From assembly GCA_003222675.1 (NCBI GenBank), contig QHWT01000063.1:49670-113669 (forward strand): a stretch of DNA of 64,000 bases. Reading direction: 5' to 3'. The DNA comes from Acidobacteriota bacterium (GTDB lineage: Bacteria; Acidobacteriota; Vicinamibacteria; Vicinamibacterales; 2-12-FULL-66-21). Positions 1 to 64,000 of the stretch are shown here, one piece after another. The notes under the pieces are model-generated. The model was not told where the DNA came from. It searched no databases and saw only the letters and a list, made by a program, of their open reading frames with translations. A program made the position numbers and the translations under genes. Each line of letters starts with the position of its first letter. The first letter of the stretch is position 1.

Positions 1-1
1 G

Positions 2-397
2 CTGCTGGCAGACCGTCAAGTGATCCCGCAGGCGCTGGCGCTGAATCCGGCGTTCTTCCGGACCATTTACGTCGATTTGCTGAACAAGCCAAAGACCCCG
101 TCGAGCATCCAGGGCGCGCTCGATGCGGTCGACGCCTACATCGCCACGCGCGCGCCTACGCTGTTCCATCTCATCATCGAATACCTGCGCGACGCCGGCG
201 AAGCGCGGTCGTGCGCCGAGATCGAGGATCATTTCGCGCGCAACTGCGACGTCACCGGCGTGACGACCGCCTGCGAGTACCTCGCCGACGAGGGACTCAT
301 CGGTAAGGCGTCAGTGCCGGTGAAGCTGACGAAGAAGAGCAACGTCGAAGTGCAGGAACTGGCGTTCTTCATCAGCCATGAGCCACGGCGCCTCTGA
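2..397 (+). CDS. Unknown protein, C-terminal part (start outside window)
   Basis: The reading frame is open to the left edge, so the true start lies outside the window; the GTG at 20 is only the first visible start-like codon. About 131 residues are visible. Residues from roughly [13 protein letters not shown] to [12 protein letters not shown] look like a small winged-helix domain (helices, then a '[13 protein letters not shown]' turn), so a DNA- or protein-binding role is possible. No family is recognised. It ends 94 bp before uvrA, with a hairpin repeat in between. Confidence 0.5.
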
Positions 398-420
398 AGA
401 GGGGCCCTACAACTGGTGGT

Positions 421-476
421 GTAGGCCGGGTCTTCAGACCCGGCGCGAAACGGTAGACCCGGCGCGAACCGGTGAG
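421..476. repeat. Palindromic intergenic repeat, family A (copy 1)
   Basis: Positions 421-444 read GTAGGCCGGGTCTTCAGACC plus CGGC. GCCGGGTCT and AGACCCGGC form a perfect stem around a very short loop. A degraded second half (GTAGACCCGGCGCGAA) follows. The same unit occurs at 3556-3579 and 10091-10113, each time just after a stop codon. It is a REP-like dispersed hairpin that could act as a terminator for the preceding gene. Confidence 0.7.
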
Positions 477-491
477 CCCTAGCCCTGAGCC

Positions 492-3400
492 ATGAGCCGC
501 AAAACAGCCCGTTCCACAATCGCCGTGCAGGGCGCGCGCGTCCACAACCTGAAGAACATCTCGCTCGAGATCCCGCGCGACAGTCTCGTCGTGATCACCG
601 GGTTGTCGGGTTCCGGCAAATCGAGCCTGGCCTTCGACACCATCTACGCCGAGGGGCAGCGCCGCTACATGGAGTCGCTTTCGAGTTACGCGAAGCGCTT
701 CGTGGCGCAGGTGAGGAAGCCCGACGTGGACTTCGTGTTCGGCCTCTCGCCGGTGATCTCGATCGAGCAGAAGACGCTGGCCAGCAATCCGCGATCGACC
801 GTCGGCACGATGACCGACATCGCCAGCTACCTGAATCTCCTCTTCGCCACGATCGGCGAGGCGCATTGCCCGCGCACCGGCGAGCCGACGCCCAGCCGCA
901 CGTCGAGCCAGATTCTCGAGGGGATTCTCTCGCTGCCGAACGGTGCCGAAATCGAGCTGCGGGCGCCCGTCTTCAAGGTCTACGGCGAAGATCTGGATTT
1001 TGTCTTCACCGAAGTGCGCAAGAAGGGTTGCCGCCGAATGATCATCGACGGAAAGCCGGTGGATATCTCCACGGAGCTCGACATCGATGAATCATCCGTC
1101 GAGCACATGGACGCGGTCGTCGATCGCTTCATCGTCCATCGGAAGCATGAGAAGGCGATCAAGGCGGGCATCGCCGCGACGCTGCTCGTCGGCGACGGGC
1201 TGTTGCAGGTTCACGTGGCGAAGGGCGCGAGCAAGACGGAGGCGGAGCGCTTCTACAGGGGACTCTGCAGCGCGACGCACCACTTCGTGTACGGCGACAT
1301 CGCGCCAGAGTTCTTCATGTTCAACAATCCGGAGAGCGCCTGCCGGACGTGCGGCGGCCTTGGCGTGGACAAGCTCACCCACCCCGAACTGCTCGTCCCC
1401 GACCCGAAGCGGAGCATTCTCGGCGGCTGTTTCGTCCGCGAAGCGTTCAAGTACAACCCGGACACGTGGGACGGGCGGATCATGTACAGCCTCGCGGCAG
1501 CACTCGATTTTCCGCTCGACTCGCCATGGAATCAGCTGCCCGCGAAAGCCCGGAACGCGATTCTGTACGGAATCGATTCGAAAAAGATCGTCATCACCTC
1601 ACCGCCGGACGCGAAGATCAAGCGCGACGACCAGGAAGGCCGCGAGGTGGGCTTCGGCGGAATCGCACGGAGGATCGAGCGTCATTACCGCCGGTACCGG
1701 CAGCGCGGCGAAGCGAGCTCCAGGATGGAGGCGTGGCTCGACAAGGTGATGGTCGAGCACACCTGCCCCGACTGCAAGGGCGCACGGCTCCGCGCGACGA
1801 GATTGTTGTTCACCATCGCCGGCGCCGGAGCGGAGCGGGGCAAAGGGGTCCCGGCGAGCGACGGCGCCTGGCGGGGTGCAGGGGCCCCGGCCCTTCAGGG
1901 ACGCGCCGGAGCGGAGCGGGGCAAAGGGGTCCCCGCGAGCGACGGAGCCTGGCGGGGTGCAGGGGACCCCGCCATTCAAAAAATGACGATCTACGATATC
2001 GGTCAACTCCATTTCGACGAGGTTCACGCCTTTCTCGGTACGGTGAAGCCGAGCGGCCGCGGCGCCGACGCGGGACGGCAGGTGCTGAAAGAGATCCGGG
2101 GCCGCCTGGAACTGCTCCTCGGCATCGGACTGGACTACCTCAACTTCAATCGGCGGTCGGGCACGCTCTCTGGCGGCGAATCGCAGCGAATCCGGTTGTC
2201 GACTCAGATCGGATCGGGATTGATGGGGATGCTCTACGTCCTCGACGAGCCGAGCATCGGCCTGCATCCGAAGGACAACGTCAAGATGATCGCGACGCTC
2301 GAGAGCCTCCGCGACATCGGCAACACCGTCATCGTCGTCGAGCACGACGAAGACACGATCCGTGCCGCCGATCATCTCGTCGAGATGGGGCCGGGCCCTG
2401 GCGTCCACGGCGGCCGCGTGGTGGCGCAGGGGACGCTCGACGATCTGCTCGGGTGCAAGGCATCGCCGACCGGTCAGTTCCTCTCGGGCAAGCGATTCAT
2501 CGCCACCCCGAAGCAGCGCCGCAAAGGCAGCGGCAAGGCGCTGACGGTGCGCGGCGCGCGCGAGAACAACCTGAAGTCTGTCGACGTGACGTTTCCGCTC
2601 GGCACGCTCGTCGCGATTACCGGCGCGTCCGGGTCGGGGAAGAGCACACTCGTGAACGGGATCCTTTACAAGGCGTTATGGAAGCGTTTGGTCGACACGC
2701 GCACGTTGCCGGGCGAGCACGACCGCGTGGACGGCATCGAGCACGTGCACAAGGTCGTCAACATCGATCAGTCGCCGATCGGCCGGAACAGCCGATCGAA
2801 TCCGGCGACGTACGTGGGCTTCTACGACACCATCCGCGATCTGTTCACGCGTGCGCCGCTGTCGATCGACCGGGACTACAAACCGGGGCGCTTCAGCTTC
2901 AACGTCAAGGGCGGACGGTGCGAAGAGTGCCAGGGAGAAGGGGTCATCACCACGCAGCTGTATTTCATGCCCGACGTCGAGGTGACGTGCGGAGCGTGCA
3001 AAGGCGCGCGGTTCAACAGCGAGACGCTCGAGGTCACGCTGCGCGGCAAGACGATCGACGACGTGCTCAACATGTCGGTTGAAGAAGGCGTGACGTTCTT
3101 CGCGGGCGAGCCGGCGATCGCAAAGAAGATCGAGGTGCTGAACGATCTCGGCCTGGGCTATCTGACGTTGGGGCAGTCGGCGACGACGCTTTCCGGCGGC
3201 GAGGCGCAGCGGATCAAGATCGCGACCGAACTGAGCACGCTGCAACGGTCGAAGCACACCGTCTACATTCTCGACGAGCCCACGACTGGGCTCCACCTCG
3301 CGGACGTGGAGCGGCTGCTCGCGTCGTTGAATCGCCTCGTGGAGGCCGGGCACACGGTGCTCCTGATCGAGCACCACATGGGCGTGATCAAGACGGCGGA

Positions 3401-3548
3401 TCACGTGATCGATCTAGGGCCCGAGGGTGGACATGCGGGCGGTGAAATCGTCGTCACGGGCACGCCGGAAGATATCGCACGGTGCAAGACGTCTTACACG
3501 GGCCGGTTTCTCAAACCGCATCTGCCTGCGAGATCGCTGCGCGCTTAG
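492..3548 (+). CDS. uvrA: Excinuclease ABC subunit UvrA with in-frame repeat insertion
   Basis: ATP-driven damage-recognition subunit of nucleotide excision repair; it acts as a dimer with UvrB on DNA. Two ABC modules are visible: Walker [10 protein letters not shown] (residues 37-45) and GASGSGKST (about 711), signatures LSGGESQR (about 558) and LSGGEAQR (about 900), and Walker [11 protein letters not shown] and [10 protein letters not shown]. The second zinc site is complete (CEEC...CGAC, about 810-840). The first looks degenerate: CRTC is present, but upstream there is only one Cys (GLCSATHHF). At 1018 residues it is some 60-80 longer than typical UvrA; about 54 of these come from a tandem insertion at residues 445-498, in the loop after a CPDC motif. 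No clear ribosome-binding site precedes the ATG. Confidence 0.93.
1824..1985 (+). repeat. Two 81-bp tandem repeat units inside uvrA
   Basis: Two copies start at 1824 and 1905 (GCCGGAGCGGAGCGGGGCAA...) with an 81-bp period, so the frame is kept at 27 residues per unit. Each encodes [20 protein letters not shown]. In the second unit GGGGTCCCC and GGGGACCCC are exact reverse complements about 28 nt apart, and the first unit has a slightly degraded version. It therefore looks like a palindromic intergenic-type repeat that landed in coding sequence. The peptide has no counterpart in normal UvrA. Confidence 0.85.
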
Positions 3549-3555
3549 AGTGGTT

Positions 3556-3579
3556 GTAGGCCGGGTCTTCGGACCCGGC
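3556..3579. terminator. Palindromic repeat, family A (copy 2), likely bidirectional terminator
   Basis: GTAGGCCGGGTCTTCGGACC plus CGGC folds into a perfect stem (CCGGGTC/GACCCGG, loop TTCG). It lies 7 bp after the uvrA stop and 14 bp before the convergent sulfatase stop, the whole gap being 45 bp, so it can serve both genes. There is no T-run, so termination may not be classical intrinsic. Confidence 0.6.
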
Positions 3580-3593
3580 GCCGGCGCTTCGAC

Positions 3594-5141
3594 TCACTTG
3601 CCGCGCAGTTTCGCGACCGGTCCATCCACGCCATTGGGCAGTTGCTCGTTGGCGAACTGATCCTTGTCGCCGAGCGCCTCTTTCAATCGATAGAGCTCTG
3701 CCTTCAGTGTTGCAATCAGCTTGTCCTGGCCCGGTTCGCCGTACAGGTTGTGCAGCTCGTACCGATCGTTGACGAGATCGAAGAGCTCCCACTGATCCTT
3801 CTTCCAAAAGTAAATCAGCTTGTGCGTCAGCGTGCGGACGCCGTAGTGCGCACGCGTGTTGTGATCGCCAGGGTCGTGATAGTAGCGGTAGTACATCGAC
3901 GTGCGCCAGTCGGCCGGGGTGCGCGCGCGCAGTAGCGGCAGCAGGCTCCGCCCCTGCATCTCCCTCGGGACGGGAATGCCCGCGGCGTCGAGGAACGTTG
4001 GCGCGAAATCTACGTTCAACGCGATGGCGTGGCTTGTCGTTCCACGTTTGATGACGGCGGGCCACCGGACAAGGAACGGCATCCGCAGCGACTCCTCGTA
4101 CATGAAGCGCTTGTCGAACAGACCGTGGTCGCCCAGGAAGAAGCCCTGATCGCTCGTGTAGATGACAATGGTGTTCTTCGAGAGACCGTTGCCATCCAGG
4201 AAGGCGAGCAGACGCCCGACGCTGTCGTCCACGGACTGGACCGTCGCCAGGTAATCCTGCATGTAGCGTTGATATTTCCATCGGACGAGCGGTTCGCCGG
4301 TGAGCGTCACGGTCCGACCATCGCGAACGATCGTCACGGAGTTCGGCTTCGTCGACAGCCAGCTCGCGCGCTCGGCTCCGGCCAGGTCCGGCGGCGGCTC
4401 CAGCTTCAAATCGCGGCGCGTCAGATCGGCGGCGACACGCTGCTGATTCTCGTGAAGCGCGTCGGTTCGCGTCTCGTAGTCGTCCCAGAAGGTGACCGGC
4501 TCGGGTATCCGGCGACCGGCAAAGTGCGCGGCGTGCGTGCTGTCCGGCTCCCACGGGCGATGCGGCGCCTTGTGATGGACCATCAGGAAGAACGGCTTGT
4601 TCCGCGGGCGCTTCTCCATGAACTCGATGGCGAGTTCGGTGATCACATCGGTGACGTACTTGCCAATGTAGGTGTGCTCGCCGGTAGCGGTATAGAGCAG
4701 CGGATCGACGTATACGCCTTGACCCGGCAGGATCTCCCACCGATCGAAGCCAATCGGATCGCTTCCGAGGTGCCACTTGCCGATCATCCCCGTGTAGTAC
4801 CCGCCCTGCTGCAGAAGCCGCGCGACCGTCATGCGCGAGCTGTCGAAACGGTTGAATACCGGCACGCCGTTGATATGCGAGTACTGACCGGTCAGGATCG
4901 TCGCCCGGCTCGGCGTGCAGATGGAATTAGTCGCGAACACGTTTGCGAGCAGCGCGCCGTCGCGCGCGAGCCGATCGATGTTCGGGGTCTGGTTGACGTG
5001 CGAGCCGTAGGCGCCAATCGCATGGGCGGCGTGATCGTCCGTCATGATGAACACGATGTTCGGACGATCGGCGCCGCCGGCGACCACCGGGACACCGGCG
5101 AAGACGAGCCAGGCAAGTATGAGCCTGAACATGCGGCGCAT
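3594..5141 (-). CDS. Secreted type I sulfatase
   Basis: Hydrolyses sulfate esters, probably on a polysaccharide, outside the cytoplasm. The start is the ATG at 5141 (MRRMFRLILAWLVF), which gives a signal peptide to about residue 23 and 515 residues, normal for family S1. The active-site signature is ICTPSRATILTG: Cys75 would be oxidised to formylglycine by a maturase, and Arg79 is present. The metal-binding TDDH (34-37), GKWHLG and the DQGFFLGDHGLFDK stretch are all there. The exact substrate cannot be read. It follows the ADOP gene by 26 bp on the same strand, so it may be the last gene of a PadR-ADOP-sulfatase unit, though chance placement is possible. Confidence 0.92.
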   Translation of the reverse strand: MRRMFRLILAWLVFAGVPVVAGGADRPNIVFIMTDDHAAHAIGAYGSHVNQTPNIDRLARDGALLANVFATNSICTPSRATILTGQYSHINGVPVFNRFDSSRMTVARLLQQGGYYTGMIGKWHLGSDPIGFDRWEILPGQGVYVDPLLYTATGEHTYIGKYVTDVITELAIEFMEKRPRNKPFFLMVHHKAPHRPWEPDSTHAAHFAGRRIPEPVTFWDDYETRTDALHENQQRVAADLTRRDLKLEPPPDLAGAERASWLSTKPNSVTIVRDGRTVTLTGEPLVRWKYQRYMQDYLATVQSVDDSVGRLLAFLDGNGLSKNTIVIYTSDQGFFLGDHGLFDKRFMYEESLRMPFLVRWPAVIKRGTTSHAIALNVDFAPTFLDAAGIPVPREMQGRSLLPLLRARTPADWRTSMYYRYYHDPGDHNTRAHYGVRTLTHKLIYFWKKDQWELFDLVNDRYELHNLYGEPGQDKLIATLKAELYRLKEALGDKDQFANEQLPNGVDGPVAKLRGK

Positions 5142-5167
5142 GCTAGCACGCGCGCGCAGGGCGGATG

Positions 5168-7843
5168 TCACTCGCGGCGGAGCGTCCTGAGCGGATCGAT
5201 GCTCATGGCGCGACGCGCGGGCAGATAGCAGGCGGCCAGTCCCGCGGCGGCGAACAGCGCCGCGGCGCCGAGGAACGTTGGCGGGTGCATCGCAGGAAGA
5301 CCGAAGAGAAAGCCGACGAGCACGTGGTTTGCGCCGGCAGCGAGCGCGAGACCGATTGCCAAACCCACCGCCGTCAGCAGCAGTCCCTCGCGCAGCACCA
5401 GGCCGATGACGTCGGCGGCCCGCGCGCCAAGCGCGAGACGAATGCCAATCTCGCGGCTTCGCCGCGCGACGGCGTAGGCCGTGACGCCGTAAATGCCGAC
5501 CGCGGCCAGCAGCAGCCCCACCAACCCGAGCGTGCCCGAGAACGACGCCACGAGGCGCTGCGGCACGAGGCCGAGCGCGGTCGCGTCTTCGAGCGTCCCG
5601 GACGTGACGACCGCGAGATTTGGATCGAGCGAGCCGACGAGCGCCCTGATGTCGGCAGCGGATCGCCCGCGCGCGCTGCGCGCCGCAATCGTCATCGAGG
5701 TGGTCATTCGCGGGTCGTCGTACTGTTGCAGCGGCAGGTAGATGAACGAACCGGCAAGGCCGTCGACGAGGCTGCTCGACTTCACGTCGCCGACGACGCC
5801 GATGATGGAGACGGTGCGGCTGCGTCCGGCGGCGCCGTACGAGATCACCTTGCCGATGGCGCGGTCGCCGGGCCAGAATCTGCGCGCGGCGCCCTCGCCG
5901 ACGATCGCGACGGCCGCGCGTCCGGCGATGTCCTCCGCGTCGAAGTCCCGGCCCGCAACGACGGGAATTCTGAGCGTCTCGAAGTATCCCGGCTCCACGA
6001 TGTTCCACGAGTAGTGGAACGACGCCTCGGAATCAGGCCGCGGCGCGCCGGGAATCGTCACGCCGCCGACACCGATCCCTTCGAAGCCGCCCGGCAGGAC
6101 TCTCGCGAGCGTCGCGGATTGCACGCCCGGAAGCTGCCGCACGCGCAGGATCAGCTCGCGCCAGAATCGCCGGGCCGTCGCGTCGTCATATCGGCCCATC
6201 GACAGGTCCAGCGAGACCAGCTCGACGCCGCGCGGATCGAAGCCCGGATCGGTCGATCCGGCGCGCTGCAGCGCCTGCACGAACAGCCCTGCGGTGACCA
6301 CGAGCACCAGACTGCACGCAATCTGCGCAATCACGAACGCCGATCGCAGCCGCGATCGCCCCGGCGAACTGTGTGAATCGTCCTTGAGCGCCGTCACGAC
6401 GTCGGCGCTGGCGGTCCGGAGGGCCGGCGCGAGGCCGAACAGCAGCGCGGCAACGAGCGACAGTGTCGTCGTGAACAGAATGACACGCGCATCGAGCGTG
6501 AGTGGCACGGTGACCGGGAACGGCAGCGACGGAAGCATCCGGACGACCACCGCCGTCATGACGCGCGCCAGCACCAGACCGGCGCCTCCGCCCAATGCGA
6601 AGAGGATGGCTGTTTCCGTCACCAGCTGACGCACCAGCCGCGCGCGGCCGGCCCCGATCGCCATCCGAACCGCCATCTCGTGCTGCCGGGATGTCGCCCG
6701 CGCGAGGAGAAGCCCCGCGACATTGGCGCACGCGACGGCGAGCACCAGCCCCACGATGATCATCAGGACCGCGACAAACCCGCCGATCACATTGCGGTTG
6801 CCGGGAGAGCGGGAAGAGGGGAGCACGCGGAGACCGGTGACGCCGCCGCCGGTGCTGGTCGGATACTCGCGTTCGAGCGCGCGGCCGAGCGCATCCACTT
6901 CATCAGCGGCCTGCTCGATCGAGGTGCCGGGTTTCAATCGGCCGCCGACGATCAGCCACCCTCCGCCCCGGGCCTCGAAGATGGCGGCACTGTCTGATGC
7001 CATGTTCAACGGGATCCAGACGTCCGGCGCCACGAGGCCGTTGCCCTGGAAACCGTCCGGCGCCACGCCGACAATCGTGAACGTCCGCGCGTTGAGCCGG
7101 ATGGTGCGGCCGATCGCCGAGGGGTCATCACCGAATCGCGTCTTCCAGAACCGATGACTGAGGACGATGACGGGACTCGCACCAGGGCGATCGCTGTCGG
7201 TGCGGTCGAAGAAGCGGCCGGCGAACGGCGCCACGCCGAGGACCGTGAAGTAATTCGACGTGACATACTGGCCGAACACGCGCTCAGCAGGCGCGGCGGC
7301 GCCGGACACGTCCAGGCTCATCGCATGGGGAAACATCTGGTGCGCGTAGACGCCCGACAGCGTCGTGCTCCGCTGCCGGATGTCCATGTAGGTGGGATAG
7401 GACGTGGGATTGAGACCGCCGTCGCCTCGGCTCATACCGATGTCGACGAGGCGGCCGGATTCCACGACCCCGGGCGGATCGCGGAAGAGCAGCGCATTCG
7501 CCACGGTAAAGATTGCAGTGTTCGCGCCGATGCCGATGGCAAGCGATAGGGAGGCGGTGACTGCGAATACCGGGTTGCGGCGGATCATGCGCAGCCCGTA
7601 GGCAAGGTCGCGCCGCGCGTCGTCGATCCAGACGAACGATCGCGCCTCGCGCTGGAGCTCCTTCGTCTGCTCGACGCCGCCCAGCGCGACGCGCGCGGCA
7701 CGGCGCGCTTCCTCGAGCGGCATCCCGCGGCGTTGGAACTCGTCTTCGAGGAGATTCAGATGGGCGGTCAGCTCGCGCGCGAGCTCCTGCTCCGCGCGAT
7801 CGCGACGGACCAGGTTCAGGAGCCTGAAAAGAAACCGGCGCAT
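5168..7843 (-). CDS. ADOP-family (MacB/FtsX-like) permease
   Basis: Acidobacterial duplicated orphan permease: an inner-membrane MacB-type permease with two FtsX halves and no ATPase beside it; the substrate is unknown. 891 residues: a cytoplasmic N-terminal helix region (1-85) typical of the PadR-linked subgroup, first TM at about 92-118 (NPVFAVTASLSLAIGIGANT), a periplasmic MacB core, TM segments at the first FtsX domain (VLMIIVGLVLAVACANVAGL), a second core, and a last FtsX domain ending SIDPLRTLRRE. The ATG at 7843 lies 3 nt after the PadR stop, so the two are co-transcribed. It is intact, unlike the ADOP copies at 21.3 and 28.5 kb. Confidence 0.9.
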   Translation of the reverse strand: MRRFLFRLLNLVRRDRAEQELARELTAHLNLLEDEFQRRGMPLEEARRAARVALGGVEQTKELQREARSFVWIDDARRDLAYGLRMIRRNPVFAVTASLSLAIGIGANTAIFTVANALLFRDPPGVVESGRLVDIGMSRGDGGLNPTSYPTYMDIRQRSTTLSGVYAHQMFPHAMSLDVSGAAAPAERVFGQYVTSNYFTVLGVAPFAGRFFDRTDSDRPGASPVIVLSHRFWKTRFGDDPSAIGRTIRLNARTFTIVGVAPDGFQGNGLVAPDVWIPLNMASDSAAIFEARGGGWLIVGGRLKPGTSIEQAADEVDALGRALEREYPTSTGGGVTGLRVLPSSRSPGNRNVIGGFVAVLMIIVGLVLAVACANVAGLLLARATSRQHEMAVRMAIGAGRARLVRQLVTETAILFALGGGAGLVLARVMTAVVVRMLPSLPFPVTVPLTLDARVILFTTTLSLVAALLFGLAPALRTASADVVTALKDDSHSSPGRSRLRSAFVIAQIACSLVLVVTAGLFVQALQRAGSTDPGFDPRGVELVSLDLSMGRYDDATARRFWRELILRVRQLPGVQSATLARVLPGGFEGIGVGGVTIPGAPRPDSEASFHYSWNIVEPGYFETLRIPVVAGRDFDAEDIAGRAAVAIVGEGAARRFWPGDRAIGKVISYGAAGRSRTVSIIGVVGDVKSSSLVDGLAGSFIYLPLQQYDDPRMTTSMTIAARSARGRSAADIRALVGSLDPNLAVVTSGTLEDATALGLVPQRLVASFSGTLGLVGLLLAAVGIYGVTAYAVARRSREIGIRLALGARAADVIGLVLREGLLLTAVGLAIGLALAAGANHVLVGFLFGLPAMHPPTFLGAAALFAAAGLAACYLPARRAMSIDPLRTLRRE

Positions 7844-7846
7844 GGT

Positions 7847-8191
7847 CTACTCGCTCGTCAAGAGTTTATCGACGAGACCAGCCAGCCGCCGCCATCGTTC
7901 GGTCTGCTCGCCGAGCATGCGGCGGCCGCGGCCGGTGATGGCGTAATACTTCGCATCTCGATTGTTTTGGGTCTTCTGCCAGGTGCCCTTGATCCAGTTC
8001 CTCTGCTCGAGCCGGACAAGCGCGGGATAGAGCGTCCCCTGATTCAGGTTCAGCGGATGGTCGGCGACCTGCTCCAGGCGGGCGGCCAGCGCGTAGGCGT
8101 GCAACGGCCCCATCGTATCGAGCGCGCGGAGAACGATGAGGTCGAGCGTTCCCTGCAGCAGTTCGACACGACGCGGTGCTCCACCAGACAT
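7847..8191 (-). CDS. PadR-family transcriptional regulator
   Basis: A 114-residue PadR winged helix: LLQGTLDLIVLRAL (helix 1), HAYALAARLEQV, then the family hallmark NQGTLYPALVRLEQRNWI (recognition helix and wing) and DAKYYAITGRGRRML. The ATG at 8191 is preferred over a TTG one codon upstream. Genes of this kind usually repress themselves and the linked permease. A TTGACA-type -35 and a CACTTG/CAAGTG inverted repeat lie just upstream, and the predicted transcript start is almost at the ATG, so the mRNA may be leaderless. It is directly followed by the ADOP permease. Confidence 0.92.
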   Translation of the reverse strand: MSGGAPRRVELLQGTLDLIVLRALDTMGPLHAYALAARLEQVADHPLNLNQGTLYPALVRLEQRNWIKGTWQKTQNNRDAKYYAITGRGRRMLGEQTERWRRLAGLVDKLLTSE

Positions 8192-8199
8192 CAAAGTGG

Positions 8200-8231
8200 A
8201 GTGTGACCATATTTCACTTGGATGTCAAGTG
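8200..8231 (-). promoter_or_regulatory. Promoter and candidate PadR operator
   Basis: On the minus strand TTGACA (8228-8223) and CACACT (8205-8200) are spaced by 17 nt in front of the padR ATG at 8191. The inverted repeat CACTTG-GATGT-CAAGTG (8215-8231) covers the -35. That is the expected place for an autorepressor site. The -35 is perfect but the -10 matches only three of six positions. The operator assignment is inferred from position. Confidence 0.5.
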
Positions 8232-8291
8232 GACGGCATGCCGGTGCCGCGGGTATCGTCGCTGCACTCCGGTGCAGCGAAGGAGGGAAAC

Positions 8292-9134
8292 GTGCGATTG
8301 CCTCATCGGATCACACCCGCGTTGGCCTGGTTGCTCGCGCTCGCTATCCTGCCGGCCGGGTCACACCTCACATCGCTGACGGCGATCGCGATGCCCGCTC
8401 GTCAAAAGATCGTTCCGATGCCGATACAGGGCGACGAACCCGGCTTCCAGCCGATCTTCGACGGCAGAACGCTGAGCGGATGGGAAGGCGACTTCAGGTA
8501 TTGGCGCGCCGAAGCGGGCGCCATCGTTGGAGAAATCACTGCCGCCACCCTCATCCAGAGCAACACGTTCATCATCTGGCGCGGCGGCCGCCCGAGGGAC
8601 TTCGAGCTGAAGCTCGACTATCGCATTACACCGGTCGGGAACAGCGGGATCAACTATCGCAGCGCGGCCGTCCCCGACCCCGTGACACCTTCGAACCAGT
8701 TTGCGCTGCGCGGCTACCAGTTCGATCTTGATGGCGCGAAGCTCTTCGACGGGAACATCCACGAAGAGAAGGGACGGCAGTTTCTCAGCGTCCGTGGACA
8801 ACTCACACACGTCCCGCCCGACGGCCCGCCGGTCGTGCTCAGTACGCTGGGTGCTCCGACAGAGCTGGCGGCGCTTATAACCGGCGATTGGAACGCCGCG
8901 CATCTGATCGTCCGGGGAAACACGCTGATGCACCTGCTGAACGGCCGCCTGATGAGCGTCGCCATAGATGATGATGTAGCGCACCGCCCGATCGACGGCG
9001 TCATTGGCCTGCAGGTGCACGCCGGTCCGCCGATGAGAGTCGAATATCGAAACATTCGAATAAAGACCAGGGAAACGGCGGGCGTGCCGTTGGCACCGCA
9101 GAACCTGCGGATCATCAAGGGCATCGCTGATTGA
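8292..9134 (+). CDS. Secreted DUF1080 protein (3-keto-disaccharide hydrolase fold)
   Basis: Family PF06439 has a concanavalin-like jelly roll and includes enzymes that split 3-keto-glycosides. The start is the GTG at 8292, because a strong AGGAGG lies at 8281-8286; this gives 280 residues with a signal peptide (ALAWLLALAILPAGSHL). Family marks are PIFDGRTLSGWEG near the mature N-terminus, ELKLDYRITPVGNSGINYRS and YQFDLDGAKLFDGNIHE. It diverges from padR with about 100 bp between starts. The next gene follows after 10 bp, so the two are probably an operon. The substrate is unknown. Confidence 0.88.
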   Translation: MRLPHRITPALAWLLALAILPAGSHLTSLTAIAMPARQKIVPMPIQGDEPGFQPIFDGRTLSGWEGDFRYWRAEAGAIVGEITAATLIQSNTFIIWRGGRPRDFELKLDYRITPVGNSGINYRSAAVPDPVTPSNQFALRGYQFDLDGAKLFDGNIHEEKGRQFLSVRGQLTHVPPDGPPVVLSTLGAPTELAALITGDWNAAHLIVRGNTLMHLLNGRLMSVAIDDDVAHRPIDGVIGLQVHAGPPMRVEYRNIRIKTRETAGVPLAPQNLRIIKGIAD

Positions 9135-9144
9135 AGGCTCGCTC

Positions 9145-10077
9145 GTGCGGCGAACTTTGACGTGCCTGATCGCCCTCGTCTTGCCTGCGCCTCAGGTCGA
9201 CATGCGATCGATTGTCGCGGAACGCGCCTCGAAGCTGACGCGAGAGTCAGCCTGGACACTGGTCGCATCCGTGCCCATCGCATTTCCGACCTACCATCCG
9301 CAAGGCATGGTGAAGATTGGAGACACGTTCTTTGTGTCATCCGTTGAAGTCAAGGTGCCGACGCGGCGCTTTCCAGCACCCGTCGACGGCTACGATCGCG
9401 ATACCGGCGCAGGCACCGCACATTTGTTCAAAATCGACGGCGCGGGGAAGTTGATCGCTGATCTCACACTGGGTGAAGGCGCGATGTATCACCCGGGCGG
9501 AATCGACTACGACGGTCAGACCATCTGGCTGCCCGTGGCCGAGTATCGGCCGGACAGCCGCGCCATCATCTACCGCGTGAATCCGGAGACGATGAAGGCG
9601 ACGGAGATTTTGCGCTTCGCAGACCACATCGGCGGCATCGTCCACAACACCGACGACAACACGCTGCACGGCGTGAGCTGGGGCTCGCGCCGCTTCTATC
9701 GCTGGACGCTCGACAAGGACGGACGCGTGACGAACGCCGACGTTCAGCCCGAGAAACTCCGGACGTTGAATACGTCTCATTATCTCGATTACCAGGATTG
9801 CAAGTACGCGGGCCGCCGCCGCATGCTCTGCACGGGCGTCACGGAGATGCGGCAGGCGTCGGGCGCGCCGGCATTTCAGCTTGGCGGCATGGACCTCATC
9901 GACCTCGAGGACGGGCGGCCGCTGCACCAGGTTCCCGTGCTCCTCTGGACGGCCAGCGGCATGGACATGACGCACAATCCCGTATGGATCGAGGCCACCG
10001 CGACGGGTCTGCGCGGCTACTTCATGCCCGAGGACGACAAGTCGACCATTTACATCTATGACGTGTCGGCCAGGTAG
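9145..10077 (+). CDS. Secreted propeller-like protein of unknown function (DUF6454-like)
   Basis: 310 residues from the GTG at 9145. The N-terminus (LTCLIALVLPAPQVDMRS) is a short signal sequence. The body has repeated strand patterns (GIDYDGQTIWLPVAEY, IVHNTDDNTLHGVSWGSRRF, GMDLIDLEDGRPL) like a six-bladed propeller of the lactonase type. From memory it resembles the DUF6454 family (FPTYHPQGMVKIGD), not verified. It follows the DUF1080 gene by 10 bp and may act on the same carbohydrate. No catalytic residues can be assigned. Confidence 0.75.
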   Translation: MRRTLTCLIALVLPAPQVDMRSIVAERASKLTRESAWTLVASVPIAFPTYHPQGMVKIGDTFFVSSVEVKVPTRRFPAPVDGYDRDTGAGTAHLFKIDGAGKLIADLTLGEGAMYHPGGIDYDGQTIWLPVAEYRPDSRAIIYRVNPETMKATEILRFADHIGGIVHNTDDNTLHGVSWGSRRFYRWTLDKDGRVTNADVQPEKLRTLNTSHYLDYQDCKYAGRRRMLCTGVTEMRQASGAPAFQLGGMDLIDLEDGRPLHQVPVLLWTASGMDMTHNPVWIEATATGLRGYFMPEDDKSTIYIYDVSAR

Positions 10078-10090
10078 CCCGAGTCTTCCG

Positions 10091-10113
10091 GTAGGCCGGG
10101 TCTTAGACCCGGC
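10091..10113. terminator. Palindromic repeat, family A (copy 3), in convergent gap
   Basis: GTAGGCCGGGTCTTAGACCC plus GGC makes the perfect stem GCCGGGTCT/AGACCCGGC with almost no loop. It sits 13 bp after the preceding stop codon, in the 160-bp gap before the convergent ADOP stop at 10238. The rest of the gap (10114-10237) shows no gene or clear motif. Confidence 0.6.
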
Positions 10114-10237
10114 GCGTTCGTGACTGTTTTCTGTTGCAAGGACGCGAGCGATCCTGGCCGCCGCTTTCTCCACCCTGGAAGAGCACGGAGCCGATAGTGA
10201 AAGCAGGAGCGGGCGATGTGCTCTCGATGACGGATGT

Positions 10238-12838
10238 TTACTGATCTCGAAGCATCAGCAGTGGATCGATACGAGCGGCGCGCGCCGCTGGCCACGCCGA
10301 GACGCCGACAGTCACGAACACGACGAGCAGGCTGACCGTCGCGAGATTCGCGGCCGTTGTCAGGCCGGCACCGCCGAAGATCCGCTCCCATGCCTTCGCG
10401 CCGATCGCGCCAAATATCAACCCTACCGCCACCTGCACCAGGACGCGTCTGAGAACGAGTAGGACGACCTCCTTCCGTTCGGCACCCAATGCGAGTCGGA
10501 TTCCCAGCTCGCGGCTGCGCTGCGCAACGGCGTGGGCGGTCAACGCTGCGAGCCCCACCGTCGCCAGCGCGAGCGCGATGAAAGCAAGCGTCGAGATGAT
10601 TCCCGCGGATACCCGTGCATTCCATCGCGCTTCCCAGTTTGCATCTTCGAGCGTCATCACCCGGTACAGCGGCACGTTGGGATCGATTTGACGCGCGGCC
10701 TCGCGGACGGAGGAGGCGAGTGATGACGGTTCGTCCTTCGCGCGGACGAGAACCACGACTGTCGACATTGCTGACGGTGGGAGCGGCAGATACATGAGCG
10801 GATCCGGTTCAAGCGTCGGCTGCCGCCGCAACGATGGTGCGACGCCGACCACCGTGCCGATCTCGTCTGCGGGGTTTGGCGATCCTGGAGCCGCTCGGAG
10901 GCGAACACGCTGACCCACAGCCTCCGCGCGCGGCAGGAACATTTCCGCGAATCGCTGGTTGACGATGATGCTCATGCGGCCGCTCGCCCCCTCGGCCGGC
11001 GTGAAGGACCGACCGGCAAGGAGCGGCAGACCAAGCGCGGTGAAATACGCATCGTCGATCAGGATCACCCTGACCGGCACGGACGCCGAACGATCCCGAT
11101 CATTCGGGATCACTTCGCGGGGCTGTCCCCCGCTCGCTGGCAATGCGTTCGCAACGCTCACGGCTACCGCTTGGCCAACGCCTGTGACACGTTCTCGGAG
11201 ACTGCGATAGAACGCCAGACGCTGTTCAGACGCGCGGTACGTTTCGGACGGCAGTGTGATCCCGAACGTGAGGATGTGCTTCGCATCGATCTGTGGACCG
11301 CGATGCTGAAGAAGGTAGAACGACTGGACGGTGATTCCGAGTCCGGACAGCATGATGACCGTCAACGCGAGCTGCAACGTGAGAAACACCCAGGTCCACC
11401 GACGTGCGCCACGACTGGTGCTGACATTGTTCGCCGCCTCCTTCATTGTGAGATTCAGGTTCGTTCGAGCGAGTTGAAGAGCCGGGGCGACGCCGGACAG
11501 CAGCACGGTGCCCATGCAGACGATGACGAGAACGACGATCACTCGCGCGTCGATGGTCAGCCTGACCCAATACGGGAGGCCCCCCTCTGGAATTGCGGCG
11601 GCGAACAGCTTCAGCCCCGCAATCGAGATCGCGAGCGCCACTACGCCGCCAACGGCCGCCAGCATCGCGCTCTCAACGAGTAATTGTCGGACGATTCGGC
11701 TGCGCGTCGCACCGAGCGAAAGGCGGATGGCGATCTCGTGTCCGCGACGGACGCCGCGCGCGAGCAGCAGATTCGCGACATTCGAGCAGGCAATCAGGAC
11801 GAGCAGCAGACCAGCCGTAATGAACGCGAGCCACGCAGGGTCGGTGATCCTGCTCATGTACCGCTCGTTGATCGACATCACGATCGCGCCGCCCGGAATG
11901 GTGCGCGTCGAGGACTGCGACTGACGCTGGAGAATCGAGGTGATGTTGTCTTGCGCTTGGGCCAGCGTTCCTTCATGGGCCAACCGTGCAAACGACCTGA
12001 GTATTCGTGCATCCTTCGGGGTGTCGAGTGCGGAGAGCGGCTGCCATGCATCCGCGTTGTCCGGGAATTTGAAGTCCTCTGGCATCACTCCGACGACCGT
12101 CGTCGGCCTTCCATCGATGGTGACGAACTTCCCGACAATGCCCGGGTCGGCCGAGTACCTCGTCCGCCAAAGAGTACCGCCGAGCAGTACCACTGCCGCG
12201 CGACCCGGACGATCGCCGTCGGAACGAAAGTCGCGACCGAGAAAGGGTTGCTGCCGGATGAGCGAGAGCGCGTTCGCGGAAATGTACGACAGATTGATTC
12301 GCTCGGCCGGCACAGCCTGATCGCGGAGCGTGGCGGGTCGATTGACATAGGCCGCCACACCCTCGAGAGCATGGGATTGGCCGCCCTGCAGGTCGTCGAA
12401 CTCTCGACGCGAGAGCGGGCGAGCGCGCCCGCGTTCATCGCGCGCGGCGATGTCGACGACCCGGTCCGGCTTCTCGATCGGCAGTCCGTGGAGGCACAGT
12501 GCGTTGACGATGCTGAACAACGTGTTGTTCACGCCGATGCCGAGCGACAGGGTGAGGACCGCGACGAGGGTGAACGCGCGCTCTTTCGAGAGTAGTCGCG
12601 CCGAGAACCGGACGTCCTGAGCGAAATCGTGTACCCATCGGGTCCCGCGAGCATCGCGGCATGCGTCTCTGAGCTCCTCGATGCCGCCAAACTCGGCGCT
12701 GGCGCGCCGGCGGGCCTCTTCCTTCGAGACGCCCAACGCCAGGTAGTCGCTGACGAGATGATCGAAGTGGAAGCGCAGTTCCGCATCCAGTTCGTCTTCC
12801 ATCCGCCAGCGCTGCCAGACGCGGTGCCACCAGTTCAT
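10238..12838 (-). CDS. ADOP-family (MacB/FtsX-like) permease
   Basis: Second intact ADOP permease, 866 residues: N-terminal cytoplasmic helices (MEDELDAELRFHFDHLVSDY), first TM about 90-112 (LVAVLTLSLGIGVNNTLFSI), MacB core, first FtsX domain (FITAGLLLVLIACSNVANLL), second core, and last FtsX domain ending ARIDPLLMLRDQ. Its ATG overlaps the stop of the upstream padR (ATGA), a sign of translational coupling. It is clearly diverged in sequence from the copy at 5168-7843, so the duplication is old or the genes came separately. The transported or sensed molecule is unknown. Confidence 0.9.
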   Translation of the reverse strand: MNWWHRVWQRWRMEDELDAELRFHFDHLVSDYLALGVSKEEARRRASAEFGGIEELRDACRDARGTRWVHDFAQDVRFSARLLSKERAFTLVAVLTLSLGIGVNNTLFSIVNALCLHGLPIEKPDRVVDIAARDERGRARPLSRREFDDLQGGQSHALEGVAAYVNRPATLRDQAVPAERINLSYISANALSLIRQQPFLGRDFRSDGDRPGRAAVVLLGGTLWRTRYSADPGIVGKFVTIDGRPTTVVGVMPEDFKFPDNADAWQPLSALDTPKDARILRSFARLAHEGTLAQAQDNITSILQRQSQSSTRTIPGGAIVMSINERYMSRITDPAWLAFITAGLLLVLIACSNVANLLLARGVRRGHEIAIRLSLGATRSRIVRQLLVESAMLAAVGGVVALAISIAGLKLFAAAIPEGGLPYWVRLTIDARVIVVLVIVCMGTVLLSGVAPALQLARTNLNLTMKEAANNVSTSRGARRWTWVFLTLQLALTVIMLSGLGITVQSFYLLQHRGPQIDAKHILTFGITLPSETYRASEQRLAFYRSLRERVTGVGQAVAVSVANALPASGGQPREVIPNDRDRSASVPVRVILIDDAYFTALGLPLLAGRSFTPAEGASGRMSIIVNQRFAEMFLPRAEAVGQRVRLRAAPGSPNPADEIGTVVGVAPSLRRQPTLEPDPLMYLPLPPSAMSTVVVLVRAKDEPSSLASSVREAARQIDPNVPLYRVMTLEDANWEARWNARVSAGIISTLAFIALALATVGLAALTAHAVAQRSRELGIRLALGAERKEVVLLVLRRVLVQVAVGLIFGAIGAKAWERIFGGAGLTTAANLATVSLLVVFVTVGVSAWPAARAARIDPLLMLRDQ

Positions 12839-13182
12839 CGCGACGTTCCCCGGGCCTCGCGCAGAATCAATCGAATCGCTCCGGACAGCCGCTCCCAGCT
12901 CTCCGCTTCAGACTTCAGGTACGCGCGCCCTCTTGGCGTCAGCCGGTAATACTTCGCGTCGCGGCCAGTCTCGGACTGCTTCCATTCCGCCACAAGCACT
13001 TTCCTGTTCTCGAGGCGGTGCAGGGCAGGGTAGAGGGAGCCCTGCGGCACTTGCACGACATCCCGGGAGATCTGCCGGATGCGCTGGGCGATGGCGTAGC
13101 CGTGGATCGGCTCCAGCGCGACCACCTGCAGGATGAGCATGTCCAGGGTGCCCTGCGGCAGATCGGATTTCGGTGAGGCCAA
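12835..13182 (-). CDS. PadR-family transcriptional regulator
   Basis: Winged-helix repressor of the PadR family: LPQGTLDMLILQVVALEP, HGYAIAQRIRQISRD, the hallmark VPQGSLYPALHRLENRKVL, and DAKYYRLTPRGRAYL. The TTG at 13182 is chosen because GGAGG lies 6 nt before it, giving 115 residues (M-ASPKSDLPQGT). Longer in-frame starts lack a ribosome-binding site and would run through the operator-like palindrome. It overlaps the ADOP gene by 4 nt and is expected to repress the pair. Confidence 0.9.
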   Translation of the reverse strand: MASPKSDLPQGTLDMLILQVVALEPIHGYAIAQRIRQISRDVVQVPQGSLYPALHRLENRKVLVAEWKQSETGRDAKYYRLTPRGRAYLKSEAESWERLSGAIRLILREARGTSR

Positions 13183-13199
13183 GATACCTCCGACTTCTA

Positions 13200-13212
13200 C
13201 ATATCGTATATG
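13200..13212 (-). promoter_or_regulatory. Candidate PadR operator overlapping a promoter
   Basis: CATATCGTATATG is a 13-bp palindrome (CATAT/ATATG, CGT spacer) of the AT-rich kind bound by PadR proteins. On the minus strand it covers the likely -10 (GATATG), 16 nt after a TTGCAA -35. It lies 17 bp upstream of the TTG start. A different sequence, CACTTG-N5-CAAGTG, stands before the first padR, so the two regulators probably have different specificities. Confidence 0.5.
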
Positions 13213-13248
13213 AGCGCCCGGTTGCAAGCCCGGCTTCGCGAAACGCTT

Positions 13249-13362
13249 TCCAACAGAGCGGACTCTGCGTCCTCGGCGACCTCGGCGTGAGATCGTACGT
13301 GGCTGCGATGACGTGCCACGGACGTAGGCACGTGGAGCTCGCAGAGGTCGGAGAGAACCTTA
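13249..13362. repeat. Inverted intergenic repeat (CTCTGCG/CGCAGAG type)
   Basis: Two arms, 13261-13302 (ACTCTGCGTCCTCGGCGACC...) and 13329-13362 (CACGTGGAGCTCGCAGAGGT...), are loosely reverse-complementary, with an inner hairpin CGTGGC/GCCACG at 13298-13320. The arms resemble the terminal repeats of the large elements at 21451 and 30868 and the element at 58465. It fills most of the 232-bp gap between the padR start and the amylase stop; no gene is seen there. Confidence 0.6.
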
Positions 13363-13414
13363 AGGGTTTGGCTGTCGCGCCACTTAGGCGCCGACTGTCC
13401 TGTAACGAAAGACG

Positions 13415-15126
13415 CTACGAGCGCTGTCTGATCACGACGAGCCCCACCGGCGGCACGAAGACGGAGTCACCGATCTGCCTGGGGTCCGCGCTGACGTCCT
13501 TCCACGTCCGCGCGTGCCCATCGCTCCAGAAGAGGAGATCGGCACCAATGTATTGAGGAAACCATGCGGCGTGGAATCGATAATCCTTCCCGCCGGACGT
13601 GCGATTGATCAGCACGAGATACCGATCGGAGCCTGAGATCCGCTCGAACACAATCCATTCCGGCGAGTCTGATGGGTTCGCGCCGATGTCGCCGTTCGCA
13701 AATGACGGATGACGCGTTCGCAGATTCGTCAGCCCGCGCACCAGGTCCAGCATGCCTCCAGGCCGGGCCTGCTCTTCTCGAGACACGCCGTCATTCGGTG
13801 CGTCGAACCGCGGCGGGAACCATCGCGTCTGCCCGGGTCCGTGGCCAGAGGCGTACCATGGGAATGGTTCGCGCAGCGTCTCATCGTAGATGCCGGATCC
13901 ATCGCCCGGATCGGTTGTGCCGGTTCGCGGGTTGCCATTCCATTTCCATCCGCGCTGCATCACCTCATCCCCTTCATAGAGGATCGGATGACTGGACATC
14001 GCCAGCAGCATGTACATCGCAAGCCGGTAGCCTTCGTCCACGCTGTACGGCATGCCGTGCCGCTTCATCTCTTCGAGATCGGACGCGAGACGCGGATTGC
14101 GATCGTGGCTCGCCACAAACGCGAACGGCTCGAACGGCTGGTCGGTGGAAGGCAACGACGTGGGGATTGCCATGTCGTTCAACGCACGCGCCTCGCCGAC
14201 GAATGTCTTCCGGCGTCCGACAAAGCCTGAGCCCGGGCGCGCGATTTCGGCGCGCACTTCGTTCATGAACGGCTCATCGACGAGCGCGTCCAATCCCCAT
14301 GCGTGGCGAAGAATGATCTCCCGATCGCCGAGCACCTCTCCCATCAGAATCGCGTCAGGAAATGAGCGGTACACGAAGCGGGAGAATTCGCGCCACCACT
14401 CATTGTTGCCGAGGACGTCATTGTCAGGGAGCGGGGCGAAGCTGTCGCCGTACACGTGCTTGGCGGCATCGAGTCGAAATCCATCGACGCCAAGATTCAG
14501 CCAGAACGTGGCGATCGCCTCGACTTCCCGTCGGACGTCAGGGTTGTCGAAATTCAGATCGGGCATCGACGGGCTGAACAGGCCGAAATACTGCAGCCGC
14601 TCACCCGACTGGCTCGTAATCGTGTGCCAGCCGTCGCGTCGTGTACCCGTATCACGCTCGATGAAATAGAACCGACGCCGGGGAGAGGACGGATCGTTGA
14701 TGGCTTCGCGGAACCATGGATGCCGATCCGACGTGTGGTTGAACGGGACATCGAGGATCACGCGCATACCGCGTTGATGCGCCTTGGCGATCAGGTTTTC
14801 GAAATCGGACATCGTGCCGTAGTCCGGATTGATGGCGCGATAGTCGGTGACGTCGTAGCCGTGGTACGTCGGCGACGGAAAGACCGGCATGAGCCAGAGC
14901 ACGCCGACCTCGAGATCGGCATCCGTCTTCGGGTCGCCGTCGTTCAGGTAGGGATCGAGCTCACTGACGATGCCCTTCAGGTCGCCGATGCCTTTGGCAT
15001 CGTTGTCGCCGTCGGCGAAAGACCGGACGAAGATTTCGTAGACGAGATTGTTTTGTGGAGAGCGGGTGGCTGCGCGGCGAGCGCGGCCACGAGGGCCAGC
15101 GCGAGGGCGAGCGACGGATGTTTCAT
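13415..15126 (-). CDS. GH13 alpha-amylase family enzyme, frameshifted near the N-terminus
   Basis: Secreted alpha-glucan hydrolase. The catalytic frame carries the four GH13 regions: VPFNHTS (I), GFRLDAAKH with the nucleophile Asp (II), MGEV with the acid Glu (III), and FVASHDRNP (IV). It has no good start of its own: the frame continues upstream through NLVYEIFVRSFADGDNDAKG, which is normal family N-terminus. An ATG at 15126 starts a signal peptide (MKHPSLALALALVAALAAQP) one frame away. One extra base in the A4 run (T4 at 15051-15054 on the plus strand) would join them as PALHKNNLVYEIF. This is either a real one-base deletion or a sequencing error. The start lies 3 bp after the DUF4091 stop: last gene of a three-gene run. 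Confidence 0.85.
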
Positions 15127-15129
15127 TAT

Positions 15130-17946
15130 TTACTGCGCGTGAGGCCCCACCCCCACGCGCGCTCGCTCGACGCCGCCGCTTCGCGGCGGTTCACTCCGTC
15201 GCCTCGCTCGGGCCGCAGGCGCTTTGGCTCGCGGGCCCTCATTCGGGCCCGTCGGCACGATGACCTCGAAGTCGCTGCCCTTCACGCGCGCGAGGGACTC
15301 GAGGCCCTGGAAGCGGCGATCGGGCGCGATGGACATCAGCCAGTCGCTTCCGTTGTCGGCGACCAACATGCCGTAGCGCTTCAGCCCTTCGAGAATCGCG
15401 CGCGCGTCGGGCGGGAAGCCCGACGTGTCGAAGTCCTTTCGAAGGCGCAGCCGTTCTCCCATGCGCGGCAGATTCGTTTCCGTGTGGGTACTTGCGAAGT
15501 GCCGCGCGGGGTAGACGTACTCCTGCCGCGTACGCCGGACGGTGACACGCATCGCGTGCTTCACCATGCCCTGGGCGACCTCGTCGTAGCGCACGATGGC
15601 CGGAAAGATCGGCAGCCCCGCGGCATCCGCGGAGGTCCAGCGCTCGGGCCGCAGGTGATTCGACGTCAGGTCGAAGGTCGATGCCTGCGATGCCTCCCAT
15701 CCGGCATCGGTGCGCCGCGCCTGCCAGAATTCCTGCAGCCGTCCGTTGCCGGGATCCACGAGGATCAGGTGACGGTCGCCGGTGCCTTCACGCTGGAACT
15801 GCTCGAGCGTCACACCGGGTTTCGGCAGCGCGCCGCGATCTTCGTTGCGCGACAGCGGCCAGTTCTCGATCGGCGCGTTCGGTGGAATCGGAAACGGTCC
15901 TGGATCCGATTCGGCCGGGTACTCCGTGATCTTGACGGGGACGCGAGGCTGATCCGGCGGCACGATCACGAAATTCATGTCGAGGTTGTAGCCCAGCGGC
16001 GCGTCGGCGCCGATGCTGCCGATGATCGCTGCGGAGTTGGGATCGACCGGCCGATTCGAGATGTCCTCGTTCCACGGATTGTCGGGCGGGAAGATCTCCA
16101 TCGTGCTCAGAATCTTGTCCGCTTCGGGCGTATCGAAGAGCACCGGCACGCTGACGCGGGGCGTCTGCGATCGTTGAGCGGCCCCTTCGATGGCGTGCGC
16201 GAGCTTCACGCGGGCTGCTTCGTACGGATCGCCGGTTTCGGGAAAGCTGACCCGCTCGCCGGCATCGGAAAACACGCGCGGCACGATCGACCGAATCGCG
16301 TCGTCCACCACGTCCCCGAGGCCCAGCTTGCGCGCGAGCGTCAGGTACTGATGGTCCTCGAGGCCGCGACGGAAGTTCGCGAGCTGAATCGTCGCAATCG
16401 GACCAGGCACGCCGCGATCCTCTTCGGGGTGCAGCTGGTCTTCGCCGGGATAGATCAGCACACCGTCGCCGTGAATGTAGCCCTGGTCGTCGATCGGCTT
16501 GTAGGGCTGCTTGCGGTTGTCGAACGTGATGCTCTCGGCCCAGACGTTCTGGTTGCGCTCCCCCTGCTTCTGCGAGTTGTGCCGCCAGTGCACGGAGTGC
16601 CAGTAGAAGTAGACGCGGACGTCGTGCTTGAATGCCATCCAGATCGTCGCGCGCGGATCGGTGGCAGGCGCATCGATCGTAATCGCGCCGCCTTCGGGCC
16701 GCCCGCCGTTGTAGAACCAGTACTCGCGGCCGCGCGCCCGCTCGGTGGCCACGCGATCCAGACGAAAGCCCTTCGGTCCGGAGCACCAGATGTCGATCGC
16801 CGGGTCGAGCGCCTCGACGTACGAGTGCGTGACGAAGATCGGCAGCGCGCGCCCTGGTCCGGGATTCGAATGAATGTTGTCGGCGAGCTTCAGGATGTGC
16901 GCGTATTCGGCCTGCCGCGGCTCGTCCGGCATGTAGAGGAACGTGATGGCACGCGGCAGTTTGTCGTGCAGGAGCGTCATCCACGCGTCGCTTCGGGCCC
17001 ATGCGCTGGATCGATCCTCGAAATCGCGTCCGGCCCCATAGAACGTCCGTGGCGCGAGCACGTTGCCGACGCCCTCGCCCGGCCCCTGATAGCCGTGCGC
17101 AGCCGTGAAATCGGCTCCAGAGAATCGGCCCCAGACCTTCGGGATCGTCTGCTCGTTGTAGGCGTCGACGAGCTCCACCCGATGACGGTGTGCAAGCCGG
17201 TGATACGCCGCATCGAGATTGCGCCCGTGATAGAGCTCGGGCTGATCGCTCGTGTAGAACAGCATCGCGTGCATGCTGTTGTCGTCCGGCAGCGCGAAGG
17301 TGAAAACCTCGAGCTCGACAGGCAGCATGCGCCGCGAACCGTCAGCCTCGATCTCGATCGTCCCGTGGTACACGCCGGGCTGACGCGAGCGGTCGATATC
17401 GATTTCAATCCAGATCGCCTGGTTCTCGTTCGCGTTGATCGCGATCGGCAGGCCTCCACGTCCGGCGCGCGCGTTCTCGGGCACGAGCTGCACCGGCTTC
17501 CACCCGGTCGGATCTCCGGGCGCCGCCGCGGAGCCGCGCTCGTACACCCACGACGCATTCGACGGCATCGCGACGTGCATGTAATGAACCGTGAAGATCT
17601 CGATCGGCCGATCGACGTAGTCGGTCGGGTCCGCCGCCGGCGGCCGATACACGATGCGATCGCGTGAAGACACCAGTTCCGGCAGTCTCAGCGAGAGTCT
17701 TTGAACGCCGCGCGCGTCTGCTTCGACGATGACCTGAAAGGCGATGATTTCGTTGCGGGCGCCGGATAGGTGGACGACCCTGCCGTCCCACGCGGAATTG
17801 CGCGCGCTGGCGGGATGATCGCGCGCGTCGCGCTCGACCTTTTCGCCGTCATTCACGGCCCAGACACGCCGTACGCCGGCGTGCGCGTTTGCGGACAAGA
17901 GTAGCAACAAGACACCGAACGCGAGGCGGCATAGTTTATCGAGCAT
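15130..17946 (-). CDS. DUF4091 protein fused to a second secreted domain
   Basis: 938 residues from the ATG at 17946, with a signal peptide (LCRLAFGVLLLLLSANAHA). Residues about 25-600 form a DUF4091-type glycosidase-like protein: an N-terminal beta domain (FQVIVEADARGVQRLSLRLP), then a TIM-barrel-like part with TFLYMPDEPRQAEYAHI and WFYNGG. From about 615 on (FPPDNPWNEDISNRPVDPNS to VKGSDFEVIVPTG) follows a second domain that, from memory, also occurs as a stand-alone secreted protein. The last 40 residues are Arg/Pro/Gly-rich and look like an extension. It overlaps the stop of the DUF5107 gene by 11 nt and is followed by the amylase. A carbohydrate role is likely; the substrate is unknown. 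Confidence 0.8.
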   Translation of the reverse strand: MLDKLCRLAFGVLLLLLSANAHAGVRRVWAVNDGEKVERDARDHPASARNSAWDGRVVHLSGARNEIIAFQVIVEADARGVQRLSLRLPELVSSRDRIVYRPPAADPTDYVDRPIEIFTVHYMHVAMPSNASWVYERGSAAAPGDPTGWKPVQLVPENARAGRGGLPIAINANENQAIWIEIDIDRSRQPGVYHGTIEIEADGSRRMLPVELEVFTFALPDDNSMHAMLFYTSDQPELYHGRNLDAAYHRLAHRHRVELVDAYNEQTIPKVWGRFSGADFTAAHGYQGPGEGVGNVLAPRTFYGAGRDFEDRSSAWARSDAWMTLLHDKLPRAITFLYMPDEPRQAEYAHILKLADNIHSNPGPGRALPIFVTHSYVEALDPAIDIWCSGPKGFRLDRVATERARGREYWFYNGGRPEGGAITIDAPATDPRATIWMAFKHDVRVYFYWHSVHWRHNSQKQGERNQNVWAESITFDNRKQPYKPIDDQGYIHGDGVLIYPGEDQLHPEEDRGVPGPIATIQLANFRRGLEDHQYLTLARKLGLGDVVDDAIRSIVPRVFSDAGERVSFPETGDPYEAARVKLAHAIEGAAQRSQTPRVSVPVLFDTPEADKILSTMEIFPPDNPWNEDISNRPVDPNSAAIIGSIGADAPLGYNLDMNFVIVPPDQPRVPVKITEYPAESDPGPFPIPPNAPIENWPLSRNEDRGALPKPGVTLEQFQREGTGDRHLILVDPGNGRLQEFWQARRTDAGWEASQASTFDLTSNHLRPERWTSADAAGLPIFPAIVRYDEVAQGMVKHAMRVTVRRTRQEYVYPARHFASTHTETNLPRMGERLRLRKDFDTSGFPPDARAILEGLKRYGMLVADNGSDWLMSIAPDRRFQGLESLARVKGSDFEVIVPTGPNEGPRAKAPAARARRRSEPPRSGGVERARVGVGPHAQ

Positions 17947-20900
17947 GATCCTCCGACTTCGCGGCGTGCGCCAGCGCGTGCGACAAATTGCGATCCGGAA
18001 ACAGGAACACGCGCGCCATCGATTGTCGGGACTCCTCGGCCCGGCCCAGCGCGGCGAGCAGCGACGCGCGCGCCAGTTCCGTGTAGCCCGGATTGCTGCT
18101 GTCGCCCGAATCCAGCATGCGTGTCGTCGTCTCGAGCGCCGCCTCGAGGCGGCGGCGTTGATCGGCCGTTCTCGCCGCACCCAGGCGCTTCCGCGCCTCG
18201 TCGGCAATCGCCAGATTCATCGGCGCGTCCGTGTCAGCCAGGGCTCGCGCGAGACGCTGCCATTCAGCGCGCGCGACGGCGAGTCGCCCGCAGGTCCAGT
18301 TAATCGCCGCGACCTGCCGCGCCATGGTCGGCGGCTGCAGCACATCCGCAAGCCCACCTGTGGTGAAGGCGAGATCCTGCCGCTCGCGTGGCACTGTGTC
18401 GAGCATGTCTCGGGCAGCGGTGCAGTTGCCTGCGTCCGCTGCCGCTCGTGCCGACGCGAGACGCACCTGCGCGTACACCGCTCTCACGGACGTGCCACCT
18501 TCTTCCTTGGGAAAGAACCGATCGTGGAAGAGGCGCTCCGCGGCGGCCGCCTCGCCAGCTTCGGCGAGGGCAATCGCGAGTTTGAACACCATCGATGCTG
18601 GCATGCGCTCCGGGGCGGGGAAGCGACGAAGCGCCGTCACGCGCTCGCGCGGCGCCGCATGTGCAGCGCTCAGCACGCCGTCGAGCGTCAGGTACACTTC
18701 GACGTTCTCGCTGTCTGCGGACGTCCCCTCCTCGAGAACGGCGCGCGCCTCGCTGTAGTTCGCTGCCTGCAGCAGCGCGAGGCCGAGATTTCGATGGAGC
18801 GTCGGAATGGCAGGCCGAGCACGTCGAACGCGCTGCCACTCCTCGATTGCCGGCTCCGCCAGCCCGCTCGCGAGATAGAGTGAGCCCAATAGAAATCGCG
18901 CCGTGCCGTCTTCCGGATTGACGCGCAGCGCGTCTTTCAGCACGGCGTAGGCAGACCAGCGGGCCGGAAATGTGTACTTTGTCGAGAGCGTTCCGGCCTT
19001 TGCGTACTCGCCGTTCGCGCTGCCGCCCAGGCGCTGCCGCAGGTAGCCGCGATAGTAAGCGACCAGTGGGGACTCGAGCGGCGGAACCGCGCCAATCTCG
19101 CGCGCAGGAGGTTCGACGCGCGGGTACTCGTGATCGAGCAATCCGAGCGCGTCTTGATACGCACCGATCGCAACGTACTGATCGACGAGATCGAGCACGC
19201 GGTTCGCGTCGGCGCCCAGATGCGGCCACAGCTCCTGATCGGTCCCGCCCAACAACGTCTGCTCGGATCGGATCAGGCTGCTGGTCGGATCGATCGTCTG
19301 CCAGTATCGCGCGCGTTCACGCGCGTCGCCATTCCGGCCGAGACGGCGAAGCACGGCCACTTCGAGCGCACCAGCGAGCGTTGAGCGCGGCGACTCGCTG
19401 GCGATCGTCTGGAGCTGCCGCAACGCTCCAGCGAGATCTCCATCCGCGGCGGAAAGCCTGGCGAGCTGCAGCAGCGCAGGCGCGCGTGTCGCTCGAAAGC
19501 GCTCGGCCGCTTCGAGGTGCGGACGGGCGTCGCGAGGCCGTCCGGCGGCAACAAGGGCCAGACCAAGGTAGTACCGTGTTTCGAAGTCTGTCGTGTTGCC
19601 CGCGGACGCCTCCTCCAGCCAGTCGGTCGCTGCCGATGACCGACCGGCGTCGGACGCCCATCCCAGCACGATCGCCAGACGGCCCGCCGCCTTCAGCAAC
19701 GCCAGGCTGTGCGGATGCTGCGCGAGGCCTTCGCGATACCGCGTCAGCGCGGCAAGTCGACGCCCTTCGAGCTCGTCGACCAGGCCGCGTTCGACGGCCC
19801 GGTCTGCCGAGCCTGGGTCCTCGTTTGACGCGAGATTCGTGTGCCGAGCGCCGAGACGCCCGGCCGCCGCCGGCGTGCGATCGAAGACGTTTTCCGTATG
19901 GACGAGGACCGGCGTGCCGGATGCATCGAGCAATTCGAATGTGACGGGCGACGCCGTCATGTTATCGAGGTCCGCTCGCCACACCTCGCGCGGCGACAAC
20001 GTGACGGGTGTATCGAGCGCGCTGGTCGATCCCTGACGGACCTTGATCCGCGCGCCTGGCAGATCGCGGGTAACGTCCAGCGCAATGCGAACGCGCGCCG
20101 GCGGCGTCCGCTCCATGTGCAGCACGCCGTCGACATTCGCGCGCGTGATGCCGCCGAGGTCCCGAACGGGCAGCCAGTGCTCCGAGAAGCGAACGGATTC
20201 CTGCGGCTCGAGGAACCCGTACGTCTCCTGGTTCCGGAAGAGTCCCGCCTGCAGCTCCACATACGCGCTGTCATCGTCCGAGAGCGCCGTGCGCCATGTC
20301 GCGGCGTCACGATCGTTGCCCCACGACCAGAACTTGTGGACGGGCAACTCCGAGGGATCCGCGACGTGCACGGTGCCGCTGTTGGTTTTCGGATGGTAGA
20401 CGCCGACGAATGGTTCACGCGTCTGGTACGTGAACAGCGAGACCGGACCGTCCACCTCGTTGCGGATGACGCTGAGGTCGCGCCCCTGACGATCGATCGG
20501 CCACGGTTCCACCGCGGTGAACCCGTGCGTGGCCATCAACTCGGTGGGATAGACGAGGTGCGAATCATCCCACACCCGCACGGCGCCGTTGCTCCACCAG
20601 TAGTAACGGTGACGCACGTCGCTGCGGTTGTACAACTCGACGCGCTGATCGAGCACCGAACGGCCCGGCTGAAGCTGCAGTTCCACGCGCCACGCGGACC
20701 CGTAGACCTGATCGACGTTGCCGACCCAGATCGATCCGCTTCCATCCGGATGCTCGACAAGGGCGAAGTCGACTGGCGACATCGACACCCAGTTGTGCGA
20801 CACCGGGAAGTTGAACTCGACGCCGAATGCCGCCCATGCGCCGCGATATCCGATCAGCGCCTTCTTGATCGTGGTATTCGCGTAGAACATCTCGCGACCG

Positions 20901-21232
20901 TCCCGCTTGTCCAGGCAGCTGTAGATATGGCCGCCGAGGTCCGGCAGAACCGTCAGCCGCAGGTACTCGTTCTCGAGATTCAGCGTGCGCCAGCTGACCG
21001 GCTCGCGCCGATCGGTGAGCGCATCGCGGATCGGATATGGATAGTTGAATCGGCCGAAGGTAAAGAGATCGAACGGAGGATTCGGGTTGGGTGCGTCCTC
21101 CGCGTACGTGGGGATCTGGAGCGACCCGCGCCACACGCGCACGGCGGTTTCAGGCGCGGCAGCCGGGACCGCGAGCGCCAGGGTGACGAGGACGCCAAAC
21201 ACAGCCGTGCGCGCGATTCGCACGCACGGCAT
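17936..21232 (-). CDS. DUF5107 and TPR-repeat protein
   Basis: 1,098 residues, exported (signal VLVTLALAVPAAAPETA). Residues about 40-340 match the DUF5107 beta-sandwich pattern (LENEYLRLTVLPDLGGHIYS, YYWWSNGAVRVWDDSHLVYP), related in fold to galactose-mutarotase-like domains. The remainder is tetratricopeptide repeats (for example ETRYYLGLALVAAGRPRDAR and TARFLLGSLYLASGLAEPAI). The family is usually linked to glycan use, but its reaction is not established here. It is the first gene of a DUF5107-DUF4091-amylase run; its promoter would lie within or before the ADOP relic. Confidence 0.82.
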   Translation of the reverse strand: MPCVRIARTAVFGVLVTLALAVPAAAPETAVRVWRGSLQIPTYAEDAPNPNPPFDLFTFGRFNYPYPIRDALTDRREPVSWRTLNLENEYLRLTVLPDLGGHIYSCLDKRDGREMFYANTTIKKALIGYRGAWAAFGVEFNFPVSHNWVSMSPVDFALVEHPDGSGSIWVGNVDQVYGSAWRVELQLQPGRSVLDQRVELYNRSDVRHRYYWWSNGAVRVWDDSHLVYPTELMATHGFTAVEPWPIDRQGRDLSVIRNEVDGPVSLFTYQTREPFVGVYHPKTNSGTVHVADPSELPVHKFWSWGNDRDAATWRTALSDDDSAYVELQAGLFRNQETYGFLEPQESVRFSEHWLPVRDLGGITRANVDGVLHMERTPPARVRIALDVTRDLPGARIKVRQGSTSALDTPVTLSPREVWRADLDNMTASPVTFELLDASGTPVLVHTENVFDRTPAAAGRLGARHTNLASNEDPGSADRAVERGLVDELEGRRLAALTRYREGLAQHPHSLALLKAAGRLAIVLGWASDAGRSSAATDWLEEASAGNTTDFETRYYLGLALVAAGRPRDARPHLEAAERFRATRAPALLQLARLSAADGDLAGALRQLQTIASESPRSTLAGALEVAVLRRLGRNGDARERARYWQTIDPTSSLIRSEQTLLGGTDQELWPHLGADANRVLDLVDQYVAIGAYQDALGLLDHEYPRVEPPAREIGAVPPLESPLVAYYRGYLRQRLGGSANGEYAKAGTLSTKYTFPARWSAYAVLKDALRVNPEDGTARFLLGSLYLASGLAEPAIEEWQRVRRARPAIPTLHRNLGLALLQAANYSEARAVLEEGTSADSENVEVYLTLDGVLSAAHAAPRERVTALRRFPAPERMPASMVFKLAIALAEAGEAAAAERLFHDRFFPKEEGGTSVRAVYAQVRLASARAAADAGNCTAARDMLDTVPRERQDLAFTTGGLADVLQPPTMARQVAAINWTCGRLAVARAEWQRLARALADTDAPMNLAIADEARKRLGAARTADQRRRLEAALETTTRMLDSGDSSNPGYTELARASLLAALGRAEESRQSMARVFLFPDRNLSHALAHAAKSEDHAR

Positions 21233-21256
21233 TCTATCGAGGATGTGGGCGATTCT

Positions 21257-21446
21257 CTATTCGTGGCGCAACGCGACGATGGGTTCGACGCGAATCGAGG
21301 CCAACGAGCGTATAGGGCACGTAGACCTGCGGCGCGGGCGGCTCCTGCGGACCCTGGTTGGTGATGTCCGACACGATGCCGACGATCGTGAAGGTTGGAT
21401 CTGCAACCGGGAGTGGTTTCAGTGGCGCCCAGCGCACGCTTGTCAC
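21257..21446 (-). pseudogene. ADOP permease relic
   Basis: Minus-strand reading gives an internal ADOP piece (TFTIVGIVSDITNQGPQEPP followed by APQVYVPYT). It is joined directly, in another frame, to a normal ADOP C-terminus (SIRVEPIVALRHE and stop at 21257-21259). Roughly 200 or more residues between them, and everything upstream of 21446, are missing. The truncated edge is 4 bp from the start of the cloverleaf-type repeat at 21451, so repeat insertion or recombination may have removed the gene. Confidence 0.8.
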
Positions 21447-21450
21447 GTAC

Positions 21451-21767
21451 GATTCACGCAGAGCGCGCGGAGACCGCGGAGGAAAACCAAGCCACGGATC
21501 ACTCAGATTTACACGGATTCAGTCACGGCGTCGTCGCAGTTACGCGAAGAAGACAATGAAAGAAGCGTGCTGCCCAGGCGCATTCGCCGCCGCGCTTCGC
21601 GCGGCAGGAGGTCACGCGAGACTACGAATACAAGCGGCGCAGAAGAATAGGCCGCTTGTATTCGTATCTCGGGTGACCTCCATTACGCCCGCCGAAGGCG
21701 GGCGCGGCGAATGCGCGGGTGGCAGCATTCTAGGCGCCTTTGCGCCTTTGCACCTGCGCGTGCGATC
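21451..21767 (+). repeat. Structured cloverleaf-like repeat element, copy 1
   Basis: About 317 bp. Ends (21451-21482 and 21735-21767) are imperfect inverted repeats. The core is an 11-bp perfect stem (GCATTCGCCGC 21580-21590 with GCGGCGAATGC 21704-21714) enclosing three hairpins: 7 bp with a 3-nt loop (21589-21605), about 31 bp with a 12-nt loop (21607-21638 with 21651-21681), and 7 bp with a GAA loop (21687-21703). The copy at 30868 has the same geometry. No coding sequence is apparent. It fills the gap between the ADOP relic and the PQQ dehydrogenase stop. It may be MITE-like or encode a structured RNA. Confidence 0.85.
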
Positions 21768-21818
21768 GTCTTCTCGCGACTCACACCGCCACGTGCAGGC
21801 GCAGTCTGGTTCGACCTC

Positions 21819-23678
21819 TCAGTGTTGTGGAAGCGCGAACGCCACGATTTTGGATCCAGGCGGGGAAACGAGCAGTCCGTCGCCGCCTGCCGCAATCACG
21901 ACGTACTGACGATCGTTTCGTCCCATGAACGTCATCGGCGTCGCGTGGGCGCTCGCTTCGAGCGTCGTTTCCCACAGCTGGGCCCCCGTCTGCGCGGCGA
22001 ACGCGCGAAAGCGCTTGTCGATGGTTCCACCGATGAAGATGAGCCCGCTCGCGGTAGCGATCGTGCCGCCGATGTTGGGTGTTCCGGTCTTGGAGAAACC
22101 GCGCGCCTTCAGATCATCGAATTCCCCCAGCGGCACTCGCCACACGATCGCGGCGCGGTTGACGTCGACGGCGACCAGCTCGCCGAATGGCGGCGCGGAG
22201 CATGGCACGCGCGTCTCCGGATTCCAGAATCGTCCGATCGGCCGGCCCCACGGCGTCGTCCGCTTGTAATCGACGCGGCCCGTCTTCCCATCGGTTCGCC
22301 GTTCCATTCTCGCGACCTGGCCGAGATTCATGATGTTCGCGAACACGAGTCCGCGACCCGGATCGTATGACAATCCGCTCCAGTTGCCGCCGCCAAGCGT
22401 GCTCGGAAACATCACCATCGTCCGGTCGACGGTCGGTGGTGTGTACATGCCCTTCGTGAACATCTTATTGGTAGCCCACAGGTCCCTGCAGTACGCGGCG
22501 TGCTCGGCCGTCAGTGAATAGAAATCCCTGGCCGGATCGAAAGTGGTCCGCGAGAGCGGCGGCGGTTGCAGAGGAAACGGCTGCGTCGGCCACGTCGCTT
22601 CACCAGGCACGTCGGTCTGCGGCACCGGGCGTTCTTCGAGACCGAACAGCGGTTCGCCGGTCACGCGATCGAAAATGAACAGCAGGCTCATCTTCGTGGT
22701 TTGCGCAACCGCGGGGATCGTGCGGCCGTCTCGCTTGACGTCGATCAGCGTCGGCGCCGCCGGCAAGTCCCAGTCCCAGATGTCGTGGTGAACAAGCTGC
22801 TGAAACCATTTCAGCTTGCCCGTAGTCGCATCGAGCGCGATCAAACAATTGCCGTACAGGTTCTGCCCCTTCCGATCGGCACCGTAGAAGTCCGATGTTG
22901 GCGATCCCGTTGGCGCGAACACCAGCCCGCGCTCGACGTCGACGGTCATGAAAGACCAGGCGTTCGTGCCCGAACGGTTCTTCCAGCTCTCCTCGTCCCA
23001 CGTCTCGACGCCGGGTTCGCCGGCGCGAGGAACGGTGTGAAATGACCAGAGCAGCTTGCCGCTGATCGCGTCCCACCCTCGAATGTCGCCGTAGAGACCG
23101 AGGCTCGGCTCGCCCTCTTCGTTGGCGCCGCCCGTGATGACGATGTCCTTGTAGATGACGGGCGGGGTAATCAACATGAACTTGCCGTCGACGTCTCCCC
23201 GTACGCTGGTCTTCAAGTCGACGAAACCATGCTCGCCGAAGTCGGTGACGAGCGCGCCGGTCCGCGCATCGAGTGCGATCATGCGGCCATCGCCCGCGGC
23301 CGAATACAACCGCGGCCGTACGGTGCCAGTGCCCGGCCAATAGGCCACGCCTCTCCGGCTGACTGCGCCGCTCGCGCTCTTGTATTTCCAGATTGGTGTG
23401 CCGGTTTCCGGCTCGAGCGCATATACGGTCGATCCACCGGTCAGGTACATCATGCCGTCCACGACCAACGGCGTGACTTGAAGATCCAGGCTGCCCGTGT
23501 CGAAGGTCCAGGCCTGCTGTAAGGCCGCGACGTTCCGGGAGTCGATCTGCGTCAGCGGCGAAAAGCGTTGCGCGCCCGGATCGCGTCCGAACGCATGCCA
23601 CTCGCCGTCAGTATGCGGCCCGGGCGCCAGGGACGCTGTTGCAAGGAGAAGTCCCGCCAGTACGAGTTTCAGCTTCAT
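21819..23678 (-). CDS. Secreted PQQ-dependent dehydrogenase (quinoprotein)
   Basis: 619 residues: a signal peptide (LVLAGLLLATASLAPGP) and an eight-bladed quinoprotein propeller with the repeated tryptophan-docking pattern (LDARTGALVTDFG, LDATTGKLKWFQQLVHHDIW, FDRVTGEPLFG). YCRDLW and GGNWSGLSYDP resemble soluble glucose/quinate-type PQQ dehydrogenases. There is no C-terminal cytochrome c domain, so electrons must go to a separate acceptor. It would oxidise an alcohol or aldose in the periplasm; the substrate is not readable. No PQQ synthesis genes are in the window. Confidence 0.88.
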   Translation of the reverse strand: MKLKLVLAGLLLATASLAPGPHTDGEWHAFGRDPGAQRFSPLTQIDSRNVAALQQAWTFDTGSLDLQVTPLVVDGMMYLTGGSTVYALEPETGTPIWKYKSASGAVSRRGVAYWPGTGTVRPRLYSAAGDGRMIALDARTGALVTDFGEHGFVDLKTSVRGDVDGKFMLITPPVIYKDIVITGGANEEGEPSLGLYGDIRGWDAISGKLLWSFHTVPRAGEPGVETWDEESWKNRSGTNAWSFMTVDVERGLVFAPTGSPTSDFYGADRKGQNLYGNCLIALDATTGKLKWFQQLVHHDIWDWDLPAAPTLIDVKRDGRTIPAVAQTTKMSLLFIFDRVTGEPLFGLEERPVPQTDVPGEATWPTQPFPLQPPPLSRTTFDPARDFYSLTAEHAAYCRDLWATNKMFTKGMYTPPTVDRTMVMFPSTLGGGNWSGLSYDPGRGLVFANIMNLGQVARMERRTDGKTGRVDYKRTTPWGRPIGRFWNPETRVPCSAPPFGELVAVDVNRAAIVWRVPLGEFDDLKARGFSKTGTPNIGGTIATASGLIFIGGTIDKRFRAFAAQTGAQLWETTLEASAHATPMTFMGRNDRQYVVIAAGGDGLLVSPPGSKIVAFALPQH

Positions 23679-23703
23679 AAGGGGTTTGCCTTCCAGCTAA
23701 AGC

Positions 23704-23815
23704 CGGAAGCCACATGGAACACTACTGGAAGCCACATGGAACACTACTTGTGGCTTCCGCCTTCCGCCTTGGCGCGAAGCGCTTCGGCGGACCGCCGCAG
23801 CCTTGGCGGAGGCTG
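23704..23815. repeat. GGAAGCCAC/GTGGCTTCC inverted repeat, family B (copy 1)
   Basis: GGAAGCCACATGGAACACTA occurs twice in tandem just upstream of the PQQ dehydrogenase start, then the inverted GTGGCTTCCGCCTTCCGCC follows. The set can fold into alternative hairpins. Related hairpins lie at 47129-47148 and 61261-61313. It fills most of the divergent gap between 23678 and 23860, so it may overlap both promoters. Confidence 0.65.
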
Positions 23816-23859
23816 GTGAGGCGGAAGGACAGCCTGAAGTAAAACTACAATCTGTGCCG

Positions 23860-25164
23860 ATGCGCAAGCTGTTTCGTCCGGTCGCCTTTCTCGTCGTCGT
23901 CGCGGTCGGTCCGCTCGCTCTGCATGCGCTCGGCGTCCAGCCGCGATCGCTCGTCCTCGACAACGTCCGCATCATCGACGGCACGGGGGCCGCACCGATC
24001 GAGCAGGGACGGTTGGTGATCGAAGCCGATCGGCTCGCTCGAGTAGGGCCCGCCGAGAAGGTTCCGGTGCCTGCGAACGCGGAGCGTGTCGATCTGTCCG
24101 GCCGAACGATCGTGCCAGGCCTCATCGATCTCCACTTTCATATCGAGAACGATCCGAAGCTCGCGCTGCGACAGCTCAGTCATGGGATCACCGCGTTTCG
24201 CGATCCCGGGCAGTGGGACGAGAAGTTCGTCGAGCTGCGGCGCATGATCGCCGCCGATCACCTCGCCGGGCCTCACATCTTCACCGCAGGACCGCACATC
24301 GATGGTGAACATCCCGCATATCCGGCTGATTCGGTCGTGGCACGGGACCCCGACGAGGCGCGCCGCGAGGCAGAAATCAACGTGCGCAACGGCGCGTCAG
24401 CGCTGAAGATTTACTTCAGGCTTCCGTTCGCGAGCGCGAAGGCGGTCATCGACGTCTGCAACGCCCACCACATCCCGTGCACGGCGCACCTCGAGATTCT
24501 CGAGGCGCGTGAGCTGATCGCCGCGGGCCTCCACGGGATCGAGCACGTCACCTCGTTCGGGACGAGCATCGTGCCGCGCAACCAGGCGGAAGTCTACCGG
24601 CAGGCGGTGCTCGCGGACAACGATGCGCGCCGCGACGGACGCTACAGGCTTTTTGCGAGCGCCAATCTCGACGGCCCGGAGGCGCAGGCTCTCTACGCCG
24701 TCCTCCGCGAGCGGAAGCCGTGGCTCGACGCCACGCTCGCGGTGTTCGAACGACGGGCCGATCATCCTGAAGAAGGGGTGAAGCCCGAAATGGTGCCGGT
24801 GATGGCGGCCGGCTTCGAGAAGATGAAGCAGTTGACGCGACGCGCGGGACTGGAAGGGGCCCGTCTCGTGATGGGTGGGCACTCCACCGTGCCGTTTGCG
24901 TCGCGTGGCGAGGCGCCCTGGCGCGAGCTGGAGCTGCTCGTCGAAAGCGGGTTGTCTCCGCTCGAAGCCATAACGGCCGCCACGGGCACGGCAGCCGGCT
25001 TCCTCTATCGCAGCGATGAACTCGGAAATTTACGGTCCGGCCTGAAGGCCGATCTCGTCGTGCTCCATGACGATCCGAGCCGTGACATCGCGGCCATGCG
25101 GACCGTTGAACGTGTGATGGTCGGCGGCACGTGGGTCGATATCGCGCGGTATCGGACCTATTAA
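23860..25164 (+). CDS. Secreted amidohydrolase (imidazolonepropionase-like)
   Basis: A 434-residue member of the amidohydrolase superfamily from the ATG at 23860 (MRKLFRPVAFLVVVAVG is a signal sequence). Metal ligands visible are DLHFHIE (first His pair), the potential bridging Lys in SALKIYFRLP, CTAHLE and HGIEHVTSF. The final Asp ligand, usually GTDxG, appears to be replaced: the strand reads LVMGGHSTVPFASRG. The C-terminal GLKADLVVLHDDP is the typical composite beta domain. It may hydrolyse a cyclic amide, dipeptide or lactone; altered metal binding is possible. Confidence 0.85.
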   Translation: MRKLFRPVAFLVVVAVGPLALHALGVQPRSLVLDNVRIIDGTGAAPIEQGRLVIEADRLARVGPAEKVPVPANAERVDLSGRTIVPGLIDLHFHIENDPKLALRQLSHGITAFRDPGQWDEKFVELRRMIAADHLAGPHIFTAGPHIDGEHPAYPADSVVARDPDEARREAEINVRNGASALKIYFRLPFASAKAVIDVCNAHHIPCTAHLEILEARELIAAGLHGIEHVTSFGTSIVPRNQAEVYRQAVLADNDARRDGRYRLFASANLDGPEAQALYAVLRERKPWLDATLAVFERRADHPEEGVKPEMVPVMAAGFEKMKQLTRRAGLEGARLVMGGHSTVPFASRGEAPWRELELLVESGLSPLEAITAATGTAAGFLYRSDELGNLRSGLKADLVVLHDDPSRDIAAMRTVERVMVGGTWVDIARYRTY

Positions 25165-25176
25165 CCTTGTATGGCG

Positions 25177-25234
25177 ATGCTTTCGAGCCGCCATGGCGCC
25201 GGGTCTAACGGCCCCGCCTGCATTCGAGAAGCAT
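25177..25234. terminator. Hairpin in convergent gap
   Basis: ATGCTTTCGA (25177-25186) pairs with TCGAGAAGCAT (25224-25234) with a one-base bulge; the loop is GC-rich and contains a GCCGGGTCT piece of repeat family A. It lies between the convergent stops at 25164 and 25247 and could terminate both transcripts. Confidence 0.5.
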
Positions 25235-25246
25235 TGAACATTGGCG

Positions 25247-26290
25247 TTACAGAGCGACCACCTGACCGGTGCGCACCGATTCATCGGCGGCCATGACGAT
25301 GCGCAGGCTCTTGACGCCGTCGTTCATGTGCGCGGTGAGATCCAGGTCTTCGTCGATCGCCTTCAACAGGTAGCGCTGCTCGCGCTCGCAGAGCGCGTCG
25401 TGATCGGGCTCGTCCGCCATGTTGATGCGCTCGTCCGGCTTCGACATGTCCGCGTGATGCCACAGGATCTGGTTCGTCTTCGTGTGCGCGTTGATGTCGT
25501 CGGACTTGACCGAGCCGGCGGTCTCCGCCATCACAATCGACACCGATCCCTTCGGGCCGATGACGTCTTTGACGAAGAACGCCGTCTCGCTCATCATCGG
25601 GCCCCATCCGGCCTCGTACCATCCGATCGACCCATCGTCGAACGCGACCTGCAGCATTCCGTAGTTGTAGAGCGGCACCTCGTCGCTGAGCTGCGCACCC
25701 ATCGCGTGCACGCGCGTGGGTTTCGCCGGCGTCATCTGGCACATGATGTCGACGTAGTGGACGCCACAGTCGACGATGGGAGGGAACGATTCCAGCAGCC
25801 GCTTGTGCCACGCCCAGGTCTCGCCGTTTGATTGCTGATTCAAGTTCATGCGGAACACGAGCGGCGTCCCGAGCTGACGGGCGATCTCCACGAATTTGAT
25901 CCACGACGGATGCTGGCGGAGGATGTAGCCGATCACCAGCTTTTTGCGCGTCCGCTTCGCGGCGGCCACGACCTGCTCGGCGCTTTTCACTGTCAAGGCG
26001 AGCGGCTTCTCCACGAACACGTCGGCGCCCGCCTCCATTGCTTTCATGGCGTACTCGGCGTGCGTATCCGGCAGCGTGTTCACCGACACGACGTCGGGGC
26101 GGAGCTCCGTGAGCGCCTGCTCGAACGTCGAGTAGCGGCGGGCGTCAGCGAGGGCTGGCGGCAGTTGCTTGTCGGCAATGTGCCGCGTACAGACACCAGC
26201 GACCTCGAACTCCGGAATGCGCGTGTAGGCGAGCGCGTGCGACATCCCCATGTTGCCAAGTCCGACAACCAGCACACGCTTCTTGTTCAT
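25247..26290 (-). CDS. Gfo/Idh/MocA family oxidoreductase
   Basis: NAD(P)-dependent sugar or cyclitol oxidoreductase, 347 residues. The Rossmann start is VLVVGLGNMGMSHALAY; the conserved FVEKPLALT supplies the catalytic Lys, and DCGVHYVDIMC holds the His/Asp of the substrate site. The ATG at 26290 is preferred because AGGAG lies 7 nt before it. No export signal, so cytoplasmic. It is the last gene of a minus-strand run with an SDR and a TIM-barrel protein; a 9-bp tandem repeat separates it from the SDR. The run looks like catabolism of a modified sugar. Confidence 0.9.
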   Translation of the reverse strand: MNKKRVLVVGLGNMGMSHALAYTRIPEFEVAGVCTRHIADKQLPPALADARRYSTFEQALTELRPDVVSVNTLPDTHAEYAMKAMEAGADVFVEKPLALTVKSAEQVVAAAKRTRKKLVIGYILRQHPSWIKFVEIARQLGTPLVFRMNLNQQSNGETWAWHKRLLESFPPIVDCGVHYVDIMCQMTPAKPTRVHAMGAQLSDEVPLYNYGMLQVAFDDGSIGWYEAGWGPMMSETAFFVKDVIGPKGSVSIVMAETAGSVKSDDINAHTKTNQILWHHADMSKPDERINMADEPDHDALCEREQRYLLKAIDEDLDLTAHMNDGVKSLRIVMAADESVRTGQVVAL

Positions 26291-26341
26291 GTAGTCGCTC
26301 CTCACGAGCAGCCCGAGCGGCCGCGCTACGAATACGACCTT

Positions 26342-26414
26342 GGATCCGCGAGATCCGTGGGATCCGTGGGATCCGTGGGATCCGTGGGATCCGTGGGATC
26401 CGTGGGATCCGTGG
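26342..26414. repeat. Tandem repeat of the 9-bp unit GGATCCGTG
   Basis: About seven nearly perfect copies of GGATCCGTG between the Gfo/Idh/MocA start (26290) and the SDR stop (26415). Each unit holds the palindrome GGATCC, so the array can self-pair. Read as protein it would give an SVG repeat, but no gene uses it. Such arrays change copy number by slippage, which here would alter spacing between two co-directional genes. Confidence 0.85.
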
Positions 26415-27200
26415 TTAGAAATCTTCCAACGTCAGCTCTCGCGCCATCACGATGTTACCGGCGGTCAGCCCGCAATCAACGGGCAGCACCACGCCGGTGA
26501 TTGCTGAGGCCGCGTCGGAGGCCAGGAACGCGACGGCGCGCATGACCTCGATCGGCTCGACGATGCGACCGAGCGGATACCAGCGCGTGAGCTGCGATAG
26601 CACCTCCCGGTTGCGGGAGAGGCGCTCGTCCCAGATCGGCGTACGCACGGTGCCGGGGCACACGATATTCGCACGGATGTTATATCGGCCGAACTCCAGC
26701 GCGAGCGCCTTCGTCAGGCTGATCAGACCGGCCTTGCCCGCGCTGTAGGCCGCATCGCCGAGCGCGGCGAGTCCGTTCACCGATCCGATGTTCACGATCG
26801 CGCCGCCACGCCGCGCCCTCATGCCCGGCAGCACCGCGTAGGCACAATTGTACGCGCCATTCAGATTGACGTGGACGTCCTCGTCGAAACCCTCCGGCGT
26901 CGTGTGCTCGAGGCTCGGATGCCTCGTGACGCCGGCGTTGTTGATCAGGATGTCGACGCGGCCGAGCGCGGACGTGGCTTTCGCAAACGCCGATCCGACG
27001 GCCGTCGCATCTCCGATATCGACGACAGCGGCCTCAATTCTGATTCCGTCGCCTCGGAGTTGTTCGCCGAATGCGGTGACTGCGTGGCTCTTGTCGAACG
27101 CCGCAATCGCCGCGCCCTGCTTGCCGAAGTACTTGCACAGCTCTCGCCCGATGCCGCCCGATGCGCCCGTGATGGCGACGACTTTGTCTCGGAATTCCAC
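26415..27200 (-). CDS. Short-chain dehydrogenase/reductase
   Basis: Classical SDR of 261 residues: the nucleotide motif TGASGGIG, NNAG, catalytic Ser in NIGSVNG, and YSAGK (Tyr and Lys). The GTG at 27200 is taken as start because GGAGG lies 6 nt upstream; a TTG at 27206 has no spacing. The start is 2 bp past the stop of the TIM-barrel gene, so the two are co-translated. It probably oxidises a sugar or sugar-acid hydroxyl in the same pathway as the Gfo/Idh/MocA enzyme. The specific substrate is unknown. Confidence 0.9.
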   Translation of the reverse strand: MEFRDKVVAITGASGGIGRELCKYFGKQGAAIAAFDKSHAVTAFGEQLRGDGIRIEAAVVDIGDATAVGSAFAKATSALGRVDILINNAGVTRHPSLEHTTPEGFDEDVHVNLNGAYNCAYAVLPGMRARRGGAIVNIGSVNGLAALGDAAYSAGKAGLISLTKALALEFGRYNIRANIVCPGTVRTPIWDERLSRNREVLSQLTRWYPLGRIVEPIEVMRAVAFLASDAASAITGVVLPVDCGLTAGNIVMARELTLEDF

Positions 27201-27202
27201 GA

Positions 27203-28384
27203 TCAACCTCCGAAGACGGCGAGCGCGTCAGCAATCCACGCCAGGTTGTTCCGGCGCACGTGACCGTAGTTGTAGAACGCGATGCCCGAGACGCCCGCGT
27301 CGCGAAGCGCCGTCGCGGCGGCGACAAGTTCGCTGCGGCTCTGCAGATCGGGAAAGCCAGGACGCAGGATGCCACGCAGCGTTCCAGCGCCCCGCAATCG
27401 CCGCCGGATATCGTAAATGTCCGCGCGAACGCGCTCGGCGCTCGGCTCATAGAACGATGCTTCGATAATGCCCGCGGCGTGCGCCAGCGCGTGAAGATCG
27501 CTTCCTTCATACCATGCCCCGCTGGTTGGCCGCGCGACCGACGGGATAACTGCCACGGTCGCATCTGCTCGCACCGCTGCACGGATCTCGCGGACAAGCG
27601 ATGTGACGACGTCGCAGCGCCAGTGGAGAAAGCTCGCCAGCGTTGTGTCAGTGGCGACGTCACTCAACCAGAACGCGTCGGCCATGTCCTCCGGGAAATC
27701 ATCAATGGCTTCCAGGTACGTATCGAAGTCCTCACGTACCCGAGCCCTGAGAGGCGCCGCGTCGATTCCGGCAGCCTGCGCGTTCGTGACGCAATGATCG
27801 CAGAAGCAGAGGCCAAGCCTGTTCTCGATCCACCTGTTTGGCTTGACCATCGCGAATTCATGGTGAAAGCCGTGCGCATATGGCAGGAAGCCGGGCGTTT
27901 CGAGCGTGATGCCGGCGACGGGGTAGATGTCGGTCACGTCCTTGCACAAGGCGATCGCGTACTCGCGCGCGTCGGGTGCCGACGGGCAGAGGCTGTAGAC
28001 ATACCGATCGCCGAACGCGTTTCGGACCGTAGACTGCGGATACGTTTCTCCGAGACGTGAGTTGTGGAGCAGCACGAGCCAGACATTGACGGCGACGCGC
28101 CCGTCACTCGTCAGCTCGCGGAGAATGTCGCGCTCCCGAGTCAGCTTGCTCACGACGGGTCTAATCGAGCCGTAACGGGAAGAGCCGGCCGTGAAGTAGA
28201 CGGTGCCGTCCTCAGGGAAATAGACCTTGCCGGCCGATCCGTGTGGACGCAGGAATTTTCCCGCATGGTAGCTGCCGGCAATCGTCATCGTGTCGAGGCC
28301 GAGCGCCTTGACCGATTCGATGACCGTCGACACCCCTTCGTCGGCGAGGTCCCACGGATAGGCGTAGAGGGCGCGGTATTTCAT
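27203..28384 (-). CDS. Putative TIM-barrel glycoside-hydrolase-like protein
   Basis: 393 residues from the ATG at 28384 (MKYRALYAYPWDLADEGV). Alternating helix and strand segments such as GLDTMTIAGSYHAGKF, VAVNVWLVLLHN, VAGITLETPGF and VSGIAFYNYGH suggest a TIM barrel. A Cys cluster CFCDHC resembles those in uncharacterised putative glycosidases (GHL type). No signal peptide. It is the first gene of the run with SDR and Gfo/Idh/MocA and diverges from the ADOP gene at 28467. The family is not firmly recognised; a carbohydrate role is inferred from neighbours. Confidence 0.65.
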   Translation of the reverse strand: MKYRALYAYPWDLADEGVSTVIESVKALGLDTMTIAGSYHAGKFLRPHGSAGKVYFPEDGTVYFTAGSSRYGSIRPVVSKLTRERDILRELTSDGRVAVNVWLVLLHNSRLGETYPQSTVRNAFGDRYVYSLCPSAPDAREYAIALCKDVTDIYPVAGITLETPGFLPYAHGFHHEFAMVKPNRWIENRLGLCFCDHCVTNAQAAGIDAAPLRARVREDFDTYLEAIDDFPEDMADAFWLSDVATDTTLASFLHWRCDVVTSLVREIRAAVRADATVAVIPSVARPTSGAWYEGSDLHALAHAAGIIEASFYEPSAERVRADIYDIRRRLRGAGTLRGILRPGFPDLQSRSELVAAATALRDAGVSGIAFYNYGHVRRNNLAWIADALAVFGG

Positions 28385-28466
28385 CAGGGCGGCCGGTATG
28401 TTACAACCTGCGCCGGCGGCATCAGAAGATGCCAACGCCAGGGCCGTCGGCCCCGTCAAAGACATC

Positions 28467-30828
28467 ATGCTCGCCAACATCAGCCTCGCGGCCCGTCAAC
28501 TCGTGAAGTCACCGGGGTTCGCCGCCGTGGCCATCCTCACCCTTGCGCTGGGTATCGGCGCCTGCACGGCGATGTTCGGCATGGTCAATGCCGTGCTGCT
28601 GCGGCCGCTGCCGTTCCGCGATCCCGATCGCCTCGCGTGGATTGAAAATCAGGGCAGGGGCGGCTTGTCGGCGCGTACGACGCGGGTCGACACCTTCAAT
28701 GCGTGGCGCGAGCAGAACAGGAGCTTCGAGGCGCTGGCCGCGTATTTCGCGTTCTTCGACTTCGGACGGCGGGGCCGTGGGCGGCTCCGGCAATTTCTTC
28801 GAGGTGCTCGGCGTGCCGCTCGCGCTCGGCAGGAACTTCACCGGCGACGAGTGCCGGTTCAACGGCCCTCACGTCGCAATCCTGAGCGACGCGTTCTGGC
28901 GGCGACGCTTCGCCGGCGATCCCACGGTCGTCGGGCGCGCGTTGACGTTGAACGACGAACCCACGACGATCGTCGGCGTACTGCCGTCGGCATTCGACTT
29001 CGACGCCATCTTCTCGCCAGGAAACGAGATCGATCTGATCACGCCGTTTCCGCTGACCGCGGAGACGGCGCGGTGGGGCAATACGCTCTTCGGCATCGGC
29101 CGTCTGAAGCCGGGCATCACCGTGCAGCAAGCGGAGGCGGACCTTCGGGTGGTCAGCGATCGGTTCAAGCAGACGATCAACTACGGCGGAACGCTCGGCG
29201 CGCGCGTGAGCCCGTTGAACGATGCGCTGCGCGGAAGCTTCCGGCAGCCGTTCTACGTGCTCGCCGGCGCGGTCGTGTGCGTTCTCGCGATCGCGTGCGT
29301 CAATCTCTCGAACCTGCTGCTCGCGCGCATCAACGCTCGCCGCCAGGAGTTCGCGGTGCGCGTGGCGCTCGGCGCCCGCACGCGACACCTCGTGCAACAG
29401 GCGCTGGCGGAGAGCCTGTTGCTCGCCTTCGCCGGATCCGTCATCGGCGTACCCGTGGCGGTCTGGGCGACGCGGGCGCTCGCGGGCCTGCAAACGTTCG
29501 GCGTACCGCTCTTGCAGAACGCGTCGATCGATCCCCTCGCGCTCGCCGTGACGATCGCGCTCACCGGCCTCGCCGGGATTGCCTGCGGCGTGCTGCCGGC
29601 GTTCCACCTCTCACGCGGCGAGGGTGCGCAGCAGCAGGCCACACACCAGCGGAGCGCGGGCCGCGCCTCTGTGAGCGCCCGCAACACGCTGGTCGTGGTG
29701 GAGGTCGCCCTTGCCTGCATGCTGCTCGTGGGCGCCGGCCTGCTGTTCCGCAGCTTCACGGCCCTGCTGCGCGTCGATCTCGGATTTCAGCCGCAGCATG
29801 CCATGGCGTGGCGTGTTGATCCGCCTCGACAGTTCAAGAACGCCGCAGAAGGCAATCAATATCTCGACGGGGTCGTCCGCAGCGTTGCGGCCATTCCTGG
29901 CGTTGACGCGGTCGGCCTGAGCGACGTGCTGCCGCTCGGCCGCAATCGGACCTGGGGTGTGCGCGCGAAGGGCGTCCTGTATCGTCCCGGCGAAGGCGCC
30001 TCGGTTTATCCACGCATCGTCGAGCAGCACTACCTGCAGGCGATGCAGATCCCACTGCGCGGCGGACGCTACTTCGACGAACGCGACAAGGCGACCGGGC
30101 CAAAGAGCGTCATCATCAACGAGAATCTGGCGCGGGCGTTGTGGCCGGACCGCGATGCCGTGGGGCAGTCGATCACTCAAGATGGCGGGAGGGTCGTCGT
30201 TGGTGTGGTCGGCAACGTGCGTCACGGCTCGCTGGAAGAGGCCGGCCGCAACGAGATGTACCTCGACTACCGCCAGACCGACGACTGGTCTGGCATGGAG
30301 ATGGTCGTGCGGAGCAGTCGTCCGCCGGAATCGCTCGCACGCGACGTGCGCGCCGCGTTGGCGACGTACGATTCCAGCCTTCCGAGCGGGGACTTCTACG
30401 AGCTCGAACGCCTCATCGACAACGCGGTCGCTCCGCGCCGGCTCACGACGCGGCTGCTCGGATTCTTCTCCGCGCTCGCGCTGACGCTCGCCGCGCTGGG
30501 ACTCTATGGACTGATCGCGTACTCGGTCGTGCAGCGGACGCAGGAGATAGGCATCCGCATGGCGATCGGCGCACAACGTCGTGACGTGCTCGCGCTCATC
30601 ATCGCCGGGGGCCTTCGGCTCGTCGTTGTCGGCGTCGCGCTGGGGCTCACCGGCGCGTTCATCCTGAGCCGTGTCCTCGGGACGTTGCTGTTCGGCGTGA
30701 CGGCGCACGATCCGCTCGTCTTCGCCGGCAACGCCGCGCTCCTCGTCGCGATCGCGGCGGCCGCGTGCCTCGTGCCCGCGCTGCGCGCGACGCGCGTGAA
30801 CCCGATCATCGCGCTGCGCGCGGAATAG
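28467..30828 (+). pseudogene. ADOP permease, frameshifted by an internal deletion
   Basis: ADOP permease without the PadR-linked N-terminal helices: it begins MLANISLAARQLVKSPGF and TM1 (VAILTLALGIGACTAMFGM). The frame is good to AAYFAFFDFG (about 28764), then lost; the next frame picks up at GGSGNFFEVLGVPLALGRNF (about 28783) and runs to the normal end RVNPIIALRAE. Homologues have about 12-18 residues between these points, so a deletion of roughly 40 bp with a frame change explains it. The rest of the protein is well preserved, so the break is recent or an assembly artefact. No padR is adjacent. Confidence 0.82.
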
Positions 30829-30867
30829 AGGGGATCTAAACGGGAGAGTACGCTTGCCACGGACGAA

Positions 30868-31185
30868 TTCACGCGTAAGGCGCGGAGGCGCAGAGGAAAC
30901 CAAGCCACAGATCACACGGATTACACCGATTCCTGTTACGCCGTCATCGCACGCGCGCGGAGAAGACCACTGAAAGAAGCGGCTGCGCTGTGGTGTTCCG
31001 CCGAAGCCGGCCTGCGGCCGGCGTCTGAGGTCACGCGATTTGCAGATACAAGCAGCCGGTGCGACCGATGGCTGCTTGTATCTGACGGATCGCGTGACCT
31101 CCAGCCCGCGCGAAGCGCGGGTTCGGCGGAACGTCTTCGGGCAGCCTTCTCAGCAGCCTTTGCGCCTCGGCGCCTTCGCGTGAGA
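30868..31185 (+). repeat. Structured cloverleaf-like repeat element, copy 2
   Basis: 318 bp. Terminal inverted repeats 30868-30896 and 31157-31185 match at about 24 of 29 positions. The core is an 11-bp perfect stem (GTTCCGCCGAA 30995-31005 with TTCGGCGGAAC 31122-31132) around three hairpins: 7 bp with a 3-nt loop (31006-31022), about 31 bp with a 12-nt loop (31027-31057 with 31070-31101), and 7 bp with a GAA loop (31105-31121). Stem and loop sizes equal those of copy 1 although the outer stem and small-stem sequences differ. It lies between the convergent ADOP and DUF2911 genes. Confidence 0.87.
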
Positions 31186-31249
31186 TCGTCTCCGCGCGAC
31201 ACACCCACTCGATGGAATCGTTCGAAGATCGGACTGACCGCGTCATCGA

Positions 31250-31891
31250 CTACGTGCCGACGCGGAAGGTGATGGACGACAGCGTCTTGTCCCACGAGAC
31301 CGCCATCGCGCCGCTGTTCGGCGTCATGTCGAGGAATTCCCACGTCAATTCCTCGCGCGCATGGGGCAGTGTTTCAACCTTCATCGGCGCACGCAGGACG
31401 TCCTTGTCGGGCGTGTAGTTGTAGGACCCCCAGAGTGCGTCCTTGTTGTTGGGGTCGTACTTCTCCTGCGCGGGCCAGGTCGAGACCACGAACGTCCAGT
31501 TGTTTTCCTTGAGATCCACGAACAGGCTGTACTCACCTGGCGCGATCGTCTTGCCGTTGACGATCAGCGGCACCTCCGTCTTGAGGCGTGTCGTGACGTC
31601 GGCACCGGCGCGCCAGATCGGCGCACCGATCAGCGTCGCCTTGCCGTAGTCCGGGCCGGAGCCGAAGATGTCGCGTCCGCGTTTCAACGGGCGGCCGTAC
31701 GAGATGTCGATCCATTTGCCGCCTTCGTACTTTCCGCCGCCGACCGCGAACGAGCGTTCCGCCTTCACCCACGTGCCGAGCACCTGCGCGGACGCGGTCC
31801 CTCTCGGGCTCATGGGCCGGCCATCCTGGGCCAGGGCCAACGCGGTCATTACAATCGCCACGGCCGCCGTGCTGATCAATCGTCGTCTCAT
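31250..31891 (-). CDS. Secreted DUF2911 domain protein
   Basis: 213 residues with a signal peptide (LISTAAVAIVMTALALAQ). The body matches the DUF2911 pattern: ISYGRPLKRGRDIFG, WRAGADVTTRLKTEVPLIVN, PGEYSLFVDLKENNWTFVVS. The family is secreted, common in Acidobacteriota and Bacteroidota, and of unknown function. It stands alone on the minus strand, convergent with the ADOP gene across the structured repeat. Confidence 0.88.
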   Translation of the reverse strand: MRRRLISTAAVAIVMTALALAQDGRPMSPRGTASAQVLGTWVKAERSFAVGGGKYEGGKWIDISYGRPLKRGRDIFGSGPDYGKATLIGAPIWRAGADVTTRLKTEVPLIVNGKTIAPGEYSLFVDLKENNWTFVVSTWPAQEKYDPNNKDALWGSYNYTPDKDVLRAPMKVETLPHAREELTWEFLDMTPNSGAMAVSWDKTLSSITFRVGT

Positions 31892-32200
31892 GGAATGCTC
31901 CTCTATTAGTTCACTCCGTTCGGTGGGGCCCCTTCACATTCCCCGCCTCCCGCCTTCGCTCGCCAAGCGTGTTGAGCGAGCTACGGCGCGGCAGGCCACT
32001 GCGCGCGTCATCTTCAGCCGAAGGCTGTCGCGCCGAAGCGCATTTACGCGAAGGCGGACGGCGCTCGCTTGCGAGTAGATGGCCGCGCGCCGGCACGACT
32101 CTATGTGGGAAATGGGGCGTTCGCCAACATCGGGATGTCCGACTGCCAGATTCGAGGGACGAACGGCCCCCCCGCGTGGTGGTGTTTCGCCGCGCCGCTT
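31892..32200. other. Gene-free divergent region with inverted repeats
   Basis: About 310 bp between two divergent starts. It holds repeat-like sequence (CGCCTTCGCTCGCC...GAGCGAGCTACGGCG at about 31951-31988) and a possible hairpin GGGGCGTTCG...CGAACGGCCCC (about 32114-32170). No convincing coding sequence is seen. Confidence 0.5.
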
Positions 32201-32209
32201 TGCTATAGT
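32201..32209 (+). promoter_or_regulatory. Extended -10 promoter of the TPR gene
   Basis: TGCTATAGT is an extended -10 (TGnTATAnT) 12 bp before the ATG at 32222, predicting a leader of only a few nucleotides. There is no clear -35, as is usual for extended -10 promoters. Confidence 0.5.
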
Positions 32210-32221
32210 CCGCGCGCCAGC

Positions 32222-32941
32222 ATGCTCGGTCTGTTCTATCCCTACGGTATCTTCCTGCAGGCGCTCGCGATCGCCCATTTCGTGCGTCGCCGGCCCGACA
32301 CCTACTGGCTCTGGATCATCCTGATGGGCGGCGGTGTCGGCGCGCTCGTCTACATCATGGTCGAAGTCATCCCGGACGCACGTCTTCTTCGCGGCACGTT
32401 CCAGGTCTTTCCGCGCCGCAAGCGCATCAGACAGCTCGAAGCAATGGTGATCGACAATCCGTCGGTCGGCAACTACGAGGAGCTCGGCGATCTCTATCTG
32501 GACGACGGGCAGTTCGTGCGGGCGCGCGAGTGCTTCGACCGCGTCATCGCCACGAGTGACCAGATCGATCCCCGGTATCGGCGCGCGCTCGCCGCCCTCG
32601 CGTTGAACGACTTCAAATCCGCGGCCGTCGATCTCGAACAGGTCGTCGCGCGTGACGCGAAGTACGATTACCAGCGCGCGGCGGGTCTCTTCGCGCACGC
32701 CTACGCGAAGCTCGGCGAACGTGAGAAAGCGGACGCGCTGTTCGCGAGCGTCACAGAGACGTCGACCTTGTCGGAGACGCAATACAACTACGCGTGTTTT
32801 CTTGCGGCTGAAGGCCGGGCGGCGGAGGCCCGCGAGTGGGCGGAACGGATCCTCCGGAAGAAAGCCACGATGCCCGACTACATCCGCCGGCGGGAGCGGC
32901 CCTGGTTTCGAAAGGCGCGCGCGCTGCTGAAGCGCGTCTGA
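32222..32941 (+). CDS. Membrane-anchored TPR protein
   Basis: 239 residues. Two N-terminal transmembrane segments (LFYPYGIFLQALAIAHFV and TYWLWIILMGGGVGALVYIM) are followed by a basic linker (FPRRKRIRQ) and tetratricopeptide repeats (SVGNYEELGDLYLDDGQFVR, ALAALALNDFKSAAVDLEQV, NYACFLAAEGRAAEAREWAE). TPR proteins are scaffolds; no enzyme motif is present. The ATG at 32222 is chosen for the TM start and the extended -10 just upstream; longer frames would run through the promoter. Confidence 0.8.
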   Translation: MLGLFYPYGIFLQALAIAHFVRRRPDTYWLWIILMGGGVGALVYIMVEVIPDARLLRGTFQVFPRRKRIRQLEAMVIDNPSVGNYEELGDLYLDDGQFVRARECFDRVIATSDQIDPRYRRALAALALNDFKSAAVDLEQVVARDAKYDYQRAAGLFAHAYAKLGEREKADALFASVTETSTLSETQYNYACFLAAEGRAAEAREWAERILRKKATMPDYIRRRERPWFRKARALLKRV

Positions 32942-32962
32942 CATTCGGTGTAACCTACCCGC

Positions 32963-33346
32963 ATGATGAGGCTCTTACACATTGCGCTGGGCGTCGGACT
33001 CCTGGCATCACTGGCGTGTCACCCGGGCCCGAAGATTGGCGGCGGACCGAAGCAGCCGGTGGGGGGCACGATCGCGGGCATCGTCTCGACGCAGGGGAAT
33101 GCCCCGGTGGCGGGCCGCAAGGTGACGGCCGTCAACACAGCGACGGGAACGCGGTACGACGCGACGACAGGACCCAATGGGGGCTACACCATTCAGGTTC
33201 CGGAAGGGAGCTATCGCCTCGAGGTCCAGCTGCAGCCGGGCGAGACGGTGACGAAGCAACCGGGTGAAACCAAGATCAACAAATCCGATCTCGATCCGCA
33301 CCGTGATTTCGTCATCACCGCGGGGCGCGCGGGCGGCGATCACTGA
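32963..33346 (+). CDS. Small lipoprotein with carboxypeptidase-regulatory-like domain
   Basis: 127 residues. The N-terminus LLHIALGVGLLASLAC ends in a lipobox-like Cys, so it is probably lipidated. The mature part is one beta-sandwich of the carboxypeptidase-regulatory type (GTIAGIVSTQGNAPVAGRKV, TTGPNGGYTIQVPEGSYRLE). It starts 21 bp after the TPR gene and may share its transcript. The function is unknown; such domains often serve as surface or receptor adaptors. Confidence 0.78.
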   Translation: MMRLLHIALGVGLLASLACHPGPKIGGGPKQPVGGTIAGIVSTQGNAPVAGRKVTAVNTATGTRYDATTGPNGGYTIQVPEGSYRLEVQLQPGETVTKQPGETKINKSDLDPHRDFVITAGRAGGDH

Positions 33347-33355
33347 AGAATGGCA

Positions 33356-33520
33356 ATTGCAGACTGCAGATTCACGGATTGGCGATTGAACAATGTCGAC
33401 TGGAATATCCAAATCGACAATCGTCAACCCAAATCGACAATCGTCAATCCGAATCGGCCATCGTCAATCGGCAATCCGTGAATCAGCAATCTGCGGTCGG
33501 CAATCCGCAATCAGTCAACG
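33356..33520. repeat. Irregular 'CAATC/GATTG' word hairpin
   Basis: The left half repeats words like GATTGGCGATTGAACAAT, the right half their complements (CAATCGTCAATC...). GATTCACGGATTG (33369-33381) and CAATCCGTGAATC (33472-33484) are an exact 13-bp stem. Between them the same 7-9 nt words recur irregularly. It separates the lipoprotein gene from the first carboxypeptidase-regulatory protein. No coding sequence. Confidence 0.75.
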
Positions 33521-35176
33521 GTGTTGACACCTCTTTTATTCGTGGTGCTCGCGGCCGTCCAGTCGCAAGCGGTCTCCACGCCGCGCGTCGCGCCGGTGCC
33601 GGCGCGCGCGACGTGCGCAATTTCCGGACGTATCACCGAGCAAGGCTCCGGACGCCCGCTTGCACGAGCGATCGTCAGGCTGGTCTCGCCATCGCAGCGA
33701 CTCGAGGCGATCGCCGGCGCGGACGGACACTACGAATTCACCGGCGTCGAGGCGGGTGAGTATGCCTTGTGGGCGGGACCCGGTGAGTTGACGGCGACGC
33801 ACCTTGCCGAGGCGTTCAGCGCGACCGCGCCGCTCGAGTTCTTCCAGCCTCCGCCCAATCTGACGCTGAAAGCCGGTGAGGTTCTCAGTAATGTGAACTT
33901 CGCGCTGGCCCGGGCGCTCGCGATCGAGGGACGCATTTTGGATCCCTCGGGCGAAACGATGGCTAACGTCTCAATGCACATCACGCATGCAGACGGCACA
34001 TCGGTCCAGGCGCTATCGAGTGAATCTGACGATCGCGGCGAGTTCCGCGTGTATGGCCTTGCGCCTGGCCGCTATCGCGTTTGCGCAGATCCGGGATCGT
34101 TCTGGGGCAACCCGTCCGAGGACAGATTGCGCTTCGTTCGGACCTGTCACCTTGCCTCGATCTCAGAATCGAATGCCGCCGACGTCGTGCTCGACACCGA
34201 AGATGCCACCGGTATCGATATCCGGGTTCAGCGCAGCGCGACGTACTCCGTGTCGGGGTCGGTGCTCGATGCCATCGGCGCTCCCGCCGATGGCGTGATG
34301 ATTGGGGCCATGCGCGACGATCACTCGGCAGGCACGCACGCGACGAGCCGCGGCGGACAATTCGTCTTGAATGGACTCACACCCGGCCGCTACGCGGTGT
34401 GGGGATCCATTGGCGGACCGGAGAATCCGCGCGACAAGCGGCCACCGGCTCGTGAACGCGAGTTCGGATACGGCATGGTCGACATCGACAGCAGCGATGC
34501 GTCCGGGATCGTGTTGTCGCTATCGAAGCCGGTGAAGATTGCCGGACGCGTGCGGTTCGAGGGCGGCGCGAAGGCGCCCCGTCCGGTGCGCATGCTTGTG
34601 CACACGCGAGCGCCGGAAGCGGGATTGGACTGGATCGATCGTCAGCCGCTGTCCGCGGTGGACCACGATTTCAATTTCGAATTGGCCGAAGTGTACCGCT
34701 TGCCGGTGATCGTTGCGATTCATGATTTGCCGGACGGCTGGGTCGTCAGGTCGATTGCATTCGATGGGCGCGATAACACCGGCGTGGCAACCGATCTTGG
34801 CGCGTCGCCCGGGCGCCGGCTGGAGATCCGTCTGACGAATCACGTCGCGAGACCGAGAACGCGGGTGACCGACGCGTCCGGCCAACCCGTCACCTCCTAT
34901 GTGGTCTTTCTCCTTCCGGCAGATCCCGCACGCTGGAAGGCTGCGTTCTGGGACACGACCGGCGCGCCGTCACGCGACGGCGTGCTGGAGGTCGGCGCCA
35001 GGCTTCCTGGCGATTACCTCATCGCTGCCGTGAGGTCGAGTGACGGAGAACTCCTGATGCGCGATCAATCTCGTATCGAGGACCTCGCATCCGTCAGCCG
35101 ACGCGTGACGCTCGCGGAAGGCGACGATCGACTGCTCGAGCTGCCGCTCACCCGATTACCGCCAGCACGCCAATGA
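33521..35176 (+). CDS. Secreted protein with repeated carboxypeptidase-regulatory domains (paralog 1)
   Basis: 551 residues from the GTG at 33521 (M-LTPLLFVVLAAVQSQA, a signal peptide). At least three beta-sandwich units of the carboxypeptidase-regulatory type can be seen: CAISGRITEQGSGRPLARAI, LAIEGRILDPSGETMANVSM and YSVSGSVLDAIGAPADGVMI. Each is followed by a GxFxxxGLxPGxY turn (GEFRVYGLAPGRYRVCA, GQFVLNGLTPGRYAVWG). No enzymatic motif. Such multi-domain proteins are abundant in Acidobacteriota and of unknown function. It overlaps its paralog by ATGA, so the two are coupled. Confidence 0.82.
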   Translation: MLTPLLFVVLAAVQSQAVSTPRVAPVPARATCAISGRITEQGSGRPLARAIVRLVSPSQRLEAIAGADGHYEFTGVEAGEYALWAGPGELTATHLAEAFSATAPLEFFQPPPNLTLKAGEVLSNVNFALARALAIEGRILDPSGETMANVSMHITHADGTSVQALSSESDDRGEFRVYGLAPGRYRVCADPGSFWGNPSEDRLRFVRTCHLASISESNAADVVLDTEDATGIDIRVQRSATYSVSGSVLDAIGAPADGVMIGAMRDDHSAGTHATSRGGQFVLNGLTPGRYAVWGSIGGPENPRDKRPPAREREFGYGMVDIDSSDASGIVLSLSKPVKIAGRVRFEGGAKAPRPVRMLVHTRAPEAGLDWIDRQPLSAVDHDFNFELAEVYRLPVIVAIHDLPDGWVVRSIAFDGRDNTGVATDLGASPGRRLEIRLTNHVARPRTRVTDASGQPVTSYVVFLLPADPARWKAAFWDTTGAPSRDGVLEVGARLPGDYLIAAVRSSDGELLMRDQSRIEDLASVSRRVTLAEGDDRLLELPLTRLPPARQ

Positions 35177-36767
35177 TCCTGCTGCCGCTCGCGTTTGCCG
35201 TTGCGCTCGCGCAGGCGCCCGAGCCACCGCTGGCACCGCGGCCCTCCAGCGACACGTGCGAGATCCGCGGTCGTGTGACGGACAAGGAGACCGGACGCGG
35301 CATCGCGCGGGCACTGGTCCGTCTCAACAAGGCCGGTGAATCGGACGCGCTGATGACCGGCACGGACGACGACGGCAAGTATGAATTCAAGGCGCTCGCA
35401 CCCGGACGATACAGCGGCATCGTCGATGCCGGTCAGTTCCGTACCACGTACATCCCGGCACCACTTGTTCCCTTCGACAGTACGGGACGCCCATACGTCG
35501 TCTTGAGAGAAGGCGAGAAAGCGGACATCAATGTGGCCCTGCAACGGGCGCTCGCGATCACCGTCCGCGTCGTCAATGAATGGGGAGAGCCGCTCGCCGC
35601 CGTCGGAGTGAGCGCGTATTCCACAACGAATGCAAACATATTTCACCGCCGCGTCACCGACGATCGCGGACGCGTGCGCCTGTTCGGGATCCCACCGGGA
35701 CGCTACATCGTCTGCGCCGCATCAGATCGGGTTTCGTCTTCGGCCGATGCGAGCCACGCGCCGCGCGAGCGGTTCCTGCGGACCTGCTATCCATCCACCG
35801 CTGTCGACGCGCAGGCTGAAGTCGTGACGCTCGAGCGTTCGGACATCGAGGGTCTCGAAATCCGAATGCGTCGCGGCCGCACATTCACTGTTTCCGGCAG
35901 CGTGCTCGACGCATCCGGGGTAAAGGCGCCGGGTGGGTCCGTCAGCTTCGCGCAATTCGATCGCAACATCAGCTCTTCGTTCGGGAGTCCGCTCGATGCC
36001 GAAGGTCGATTCACGATCGTCGACGTGCCAGCGGGGGAATATGCGATCGAAGCGGCGATCGGCGGACCGGGTCGCCCTGAGGATCGACGACCCCTCGAGC
36101 GCGGCTTTCAGCCAGTGCGGGTGGACGCGTCCGATATCGAAGGCCTCGTGGTGACGATGGCAAAGACCGTTGATGTCACCGGACGCATCGTGACCGAAGA
36201 TCCCGCCGTTCCGCTGCAGCGACCTGCGGGTTACGCGCCGCTTTTCGTATTGGCGCGCACTGCCGGCGAGCAGTTGCCGATGGGAGAAGGGACGGAAAGT
36301 GCCGTCGCCAGCGAGGATGGCGGCTTTGTGTTTACCGGAATATTCGGCCGCCGCATAATCGACGTCGCCAACGTGCCACGTGGATGGTACGTGAAGTCGA
36401 TTCGATACCGCGGCGAGGAGATCGTCGACATCCCGACGGAGTTCAAGGCGGGGCAGGATCCATCCGAGCTGGAGGTGATCCTGAGCACCCATGGCGCGAT
36501 CGTCACCGGCCGCGTGCGTTACCCGCGGATCCGTCGCGACGGAGCTTATTTCAAGAGAGCAGCGCAACTTCGTCGCCGTCTGGCGCATTCCAAACACGTG
36601 CCCACCGCGCCGGCGACTACTTGGTGATTGCGCTCCCGCCCTCGATGTCTTTTCCGGGTGTGAGAGACAAGCCGCGTCTCGCGCAGCTCGTCGAAGCGGC
36701 CGAACGGATTACGCTCGGCAGCGAGGAGCAGCGCACGCTCGACCTGCACGTCGTCAAGGAGCGGTGA
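35173..36767 (+). CDS. Carboxypeptidase-regulatory repeat protein (paralog 2), frameshifted near the C-terminus
   Basis: Paralog of the preceding protein with the same domain order: a signal peptide (LLPLAFAVALAQ), then CEIRGRVTDKETGRGIARAL, LAITVRVVNEWGEPLAAVGV and FTVSGSVLDASGVKAPGGSV. The frame is good to THGAIVTGRV (about 36515). It then reads nonsense to a stop at 36625, while another frame carries LPADPSRR to AGDYLVIALPP and ends KER at 36767. This lines up with LPADPARW...PGDYLIAAV of paralog 1. About 15 residues (near TDASGQPVTSYVVF in paralog 1) are missing, so a short out-of-frame deletion near 36517 is the likely cause. Confidence 0.78.
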
Positions 36768-36777
36768 GCGGCTAGCT

Positions 36778-36891
36778 ATCAGCCGCAACACCAGCCGCCA
36801 GCCGCCAGCCATCAGCCGCCAGCTGTCAGCTAAGCTAGGAGCTGGGTTGAAGCTGGGAGCTGGAAGCTGGAAGCTGGGAGCTGGCAGCTGC
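36778..36891. repeat. Irregular 'CAGCC/AGCTGG' word hairpin in convergent gap
   Basis: The left half is made of CAGCCGCCAGCC-type words, the right half of AGCTGGGAGCTGGAAGCTGG-type words, their complements. GCCAGCTGTCAGCT on the left pairs at 12 of 14 positions with the right end. It fills the whole gap between the convergent frameshifted gene (stop 36767) and matC (stop 36892). Confidence 0.75.
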
Positions 36892-38142
36892 CTACGCGCG
36901 CGCGAGCAGGCCTGCGAACACCTGGCAGACGATCGCGCCGACGACCACCATCGCGATCCCCCACGCGAGGAGCTGCCTGAAGAGGACGCGAGCCTCCGGA
37001 CCATCGGACACCGCGGCGATACACAACGCGCCGATTGTCGAGAGCGGCGACACATCGACCAGTGACGATCCCACATTGATGCTGAGGGCCACCGCGAGCG
37101 GATCGCCACCTCCAACTTTATGTACCAGCCCAGGCACCGTCGGGAGAAACGCAGGGAGCACGACGCCGGACGTGCTGCTGTAGAGCGAAATTGCGCCCGT
37201 GACGAACGCGATGACGCCGTCGAGCGTCGCTGGCGACGCGAGACGCGCAAGAAGATCGGTGAAGAGCGTCATGCCGCCCGTCGTCTCGAGCAGGGCGACG
37301 AGCGTGCTGACGCCGGTCACCATCAGAATCGCGCCCCATGGAACGCGCGCGATCGCGCGTCCTTCCTCGGCCGTGCTCGTCCCGAGCAGCAAAACCGCTG
37401 CGAGGAATGCGCTGAGGCCGGGGTGTAACCGGAATACGACCACGCCGAAAATCCATCCGACGAGCACGGCGATCGTGAATCGCTGGCGACCCGAGAACGT
37501 CACACGTGGTGCGACCGTTATCCTTGATGGGTCGTCGGCGGCCATCAGCTGTCGGCCCAGAATCACATAGGCCGCAACGGCAACGAGCGCGCTGGCCGCG
37601 AAGTTCGCGAACATCACCTTGCCTGGATGCCCGCCCACGCCGGCTTCTGCCATCTTCGTGTTCGCGATAATGCCGACGGCGCTTACGGGCGAAAGATTAC
37701 CCGCGTTGGCGCCGTTGGCGACCACCAGCGCCGACAGGAACGGCGGCACCCCGGCGCGCGCGCCGATTGCCATGGTCAGCGGCGCGACGAGCGCTACGCT
37801 CGACACAGCGCCTGGACCGATCATCGAGATGACGAACGCGATGGCGAAGAACATCGGGGGGAGCAGCGCGGCACGGCCGCGCGTGACGGCGACGGCGCGG
37901 TGCGCGAGTCCTTCAAGCGTGCCGTTCGTCTCTGCGGCCGCGAAGAGCAGCGTCATCCCCGTCAGCGTGAGAAACAGCGCCGAAGGAAAGCCGCGGACGA
38001 TGGTGTCGGCGCCGAGATGTGCCACGAACGTGCCGATCAGCCAGGCAAAGACCAGCGCCGCGAGGCCCACGTTGAGGCGCGTCGTCATCGACAGCACGAT
38101 GGCGAGGATCAGCGCGATGAGCGACGCGACCGCCACATTCAT
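36892..38142 (-). CDS. matC: Malonate/dicarboxylate carrier, MatC-like
   Basis: 416-residue inner-membrane carrier with about 11-12 hydrophobic segments (ASLIALILAIVLSMTT, VGLAALVFAWLIGTFVAHLG, PMFFAIAFVISMIGPGAVSS, ...). The N-terminal part resembles the dicarboxylate carrier MatC domain of the SLC13/citrate-like group, with the re-entrant signature NGANAGNLSPVSAVG and a matching C-terminal SINVGSSLVDVSPLSTIGA. The ATG at 38142 overlaps the stop of the synthetase (ATGA). Together they suggest malonate uptake followed by CoA activation. Substrate assignment rests on the neighbour and family memory. Confidence 0.82.
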   Translation of the reverse strand: MNVAVASLIALILAIVLSMTTRLNVGLAALVFAWLIGTFVAHLGADTIVRGFPSALFLTLTGMTLLFAAAETNGTLEGLAHRAVAVTRGRAALLPPMFFAIAFVISMIGPGAVSSVALVAPLTMAIGARAGVPPFLSALVVANGANAGNLSPVSAVGIIANTKMAEAGVGGHPGKVMFANFAASALVAVAAYVILGRQLMAADDPSRITVAPRVTFSGRQRFTIAVLVGWIFGVVVFRLHPGLSAFLAAVLLLGTSTAEEGRAIARVPWGAILMVTGVSTLVALLETTGGMTLFTDLLARLASPATLDGVIAFVTGAISLYSSTSGVVLPAFLPTVPGLVHKVGGGDPLAVALSINVGSSLVDVSPLSTIGALCIAAVSDGPEARVLFRQLLAWGIAMVVVGAIVCQVFAGLLARA

Positions 38143-39644
38143 GAGTGTCCAGGCGACTTCGCTGCGCCGGACTCGTCCGCTTGCATCAGCTTGGCCACTT
38201 CCGGTTTCAGGACCTTGCCCATGGCGTTCCTTGGCAGCGACGGCATGCAGTGCAGTTCCCGTGGAATCTTGTATGGTGCGAGACGCGCCTTTGCCCACGC
38301 ATGCAGATTTTCGAGCGACAGCGCCGCACGCGCGTGCAGCTCCACCGCGACCGACACGCGCTCGCCCCATTCAGGATCGACGATCCCGACGACGGCGCAG
38401 TCGGATACCGCGGGATGTGCGCGGATCACCTCCTCGACTTCGAGCGCGGACACCTTGTAGCCGCCGGTCTTGATGATGTCCACGCTCGTGCGTCCGAGCA
38501 GTCGATACGCGCCGTGTTCGACGACCGCCACGTCGCCCGTGCGGAACCAGCCGTCGCGAAACGCGCTTCGCGTTTCATCCGGTCTCCGCCAGTACTCGAG
38601 GAACACGCCGGGGCCGCGCACTTCGAGTTCTCCGGCCGTCCCGTCGGCAATCTCGTGTCCCGCGTCATCCACAAGTCGAACGTCGACGCCCGGGAGTGGT
38701 GAACCAACGCTGCCCGGCCGCCTCTCGCCGAGCAATGGGTTCGACAGCGCCATGCCGATCTCCGTCATACCGTAACGCTCGAGCAGCGTGTGTCCGCTGA
38801 TCTCGCGCCAGCGATCGAGCGTCTGCAACGGCAGCGCCGCGGATCCCGACATCATGAGCCGCGCGCGCCGGCAGCCTTCCGATCGCGCGCGTTGAACGCC
38901 TGCCGATGCCGCGTCCCACGAGGCGATAAGCCGGTGATAGATCGTGGGCACCGCGGTGAATACCGTGATCTCGCCGGATGCGAGGCGCTCCCACGCCGCC
39001 TCCGTGTCAAAGGCTGGAAGCATCTCGCAGGTCGCGCCCGAGGACAACGCGCAGCCGACCACATTGACGATCCCGTGCACGTGATGGAGCGGCAGCACCA
39101 GCAGCGTGTGATCGTCACGCGTCCACGCCCACGCATCGATGAGTGATCCGATCTGCGCCGCCAGGTTGCCGTGGGTGGACACGACGCCCTTCGGCTTGCC
39201 GGTCGTGCCGCTGGTGTACACGATCAGCGCGCGACGATCGGGCGCGAACGATGACGAAGAGAACGTCCTCGAGCCCGCACGCGCGAGGAGATCCGTTGTC
39301 AGCGCGAATCGTGCGCCCGCTCGGCGCGCGATGGGCTCCAGCATTGCGGCGCTTATTGGATCGCCAATCACGATCGACGCGTCGGCGTCGCGAATCACGA
39401 ACTCGAGCTCCGCGGCTGGGTGCGAAACGGCGAGGGGGACGGCGATGCCGCCGGCGCGCCAGATGCCACGCGTCACCGCGACATGGGCGAAACTCGGTGG
39501 CACGAGGTACGCGACGCGCGCCTCGTTGAGGTTCGACGCACCGTCCGCGAGCGCCGCGCACACGCGCTCGGCCGCCTCGTCGAGGTTGCGGTAGGTGAAG
39601 GTTCCGTCCGGGGCGATTACCGCCGTGCGATCAGCTGCGTGCAT
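38139..39644 (-). CDS. matB: Malonyl-CoA synthetase (MatB/ACSF3-like)
   Basis: ATP-dependent adenylate-forming ligase making malonyl-CoA from malonate. Motifs: P-loop YTSGTTGKPKGVV, PLHHVHGIVN, RYGMTEIGMALSNPL (A5), GWFRTGDVAV, the hinge GRTSVDIIKTGGYKVSALEV, and the catalytic Lys in PRNAMGKVLK. The hinge and the MTEIGMALS block match the malonyl-CoA synthetase subgroup that includes human ACSF3. The start is placed at the ATG 39644 (MHAADRTAV) rather than 39677, because a -10-like GATAATA lies between them on the minus strand. It overlaps matC by 4 nt. No malonyl-CoA decarboxylase is seen nearby, so the product may feed fatty-acid synthesis. Confidence 0.88.
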   Translation of the reverse strand: MHAADRTAVIAPDGTFTYRNLDEAAERVCAALADGASNLNEARVAYLVPPSFAHVAVTRGIWRAGGIAVPLAVSHPAAELEFVIRDADASIVIGDPISAAMLEPIARRAGARFALTTDLLARAGSRTFSSSSFAPDRRALIVYTSGTTGKPKGVVSTHGNLAAQIGSLIDAWAWTRDDHTLLVLPLHHVHGIVNVVGCALSSGATCEMLPAFDTEAAWERLASGEITVFTAVPTIYHRLIASWDAASAGVQRARSEGCRRARLMMSGSAALPLQTLDRWREISGHTLLERYGMTEIGMALSNPLLGERRPGSVGSPLPGVDVRLVDDAGHEIADGTAGELEVRGPGVFLEYWRRPDETRSAFRDGWFRTGDVAVVEHGAYRLLGRTSVDIIKTGGYKVSALEVEEVIRAHPAVSDCAVVGIVDPEWGERVSVAVELHARAALSLENLHAWAKARLAPYKIPRELHCMPSLPRNAMGKVLKPEVAKLMQADESGAAKSPGHS

Positions 39645-39655
39645 CGGGTGAGAGG

Positions 39656-39666
39656 TTGTATTATCC
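39656..39666. promoter_or_regulatory. Bidirectional -10 region between matB and the DUF3667 gene
   Basis: TTGTATTATCC reads TATTAT on the plus strand, 12-13 bp before the ATG at 39676, and GATAATA on the minus strand, about 13 bp before the ATG at 39644. One AT-rich core could thus serve both genes, with leaders of only about 6 nt. No clear -35 boxes. This is an inference from sequence. Confidence 0.45.
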
Positions 39667-39675
39667 GCCGAGAAC

Positions 39676-40474
39676 ATGGGGCACGCCGTGCCAGCATCGG
39701 ATGCCTGCTACAACTGCGCCACGCCGCTGTCGGGCGCATACTGCGCCGCGTGCGGACAGAAGGCGCTGCCGCTCAATCCCGGCCTCCACGATTTCCTGCA
39801 CGATTTCACCGACGAGATGCTGCACGTGGACGGCAAGATCTTTCAGTCCACACGGAAGCTCCTGACGGCGCCGGGATTCCTGACGCGGGAACAGTTCGAA
39901 GGACGGCGCGCCCGCTGGATTTCGCCCATCCGCCTGTATCTCATTTTCAGCCTCGCGTACTTCGCGATGACGTCACTCGTGCCGGTCTCAGGCGTGCGCG
40001 TGACGATCAAAAGCGAGAGCGATCAGGAGACGGCCGAGGAGTTGCGCAAGCTGGGATTCGGGAGCGAGCAGGACCTGCACGTTGCAGCACGCCCGGAGCA
40101 AATGGGCGCCGCGCGTCATGTTCCTCCTCGTGCCGCTGTTTGCCTGGCTCGTACATCGCGCGTACCGCCGCACCGGCAGGAATTATCCGCAGCATCTCTA
40201 TTTCGCGTTGCACGTGCACGCCGCATGGTTTGCCGCCGGCGCCATCGCCACCGCTGCACGACTGGTGCCCTGGCCGTTGGTGGCGCAGGCGGTGGCCGCG
40301 CTCGCGCTGGCGTACGCAGCCGTCTACGTGGTGCTCGCGTTGCGCAAGGCGTATGACGGAAGCGCGTGGCACGCCGTCGGTCGCGCGTTCGTCATCGTCG
40401 GAGTGTATTGGATTGCGGTGATTGTCGCGTCGGTAGCGCTGGCGCTGCCGGTGATCTTCTGGCGAACCTTGTAG
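39676..40474 (+). CDS. DUF3667 zinc-ribbon membrane protein, frameshifted
   Basis: The first part has the DUF3667 layout: zinc ribbon CYNC...YCAACGQK, LNPGLHDFLHDFTDEMLHVD, the conserved TAPGFLTREQFEGRRARWIS and a first TM (PIRLYLIFSLAYFAMTSLV). At about 40080 the frame changes. The remainder, LQHARSKWAPRVMFLLVPLF followed by TM segments and ending VALALPVIFWRTL, lies one frame over. A one-base insertion or two-base deletion near 40070-40090 would explain it. The intact protein would be about 265 residues in the inner membrane. Function unknown. It may be transcribed without a leader. Confidence 0.82.
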
Positions 40475-40489
40475 AGAACAGGAATGGTC

Positions 40490-40993
40490 ATGCTGACCCG
40501 CAGAAACCTGATTGTAACGTTGATGGCCACGCTGGGTTCGCGGATGGCGAGCGCACGCGCACGCCAGCAACCGCCCGCCGGCAGTCCTCTCCCTCGAAGC
40601 CTTCCACCCACAACCGTGCCGGCTCCGACGACCGAGATCATGGGTTCGTCCATCTTCGACTGGACAACGCTGTCCGTGCAGAAGACGAAGGTGGGCGAGA
40701 GCCGGAAGGTGTGCCAGGCGCCGACGGCAACGCTCGACGAGCTCGAGTGTCACATCACAACGCTGAATCCCGGCGAAACCCCGCACCCGCCGCATAAGCA
40801 CCCCGACGAGGAACTCGTGATCGTCAAGGAAGGGACCGTCGAGTCGCTCGTCAACGGCATGACACGACGCGTGGGTCCGGGCTCGGTGATCTTCCAGGCG
40901 TCGAACCAGATGCACAGCATCAGGAACGTCGGTGAAGGTCCCGCGACGTATCACGTGATCAAGTGGAATTCTCCCGGCATGCTGAAGAAATAG
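40490..40993 (+). CDS. Secreted cupin-domain protein
   Basis: 167 residues from the second ATG (40490), favoured because AGGA lies 6 nt before it; the ATG at 40484 touches the same AGGA. The N-terminus TRRNLIVTLMATLGS has a twin-arginine look. The cupin barrel shows the metal motif HPPHKHPDEELVIVKEGTVE (two or three His and Glu) and the second motif NQMHSIRNVG. Binding of a metal and small-molecule chemistry are likely, but the reaction is unknown. The next gene starts 15 bp on, so both may be one transcript. Confidence 0.82.
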   Translation: MLTRRNLIVTLMATLGSRMASARARQQPPAGSPLPRSLPPTTVPAPTTEIMGSSIFDWTTLSVQKTKVGESRKVCQAPTATLDELECHITTLNPGETPHPPHKHPDEELVIVKEGTVESLVNGMTRRVGPGSVIFQASNQMHSIRNVGEGPATYHVIKWNSPGMLKK

Positions 40994-41008
40994 AGAAGGG
41001 GACGAGCG

Positions 41009-43162
41009 ATGAAGTTCATGAGACTGCTCTCTGCCGCGATCGTCGCATACGGATTCGCGGCGGCCGCCGTAACGGTCAACACGAGCACACAGCAGGAAAC
41101 AGGCCAGGCCGTTCGCATCGACCCGGATGACATCGGGGGCGTGGTGAGCGGTCCGCAAGGACCCGAAGCGGGCGTGTGGGTGATTGCCGAGACCGCCGAT
41201 CTTCCGACGCGCTTCGTGCGGATCGTCGTCACCGACGATCGCGGCCGATACGTGATCCCCGACCTGCCGAAAGCCATGTACACGGTGTGGGCCCGTGGAT
41301 ATGGATTGATCGATTCTGCGAAGTCGCACGCGATGCCGGGGCAGACGGTGAACCTGAGAGCGCTCATCGCGCGCGACCCGCGCGGCGCTGCGCGGTACTA
41401 TCCCTCGGGCTATTGGTTCTCGCTTCTCAACCCGCCGTCCCCGAAAGAATTTCCCGGCACGGGACCCGACGGCAACGGCATTGCGCCCGGTCTGAAGACC
41501 CAGGCCGAGTGGCTCCGGCTGGTGAAATCGGGCGGCTGCCTTTCGTGTCACGGGCTTGGCACGCCAGGCACGCGCGAGATTCCGGCGGGCCTCGGTGTCT
41601 TCGATTCCTCGTCCGATGCCTGGATGCGCCGCGTTCAGTCCGGCCAGGCGGGCGCAAACATGATGAGCACGCTCAACCAGCTCGGCGCCAAGCGCACGCT
41701 CGCCGTGTTTGCGGACTGGACGGATCGCATCAAGGGCGGCGAAGTGCCGCCGGCGCCGCCGCGTCCGCAGGGGATCGAGCGCAACGTGGTGATCACCGAG
41801 TGGGATTGGGCGGATCCGAAGGCGTACCTGCACGACGAGGTCTCGACGGATCGGCGAAACCCCACGCTCAACCCGAATGGATTGATCTACGGCGCGCTCG
41901 AATTGAGCGCCGATTATCTGCCCGTCCTGGATCCGGTTCACAACACGATCAGCCAGGTGAAGCTGACGGTGCGCGATGAGGCGACCGAGCCGGCCCCGGG
42001 TTCCGCGATGCTGCAGCCGTCGCCGTATTTCGACAAGGAAGTCATCTGGACGAGCCGCAACAACGTGCACAATCCGATGTTCGACGAGAAGGGACGCGTC
42101 TGGATCACATCGGCGGTACGTCCGCCCGACAATCCGGCGTTCTGCAAGGAAGGCTCGGAGCATCCGTCGGCGAAGCTGACGCCGCTTCAGCGCGCCAGCC
42201 GGCACCTGGCCGTCTACGATCCGAAGACGCAGAAGCTCACGCACATCAGCACGTGTTTCGGCACGCACCACCTGATGTTCGCGGAAGACGCGAACAACAC
42301 GCTCTGGACGAGCGGCGGCGGACAGGTCGTCGGCTGGTTGAACCGGAAGATGTTCGACGAGACCGGCGACGAGGAGAAGTCGCAGGGCTGGACCGTGCTC
42401 ATCATGGATACCAACGGCAACGGCAAGCGCGACGACTACGTGGAACCGAACGAGCCAGTCGATCCGACGAAGGACAAGCGGCTCGGCGCCGCCTTCTATT
42501 CGGTCGCGCCTGCGCCTGACGGATCCATCTGGGGCTCGGTGCTTGGCTTCCCCGGCGCGATCGTGCGCCTCAATCCCGGAACGAATCCTCCGGCGACCGC
42601 GCTCGCGGAAGTCTACGAGCCGCCAGTCGACAAGCACGCCTACTCGCCTCGCGGCATGGACATCGATCGCAACGGCGTCGCGTGGGTCGCGCTCGCCAGC
42701 GGCCATATGGCGAGCTTCGATCGGCGGAAGTGCAAGGGGCCGCTGAATGGTCCGTCGGCAACAGGCAAGCAGTGTCCGGAAGGTTGGACGCTGTATACCG
42801 AGCCGCTGCCACAGATGAAAGGGGTGAGCGACCCTGGCAGCGCCGAGTCCAGCTACTACACCTGGGTCGATCAGTTCGACACGCTGGGTCTCGGCGCGAA
42901 CACGCCAATCAATACCGGGAACGAATCCGAAGGGCTGCTCGCGTTGAAGGACGGCAAGTTCGTCGTGCTCCGCGTGCCGTATCCGACGGGCTATTACACG
43001 AAATGGATGGACGGCCGCATCGACGATCCGAAGGGCGGATGGAAAGGCCGCGGGATCTGGTCCACCGTCAGCACGCGCACCCCCTTCCACATGGAAACCG
43101 GCAAGGGGACCACGAGCAAGGTGATTCATTTCCAGATGCGACCGGATCCGCTGGCGCGGTAG
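41009..43162 (+). CDS. Carboxypeptidase-regulatory, single-heme and propeller protein
   Basis: 717 residues, exported (LLSAAIVAYGFAAAAVT). Residues about 40-125 are a regulatory beta-sandwich (GVVSGPQGPEAGVWVIAETA, DDRGRYVIPDLPKAMYTVWA). A heme c site CLSCH is at residue 177, so a one-heme cytochrome segment follows. From about 250 there are propeller-like strands of the Vgb/SMP-30 type (MFDEKGRVWITSAVRPPDN, YSVAPAPDGSIWGSVLGFPG, GMDIDRNGVAWVALASGHMA). It may be a periplasmic redox sensor or lyase-like protein. Similar proteins are common in Acidobacteriota and uncharacterised. AAGGGG lies before the ATG. Confidence 0.8.
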   Translation: MKFMRLLSAAIVAYGFAAAAVTVNTSTQQETGQAVRIDPDDIGGVVSGPQGPEAGVWVIAETADLPTRFVRIVVTDDRGRYVIPDLPKAMYTVWARGYGLIDSAKSHAMPGQTVNLRALIARDPRGAARYYPSGYWFSLLNPPSPKEFPGTGPDGNGIAPGLKTQAEWLRLVKSGGCLSCHGLGTPGTREIPAGLGVFDSSSDAWMRRVQSGQAGANMMSTLNQLGAKRTLAVFADWTDRIKGGEVPPAPPRPQGIERNVVITEWDWADPKAYLHDEVSTDRRNPTLNPNGLIYGALELSADYLPVLDPVHNTISQVKLTVRDEATEPAPGSAMLQPSPYFDKEVIWTSRNNVHNPMFDEKGRVWITSAVRPPDNPAFCKEGSEHPSAKLTPLQRASRHLAVYDPKTQKLTHISTCFGTHHLMFAEDANNTLWTSGGGQVVGWLNRKMFDETGDEEKSQGWTVLIMDTNGNGKRDDYVEPNEPVDPTKDKRLGAAFYSVAPAPDGSIWGSVLGFPGAIVRLNPGTNPPATALAEVYEPPVDKHAYSPRGMDIDRNGVAWVALASGHMASFDRRKCKGPLNGPSATGKQCPEGWTLYTEPLPQMKGVSDPGSAESSYYTWVDQFDTLGLGANTPINTGNESEGLLALKDGKFVVLRVPYPTGYYTKWMDGRIDDPKGGWKGRGIWSTVSTRTPFHMETGKGTTSKVIHFQMRPDPLAR

Positions 43163-43264
43163 AACGGGGACACTCACAGTTCCGCGGCATCAGAACGGGG
43201 ACACTCACAGTTCCGCCGCCAGAAGCGTCCGATTGTGGGAAGAACTGTGAGTGTCCCCGTTCTG
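43161..43264. repeat. REP-like cluster, family C (GGGGACACTCACAGTTCC)
   Basis: Two direct copies of AGAACGGGGACACTCACAGT (43161 and 43191) and one inverted copy AACTGTGAGTGTCCCCGTTC (43243-43262) form a BIME-like cluster directly after the stop codon at 43162. A related pair is at 46766-46828. Such palindromes are typical of REP sequences moved by TnpA-REP (RAYT) enzymes; no such gene is in the window. The rest of the gap to 43383 shows nothing clear. Confidence 0.82.
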
Positions 43265-43383
43265 TGGTATCTTCCCGCGCGTACCTAGCGGGGCCCATGA
43301 ACCTAGCCGGGCCCCTACCTGCGCGCTCGCTCTCGCCGAGTTCGTGGACGTAGGCATCAGCGAGCACACAGGACAGGTGTGCG

Positions 43384-43782
43384 ATGCCTCACGAACTGAA
43401 GAAGCTCACTCCCAATCTCGTGGTCTCCAGCGTCGAGCGCAGCATGGCGTTCTATCGCGACGTACTCGGATTCACGGTCACGGCCACAGTGCCGGCCGCG
43501 TCGCCGCTCGTCTTCGCATCAGTTCAGTCCGGGCCGGTCGAGATCTTCCTGAACGCGCCGGAGCCCGCCATCGCGGAGTATCCTGCTTTCAAGGGTCGGC
43601 CGATCGGTGGGACATTGACGTTGTTCACTGAGGTGACCGCTATCGCGCGGGTGTATGAATCGCTTCAGGCACGCGTGAAGATCGTGATGCCGATCGAGAA
43701 GAAGTGGTACGGCGTCACCGAGTTCGCCTTCGAAGATCCCGACGGCTACCTTATTACGTATGCGGAGCGCGATCCCGCCTGA
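43384..43782 (+). CDS. VOC/glyoxalase-family protein
   Basis: 132 residues with two beta-alpha-beta-beta-beta units of the vicinal oxygen chelate fold: LTPNLVVSSVERSMAFYRDV, LGFTVTATV, and the C-terminal YGVTEFAFEDPDGYLITYAE, where Glu and Asp often bind metal. Members include glyoxalases, dioxygenases and antibiotic-binding proteins; which one this is cannot be told. The next gene starts 16 bp after its stop. Confidence 0.85.
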   Translation: MPHELKKLTPNLVVSSVERSMAFYRDVLGFTVTATVPAASPLVFASVQSGPVEIFLNAPEPAIAEYPAFKGRPIGGTLTLFTEVTAIARVYESLQARVKIVMPIEKKWYGVTEFAFEDPDGYLITYAERDPA

Positions 43783-43798
43783 CATCGGGAGGAACGTC

Positions 43799-44785
43799 GT
43801 GGCGCGTGTCCTGTGCGCCGTACTGACTCTGGTCTTCACAGCCACGTCGTGCGGTCGCCTTCATGCAGACCAACAGGCTGGAGTCGCGTCGCGCCCCGCC
43901 GCGCCGCAGTACTCCAGCCGGATCATGATCTACGACCTCGCCACGAAGGCATCCACGCTCGTGCACGAAGCCGACGCCGTGTGGGAAGCACCCAACTGGT
44001 CGCGCGATGGGCGCTTCCTGCTCTCGAATTCCGGCGGACACCTTTATCGCGTTCCTGTCGATCGCAGCGCCGCGCCGGAGATGATCACTGTCGACCCGTC
44101 GCTGCACTGCAACAACGATCACGACTTCTCCCCGGACGGCCGGCAGATCGCGATCTCCGCCTCGTCCGCTTCGTCCCGTCAATCGCAGGTGTATGTTGCC
44201 GACGCGGACGGATCGAATCATCGCCTTGTCGTGTCCGCCGCACCCAGCTACTTTCACGGCTGGTCTCCCGATGGAAAATATCTCTCCTTCGTCGCGAACC
44301 GCGACGGCAAACAGTACGATCTATATCGCGTGCCGAGCGCCGGCGGCCGGGAAGACCGGCTCACCGCCGATCCGGCGTACGACGATGGACCGGATTATTC
44401 GCGGGACGGGAAATGGATATATTTCAACTCGAACCGCGGGGGAGGCTGGAACATCTGGAGGATGCCGGTGGACGGCGCCGGCCCGGACGATCACAAGGCG
44501 CAGCGCGTCACCAGCGACGACCTCGAGGACTGGTTTCCGCATCCGTCGCCGGACGGAAGGTCGCTGCTGTTCCTGTCGTTTCCGCACGGAACGGAAGGGC
44601 ACAACGATCGGAACCTTCGGGTGCGGCTCCGCATGATTCCGATGCCGGGCGACTCGATCGATCCCGGGACGCCACAGACGCTGGTGGAGTTCACGGGCGG
44701 ACAAGGGACGATCAACGTGAACTCGTGGTCCCCCGACTCCACGCGCTTTGCATACGTCAGCTATGCAGCAAGGATGGGCGAGTGA
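43799..44785 (+). CDS. TolB-like PD40 beta-propeller protein, exported
   Basis: 328 residues from the GTG at 43799, chosen because GGGAGG stands at 43787-43792; an earlier ATG at 43760 would overlap the VOC gene. The N-terminus (VLCAVLTLVFTATSC) may be a lipoprotein signal. Propeller blades repeat the PD40 motif: APNWSRDGRFLLSN, DHDFSPDGRQIAISA, FHGWSPDGKYLSFVANRDGK, GPDYSRDGKWIYFNSNRGGG and PHPSPDGRSLLFLSF. Similar propellers bind peptides or carry fused peptidases; here there is no enzymatic domain. The next 240 bp hold no convincing gene. Confidence 0.83.
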   Translation: MARVLCAVLTLVFTATSCGRLHADQQAGVASRPAAPQYSSRIMIYDLATKASTLVHEADAVWEAPNWSRDGRFLLSNSGGHLYRVPVDRSAAPEMITVDPSLHCNNDHDFSPDGRQIAISASSASSRQSQVYVADADGSNHRLVVSAAPSYFHGWSPDGKYLSFVANRDGKQYDLYRVPSAGGREDRLTADPAYDDGPDYSRDGKWIYFNSNRGGGWNIWRMPVDGAGPDDHKAQRVTSDDLEDWFPHPSPDGRSLLFLSFPHGTEGHNDRNLRVRLRMIPMPGDSIDPGTPQTLVEFTGGQGTINVNSWSPDSTRFAYVSYAARMGE

Positions 44786-45026
44786 GGGCTGCGCGCAGTG
44801 ATCCTTCGAGTCTCAGGGTCGCTCTGAGCAAAGCTCGAACGGGCAAGGTGGAGAATCGAACGGGCCCACCGGAGATCGCAGAGGCCGCGAATGCTGCGAC
44901 GCGGGCGCAACTCCTTGTGCGCGTTGAAGAGCAGGCACGATGGAGCAATTCCAACGCACAGGTCGAGGAACTGGAACGAGCAGCGATTCGACCACCGCGC
45001 TAAGACGCGAAAGAAAGGAGCCAGCA

Positions 45027-45395
45027 TTGGACGCACTGCATCACGCGTTTTACGCTCGATACCTCTCGGTGGGAGACAAGGCGTATGCAGCTGGCAGCAA
45101 GACCCGCATCGCAGGCGGCGATCGGCTCGTCCTGCTGATCGGTGAGCTCCAGACGAACGTGAACACGCGCGGCTTTGCGCAGTATCTCGCCCACAAAGGA
45201 CGCCGCCGCGCCGAGTCCGCGCTGCGCGCCTTGACGACCGTCGGGGCGACCCAGACCGCCAGCATGCTCTCGGCGGCGCTGGCGCCCACGGTTTCCTCTT
45301 CTCGTTTGAACCTGCTCGACCGCCGGTTCAGCAATTCACGAGAAGATCTGCCGGCGTTGACGATGCGCTACATGGAACGACGCGAAGCCCCGTAG
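45027..45395 (+). CDS. DUF4375-like small protein
   Basis: 122 residues from the TTG at 45027, selected because AAGGAG ends 7 nt before it. Helical, with AFYARYLSVGDKAYAAG, IGELQTNVNTRGFAQYLAHK and a later ALTTVGATQTASMLSAAL. The ELQTxVNxxGFxQYL core resembles DUF4375/DMP19-type proteins, whose function is poorly known. No signal peptide. It stands alone, before the deiodinase-like gene. Confidence 0.72.
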   Translation: MDALHHAFYARYLSVGDKAYAAGSKTRIAGGDRLVLLIGELQTNVNTRGFAQYLAHKGRRRAESALRALTTVGATQTASMLSAALAPTVSSSRLNLLDRRFSNSREDLPALTMRYMERREAP

Positions 45396-45405
45396 CTGAT
45401 TCGGC

Positions 45406-45433
45406 GGACCTCGGACCTCGGACCTCGGACCGC
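45406..45433. repeat. Short tandem repeat GGACCTC (7-bp unit)
   Basis: Three to four copies of GGACCTC directly after the DUF4375-like stop codon. It can slip in copy number. A downstream TAGAAT (about 45474-45479) may be the -10 of the deiodinase-like gene. Confidence 0.7.
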
Positions 45434-45490
45434 GCCTGCGCCGCTCCGTGCTCCTCCGGTCTGAAGGTGCGCTAGAATGCGCCACACGCT

Positions 45491-46216
45491 ATGAAGAAAT
45501 GGCTCCTGCGCGGCGCCGCCCTGATCATCGTCTGTTACCTCGCGCTCTTCAGCACCGTGATGGCCGCGATGCTGCAGACGCCGGAACGGTTCGGCGCGTT
45601 CATGAAGCACATGCCCCCGGCCCTCGTCTGGGCCACGCTGCCCGCGCCGCGGATGTGGCTCTGGGCGCGGAAGGGCACGCTCGCCGAGGGAGAACGTGCA
45701 CCCGACTTCAACCTGCGCACGGCGAAGGACCGCCACCGGCGCGTCGCGCTCTCGTCGTACGAGGGTCAGCGGCCCGTCGTGCTCGTGTTCGGCAGCTACA
45801 CCTGACCGCCGTTTCGCCGGGCGGTGCCCGCGCTCAACAAGCTTTACCGCGACTACCGCGATCGCGTGGCGTTCCACGTCGTGTATATCGAGGAAGCGCA
45901 CCCGATCGATGCCTGGCAGGTTTCGGACAACAAGAAGGACGCCGTGCTCGTCGCATCTACGAAGACGGCGGACGAGCGCGACAAGGTCGCGAACGTCTGC
46001 GTCGTCAAGCTGGGGATCGAGCTGCCGGCGCTGATCGACGAACCAGACAACCGCGTCGAGCGCGCGTATACGGCATGGCCCGATCGACTCTATGTGATTA
46101 ACCGCGACGGCACGATCGCCTACAAGAGCGCGGCAGGACCCTTTGGATTCAAGCCTGAGGACGTCGAAGCGGCACTCAAGCGGATCCTGCCGGCGCCTGT
46201 TCCCGTTGCACACTAG
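45491..46216 (+). CDS. Iodothyronine-deiodinase-like selenoprotein (in-frame UGA = Sec105)
   Basis: One frame runs from the ATG at 45491 to the stop at 46216, interrupted only by TGA at 45803-45805. The context VLVFGSYT-U-PPFRRAVPAL is the deiodinase active site (family form FGSxTUPPF). Further family marks are the N-terminal membrane anchor (LLRGAALIIVCYLALFS), the thioredoxin-like strand RVAFHVVYIEEAHPIDAW with the conserved EEAH, and RLYVINRDGTIAYKSAAGPF. Full length is 241 residues, close to vertebrate deiodinases. A hairpin with a GGU loop lies 18 nt after the UGA, where bacterial SECIS elements sit. Without Sec insertion only a 104-residue fragment would be made. In bacteria the true substrate is unknown; reductive dehalogenation or a peroxiredoxin-like role is possible. 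sel genes are not in the window. Confidence 0.88.
45803..45832 (+). promoter_or_regulatory. Sec UGA codon and candidate bacterial SECIS hairpin
   Basis: After UGA (45803-45805), CGGGC (45818-45822) and GCCCG (45826-45830) form a perfect 5-bp stem closing a GGU loop (45823-45825), extendable by two pairs past one bulged base. The loop begins 18 nt after the UGA. Published bacterial SECIS models need a small apical loop with G/U about 16-37 nt downstream. A competing ACCGCC/GGCGGT hairpin also exists. Confidence 0.65.
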
Positions 46217-46229
46217 CGCGGGAAACACG

Positions 46230-46700
46230 ATGACCCTGCGCATCCATCTCGTGTTCCCGTTCGTCGTCGCAGGTCTCGCCCTGGCATCAGACGCACCGGC
46301 ACGCGATGGCGCCCGCCCGCAGGCGGCCGCCAGTGCAGTGGCGCGGGTGACGGCTGCGGACGCCGCGCGCTTCCGCGCGATGACCAGCGGCGACCTCGAT
46401 GAACTGGGCCGCCTCCTTGCGGACAATCTTGTCTATGTCCACTCGAGCGGGAGGATCGAAACGAAGGTGCAATTTCTGGAGAGCCTTCGTTCCGGCCAGT
46501 TGAAGTACACGAGCATCAGTCCTTCGGACCTTGTCGTCCGCGCGAACGGATCTCTGGGGGTCGTGACCGGCCGCGCGCAAGTGAAGGTTGTCTCCGGCGG
46601 CCAACCGCGGGAGTTCACGATCCGGTATACGGCGGTCTATGCGTTGAACTCCGGCGTCTGGCAACTGTCATCCTGGCAATCGACCAGGATCGAATCGTAA
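46230..46700 (+). CDS. Secreted NTF2-like (SnoaL/DUF4440) protein
   Basis: 156 residues from the ATG at 46230 with a signal peptide (IHLVFPFVVAGLALASDAPA). The mature part is an alpha+beta cone: AADAARFRAMTSGDLDELGR, LLADNLVYVHSSGRIETKVQ, FLESLRSGQLKYTSIS, and the strand end YALNSGVWQLSSWQST. NTF2-like proteins bind small ligands; some are isomerases. No catalytic residue can be assigned. It starts 13 bp after the deiodinase-like gene and may be co-transcribed. Confidence 0.83.
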   Translation: MTLRIHLVFPFVVAGLALASDAPARDGARPQAAASAVARVTAADAARFRAMTSGDLDELGRLLADNLVYVHSSGRIETKVQFLESLRSGQLKYTSISPSDLVVRANGSLGVVTGRAQVKVVSGGQPREFTIRYTAVYALNSGVWQLSSWQSTRIES

Positions 46701-46765
46701 GAACGGGTGATGAGTCTGGTTGCTCTGATCGCGTTCCTGGCGTTCGCATCAGAAGGAGAAGCGAA

Positions 46766-46828
46766 GTGAAACGGGGACACTCACACTTCGTCCCATTTGT
46801 GGAATTAACTGTGAGTGTCCCCGTTTCT
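46766..46828. repeat. REP-like palindrome, family C (second locus)
   Basis: AACGGGGACACTCACACTTC (from 46770) and AACTGTGAGTGTCCCCGTTT (46806-46825) are near-perfect inverse copies; a degraded third copy (AAGTGTGACTGTCACCGTTT) follows. Same family as 43161-43264. It fills the gap between the NTF2-like gene and the broken small gene. Confidence 0.8.
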
Positions 46829-46870
46829 GAAGTGTGACTGTCACCGTTTCCCGTTTCGGCCTGTACAGAG

Positions 46871-47120
46871 ATGCCTGTCGACTGCAGCGGTAGGACGGTG
46901 ACGGTTGGAACAAAGGTCCGGGTCCTCGATCGCCGCCTCGCTGAAACGGGATCTGGCCGCCGATGAGCGCGCGGACCTGGAATCGATGGTCGGGGAAACC
47001 TTCGAAGTGTACGAGATCGACGAGTATGGCAGCGCTTGGATGGAGAAGGTGTGGACACAGCCAGGCGGGCTGCGCACGCATAGCCTGGCACTCGCATCGC
47101 ACGAGATGGAAGTCGTGTAG
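46871..47120 (+). pseudogene. Small protein gene, frameshifted
   Basis: An ATG at 46871 starts MPVDCSGRTVTVGTKVRVLD, a beta-barrel-like start, which then stops at 46967. The frame used from about 46932 on gives IAASLKRDLAADERADLESM and VGETFEVYEIDEYGSAWMEK, ending HEMEVV at 47120. The two parts read like one small protein of about 80 residues split by an indel near 46930. From memory such proteins occur in several phyla without a known role. The downstream part alone (from 46905) is possible but lacks the N-terminal strand. Confidence 0.6.
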
Positions 47121-47128
47121 GGCTGTCT

Positions 47129-47205
47129 CTTCCGCTTCAAGGCGGAAGGCAGGAGAACCTGTCGCCCCCGCGTCCCGGATCCCGCATCCCGCGTCCCGGA
47201 TACCG
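47129..47205. terminator. Hairpin and CCCGGAT-word repeat in convergent gap (family B copy 2)
   Basis: CTTCCGC-TTCAAG-GCGGAAG (47129-47148) is a perfect 7-bp hairpin 8 bp after the stop at 47120. It is followed by repeated words CCCGCGTCCCGGATCCCGCA (47169-47203). Together they fill the gap to the convergent M24 stop at 47212. Confidence 0.6.
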
Positions 47206-47211
47206 GTCTGA

Positions 47212-48321
47212 TCACACCCTCAGCACATTCGCCGCGAGCAACGTCCCACCTTGCACCGAGATTTCGATCGACGGCCACCCCGGCGTGGACGTGATCAACT
47301 CGATGCGGCTCTCGACAACGAGCGCCGTATCCTCGATCTTGGTCCCTCTGATCGATGGATTCCAGGCGAAGGCCTGACGCGCTTGAACGATTTCCTGCGA
47401 TCGCGGGTGCGCGACCCATTCTCGCGCGCGGTACCCGGTCGCGCCGCCTTGATGATGCAGCCTTTCTTCGCCGGGAAATCCTGCCGCGCGGTACGCATCC
47501 GTGGCCGCGTCGAACAGCTGCGCGCCCGTCGTGCCGGGGTGTGTCGCATCGAGCAGACGGCCGAATACCGACGCGGCAGCGCTGGTGCGCGCCTCCAGGT
47601 CGGACGGCGCCTCCTTGGTCGCGACGATGCGTGAGAGGCAGGCGATGAGGCCGTCACGTTCCGCGCAGACGGCGACGAGCACCGCGCGCTTCCATTGGGA
47701 GGCGGTCGGAACGGGATGCCGATATTTCCCGATACGATCATCCGAGCCGACGAGCAGCACGATCGCGCGGGCGTTGATGGCCGTCAACGCGAGCATGACG
47801 GTGGCGGCGATTTCCCGCTCGTCTTCACCGGGCCTGAGGCGACGGCACACGTCCCCCACCACCATTCCGCAATCGTTCCCGAGCGCACGATAGCGATCGA
47901 TCTCCGCACTCGTCAGCAGCGCGCGTACGCGCGCGACGCGTCCCTCCGAGGGCGTCGTGTCGGGCAGCGGCCAGTCGGCGCCAATTGGTGACGTGCCGCC
48001 GACGATCTTTCGCGCGGCGGCAACGGCGTGCGCAGGATCTTGATCGTCCAGCCATGCGTACTCGACGGGTTCGAAGCCGAGTCCCCCGAGCACCTCGTTG
48101 CGCAGGCGGGGCATCTCGATCGCGTTCGCGAGGATGAAGCGACGCCCGTCCGCGGTCACGAGCAGCCGCTGCGTCCCGGCTTCGCGGCTCCCGTCGACGC
48201 GGTTGCTCCGGCCGCCCGTGAGCCATGCGATGTTGTGATGTGTGGCGAGGAGGATGCCGCCCAGGCCGGCGTCCTTGATGACGGTGACGAGGCGCGCCTG
48301 CTTCTCGTCGACCTCCGCCAT
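47212..48321 (-). CDS. M24-family pseudo-peptidase (metal ligands lost)
   Basis: 369 residues from the ATG at 48321. An N-terminal creatinase-like domain (LGGILLATHHNIAWLTGGRS, RLLVTADGRRFILANAIEMP) is followed by a pita-bread domain. The metal site of Xaa-Pro aminopeptidases looks broken: the VLIDxGAEYDGYHAD region reads VLVAVCAERDGLIACLS, the His segment reads HHQGGATGYRAREW, and the first Glu is Asn in AFAWNPSI; only KIEDT keeps its Glu. It may be a non-metallo relative (creatinase-like hydrolysis) or a binding protein. It follows the DUF6807 gene by 5 bp, forming an operon. Confidence 0.75.
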   Translation of the reverse strand: MAEVDEKQARLVTVIKDAGLGGILLATHHNIAWLTGGRSNRVDGSREAGTQRLLVTADGRRFILANAIEMPRLRNEVLGGLGFEPVEYAWLDDQDPAHAVAAARKIVGGTSPIGADWPLPDTTPSEGRVARVRALLTSAEIDRYRALGNDCGMVVGDVCRRLRPGEDEREIAATVMLALTAINARAIVLLVGSDDRIGKYRHPVPTASQWKRAVLVAVCAERDGLIACLSRIVATKEAPSDLEARTSAAASVFGRLLDATHPGTTGAQLFDAATDAYRAAGFPGEERLHHQGGATGYRAREWVAHPRSQEIVQARQAFAWNPSIRGTKIEDTALVVESRIELITSTPGWPSIEISVQGGTLLAANVLRV

Positions 48322-48326
48322 CGGCG

Positions 48327-49361
48327 TCACGACCCCTGCTGCGCGAATACTTTGTAGCGGTTCTCGATCTCCTGCGGCGTGGCCTTGCCGCCGAGGATCA
48401 GCACGCGATACCGGAACGTCACCGACTTCCCGGGTTCGAGCGTGAGGTCGAGCGACTTCTTGCCGTTGGTGAATACCGATTCGCCAAGCGGGTTCGCCGC
48501 GAACAATCCGTATCCGCGCGCGTGCCAGTAGGTGGGGAAGCCGGGGTTCGACGGGTTGTCGAGAATCGCGAGCGTGACCGGCTCGTTGTCGACGGTGCCG
48601 CCGAGCAGCGTCCATCGTCCGCGCGTCCCCCACACCGCGTCCCCCTTCAACCCTTCGCTGCTGACGTATTCCCCGGTGACGCCGGTGTTGTCGAGCACAG
48701 GCGTGTTGATTGGCTGGCCGGACGCGTCGGTGAGGATTTCCGCCTTGTCCGCCGGCTGCTCGAGCCCGCGCGCGACCCGCATGCCGATGAACGCCTCCTT
48801 GTTGTCCTTGAACACGACCTTTTCGTCGCCGGCGGTCAACGTCGTGGTGCGATCGATCACGCGCGAGTCGGCGGTGCCGCTGAACACGAATAGCGTACGC
48901 TCGTGCAGGATGACCTTCTTGTCGAACCGGACCCAGTCGGTCTCGACCGCGAGTTCCCCGGTGTCGCCACTTTTCGCCTCGACGATCCTGCGCTGCAGGA
49001 TCGTGCCCATCTTCGGCGCCTGCTTGATCGGGATCGCGTCGGAGTTGTTCCAGAAGTCGAGGCCATTCACGTCGCCGTGGTTGAGCCACAGCCCGACGTG
49101 ATGCGGATGATCGACGCGCTCGCCTTGTCGCGGCTCCAGTGGAAATCCGCGCGTGACGATCGTGCCTTTGGCCGTGCGGAGCGGATAGAGTGTAGGTTTC
49201 TTGAGGGTGGTCGGCCAGATATACGAGGTGAAGGGCTTGCCGTCGATCGTGACGTCGACCCGCCGCCGGGCTTCGTTCGGCGTCACCTGCACACGCGCCT
49301 TGTCGGGCGCGCCGCTCATCAGCAGCGGCAGGACGAGGGCGCCAAGTATCGTGATGCGCAT
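48327..49361 (-). CDS. Secreted DUF6807 (PmoA-named) family protein
   Basis: 344 residues, with signal peptide (LGALVLPLLMSGAPDKA). Family PF14100 marks: GKPFTSYIWPTTLKKPTLYP, GERVDHPHHVGLWLNHGDVN, HERTLFVF and GESVFTNGKKSLDLTLEPGK. The PmoA name is historical; in Acidobacteriota, Planctomycetota and Bacteroidota these proteins accompany DUF1080 and Gfo/Idh/MocA genes, so a sugar role is more likely than methane oxidation. It diverges from a DUF1080 gene across a 16-bp palindrome. Confidence 0.87.
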   Translation of the reverse strand: MRITILGALVLPLLMSGAPDKARVQVTPNEARRRVDVTIDGKPFTSYIWPTTLKKPTLYPLRTAKGTIVTRGFPLEPRQGERVDHPHHVGLWLNHGDVNGLDFWNNSDAIPIKQAPKMGTILQRRIVEAKSGDTGELAVETDWVRFDKKVILHERTLFVFSGTADSRVIDRTTTLTAGDEKVVFKDNKEAFIGMRVARGLEQPADKAEILTDASGQPINTPVLDNTGVTGEYVSSEGLKGDAVWGTRGRWTLLGGTVDNEPVTLAILDNPSNPGFPTYWHARGYGLFAANPLGESVFTNGKKSLDLTLEPGKSVTFRYRVLILGGKATPQEIENRYKVFAQQGS

Positions 49362-49385
49362 CGCGTTGGACCCTTTCGATGTGTT

Positions 49386-49401
49386 ACTTTAGCGCTAAAG
49401 T
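49386..49401. promoter_or_regulatory. 16-bp perfect palindrome, candidate LacI-type operator
   Basis: ACTTTAGCGCTAAAGT is a perfect palindrome with a central CG, in the 61-bp gap between the divergent starts at 49361 and 49423. The size, centre and place resemble LacI-family operators. One site could control both the DUF6807-M24 pair and the DUF1080-Gfo/Idh/MocA-cupin set. No LacI gene is in the window; the nearby GntR (52767-53444) is another candidate. Confidence 0.6.
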
Positions 49402-49422
49402 TTTACCATTTCCGGAGCGACT

Positions 49423-50172
49423 ATGTCACTACGAACCAGTCTTGCCGTTGCCTCGCTGCTCACCGCCTCCACAGTCATCACGTTGGCTGCCGGCCGCCAG
49501 GCCGCGGCCCCCAATACGCTCACCGATGCGGAAAAGAAAGCCGGCTGGTCGTTGCTCTTCGACGGCAAGTCGCTCGACGGCTGGCGCGGCTACAAGAAGA
49601 CCGATGCGTCCGGCACACGGTGGAAGATCGAGAACGGCTGGCTGACGCTGCCGCCCAGCACTGGTGAGGACACGAAGGGCGCGCGCGACATCATCTCGAA
49701 GGACACCTTCGATCAGTTCGATCTCATGTTCGAGTGGAAGATCGCACAGGGCGGCAACAGCGGCGTGAAGTATTTCGTCCTCGAGGACCAGGACGCGGCG
49801 ATCGGCCACGAGTACCAGGTGATCGACGACGAGCGGCATCCCGACGCGAAGATCGGCCCGCACCGCCAGACCGCCGCGTTCTACGACGTGTTCCCCGCGT
49901 CGAATCGTCCCATCAAGCCCGCCGGTGAACTGAACACGTCACGTATCCTCGTGCAGGGCAACACCGTCGAGCACTATCTGAACGGCACGCGCGTGCTGCG
50001 GTACACGCTCGACAGCCCGGAGCTCCGCGCGGCGGTCGCGAAGAGCAAGTTCAAGGACGTCCAGCGCTTCGGCAAGCTCCAGAACGGACACATCCTGCTG
50101 CAGGATCACGGCAACCAGGTCTGGTTCCGTAATATCAAGATCCGCCGCACCGGAAACAGCGCGACGCGGTAG
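49423..50172 (+). CDS. Secreted DUF1080 protein (3-keto-disaccharide hydrolase fold)
   Basis: 249 residues with a signal peptide (AVASLLTASTVITLAAGRQA). The single jelly-roll domain carries the family marks: GWSLLFDGKSLDGWRGYKK, WKIENGWLTLPPS, FDLMFEWKIAQGGNSGVKYF and GHEYQVIDDERHPDAKIG. It is closer to the family core than the copy at 8292. It is followed after 7 bp by a Gfo/Idh/MocA gene, the pairing expected when a 3-keto-glycoside made or reduced by the oxidoreductase is split by the hydrolase. Confidence 0.9.
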   Translation: MSLRTSLAVASLLTASTVITLAAGRQAAAPNTLTDAEKKAGWSLLFDGKSLDGWRGYKKTDASGTRWKIENGWLTLPPSTGEDTKGARDIISKDTFDQFDLMFEWKIAQGGNSGVKYFVLEDQDAAIGHEYQVIDDERHPDAKIGPHRQTAAFYDVFPASNRPIKPAGELNTSRILVQGNTVEHYLNGTRVLRYTLDSPELRAAVAKSKFKDVQRFGKLQNGHILLQDHGNQVWFRNIKIRRTGNSATR

Positions 50173-50179
50173 GCAGCCC

Positions 50180-51190
50180 ATGCGAGTCGGCCTGCTCGGC
50201 GCGGGCAACATCAGCGACACCCACGCCCGCGCCGCGCGGGCCATCCCCGGTGTCGAGATTGCCGCGGTCTGCGGCGCGAACCGCGAGAAGGTCGCGCGGC
50301 TGGCACACGCGCATGGCGGCGTCGCCTACGACGCGATCGACGCGTTCCTCGCCCATCGGCCGATGGACATCGTGGCCATCGGCAGCCCGTCGGGTCTCCA
50401 CGCCGACCACACGATCGCCGCGATGCGCCGCGGTCTCCACGTGCTCGTCGAGAAGCCGCTCGACGTGACGAGGGCGAAGGTGGATACGGTGATCGCCGAA
50501 GCGGCGCGCGCCGGCGTGAAGGTGGGCGTGTTCTTCCAGGATCGGTTGCGGCCCGACGTGGCCGCGATGAAGGAACTCATTGATGCGGGTCGGCTCGGCA
50601 AACCGGTCTTCGCCTCCGGTCGCGTGAAGTGGTACCGCCCGCCCGAGTATTACGGCACGTCGCGCTGGCGCGGGACGTGTGCGCTCGACGGCGGCGGCGC
50701 GCTGATGAACCAGGGAATCCACACCGTCGATTTGCTGCAGTGGCTGTTCGGCCCGGTCGCCCGAGTGTGTGCGCGAACGGCGACGCGGATTCACGCGATC
50801 GAGGCGGAGGACACCGCGGCCGCGGTGCTCGAATTCGAGAGCGGCGCGCTTGGCGTAATCGAGGCGACCACGTCCGTGTTTCCCGGCTACGCGCGGCGCG
50901 TGGAGCTCACGGGCGCGGAGGGCACGCTCATTCTCGAAGGCGATCGGCTCGTCGCGGCCGACTTGAGAAATGCCGTCGACGTCCGGACGGCTTCCCCAAC
51001 CGATCTCGAAAGCACCGCCTCCCCGGTCGTCAGCGACTGCACCCCGCACCAGCGCGTGTTCGAAGACTTCATCCGCGCAATCGAGACGAACGGCACGCCG
51101 GCCTGCGACGCGCGCGAAGGACGGCACAGCGTCGCGATCGTGGAAGCGATCTATCGATCGGCACGCGACGGAGGATTTCAAGAGCCATGA
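50180..51190 (+). CDS. Gfo/Idh/MocA family oxidoreductase
   Basis: 336 residues, cytoplasmic. Rossmann motif VGLLGAGNISDTHARA, catalytic VEKPLDVT, and the substrate motif DGGGALMNQGIHTVDLLQWL. Likely an NAD(P)-dependent sugar or inositol dehydrogenase that sets or removes a 3-keto group. It lies in a DUF1080-oxidoreductase-cupin operon; the next gene overlaps by ATGA. Confidence 0.91.
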   Translation: MRVGLLGAGNISDTHARAARAIPGVEIAAVCGANREKVARLAHAHGGVAYDAIDAFLAHRPMDIVAIGSPSGLHADHTIAAMRRGLHVLVEKPLDVTRAKVDTVIAEAARAGVKVGVFFQDRLRPDVAAMKELIDAGRLGKPVFASGRVKWYRPPEYYGTSRWRGTCALDGGGALMNQGIHTVDLLQWLFGPVARVCARTATRIHAIEAEDTAAAVLEFESGALGVIEATTSVFPGYARRVELTGAEGTLILEGDRLVAADLRNAVDVRTASPTDLESTASPVVSDCTPHQRVFEDFIRAIETNGTPACDAREGRHSVAIVEAIYRSARDGGFQEP

Positions 51191-51618
51191 AAAAACTCGC
51201 CTGCGCCCTCGTCTGCATGATCGCCGCTGCCGCGCTGCACGCTGTTGCGATGCAGAAGGCCGCACCCGGCGGCTACATCGTCGAGCACGACGCCGAGGTC
51301 GCCGTCACCGAGCCGGGGACGCACAACGGCGGCGGTCAGACGGTCGGGTACTCGTTCTTCAAGACGGTGCCGAACCTGAAGCTCGTGTTCCGCAAACGCG
51401 CGCTGAAGCCCGGGTCCGGCATCGGCCTGCACGAGCAGCACGAGGACGAGATCTATTACGTGCTGAGCGGCAAAGGGGTGATGACGCTGGATGGCAAGAC
51501 CGTCGAGGTGACGCCCGGCACCGCGGTGCTGACGCGCACCGGCAGCTCCCATAGCTTGAAGCAGACGGGCCAGGAAGATCTCGTGATTCTGATAAATTAC
51601 GAGGCTGCGAGTAAGTAG
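51187..51618 (+). CDS. Secreted cupin
   Basis: 143 residues from the ATG at 51187, overlapping the previous stop (ATGA). Signal peptide LACALVCMIAAAALHAVA. The cupin shows GSGIGLHEQHEDEIYYVLSG (two His, one Glu) and motif 2 RTGSSHSLKQTG. It may bind a metal and a sugar derivative and is coupled to the oxidoreductase. The exact reaction is unknown. Confidence 0.85.
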   Translation: MKKLACALVCMIAAAALHAVAMQKAAPGGYIVEHDAEVAVTEPGTHNGGGQTVGYSFFKTVPNLKLVFRKRALKPGSGIGLHEQHEDEIYYVLSGKGVMTLDGKTVEVTPGTAVLTRTGSSHSLKQTGQEDLVILINYEAASK

Positions 51619-51765
51619 TTACCAGTTCCCAGTTGCCAGTCACCAGTTTCCAGTAGTTACCAGTCCCGAGTTGCCAGTTCCGAGTTCAGCTCACGGCAAC
51701 CGGCTACTCATAACGGCAACCCGGCAACCGGCAACTGCCAACTGGCTACTGGTTACTGCTTTGTA
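51619..51765. repeat. Irregular 'CCAGTT/AACTGG' word hairpin in convergent gap
   Basis: The left half reads TTACCAGTTCCCAGTTGCCA and similar; the right half carries its complements (GGCAACTGCCAACTGGCTAC). It begins at the cupin stop and runs 75 bp into the 3' end of the MBL gene, whose last ~20 codons and stop (51691) come from it. Confidence 0.78.
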
Positions 51766-52767
51766 CGCTTTCGTTAATCCATTGCGGTCATTCGTCACCG
51801 TGAAGCTGCCGTCGCGTTGCGCGGTGACCTTGATGTTGTGAGCCGTGGACTCGTCGAGATTGGCGATGAACTGCTCGGCGGCGTTGTGATCCTTGCCGGC
51901 ATCGACGGCGTAATGAAGCTGCCAGAAATCCTGCAGGCGTGGAGAATCATGGACGGTCTGCCACGCTTCGGCCGAGCCCCCCTTCTTCGCGCCGTTGTTC
52001 ATGATCGCCACCCTCGGCTGCACCGCGTTCACGATCACCGGTGCGTTCGACTGGGCGACGCCATGATGCGTGGTCAGGTAGAGATCGACGGGACCAATCA
52101 GGTTGTCGGGGCACACGAGGTCGTGCTCCTTGTTCCACGTCAAATCGCCGAGATCCAGCATGCGGAAACGGCCGAACGCGATCACGGTACCGACCGACTG
52201 CGCGTTTTCACTCGGGTCGGTCTCCTTCGGGCGGAAGGTGCCGCAGAGAGTGTTCTCGGAATCGACGCCGTTGAGGGCCTTCCGTAGATGAGCGCCGCCG
52301 GCCGACACCACGGTCACGTCCATGCCGCCGATCGGCACCTTGTCGTCGGGCTTCACCAGCAGATGCTTTCCTGATTTGCGCGCCGCGTCGTAGGGTGCCA
52401 GCAACTCCTTCGAGTTGGGTTCCACCGTCTCGCCGTGATCGACGAACGTGCCGACCGGCACCTTTGCGGCGAGCGCTGCCGCGTTGCCGACGTGATCGAG
52501 GTGGTAGTGCGTGACGAGCAGATAATCGAGTCGCAAGGCGCCGGCCTGCTTCATCGTCGCGAGGATGCGGTTGAGGTCGCGGTCACCGTTGCCCGGGAAC
52601 CCGGTATCGATCAGCATCGACTGGCCGGCGGGGGTGACGAAGAGCGTGGCCTGCCCTCCCTCCACGTCGATGAAATAGATCTCGAGCGGCTTGTCCGCGG
52701 GCGCTCGCGGCGCCTGCGTTGGCGCCGGGGCCAGCATGACAAGCGCGAGCAGCAGGATGTATCGCAT
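51691..52767 (-). CDS. Secreted MBL-fold metallo-hydrolase (ComEC/Rec2-like domain)
   Basis: 358 residues from the ATG at 52767 (a GTG one codon earlier is possible); signal peptide YILLLALVMLAPAPTQA. Metal-binding motif VTHYHLDHVGNA (HxHxDH), IDTGFPGN at the first strand, a later DLGDLTW ligand and LTTHHGVAQSN. The substrate is unknown. The C-terminal AVTSSQLAVAGCRVAVMSSR stretch is encoded by the intergenic repeat, so the original end has probably been replaced. The start overlaps the GntR stop by one base (TGATG). Confidence 0.86.
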   Translation of the reverse strand: MRYILLLALVMLAPAPTQAPRAPADKPLEIYFIDVEGGQATLFVTPAGQSMLIDTGFPGNGDRDLNRILATMKQAGALRLDYLLVTHYHLDHVGNAAALAAKVPVGTFVDHGETVEPNSKELLAPYDAARKSGKHLLVKPDDKVPIGGMDVTVVSAGGAHLRKALNGVDSENTLCGTFRPKETDPSENAQSVGTVIAFGRFRMLDLGDLTWNKEHDLVCPDNLIGPVDLYLTTHHGVAQSNAPVIVNAVQPRVAIMNNGAKKGGSAEAWQTVHDSPRLQDFWQLHYAVDAGKDHNAAEQFIANLDESTAHNIKVTAQRDGSFTVTNDRNGLTKAYKAVTSSQLAVAGCRVAVMSSRLP

Positions 52768-53444
52768 CACTCATGCTCCAAATGCGCGAGGTACGCGGCG
52801 AGCGCGCCGCGGTTGTGCGTCCGCACGTGCGCCTCGAGCGTCGGGAAATCCCGCGCGATGATGGCCGCGAGGATGTCGCGATGCTCGCGCTGGGCGTCGG
52901 CCACGCGATGACACAGTACGCCATTGAAATAGTAGCGCCGCACGCGGTCCCACAGGCCGAGCACGCGATCGGTCATTTCGCCGAGCAGCGGCAGCCCGGT
53001 TGATGCGCTGATCGCGTGATGAAAGCGCGTGTTCAAGTCAGCCCATTCTTCGAAGCGCCCCGCGTGGGAGGCGTCGTTCATCACGGCGACCAATCGCGTC
53101 AGCGTTTCGAGCGCCGTCGGCGATCCTTCCAGCGCGACCAGCCGCGTTGCCATCAATTCGAGTCCTTCGAGGACGGTGAAGACGTCCACGATCGATGCGC
53201 GCGAGATAGGCGCCACGGCGGCCCCCACGTGCGGCACGCTGGCGACCAGCCCTTCCGACTGGAGGATCTGCAGCGCCTCGCGCACCGGAATGATGCTGAC
53301 GCCAAGGCGTGTCGCCAGATCATCGATGACGAGCCGTTCTCCCGGTTGCAGCTCGCAGGCAAGAATCGCCCGGCGGAGCGTCTGGTAAGCGAACCCCTGT
53401 TTGGTCTGATGTCGCGCGCCGGTTGGGTTGGTCAGAAGTGGCAT
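52767..53444 (-). CDS. GntR/FadR-type transcriptional regulator (FCD domain)
   Basis: 225 residues. The N-terminal winged helix is LVIDDLATRLGVSIIPVREA followed by LQILQSEGLV. The C-terminal helical FCD domain carries likely metal ligands: DLNTRFHHAISAST, AQREHRDIL and VRTHNR. FadR-family members with FCD often sense sugar acids or other carboxylates. It is co-directional with the MBL gene and diverges from the TonB receptor at 53696, which is its natural target. Its operator was not identified. Confidence 0.9.
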   Translation of the reverse strand: MPLLTNPTGARHQTKQGFAYQTLRRAILACELQPGERLVIDDLATRLGVSIIPVREALQILQSEGLVASVPHVGAAVAPISRASIVDVFTVLEGLELMATRLVALEGSPTALETLTRLVAVMNDASHAGRFEEWADLNTRFHHAISASTGLPLLGEMTDRVLGLWDRVRRYYFNGVLCHRVADAQREHRDILAAIIARDFPTLEAHVRTHNRGALAAYLAHLEHE

Positions 53445-53496
53445 ATCGTCAGTTGGTCCGCCTTCGCCGCTGCAGGGCTTCCGCGGCGGCAGGCGG

Positions 53497-53590
53497 CGGT
53501 CGGTTGTCGGTTTGTCGGTCGTCCTGTCTCAATAGACGATTATCGGCTTCACGTGCGTTTCCGTCTGTCCTCCGTCCTCCGACAACCGTT
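53497..53590. repeat. Word hairpin (GTCGG/CCGAC) upstream of the receptor
   Basis: CGGTTGTCGG (53501-53510) and CCGACAACCG (53579-53588) are an exact 10-bp stem. The left arm repeats GTCGGTTGTCGG words and the right arm CCGTCCTCC-type words. It lies in the 251-bp divergent gap between gntR and the TonB receptor. Confidence 0.65.
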
Positions 53591-53600
53591 CGCCGGATAT

Positions 53601-53630
53601 TTAGCATGGCCGCCGCGAACGGCATATGAT
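53601..53630 (+). promoter_or_regulatory. Predicted promoter of the TonB-dependent receptor
   Basis: TTAGCA (53601-53606), an 18-nt spacer and TATGAT (53625-53630) predict a transcript start near 53637 and a leader of about 60 nt. AAGGAGG stands 5 nt before the ATG at 53696. Confidence 0.4.
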
Positions 53631-53695
53631 ATATGACGCGCCGCGTCTCGTAAACACCCGTGGATCCTTGATCGATATTCGTTGAAGGAGGAACC

Positions 53696-56600
53696 ATGAA
53701 GAGCGGTGGAACCCTGGGACTCCTGCGGTCGTGGCCTCGTTGCGTGCTCCTTCATCTTCTTATTGTTACGTCCCCGGCGCTCGCGCTTGCCGGAGCGCAG
53801 GCTGTCACAGGGACCATTCTCGGACGCATCACCGATGGCTCGGGCGCCATCGTCCCCGGCGTGACCGTCACGCTGACCAACACCGGCACGAAGCTCACGC
53901 GCGTCGTGACGACCGATACCAACGGCGAATACACTGCGCCTTCGCTGCCGACGGGCGAGTACACGGTCGCTGCCGAAATCTCCGGGTTCAAGACCGTCAC
54001 GATGTCCAACGTCGGCCTTGGCGTGGACCAGCACGTGCGCATCGATATCAAGCTGGAAGTCGGTGCGCTGAGCGAGACCGTCACGATCGAAGCGACGTCG
54101 CCGCTGGTTCAGACGTCTTCATCTGAGCTCGGCACAACCGTAACGAACGAGCAGATTGAAGCGCTGCCCCTCAACGGGCGGAATTTCGTGAATCTCACGC
54201 GGACCGTCCCGGGAGTCCTGCGCGGCATCCCGGGCGCGAATATCGATGGTGCCGGCAGCCTCGCCTGGCGCGCCTCCGCCTCGTTCTCGGCCAACGGGCA
54301 GCGCACGCGCGACAACAACTTCATGCTCGACGGCGTCGACAACAACGAGACGTGGCTGCAGACGGTCGTCATCTTCCCGAGCGTCGATGCGCTCGACGAA
54401 TTCAAGCTGCAGACGTCGACGTATTCGGCCGAATTCGGCCGCTCGCTCGGTGGCGTCGTGAACCTGCAGATCAAGTCGGGCACCAACGCGTTTCACGGCA
54501 GCGCCTTCGAGTTCCATCGCGACGACGCGTTCGACGCCAACAATTTCTTCAACAACCGCGCGGGGCGGCCGAAACCGGACTTCAAGCAGAACCAGTTCGG
54601 CGGAACCCTCGGCGGTCCTGTGTTCAAGCAGAAGACGTTCTTTTTCGGCAGCTACCAGGGACATCGCGAGTCGCAGGGGCAGACGTTCCTGTCGACCGTG
54701 CCGTCGCTCGCGATGCGTCGCGGCGATTTCTCGGAGCTGACGCGCGTCATCTTCGACCCGGCGAGCGGCCAACCATTTCCCGGCAATGTCATTCCAGAGA
54801 ATCGCATCGACGGCGTCGCGCAAAACATCCTCAGCCAGCTCTATCCCGAGCCGAACACGGCGGGGTCGCGGCAGGCCAACGGACAGACGATCAACAACTA
54901 TTTGATCAATCCGATCAAGCAACGGCAGGACAACCAGTTCGACGTCAAGGTCGACCACAACCTCACGACGAGCAATCGTTTCTTCACCAGGTACAGCTTC
55001 GAAAAGACGCACCGGCTGCAGCCGGCGACGCTGCCGCACGGCGATGCGGGCGCGACGTTCGGCGCAGGTGACGGCAACATCAAGGCCCAGAGCGTCGCGT
55101 TCAACGACACGCACATGATGGGTCCGAAATGGCTGAACGAGTTCCGCTTCGGATGGTCATCGGTCAAGTTCTTCATGACGTCGATCGATTACGGGACCAA
55201 CCCCGCGCAGGCGGTCGGCCTTCCGAACATCAACCTGAATCAGGTCACGTCCGCGATGACGCAGCTCTCCTTCCAGAACATCCGGAACCTGGGGGCCAAC
55301 AGCAATCAGCCGCTCATCACGAACCAGAACGACTTCCAGATCTTCGACAACGTCACGCGCAGCAGCGGCCGTCACACGTTGAAAGCGGGCGGCAGCCTGA
55401 CGCTCAGGTCGCGCGAGATCCTCAACGCCGACACAATCGTCGGCAACTTTGCCTTCAACAACAACATGACATCGAACTGCGGCGGGCAGGGCGCCGGCTG
55501 CACCGTCAACAGCAGCACCGGCTTCGATGTCGCCAGCTTCATGCTGGGGCTGACGGCCTCGAAGAACAGAAACCTGTTCGACGCGGGAACGTACACCGAG
55601 AAACGGCCGGAGATTGCCACCTATTTCCAGGACGACTGGCGCACGACGAGCAAGCTGACACTCAACCTCGGTGTGCGGTGGGACGTGTATCCACCGTGGG
55701 TGGAGATCCAGGATCGCCAGTCGAACTTCGACCAGACCACCGGCAAGTTCATCATCGCCTCCGACGATGCGGCGCTCGAGGGCGTGAAGGTCGGACGGTA
55801 TCTGCAAACGTATTCGAAGGGAGATGTGGGCCCCAGGTTCGGGTTTGCGTACGACGTGACGGGCAACGGGAAGAACCTGGTGCGCGGCGGCTTCGGAGTG
55901 TTCTGGAACTTCTCGCCCGGTGGCACCTCGTCGTCGAAGGCGCAGAATCCGCCGTTCCTTCAATCGACGTCGCTCACGCCGACGCCGACCTCGTACGGGG
56001 TGAACCTCCTGCTCAAGGACGGCCTGCCACTTCCGCCGGGTGTCGACCCGAACCGGCCCGCCGCCGGAGCGACGCGATCGGTGTTCGCGAGAGACTTTCG
56101 CGACGCGTACGCGCGCCAATGGAACATCAACTACCAGCGCGGCCTCGGCACGAACTACATGGTCGAGACCGCGTACGTTGGATCCCAGGGGCGTCAGATG
56201 GTGATCAAGGTGGACATCAACCAGGCGCCGCCGGTGGTCGGGATCAGCGATGCCAACGTGAATCGTCCGTTCATCACGCTGGCCCCGCTGGTGCGGTCGC
56301 TCAGCCAGTCGCAGAGCATCGGGAAGGTGAACTACAACGGCCTGCTCGTGAAGTTCCAGCGACGCTTCGCCAACAACTTCTCGTTCCTGAACGCGTACAC
56401 GTTCGGCAAGTCGATGGACTACGCGTCGGACAACGAGGCCGGCATCACCAATACGTACGATCTCCAGTACAACTGGGGGCCGTCGGACTACGACGTGCGC
56501 CACACCTTCTCGTCGAGCTGGGTGTATGAGTTGCCGTGGGCGCAGCAGGCGCTGTACGGCGGCTGGCAGGTCAGCGGCATCCTGCTGCTGCGCGGCGGGC

Positions 56601-57022
56601 TGCCATTGACGGTCACGCAGACGCAGGGCGTGCAGTCGACGGGAACCGGCAATCGCCCGAACCGGATCTGCGACGGATCGCTGTCGAACCCCACGATCGA
56701 TCGATGGTTCGACACGTCCTGTTTCGTCGCGCCGGGCGACGTGACAGGCACCTACGGCGACGCGGGGCGCAACATCATCCGCGGCCCCGGATCGTTCAAC
56801 ATCGATGCGTCCGTCATCAAGAACACCAAGTTCGGACACTACAACACCGAGCTCCGGATCGAAGCGTTCAACGTGCTGAACCATCCGCAGTTTGCCAACC
56901 CCAATACGACGGTTGGCAACGCGGCGGCCGGCACCATCTCGGCGATGCTGTCGAGTCCCTCGTGCTCGCTGTGCGGCACGACCGAGCGGCAAGTACAGCT
57001 CGCGTTGAAGGTGAGATTCTGA
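53696..57022 (+). CDS. Oar-like TonB-dependent outer-membrane receptor
   Basis: 1,108 residues. Signal peptide to about 33 (LLHLLIVTSPALALAGAQA). Then a carboxypeptidase-regulatory domain (36-125: TGTILGRITDGSGAIVPGVT, TNGEYTAPSLPTGEYTVAAE), a plug (IEALPLNGRNFVNLTRTVPG, RTRDNNFMLDGVDNNETW, TYSAEFGRSLGGVVNLQIKS), and a 22-strand-type barrel ending LALKVRF with the terminal Phe needed by BAM. This is the Oar/acidobacterial family that takes up large substrates such as oligosaccharides. The gene has a strong ribosome-binding site, lies opposite a GntR regulator and precedes DUF2264 and GH88 genes. Substrate unknown; a uronate-containing glycan is suggested by context. Confidence 0.92.
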   Translation: MKSGGTLGLLRSWPRCVLLHLLIVTSPALALAGAQAVTGTILGRITDGSGAIVPGVTVTLTNTGTKLTRVVTTDTNGEYTAPSLPTGEYTVAAEISGFKTVTMSNVGLGVDQHVRIDIKLEVGALSETVTIEATSPLVQTSSSELGTTVTNEQIEALPLNGRNFVNLTRTVPGVLRGIPGANIDGAGSLAWRASASFSANGQRTRDNNFMLDGVDNNETWLQTVVIFPSVDALDEFKLQTSTYSAEFGRSLGGVVNLQIKSGTNAFHGSAFEFHRDDAFDANNFFNNRAGRPKPDFKQNQFGGTLGGPVFKQKTFFFGSYQGHRESQGQTFLSTVPSLAMRRGDFSELTRVIFDPASGQPFPGNVIPENRIDGVAQNILSQLYPEPNTAGSRQANGQTINNYLINPIKQRQDNQFDVKVDHNLTTSNRFFTRYSFEKTHRLQPATLPHGDAGATFGAGDGNIKAQSVAFNDTHMMGPKWLNEFRFGWSSVKFFMTSIDYGTNPAQAVGLPNINLNQVTSAMTQLSFQNIRNLGANSNQPLITNQNDFQIFDNVTRSSGRHTLKAGGSLTLRSREILNADTIVGNFAFNNNMTSNCGGQGAGCTVNSSTGFDVASFMLGLTASKNRNLFDAGTYTEKRPEIATYFQDDWRTTSKLTLNLGVRWDVYPPWVEIQDRQSNFDQTTGKFIIASDDAALEGVKVGRYLQTYSKGDVGPRFGFAYDVTGNGKNLVRGGFGVFWNFSPGGTSSSKAQNPPFLQSTSLTPTPTSYGVNLLLKDGLPLPPGVDPNRPAAGATRSVFARDFRDAYARQWNINYQRGLGTNYMVETAYVGSQGRQMVIKVDINQAPPVVGISDANVNRPFITLAPLVRSLSQSQSIGKVNYNGLLVKFQRRFANNFSFLNAYTFGKSMDYASDNEAGITNTYDLQYNWGPSDYDVRHTFSSSWVYELPWAQQALYGGWQVSGILLLRGGLPLTVTQTQGVQSTGTGNRPNRICDGSLSNPTIDRWFDTSCFVAPGDVTGTYGDAGRNIIRGPGSFNIDASVIKNTKFGHYNTELRIEAFNVLNHPQFANPNTTVGNAAAGTISAMLSSPSCSLCGTTERQVQLALKVRF

Positions 57023-57195
57023 ATCGTTAATCCCTGATCCCTGATCCGGGATCCCTGATCGTGAATCGAGGATCGTCGATCGTCGATCCAATCCCGGATC
57101 GTCCATCAAGGATCCCGGATCGACGATCAGGGATTGGGAGTGAGGATTGGCGATATGGGATCCCGGATCCAGGGATCAGGGATTAAGGATTGAGT
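57023..57195. repeat. Irregular 'ATCCCTG/CAGGGAT' word hairpin in convergent gap
   Basis: AATCCCTGATCCCTG (57029-57043) and CAGGGATCAGGGATT (57170-57184) form an exact 15-bp stem. The interior is full of GATC-centred words (GGATCCCGGATCGACGATCA...). It fills the gap between the convergent receptor stop (57022) and the DUF2264 stop (57183), and the last bases of the stem lie in that stop codon. Confidence 0.8.
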
Positions 57196-58415
57196 GCATG
57201 GTCGATCGCAAAGCGCTCCCCTGACCACGCGGCCGCAGAGGTCCATGGCTCCGCCGGCGCCGACCAGAAGGGGTCCGCCGGCGGCAGTCCTAACGGCAGC
57301 AGGCCCACCGAGCACAGATATAAACTGCCCGTCGAGATATAGGTCTCTCCAATTCCGGGCTGGTGCCCGCAGAATCCAATCCGCAACCAGCCGTCCGCAT
57401 CGAACGTGCCTGCCGCATCGATTGAGCGACGAATGACGGCCGTCAACGCGGCACGGACCTGTGACGGCGACATACCGTCAGGAAGCGCGCGGCGGAGCGC
57501 CATCTGTGCGAGCAGGTGGAACGCGCCGAACCGATAGGCGAGCGATCGGCCGATTGGCGGAAACGATCCATCCGGCGCGATGAGCCGTTCCTGCACCGCC
57601 GCATAGCGTTGTGCCCGCTGCTCGACGCGCGGCATCATCTGCTTCCACCCGGCGTTTTCGTCGGCGCATGCATCGAGCACGTCGAGCAGCATCGGATGGA
57701 TGACAAAGCTGTTGTAATAGTCCCAGTGGAAATCGGGTCCGTCGCCGTACGCGCCGTCTCCCTTGTACCACTGCTCGTGCTGCCGCAGAGCGTAATCGAC
57801 CCTCAGGCGATCCCACTCGGCGTCGAGCCGCTTCAGTGCGGCTTCGATCGTCGCGCTGAACAGGAGCCAGTTGTTGTAGCCGGGCACGATGGTGCGCGTG
57901 GATTCGAGTGCCGCGACGAGATGTCGCTTCGTCGCCTCGTCGAGACTCGCCGACAGCGCGGTCGGTGCGCGCAGGAGCGCCTGCCCGAGGAACGCGGCGT
58001 CGACCAGCGGCTGCCGTTCGCGGGTGAAGTTCAGGAAATCGGCCGACGAGGGGTCGACGGCGTGCGCGATCGCTTCGAGCGCAAGCGCGCGATATTTCTC
58101 GCGCGACTGGCCTTCGACCGTGTCGTCGGCAGCCAGTTCGAGCCACGGCGCCATGCCGGCGAGCAGCCGTCCGAGCGCTTCGAGATGGGTGACCGATCGC
58201 CGATCTGCACCGGGCGCCTGCTCGACGGGCATGCGCGCCTTCAATCTTCCCTGCGCGAGGTTGGTGAGCACTGGATCCGCCAGTCGGCGCATCACGTCGA
58301 CCCAGACCTCGCGATCGCCAGCGCTGCTCGCTGTGCGCTGCCCGCCGGCGCTTGTGTTCGCGACGAGTGCGAATGCGCCAGCGCCCGCCGCTTTCAGGAA
58401 CTCGCGTCGCTCCAT
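57183..58415 (-). CDS. Secreted DUF2264 protein
   Basis: 410 residues. A twin-arginine signal is visible: RREFLKAAGAGAFALVA. The body is an alpha/alpha-toroid-like DUF2264 domain: LEALGRLLAGMAPWLEL, YNNWLLFSATIEAALKRLDA, YGDGPDFHWDYYNSFVIHPM and ISTGSLYLCSVGLLPLGLP. The family is linked to uronate- or pectin-type glycans, but its reaction is not firmly known. It is convergent with the TonB receptor. Confidence 0.87.
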   Translation of the reverse strand: MERREFLKAAGAGAFALVANTSAGGQRTASSAGDREVWVDVMRRLADPVLTNLAQGRLKARMPVEQAPGADRRSVTHLEALGRLLAGMAPWLELAADDTVEGQSREKYRALALEAIAHAVDPSSADFLNFTRERQPLVDAAFLGQALLRAPTALSASLDEATKRHLVAALESTRTIVPGYNNWLLFSATIEAALKRLDAEWDRLRVDYALRQHEQWYKGDGAYGDGPDFHWDYYNSFVIHPMLLDVLDACADENAGWKQMMPRVEQRAQRYAAVQERLIAPDGSFPPIGRSLAYRFGAFHLLAQMALRRALPDGMSPSQVRAALTAVIRRSIDAAGTFDADGWLRIGFCGHQPGIGETYISTGSLYLCSVGLLPLGLPPADPFWSAPAEPWTSAAAWSGERFAIDHALNP

Positions 58416-58464
58416 GCTCGCCTCATTCGCGGGTTCGATGATGACTGCAGTTGCGTACCACGGG

Positions 58465-58558
58465 ACGTACTCACGCCGAGCGCGCTGAGCTCGCGGAGAA
58501 CCTCAAAGAACAAAGAGTCCCCGGCGTGCTCCGCGACCTCCGCGTGAGTTCGTACGTG
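58465..58558. repeat. Inverted repeat resembling the ends of the cloverleaf elements
   Basis: Arms 58465-58502 (ACGTACTCACGCCGAGCGCG...) and 58523-58558 (GGCGTGCTCCGCGACCTCCG...CGTACGTG) are imperfect reverse complements around a 20-nt loop. They resemble the terminal repeats of the elements at 21451 and 30868, without the three-hairpin core. It lies upstream of the DUF2264 start. Confidence 0.6.
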
Positions 58559-58601
58559 ACATGTATCGGCATTGCCGCTGCTCTTGAACCGAATACTTCC
58601 G

Positions 58602-59089
58602 TCAACGAGCGTGCTGTGCGCCGCCGCGCCCCGCCGGCGACGTGCGCTCGATTCGCATCACGAACCCGCCGCGCGGGCGCATCGTGACGCCTATCGTGTC
58701 GGTCGGCGCGACGGCCTTCGTCTCGCTCGCGAACTCGCGATCCTCTGCCCCGTCCCGCACGATGCTCGCCGTCCAGGATCCTTATCCATGACCTGGTCGC
58801 GCCGCTTGCCGTGAGGCAGCGTATACCGTTCGTCGATCGCTCTCGTGTCGGATGCTCTGACGAACGTCAGGTCGGCGTCGAATGCCTGGTCGGCGCGGCG
58901 GACGCCGAGCGGAGAGTCCGCGAGGATTGGCCCGTTGTCGCGCATCACCCGCCAGAGCAGCCGTCCATCGGCTTGCCGCGCCACGCTGATGGTCGTACGG
59001 CCGTCAGGGGATGTCACCGTCCATGGCGACTGCGCCCACGCAACCGGTGCCGCGGCGATGACGACGAATGCCGCCAGGATCGTTCTCAT
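58602..59089 (-). pseudogene. GH97 glycoside hydrolase relic (N- and C-terminal ends only)
   Basis: From the ATG at 59089 a signal peptide (LAAFVVIAAAPVAWAQS) leads into a GH97 N-terminal domain: WTVTSPDGRTTISVARQADG, ILADSPLGVRRADQAFDADL. At about 58790 it jumps, in another frame, to a GH97 C-terminal strand region: SWTASIVRDGAEDREF to TIGVTMRPRGGFVMRIE, stop at 58602-58604. The central catalytic barrel (several hundred residues) is missing. It is thus a deletion relic of an alpha-glucosidase or galactosidase, or a collapsed assembly. Confidence 0.82.
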
Positions 59090-59135
59090 GGGGCCAACTT
59101 TACCGCATCGCGCGTCTTGACTTGCAGAAGCCCAT

Positions 59136-59903
59136 TTGCCACGCTTCGACGCGGTGCGAAGAAAGACGACCAGGCACGGACTCAGCCTCGCCGATGCGGC
59201 GTACGACGCCGTCCGCGAAGCGATCCTGCGCGGACAACTGAAGCCCGGTGCGCCGCTGTCGCGGCGGAGGCTCGCCACTGACCTGCGCATGAGCGTGATT
59301 CCGGTCACGGACGCGTTGCGCCGCCTCGAAGAGGACGGCCTCGTCGAGAGCCGGCCGCGCGCCGGCACCCGCGTACGTATTCCGAGCGAGAGCGACGTCC
59401 GGGAGCTTTACGAGCTGCGCGAGGCGCTCGAATCGCAGTCGGCGCGGCTGTTTGCCGAACGCGCGACGCGCGCGGGCCGGGATGAAGTGCGGCGTCTCGC
59501 GCGCGAAGTGGACACGCTGTTCGTCCGACTGGGCGGCGACGAGAGCGGCAAGATAGCCTTTCGCTTCGTCGTCCACACGACGCACGTGCAGTTTCACATG
59601 CGCGTCGCCGAGCTCGCGGGTTCCAGGCTGGTGCGCCAGATGATCGACCGCAAGCACGTCCTCATCCTCAACTGGTTGTTCGACGTCGTCGGCCGACGCA
59701 CGCCGTTGCCGCCGCATTTCCACGCGTCGCTCGCCGACGCGCTCGCGTCGGGCGATCCCGTCGCGGCGGATGCCGCCATGCGGGAGCACGTCCGGTATGG
59801 CCTCAACGAAATCTCCAGACGCATCGGCGCGCTGGCCGCCTCCGAATGGAGAGAACGCCGCCGGCCCCAGCGCCGCAAGCGAGCCATCAGAAAAACAGCA
59901 TGA
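59136..59903 (+). CDS. GntR-family transcriptional regulator (FCD domain)
   Basis: 255 residues from a TTG at 59136 (a GTG at 59154 is possible; no clear ribosome-binding site). The winged helix is LSRRRLATDLRMSVIPVTDA then LRRLEEDGLVESRPRAGT. The C-terminal FCD domain has VVHTTHVQFHMRVAELAGS, HFHASLADAL and MREHVRYGL, with His ligands. The tail is basic (RERRRPQRRKR). It likely responds to a sugar acid and may control the propeller gene downstream or the uronate genes near 62-64 kb. Confidence 0.85.
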   Translation: MPRFDAVRRKTTRHGLSLADAAYDAVREAILRGQLKPGAPLSRRRLATDLRMSVIPVTDALRRLEEDGLVESRPRAGTRVRIPSESDVRELYELREALESQSARLFAERATRAGRDEVRRLAREVDTLFVRLGGDESGKIAFRFVVHTTHVQFHMRVAELAGSRLVRQMIDRKHVLILNWLFDVVGRRTPLPPHFHASLADALASGDPVAADAAMREHVRYGLNEISRRIGALAASEWRERRRPQRRKRAIRKTA

Positions 59904-60001
59904 GGAGGCTTCGCGTTGTCAACGGTCAATGCTGAATGCCGAATGGCAAAGAGTGCAGCGATGTGGGTAATCTCGACGGGCCCCTCCGAGCGAATTGAGA
60001 G

Positions 60002-61249
60002 ATGAAGATTCTCGTCGTGGCCCTCGCTGCGCTGCTCCTGCAGTGGCCGCAGTTTCGCGGACCCGACGGGCTTGGCACGTCGGACGCCACCGGCCTGCCG
60101 CTGACGTGGGGAGAAGGGAAGAACGTCCGGTGGAAGACAGCCGTGCACGGACGCGCGTGGTCGTCGCCGGTCATCCTCGGCAATCAGGTGTGGGTGACGA
60201 CGGCCACGCCCGAGGGCCGTGAGCTGTTCGTCGTGGCGCTCGACAAGGACACCGGAAAGATCGTCCACGACCTGAGGCTCTTTGACGTCCCGAACCCGCA
60301 GGCGAAGCATTCGTTCAACTCGTACGCGTCGCCCACGCCGGTGATCGAGCCCGGACGAATCTACGCGACGTTCGGCTCGCCGGGGACAGCCGCGGTCGAC
60401 ACCAACACAGGAAAGGTGATCTGGGAACGACGCGATCTCGAGTGCAATCACTTTCGCGGCGCCGGTTCGTCGCCGATTGTCTACCGCGACCTGCTCATCA
60501 TGCACTTCGACGGCAGCGACATCCAGTATGTGGTGGCGCTCGACAAACACACCGGCAAGACAGTATGGCGGACGCCGCGCTCCGTCGATTACCAGGATCT
60601 CGGTCCTGACGGCAAGCCGCAGGCGGAGGGCGACTTTCGCAAGGCGTTTGCGACGCCGCACATCGTCATGGCGAATGGCGAGCCGATCCTGGTCAGCATC
60701 GGATCGAAAGCGACATATGGTTACGATCCGATGACGGGCAAAGAGCTCTGGCGGCTCGAAGAGCGCAGCAGCTTCTCCGGCAGCACGCGGCCGGTCGCGG
60801 GCAACGGTCTCGTCTTCTATGCGACGGGATTCAACGCCGGCCACATTCTCGCCGTTCGCCCGGACGGGCGCGGCGACGTCACCTCCACGCACGTCGTCTG
60901 GCGCGTGACGCGGGGCGCGCCAAACAAGCCGTCACTCGTACTCGCCCGCGATCTGCTCTTCATGGTCAACGATACCGGGATCGTCACCTGTCTCGACGCG
61001 CGCACGGGCAACGAGGTCTGGCGCTCGCGATTGAACGACAGTTATTCCGCGTCGCCGATCTATGCCGACCGACGTGTGTACTTTTTCAGTGAAGAGGGAA
61101 AGGCAACGGTGATCGACGCGGGGCGCACGTTCAAGGTGCTCGCCGAGAATCGTCTGGACGACGGCTTCATGGCGTCGCCGGCGATCGACGGCCGCGCGCT
61201 GTTCCTGCGCACGCGGACGCATTTGTATCGAATTGAGGATAGTAATTAG
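60002..61249 (+). CDS. Exported PQQ-like beta-propeller protein
   Basis: 415 residues. A short N-terminal signal (KILVVALAALLLQWPQFRGP) is followed by propeller blades with the PQQ-repeat pattern: LDKDTGKIVHDLRLF, VDTNTGKVIWERRDL, LDKHTGKTVWRTPRS, YDPMTGKELWRLEE and LDARTGNEVWRSRLN. It starts QFRGPDGLGTS, as do many Planctomycetes/Acidobacteria propellers. There is no evidence of cofactor binding; it may be a BamB-like scaffold or a sugar-binding protein. Function unknown. Confidence 0.84.
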   Translation: MKILVVALAALLLQWPQFRGPDGLGTSDATGLPLTWGEGKNVRWKTAVHGRAWSSPVILGNQVWVTTATPEGRELFVVALDKDTGKIVHDLRLFDVPNPQAKHSFNSYASPTPVIEPGRIYATFGSPGTAAVDTNTGKVIWERRDLECNHFRGAGSSPIVYRDLLIMHFDGSDIQYVVALDKHTGKTVWRTPRSVDYQDLGPDGKPQAEGDFRKAFATPHIVMANGEPILVSIGSKATYGYDPMTGKELWRLEERSSFSGSTRPVAGNGLVFYATGFNAGHILAVRPDGRGDVTSTHVVWRVTRGAPNKPSLVLARDLLFMVNDTGIVTCLDARTGNEVWRSRLNDSYSASPIYADRRVYFFSEEGKATVIDAGRTFKVLAENRLDDGFMASPAIDGRALFLRTRTHLYRIEDSN

Positions 61250-61260
61250 AGTCGCTTGTC

Positions 61261-61313
61261 CTTCCGCCTGAAGGCGGAAGCCACGAGCCGTTCCTTAAAA
61301 TCTTGTGGCTTCC
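61261..61313. terminator. Hairpin in convergent gap (family B copy 3)
   Basis: CTTCCGCC-TGAA-GGCGGAAG (61261-61280) is a perfect 8-bp hairpin, 11 bp after the stop at 61249. An overlapping second pairing GGAAGCCAC (61276-61284) with GTGGCTTCC (61305-61313) gives an alternative fold. The convergent SDR stops at 61332. Confidence 0.65.
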
Positions 61314-61331
61314 ATCTTTAGGTCGAAGAAC

Positions 61332-62114
61332 CTACAGGCGCGGCACGGATAATCCACCGTCGACATTGATAATGGAGCCCGTCGCGTACGGCAGGTCTCC
61401 TCGCACGAGTGCGGCAACAACCCGGCCCACGTCTTCGGGTTGGCCCCACCGCCGCTCGGGGACGAGGCCCTCGGCGATGCGGCGCTCGTACATTTCCTTG
61501 ACTGAGGCCGTCATGTCGGTCGCGACAATCCCGGGGCGCACTTCGTACACCGGAATGCCGTGCTCCGCGAGACGCGCGGCAAACAACTTCGCCGCCATCG
61601 CGAGCCCCGCCTTGGTGACGCAGTAGTCGCCCCGGTTCGTGGACGCCATGTCCGCGGACACCGAGGTGATGAAGACGATGGATGCGTGGAACGCAGGGTC
61701 CTGCGCGCGTCGTGCGAGTTGATCGCGTGCGATGGCCTGCGTCAGGAAGTAGGGTCCCTGCAGGTTCGTGCGCACGAGCTCCTCGAAGCTTTCCTCTGTC
61801 GCTTCGAGCACGTCGGCCCTGACGCGCGGTGCGCGCCCCGCGTTGTTGACGAGCGCGTTGATTGCCCCCAGGCGCACGTGTACCTGATCGACGAGCCGGC
61901 GGCGTTCGCGCGGGCTCGCCAGATCCGCGGCGATGTAATGGACGGTCCCGCCGCTCTGCCGCAGCGATTCGAGCACCGACACGACGTCTGCTTCGGGGTG
62001 GACACCGCACACCGCGAGATCCCAGCCGTCCCGCGCGAGCGCGCGCGCGATGCCGAGGCCGATCCCGCGCGTGCCGCCAGTGATGAGCGCGGTCGGGTGC
62101 GCGGCGGCGCTCAT
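61332..62114 (-). CDS. Short-chain dehydrogenase/reductase
   Basis: 260 residues with classical SDR motifs: ITGGTRGIGLGIAR, NNAG, catalytic Ser in FITSVSA, and YCVTK (Tyr, Lys). The ATG overlaps the GH88 stop (ATGA), so the two are coupled. In this place a KduD-like role in uronate breakdown (oxidoreduction of a 2-keto-3-deoxy or 5-keto sugar acid) is likely, but general 3-oxoacyl reductases look the same. Confidence 0.89.
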   Translation of the reverse strand: MSAAAHPTALITGGTRGIGLGIARALARDGWDLAVCGVHPEADVVSVLESLRQSGGTVHYIAADLASPRERRRLVDQVHVRLGAINALVNNAGRAPRVRADVLEATEESFEELVRTNLQGPYFLTQAIARDQLARRAQDPAFHASIVFITSVSADMASTNRGDYCVTKAGLAMAAKLFAARLAEHGIPVYEVRPGIVATDMTASVKEMYERRIAEGLVPERRWGQPEDVGRVVAALVRGDLPYATGSIINVDGGLSVPRL

Positions 62115-63520
62115 TGATCGGGTGCCTCGTCGCCCTCCAGTTGCTCGGCGGCAAAGAAAGTCAGGTACGGCGCGTGCTCGGCGAGGCGTTTCACGTACAA
62201 CGCGGCCTCACGCGCGTGGTAGTCCCCCCACTGGCTCGATTCGCCGCGCGGCGTCGACGCACCCGGCGGCACGTAGTCCCATCCGTTCGGCCAGTGATAG
62301 ACCGAGTGCAGCAGCAGCCCCTGGTGATTCGGATCGATGCTGAGATAGGGACCCGTCTCGTCGAACAACGTGTCGAGGATGAAGAGGCCCGCCTGCTCGT
62401 ATTGCGAGGCATCCTCGCCGCGTCGGGAAAGAAAATGCGCGAGGCGCAGCAGCCCCTGCGCGGCAATCGCCGCGGCGGAGCTGTCCACCGGCTCGTGCTC
62501 GTTGAACGGATTGGCGGGTCGCTCGCGGCAGTCGGGCAGCGCCGCCAGGCCTGGCGCGCCGGCATCCCAGTACGGCACACCGTCGGCCGCCGCGATACTG
62601 ATGTAGTGATCGCACGTCGCGCGCGCCGCCTCGAGCATCATGGCTTCGACGGAGGCGCGGCCGCCGCACGGTTCCAGCGCCGCCGGCGGGACGACGTCCA
62701 GAAATTCGAGCTGCTCGGCGAAGCCGAGCACCGCCCAGGCCAGTCCGCGCGTCCACGTCGTAAAGGGCGAGTAGCCTTGCTGCGTGCTCGGGCCGCGATA
62801 GGTGCCGCTCGCGACGTTGAACATGCTCTCGTGGGCGGTCCGCCCGCGGACGTCGTAGCGATCGCGTCCATTGCCGTAATACACGTTGTAGCGCGCGGTC
62901 GCGTGGGCGTGCTGCACGAGCCGGACGAGCAGGTTGATTTGCGTGTCCTGCTCGTCGCGCAGCGTGTGGCCCAGGATGAAGGCGAGCGCGAGCGCACGCA
63001 GCGATCGGATCGTATCGACGAACAGCGAATGCGCGCCGTTGAAGGAGTGAATGAAACCGCCGTCGGGTAACGCCGTCCACCGGCGCGCCTGGACGGCGCC
63101 GCTCACCTTCAACGCCAGTTCGTAATAGCGCAGTTCGAATTCGCTCGCTTCGATCCGCTCCTCGACGATGAGCCGCCAGAGGTTGCCGTAGGTGCTGACG
63201 TTGTTGAAGCCGTGGTCGTGCACGCCCATGTGTGTGAGGTGCGGCGCCATGCGTTCGACCGTCCGCAGCCGGCCCAGCTCCAGGAACTCGCGCTCGTCGG
63301 TGGCGTCGAACTGGAGCAGCGCCGATCCGAACTGGAACCCTTGCGTCCATTCCGTCCAGCCGCGCGTCTGGTACTTGCCCTGCACCGTGAAAACGGGCGC
63401 GCCGTCTTCAGGACGCCACGTGCTTTCGATCGATCGGATCTTCGCGCCGGACAGTTCGAACAGACGGGTGATCTTCGACATCAGATCGGCCGGCGTTCTT
63501 CGTCGATCGGCTTGAATCAT
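62111..63520 (-). CDS. GH88 unsaturated glucuronyl hydrolase
   Basis: 469 residues, an (alpha/alpha)6 barrel acting on unsaturated uronyl oligosaccharides released by lyases. The catalytic aspartates of the family appear as Asp102 in GVHDHGFNNVST and Asp169 in HSLFVDTIRSL. Other marks are ATARYNVYYGNGRDRYD, TTWTRGLAWAVLGFAEQL and HQGLLLHSVYHWPNGWDYVP. No signal peptide, so cytoplasmic or periplasmic by another route. It precedes the SDR and diverges from dlgD, forming a uronate-catabolic cluster. Confidence 0.88.
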   Translation of the reverse strand: MIQADRRRTPADLMSKITRLFELSGAKIRSIESTWRPEDGAPVFTVQGKYQTRGWTEWTQGFQFGSALLQFDATDEREFLELGRLRTVERMAPHLTHMGVHDHGFNNVSTYGNLWRLIVEERIEASEFELRYYELALKVSGAVQARRWTALPDGGFIHSFNGAHSLFVDTIRSLRALALAFILGHTLRDEQDTQINLLVRLVQHAHATARYNVYYGNGRDRYDVRGRTAHESMFNVASGTYRGPSTQQGYSPFTTWTRGLAWAVLGFAEQLEFLDVVPPAALEPCGGRASVEAMMLEAARATCDHYISIAAADGVPYWDAGAPGLAALPDCRERPANPFNEHEPVDSSAAAIAAQGLLRLAHFLSRRGEDASQYEQAGLFILDTLFDETGPYLSIDPNHQGLLLHSVYHWPNGWDYVPPGASTPRGESSQWGDYHAREAALYVKRLAEHAPYLTFFAAEQLEGDEAPDQ

Positions 63521-63547
63521 CCGGCGTCATGATAGCTCGCCTCCACT

Positions 63548-63685
63548 GATTTGGTGATTTGGGAATGTGGTGATTTGGGAATTTCGCACGCGTCGGGGGG
63601 AATTCGCACGGCCCTTGAAGCACGCGCGGCAGCGCGAGCGTGCCGAATCACTCAATTACTGGATCGCCAAATCACCGAATCATGC
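63548..63685. repeat. Irregular 'GGTGATTTGG/CCAAATCACC' word hairpin
   Basis: GGTGATTTGG occurs at 63553 and 63569; its exact complement CCAAATCACC is at 63667-63676. The loop holds GC-rich sequence. It fills most of the 187-bp divergent gap between GH88 and dlgD and stops before the -10 at 63694. Confidence 0.7.
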
Positions 63686-63693
63686 GCGGCGCT

Positions 63694-63699
63694 TATGAT
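63694..63699 (+). promoter_or_regulatory. -10 box of dlgD, probably leaderless transcript
   Basis: TATGAT ends 8 bp before the ATG at 63708, so the transcript would start at or next to the start codon. No clear -35 is visible at 17 nt. Confidence 0.4.
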
Positions 63700-63707
63700 T
63701 GGTGCCG

Positions 63708-64000
63708 ATGAGGGTTCCGTATCAGCAGATCCATGACGTGCTGCGGCGCGTGCTCGTTGAGAAGGGATTTGAAGGTCCACGCGCCGATTTGTGCGCGCGT
63801 TTGTTCGCCGAAACCGATAGAGACGGCGTGTATTCGCACGGCTTGAATCGGTTCCCACGATTCATCCGGACGATCGAGAACGGGGTCGTCGAGGTGCACG
63901 CCGAGCCGATACGCGTGGCCGCGCACCACGCGCTGGAACGCTGGGACGGCCAGCGTGGTCCGGGCAATCTCAACGCTCATGCGTCGATGGCACGCGCGAT
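63708..64000 (+). CDS. dlgD: 2,3-diketo-L-gulonate reductase, N-terminal part
   Basis: The frame from the ATG at 63708 is open to the right edge; 97 residues are visible. MRVPYQQIHDVLRRVLVEKG, then LFAETDRDGVYSHGLNRFPR and ALERWDGQRGPGNLNAHAS match the malate/L-lactate/diketogulonate reductase family and are very close to YiaK (DlgD), which reduces 2,3-diketo-L-gulonate with NADH in ascorbate/uronate breakdown. The His in SHGLNRF is the conserved catalytic one. It diverges from GH88. The rest lies outside the window. Confidence 0.87.
   Translation, partial: MRVPYQQIHDVLRRVLVEKGFEGPRADLCARLFAETDRDGVYSHGLNRFPRFIRTIENGVVEVHAEPIRVAAHHALERWDGQRGPGNLNAHASMARA

Follow-up and report, generated by a model that had tools for sequence, protein, structure and literature searches.

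A deiodinase-family selenoprotein gene with an in-frame UGA and a bacterial-type SECIS hairpin in Acidobacteriota

The window, by which we mean the whole stretch of 64,000 nucleotides that was analysed (contig QHWT01000063.1 of assembly GCA_003222675.1, from a soil-dwelling Acidobacteriota bacterium), contains a locus at which mechanical ORF calling with the standard bacterial code returns two small reading frames, one of 104 amino acids (45491-45805) and one of 130 amino acids (45824-46216). This is the split that the original prediction had expected of automatic annotation, the claim being that the two frames are a single gene interrupted by a TGA codon. The family profile agrees, as PF00837 (T4_deiodinase) matches the joined read-through product at 1.4e-31 (110 bits, against a gathering cut-off of 27). 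The piece after the TGA matches PF00837 by itself at 2.2e-20 and contains YIEEAHPIDAW at the place given in Table 1, so that family sequence does resume in frame past the codon; the piece before the TGA, taken alone, has weak AhpC-TSA similarity only. When the 241-residue product was aligned with deiodinases, the closest sequence matches among solved structures were mouse Dio3 (4.9e-22) and Dio2 (1.3e-19), and the TGA codon aligned exactly with the Sec that is mutated to Cys in the solved Dio2 and Dio3 proteins, i.e. with the deiodinase active-site position (GSYT-U-PPF) to which it had been assigned. The source genome has no PF00837 gene other than this one, which we call dio from here on.

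Table 1. Features of the dio locus, in coordinates of the window
Feature	Position	Strand	Details
Deiodinase-like selenoprotein gene, Sec105 included	45491..46216	+	241 codons; ATG 45491, stop TAG 46214-46216
Predicted N-terminal transmembrane helix, residues 2-27	45494..45571	+	Hydropathy and charge; AlphaFold helix 2-27
Active-site motif GSYT-U-PPFR, residues 101-109	45791..45817	+	Conservation in 70 homologues
In-frame TGA read as Sec105	45803..45805	+	79/79 nearest relatives; Dio2/Dio3 alignment
Bacterial SECIS, apical part	45816..45833	+	GGU loop 45823-45825 on a 7-bp stem that has one bulge
YIEEAHPIDAW (Tyr132, Glu135, His137, Trp142)	45884..45916	+	Equivalent to Dio3 Tyr197, Glu200, His202, Trp207
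Cys170 codon, +65 from Sec, candidate resolving cysteine	45998..46000	+	69 of 70 close homologues have Cys
Next gene, small DUF4440/SnoaL-like protein	46230..46700	+	Pfam DUF4440 2.5e-23; 13 nt after dio stop

The DUF4440 gene that follows dio is possibly co-transcribed with it, in this genome only; other loci do not share it as a conserved neighbour, and it has no part in the mechanism proposed below. No conserved operon was found across the loci, and no neighbour names a substrate or a reductant. The commonest neighbours are TonB-dependent receptors and ABC permeases, and because we regard both as generic families, expanded in Acidobacteria, and their positions vary, we did not infer an operon from them. 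We also note a palindromic, REP-like element with GGGGACACTCACA repeats at 43166-43258 and 46765-46845; GGGGACACTCACA is present in 5 exact copies and 6 with 2 mismatches, where about 1 is expected by chance. Rfam miRNA matches in the region were dismissed as spurious, being caused by this palindromic repeat.

When 84,980 species genomes were scanned, more than 570 relatives were recovered, of which the 80 closest were kept. The active-site codon was readable in 79 of these and was TGA in all 79, never TGC, TGT, TAA or TAG; because the TGA stands at the same codon and the frame stays open beyond it in every one of these nearest relatives, and likewise in relatives from 11 genomes of the class, we can exclude chance or an assembly error as its origin. 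Nearly all of the 80 relatives are labelled Acidobacteriota, and one was deposited as Nevskia soli. Across the aligned homologues of the phylum, TGA is found in 28 of 39 and Cys in the remaining 11, and the UPPF type carries Sec in every readable copy. A UGA-containing PF00837 gene occurs in 11 of the 193 genomes of the class and in more genomes of the phylum, and its occurrence is patchy even inside the family of the source organism. No relative was found in viral contigs, and plasmids yielded one distant annotated deiodinase-like protein only (27.5% identity).

Several homologues depart from this pattern. First, L036, L041 and L066 form a second group of Sec PF00837 paralogues, which lack the N-terminal anchor and read FGSFT-U-PYC (UxxC); they are probably the UxxC type described in reviews of the family. 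Second, L032 and L055 are Cys-form homologues (SCPLF/SCPNF) with a long upstream sequence in frame, which is TPR-like in L032. Third, L031 and L033, from the same order as the source organism, look broken or frameshifted and could be decaying copies or assembly errors. Placing the animal deiodinases on the tree joined them to L043-L046 with weak support (79/53) and a long branch, and we make no claim from it.

In the folded RNA, the GGU loop of the hairpin that follows the UGA lies 18-20 nt past that codon and, as in bacterial SECIS elements, presents a G in the apical loop. Hairpins were scored against a null in which the protein and GC3 were kept and synonymous codons were redrawn. With this null, 15 of 28 Sec homologues, compared with none of 11 Cys homologues, had a hairpin at p<0.05, and stem scores were higher in the 28 Sec than in the 11 Cys homologues (p 1.6e-6). 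The hairpin of this gene gave p 0.13 when assessed alone; the support for it is comparative and does not come from this one hairpin. Total folding energy was rejected as evidence for a SECIS: that of the gene's own 45 nt is not special (shuffle z 0.08), and total-MFE z-scores discriminate only weakly between Sec and Cys homologues (-0.92 versus -0.10). It was therefore necessary to score the position of the hairpin and to analyse covariation. The Rfam search of the region returned no SECIS family match.

L024 and L025, in which the loop is offset by one base, were excluded from the covariation count. On nine aligned sequences, none of 500 shuffles reached the observed covariation score. In the wider clade, C at position 15 occurs together with G at position 30 in 35 of 35 cases, whereas a base other than C at position 15 goes with G30 in 1 of 33, both counts ignoring relatedness. 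Positions 15 and 30 are synonymous third bases, of an Arg codon and an Ala codon, and the third base of a Val codon tracks base 20. Parsimony on a tree built from the rest of the protein requires 7 and 8 changes in the two columns but 8 joint changes for the pair, a collapse that control columns do not show. These comparisons provide strong evidence that the RNA stem is under selection, with repeated compensatory synonymous changes. We further note that, in the GSCTU subclade (L026-L029 and L035), the SECIS-like loop is displaced by about 4 nt away from the UGA (to +22) and caps a near-perfect 7-bp stem, which shows some tolerance as to where the loop is placed.

The source assembly (7.16 Mb in 152 contigs, 99.9% complete) encodes SelA (539 bits), SelB (335 bits, 638 aa) and SelD (344 bits), as well as a tRNA-Sec with anticodon UCA detected by both Infernal (61 bits) and ARAGORN. 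The organism therefore has the complete gene set of a Sec-decoding bacterium (selA, selB, selD and tRNA-Sec, i.e. selC), for which a search had been proposed as a check on the read-through. The selD gene (L012) has an in-frame TGA of its own (CAG-U-ASKL), and the hairpin after it resembles the one after the dio UGA. Further selenoproteins were sought via PF00578 only, which revealed two peroxiredoxin-like genes with TGA at the catalytic position (L149, G000:C6:247649-248023, and L148, G000:C20:96641-97006; motifs ..GTWUPNC.. and ..FTGGUTAEC..). The genome thus has at least four selenoprotein genes with selD counted, three of them UGA-interrupted genes besides dio. The presence of selA was rejected as a marker because it does not discriminate: in the class, 147 of 193 genomes have selA above cut-off. 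On the opposing side, G003, a Sec-dio genome from this class, has no clear selA, though tRNA-Sec is present in it, and four fragmented Sec-dio genomes gave no clear tRNA-Sec.

Two other readings of the TGA were weighed against decoding as Sec. If the TGA were a real stop, the locus would hold two separate genes or a nonsense pseudogene with an independent or dead downstream ORF, as the mechanical split and the broken-looking relatives L031 and L033 might be taken to imply, but the TGA is fixed among the nearest relatives, the protein is conserved on either side of it, the SECIS covaries and the Sec machinery is complete, leaving this reading next to no weight. A variant code or suppressor that reads TGA as Trp, Cys or another residue would also keep the frame open across it but is hardly credible, given that genes here terminate normally with TGA and TAG, that tRNA-Sec, SelA, SelB and SelD are all in the genome, that TGA recurs at catalytic Cys/Sec sites in four redox or selenium-metabolism genes, and that SECIS-like hairpins follow the TGA in both dio and selD. 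Overall, the original reading of one deiodinase-like gene recoded at UGA agrees with every test applied, and we conclude from the sequence that dio is a genuine selenoprotein gene of the deiodinase-like family, although iodothyronine deiodinase activity is not demonstrable; its identity as a selenoprotein gene and its SECIS we regard as virtually certain.

The AlphaFold model, made with 70 sequences of the gene's own clade (pLDDT 93.2, pTM 0.89), has a helix at residues 2-27, short helices to residue 59 and then a Trx/Prx domain. Compared with PDB structures, the predicted fold comes closest to Dio2 (Z 21.4) and Dio3 (Z 20.7), with AhpE (17.9) and ResA (17.7) next; on the predicted model, the domain thus has the fold expected of PF00837, i.e. 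Trx/Prx and closest to solved deiodinases. The net charge is +3 before the N-terminal helix and +1 after it, which suggests an N-in/C-out orientation, so the catalytic domain most likely faces the periplasm. We consider it likely that the product is a membrane-anchored periplasmic Sec reductase of the Trx/Prx type. The original prediction likened the full length and the N-terminal anchor to those of vertebrate deiodinases; this is correct for the architecture, in overall length and in the single N-terminal TM helix, but not for the sequence, in which homology begins at about residue 65.

Residues G101, S102, T104, U105, P106, P107, F108 and R109 are invariant in 70 homologues. The equivalents of Dio3 Ser167, Thr169, Sec170, Tyr197, Glu200 and His202 (S102, T104, U105, Y132, E135 and H137) are invariant in the 70 sequences, those of Arg225 and Arg260 are invariant in the clade, and that of Trp207 is nearly so; for the roles of Dio3 residues in the relay and in holding the hormone, we relied on published work (PMC7506546, PMC11592359, PMC9141512). 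The equivalents of Dio3 Cys168, His219, Cys239, Phe258 and Arg275 are not kept. The site of His219, a residue present in Dio1-3, is Thr157 here and mostly Pro in the homologues, and the site of Cys239, the distal Cys conserved in Dio1-3, is Pro179 in 70 of 70 homologues. Where a basic residue clamps the hormone carboxylate (Arg275 in Dio3 and Lys241 in Dio2; PMC11592359, PMC7506546), this protein has Ala214/Ala215, and in the homologues position 214 is variable and position 215 is Pro or Ala. Judged by these residues, the protein has the catalytic machinery of a deiodinase but not the machinery for holding the hormone. Because the hormone-holding residues are not conserved, “deiodinase” names the family and not the activity; the description of the product as iodothyronine deiodinase-like is upheld for membership in PF00837, whereas the residues tested do not support placing it with the functional iodothyronine deiodinases.

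The catalytic domains of these proteins usually have one Cys besides the Sec, at a position that is fixed within each subclade but differs between subclades (+65 in the clade of this gene, and +87, -2, +48, +58 and +3, relative to Sec). Two Cys-form homologues (L032 and L055) also keep a Cys at +65/+66. In Dio1, a Sec-Cys selenenyl-sulfide is formed with the Cys at -2 (PMC9141512). There are exceptions, as the sister gene L030/L068 lacks Cys170 or any Cys and L064 lacks the partner Cys, and a resolving Cys is thus not universal. This distribution is most simply explained by a resolving cysteine that was relocated during evolution, and for the present protein we lean towards Cys170 as the resolving residue. 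We found no earlier statement of a relocating resolving cysteine in the open-access literature searched, and such a relocation would suggest a simple test of Sec-enzyme recycling in this fold.

In the mechanism that we propose from the computed selenoprotein, SECIS and fold, SelB and Sec-tRNA(UCA) would bind the SECIS hairpin just 3' of the UGA, leading to the insertion of Sec105. The 241-residue product would have one N-terminal membrane helix and its PF00837 thioredoxin/peroxiredoxin-fold domain on the periplasmic side. The Sec105 selenolate, aided by a Ser102-Thr104-Tyr132-Glu135-His137 hydrogen-bond network, would attack an electrophilic atom, which may be a peroxide oxygen, an organic halogen or another soft electrophile. 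Cys170 would then capture the oxidised selenium as a selenenyl-sulfide, and a thiol reductant would reduce the Sec105-Cys170 bond; the topology, the role of Cys170 and the reductant are the parts of this scheme that we infer. We have high confidence in the explanation as a whole, that of a recoded selenoprotein acting as a periplasmic membrane-anchored Sec/Cys reductase.

With respect to the substrate, the protein may be a variant Sec peroxiredoxin that acts at the membrane and there reduces H2O2 or hydroperoxides of organic/lipid type, in which case Cys170 would resolve and the deiodinase signature would reflect the ancestral fold only. The 1-Cys peroxiredoxin AhpE is the next structural match after Dio2 and Dio3, the AhpC-TSA profile scores 47.8 bits, which is above its cut-off, Ser102 at -3 recalls the T/SxxC motif of peroxiredoxins, and there are other Sec peroxiredoxins in the genome. 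The full peroxiredoxin active-site motif is PxxxT/SxxC(U), however, and its Pro at -7 is missing here, Leu98 being found instead; further, the relay residues Tyr132, Glu135, His137 and Trp142 and the deiodinase-type insertion (strand 127-132 to helix 160-174) are strictly kept, and both would be superfluous for a plain peroxidase. We place hydroperoxide reduction somewhat short of an even chance. A second option, which appears rather unlikely to us, is an aryl-halide reductive dehalogenase that would remove I or Br from halogenated phenols, tyrosines or soil organohalogens by selenenyl-halide chemistry. Here, the Sec, the Ser/Thr and the Tyr-Glu-His relay of deiodination by Dio1-3 are invariant, and the predicted fold matches Dio2 and Dio3 above all other solved structures, but Dio3 Arg275, His219 and Phe258 are not conserved, no halogen-related gene lies nearby and the relay would suit any leaving group that is protonated. 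It is improbable, in our estimate, that soil Acidobacteriota have a periplasmic membrane-anchored Sec dehalogenase for aromatic I or Br, with a Cys that shifts between subclades, of which the animal deiodinases are an offshoot; if true, the dehalogenase reading would make the thyroid-hormone deiodinases a specialised branch of an old bacterial dehalogenase family. The remaining substrate options are other electrophiles or disulfides.

Deiodinases govern thyroid hormone in vertebrates and have had known bacterial relatives since 2005. This gene and its close relatives are well defined, widespread and nearly always Sec, and ordinary ORF calling splits the gene in every genome examined. Their catalytic residues are intact and the hormone-binding residues are absent, so that a role of this chemistry that precedes thyroid hormone becomes directly testable.

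A 2005 study of the Sargasso Sea reported bacterial deiodinase-like selenoproteins with a bacterial SECIS (4 Sec and 6 Cys forms; Zhang et al., PMC1088965), the set was extended in 2008 (Zhang and Gladyshev, PMC2398784), and reviews list the family under the motif UxxC, with a function that is largely unknown (PMC9312934; 2026 review PMC13188914). The present gene has PF00837, a SECIS directly after the UGA and an active-site Sec in common with them but, unlike the UxxC proteins of the reviews (PMC9312934, PMC13188914), it has UPPF and no Cys at +3; further, the known sets come from marine metagenomes, whereas the clade described here is from Acidobacteriota and nearly all Sec. The kind has therefore been known since 2005, and dio is a further member, of an animal-like UPPF subtype. 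No earlier report on the Acidobacteriota Sec clade was found in the open-access literature searched, and the features apparently unreported before are an Acidobacteriota clade that is essentially all Sec and one subclade-specific conserved Cys. The NCBIfam profile NF038285 (deiodinase_rel) matches over profile positions 179-340 (3.5e-57), with 194 bits falling below its 250-bit cut-off, and the N-terminal half of the profile has no counterpart in this protein or in those sister clades that were tested. AhpE and other peroxiredoxins, and ResA/DsbE, share the thioredoxin-like core (Z about 16-18), but the protein has no CxxC and no PxxxTxxC proline, and it has in addition the deiodinase insertion and the EAHPxDxW segment. 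Its likeness to Dio1-3 consists of GSxTUPPF, the Ser/Thr/Sec/Tyr/Glu/His relay, the loop-D start AHPxDxW, a single N-terminal membrane helix and the Trx/Prx fold (Z about 21); the active site of Dio1 is UPSF, not UPPF. It differs from Dio1-3 in lacking equivalents of Arg275, His219, Phe258, Cys168 and Cys239 and having a Cys at +65 instead, in an identity of about 28-30%, in a host in which thyroid hormone is not expected, and in a SECIS that is bacterial and lies within the coding sequence, where animals have theirs in the 3'UTR.
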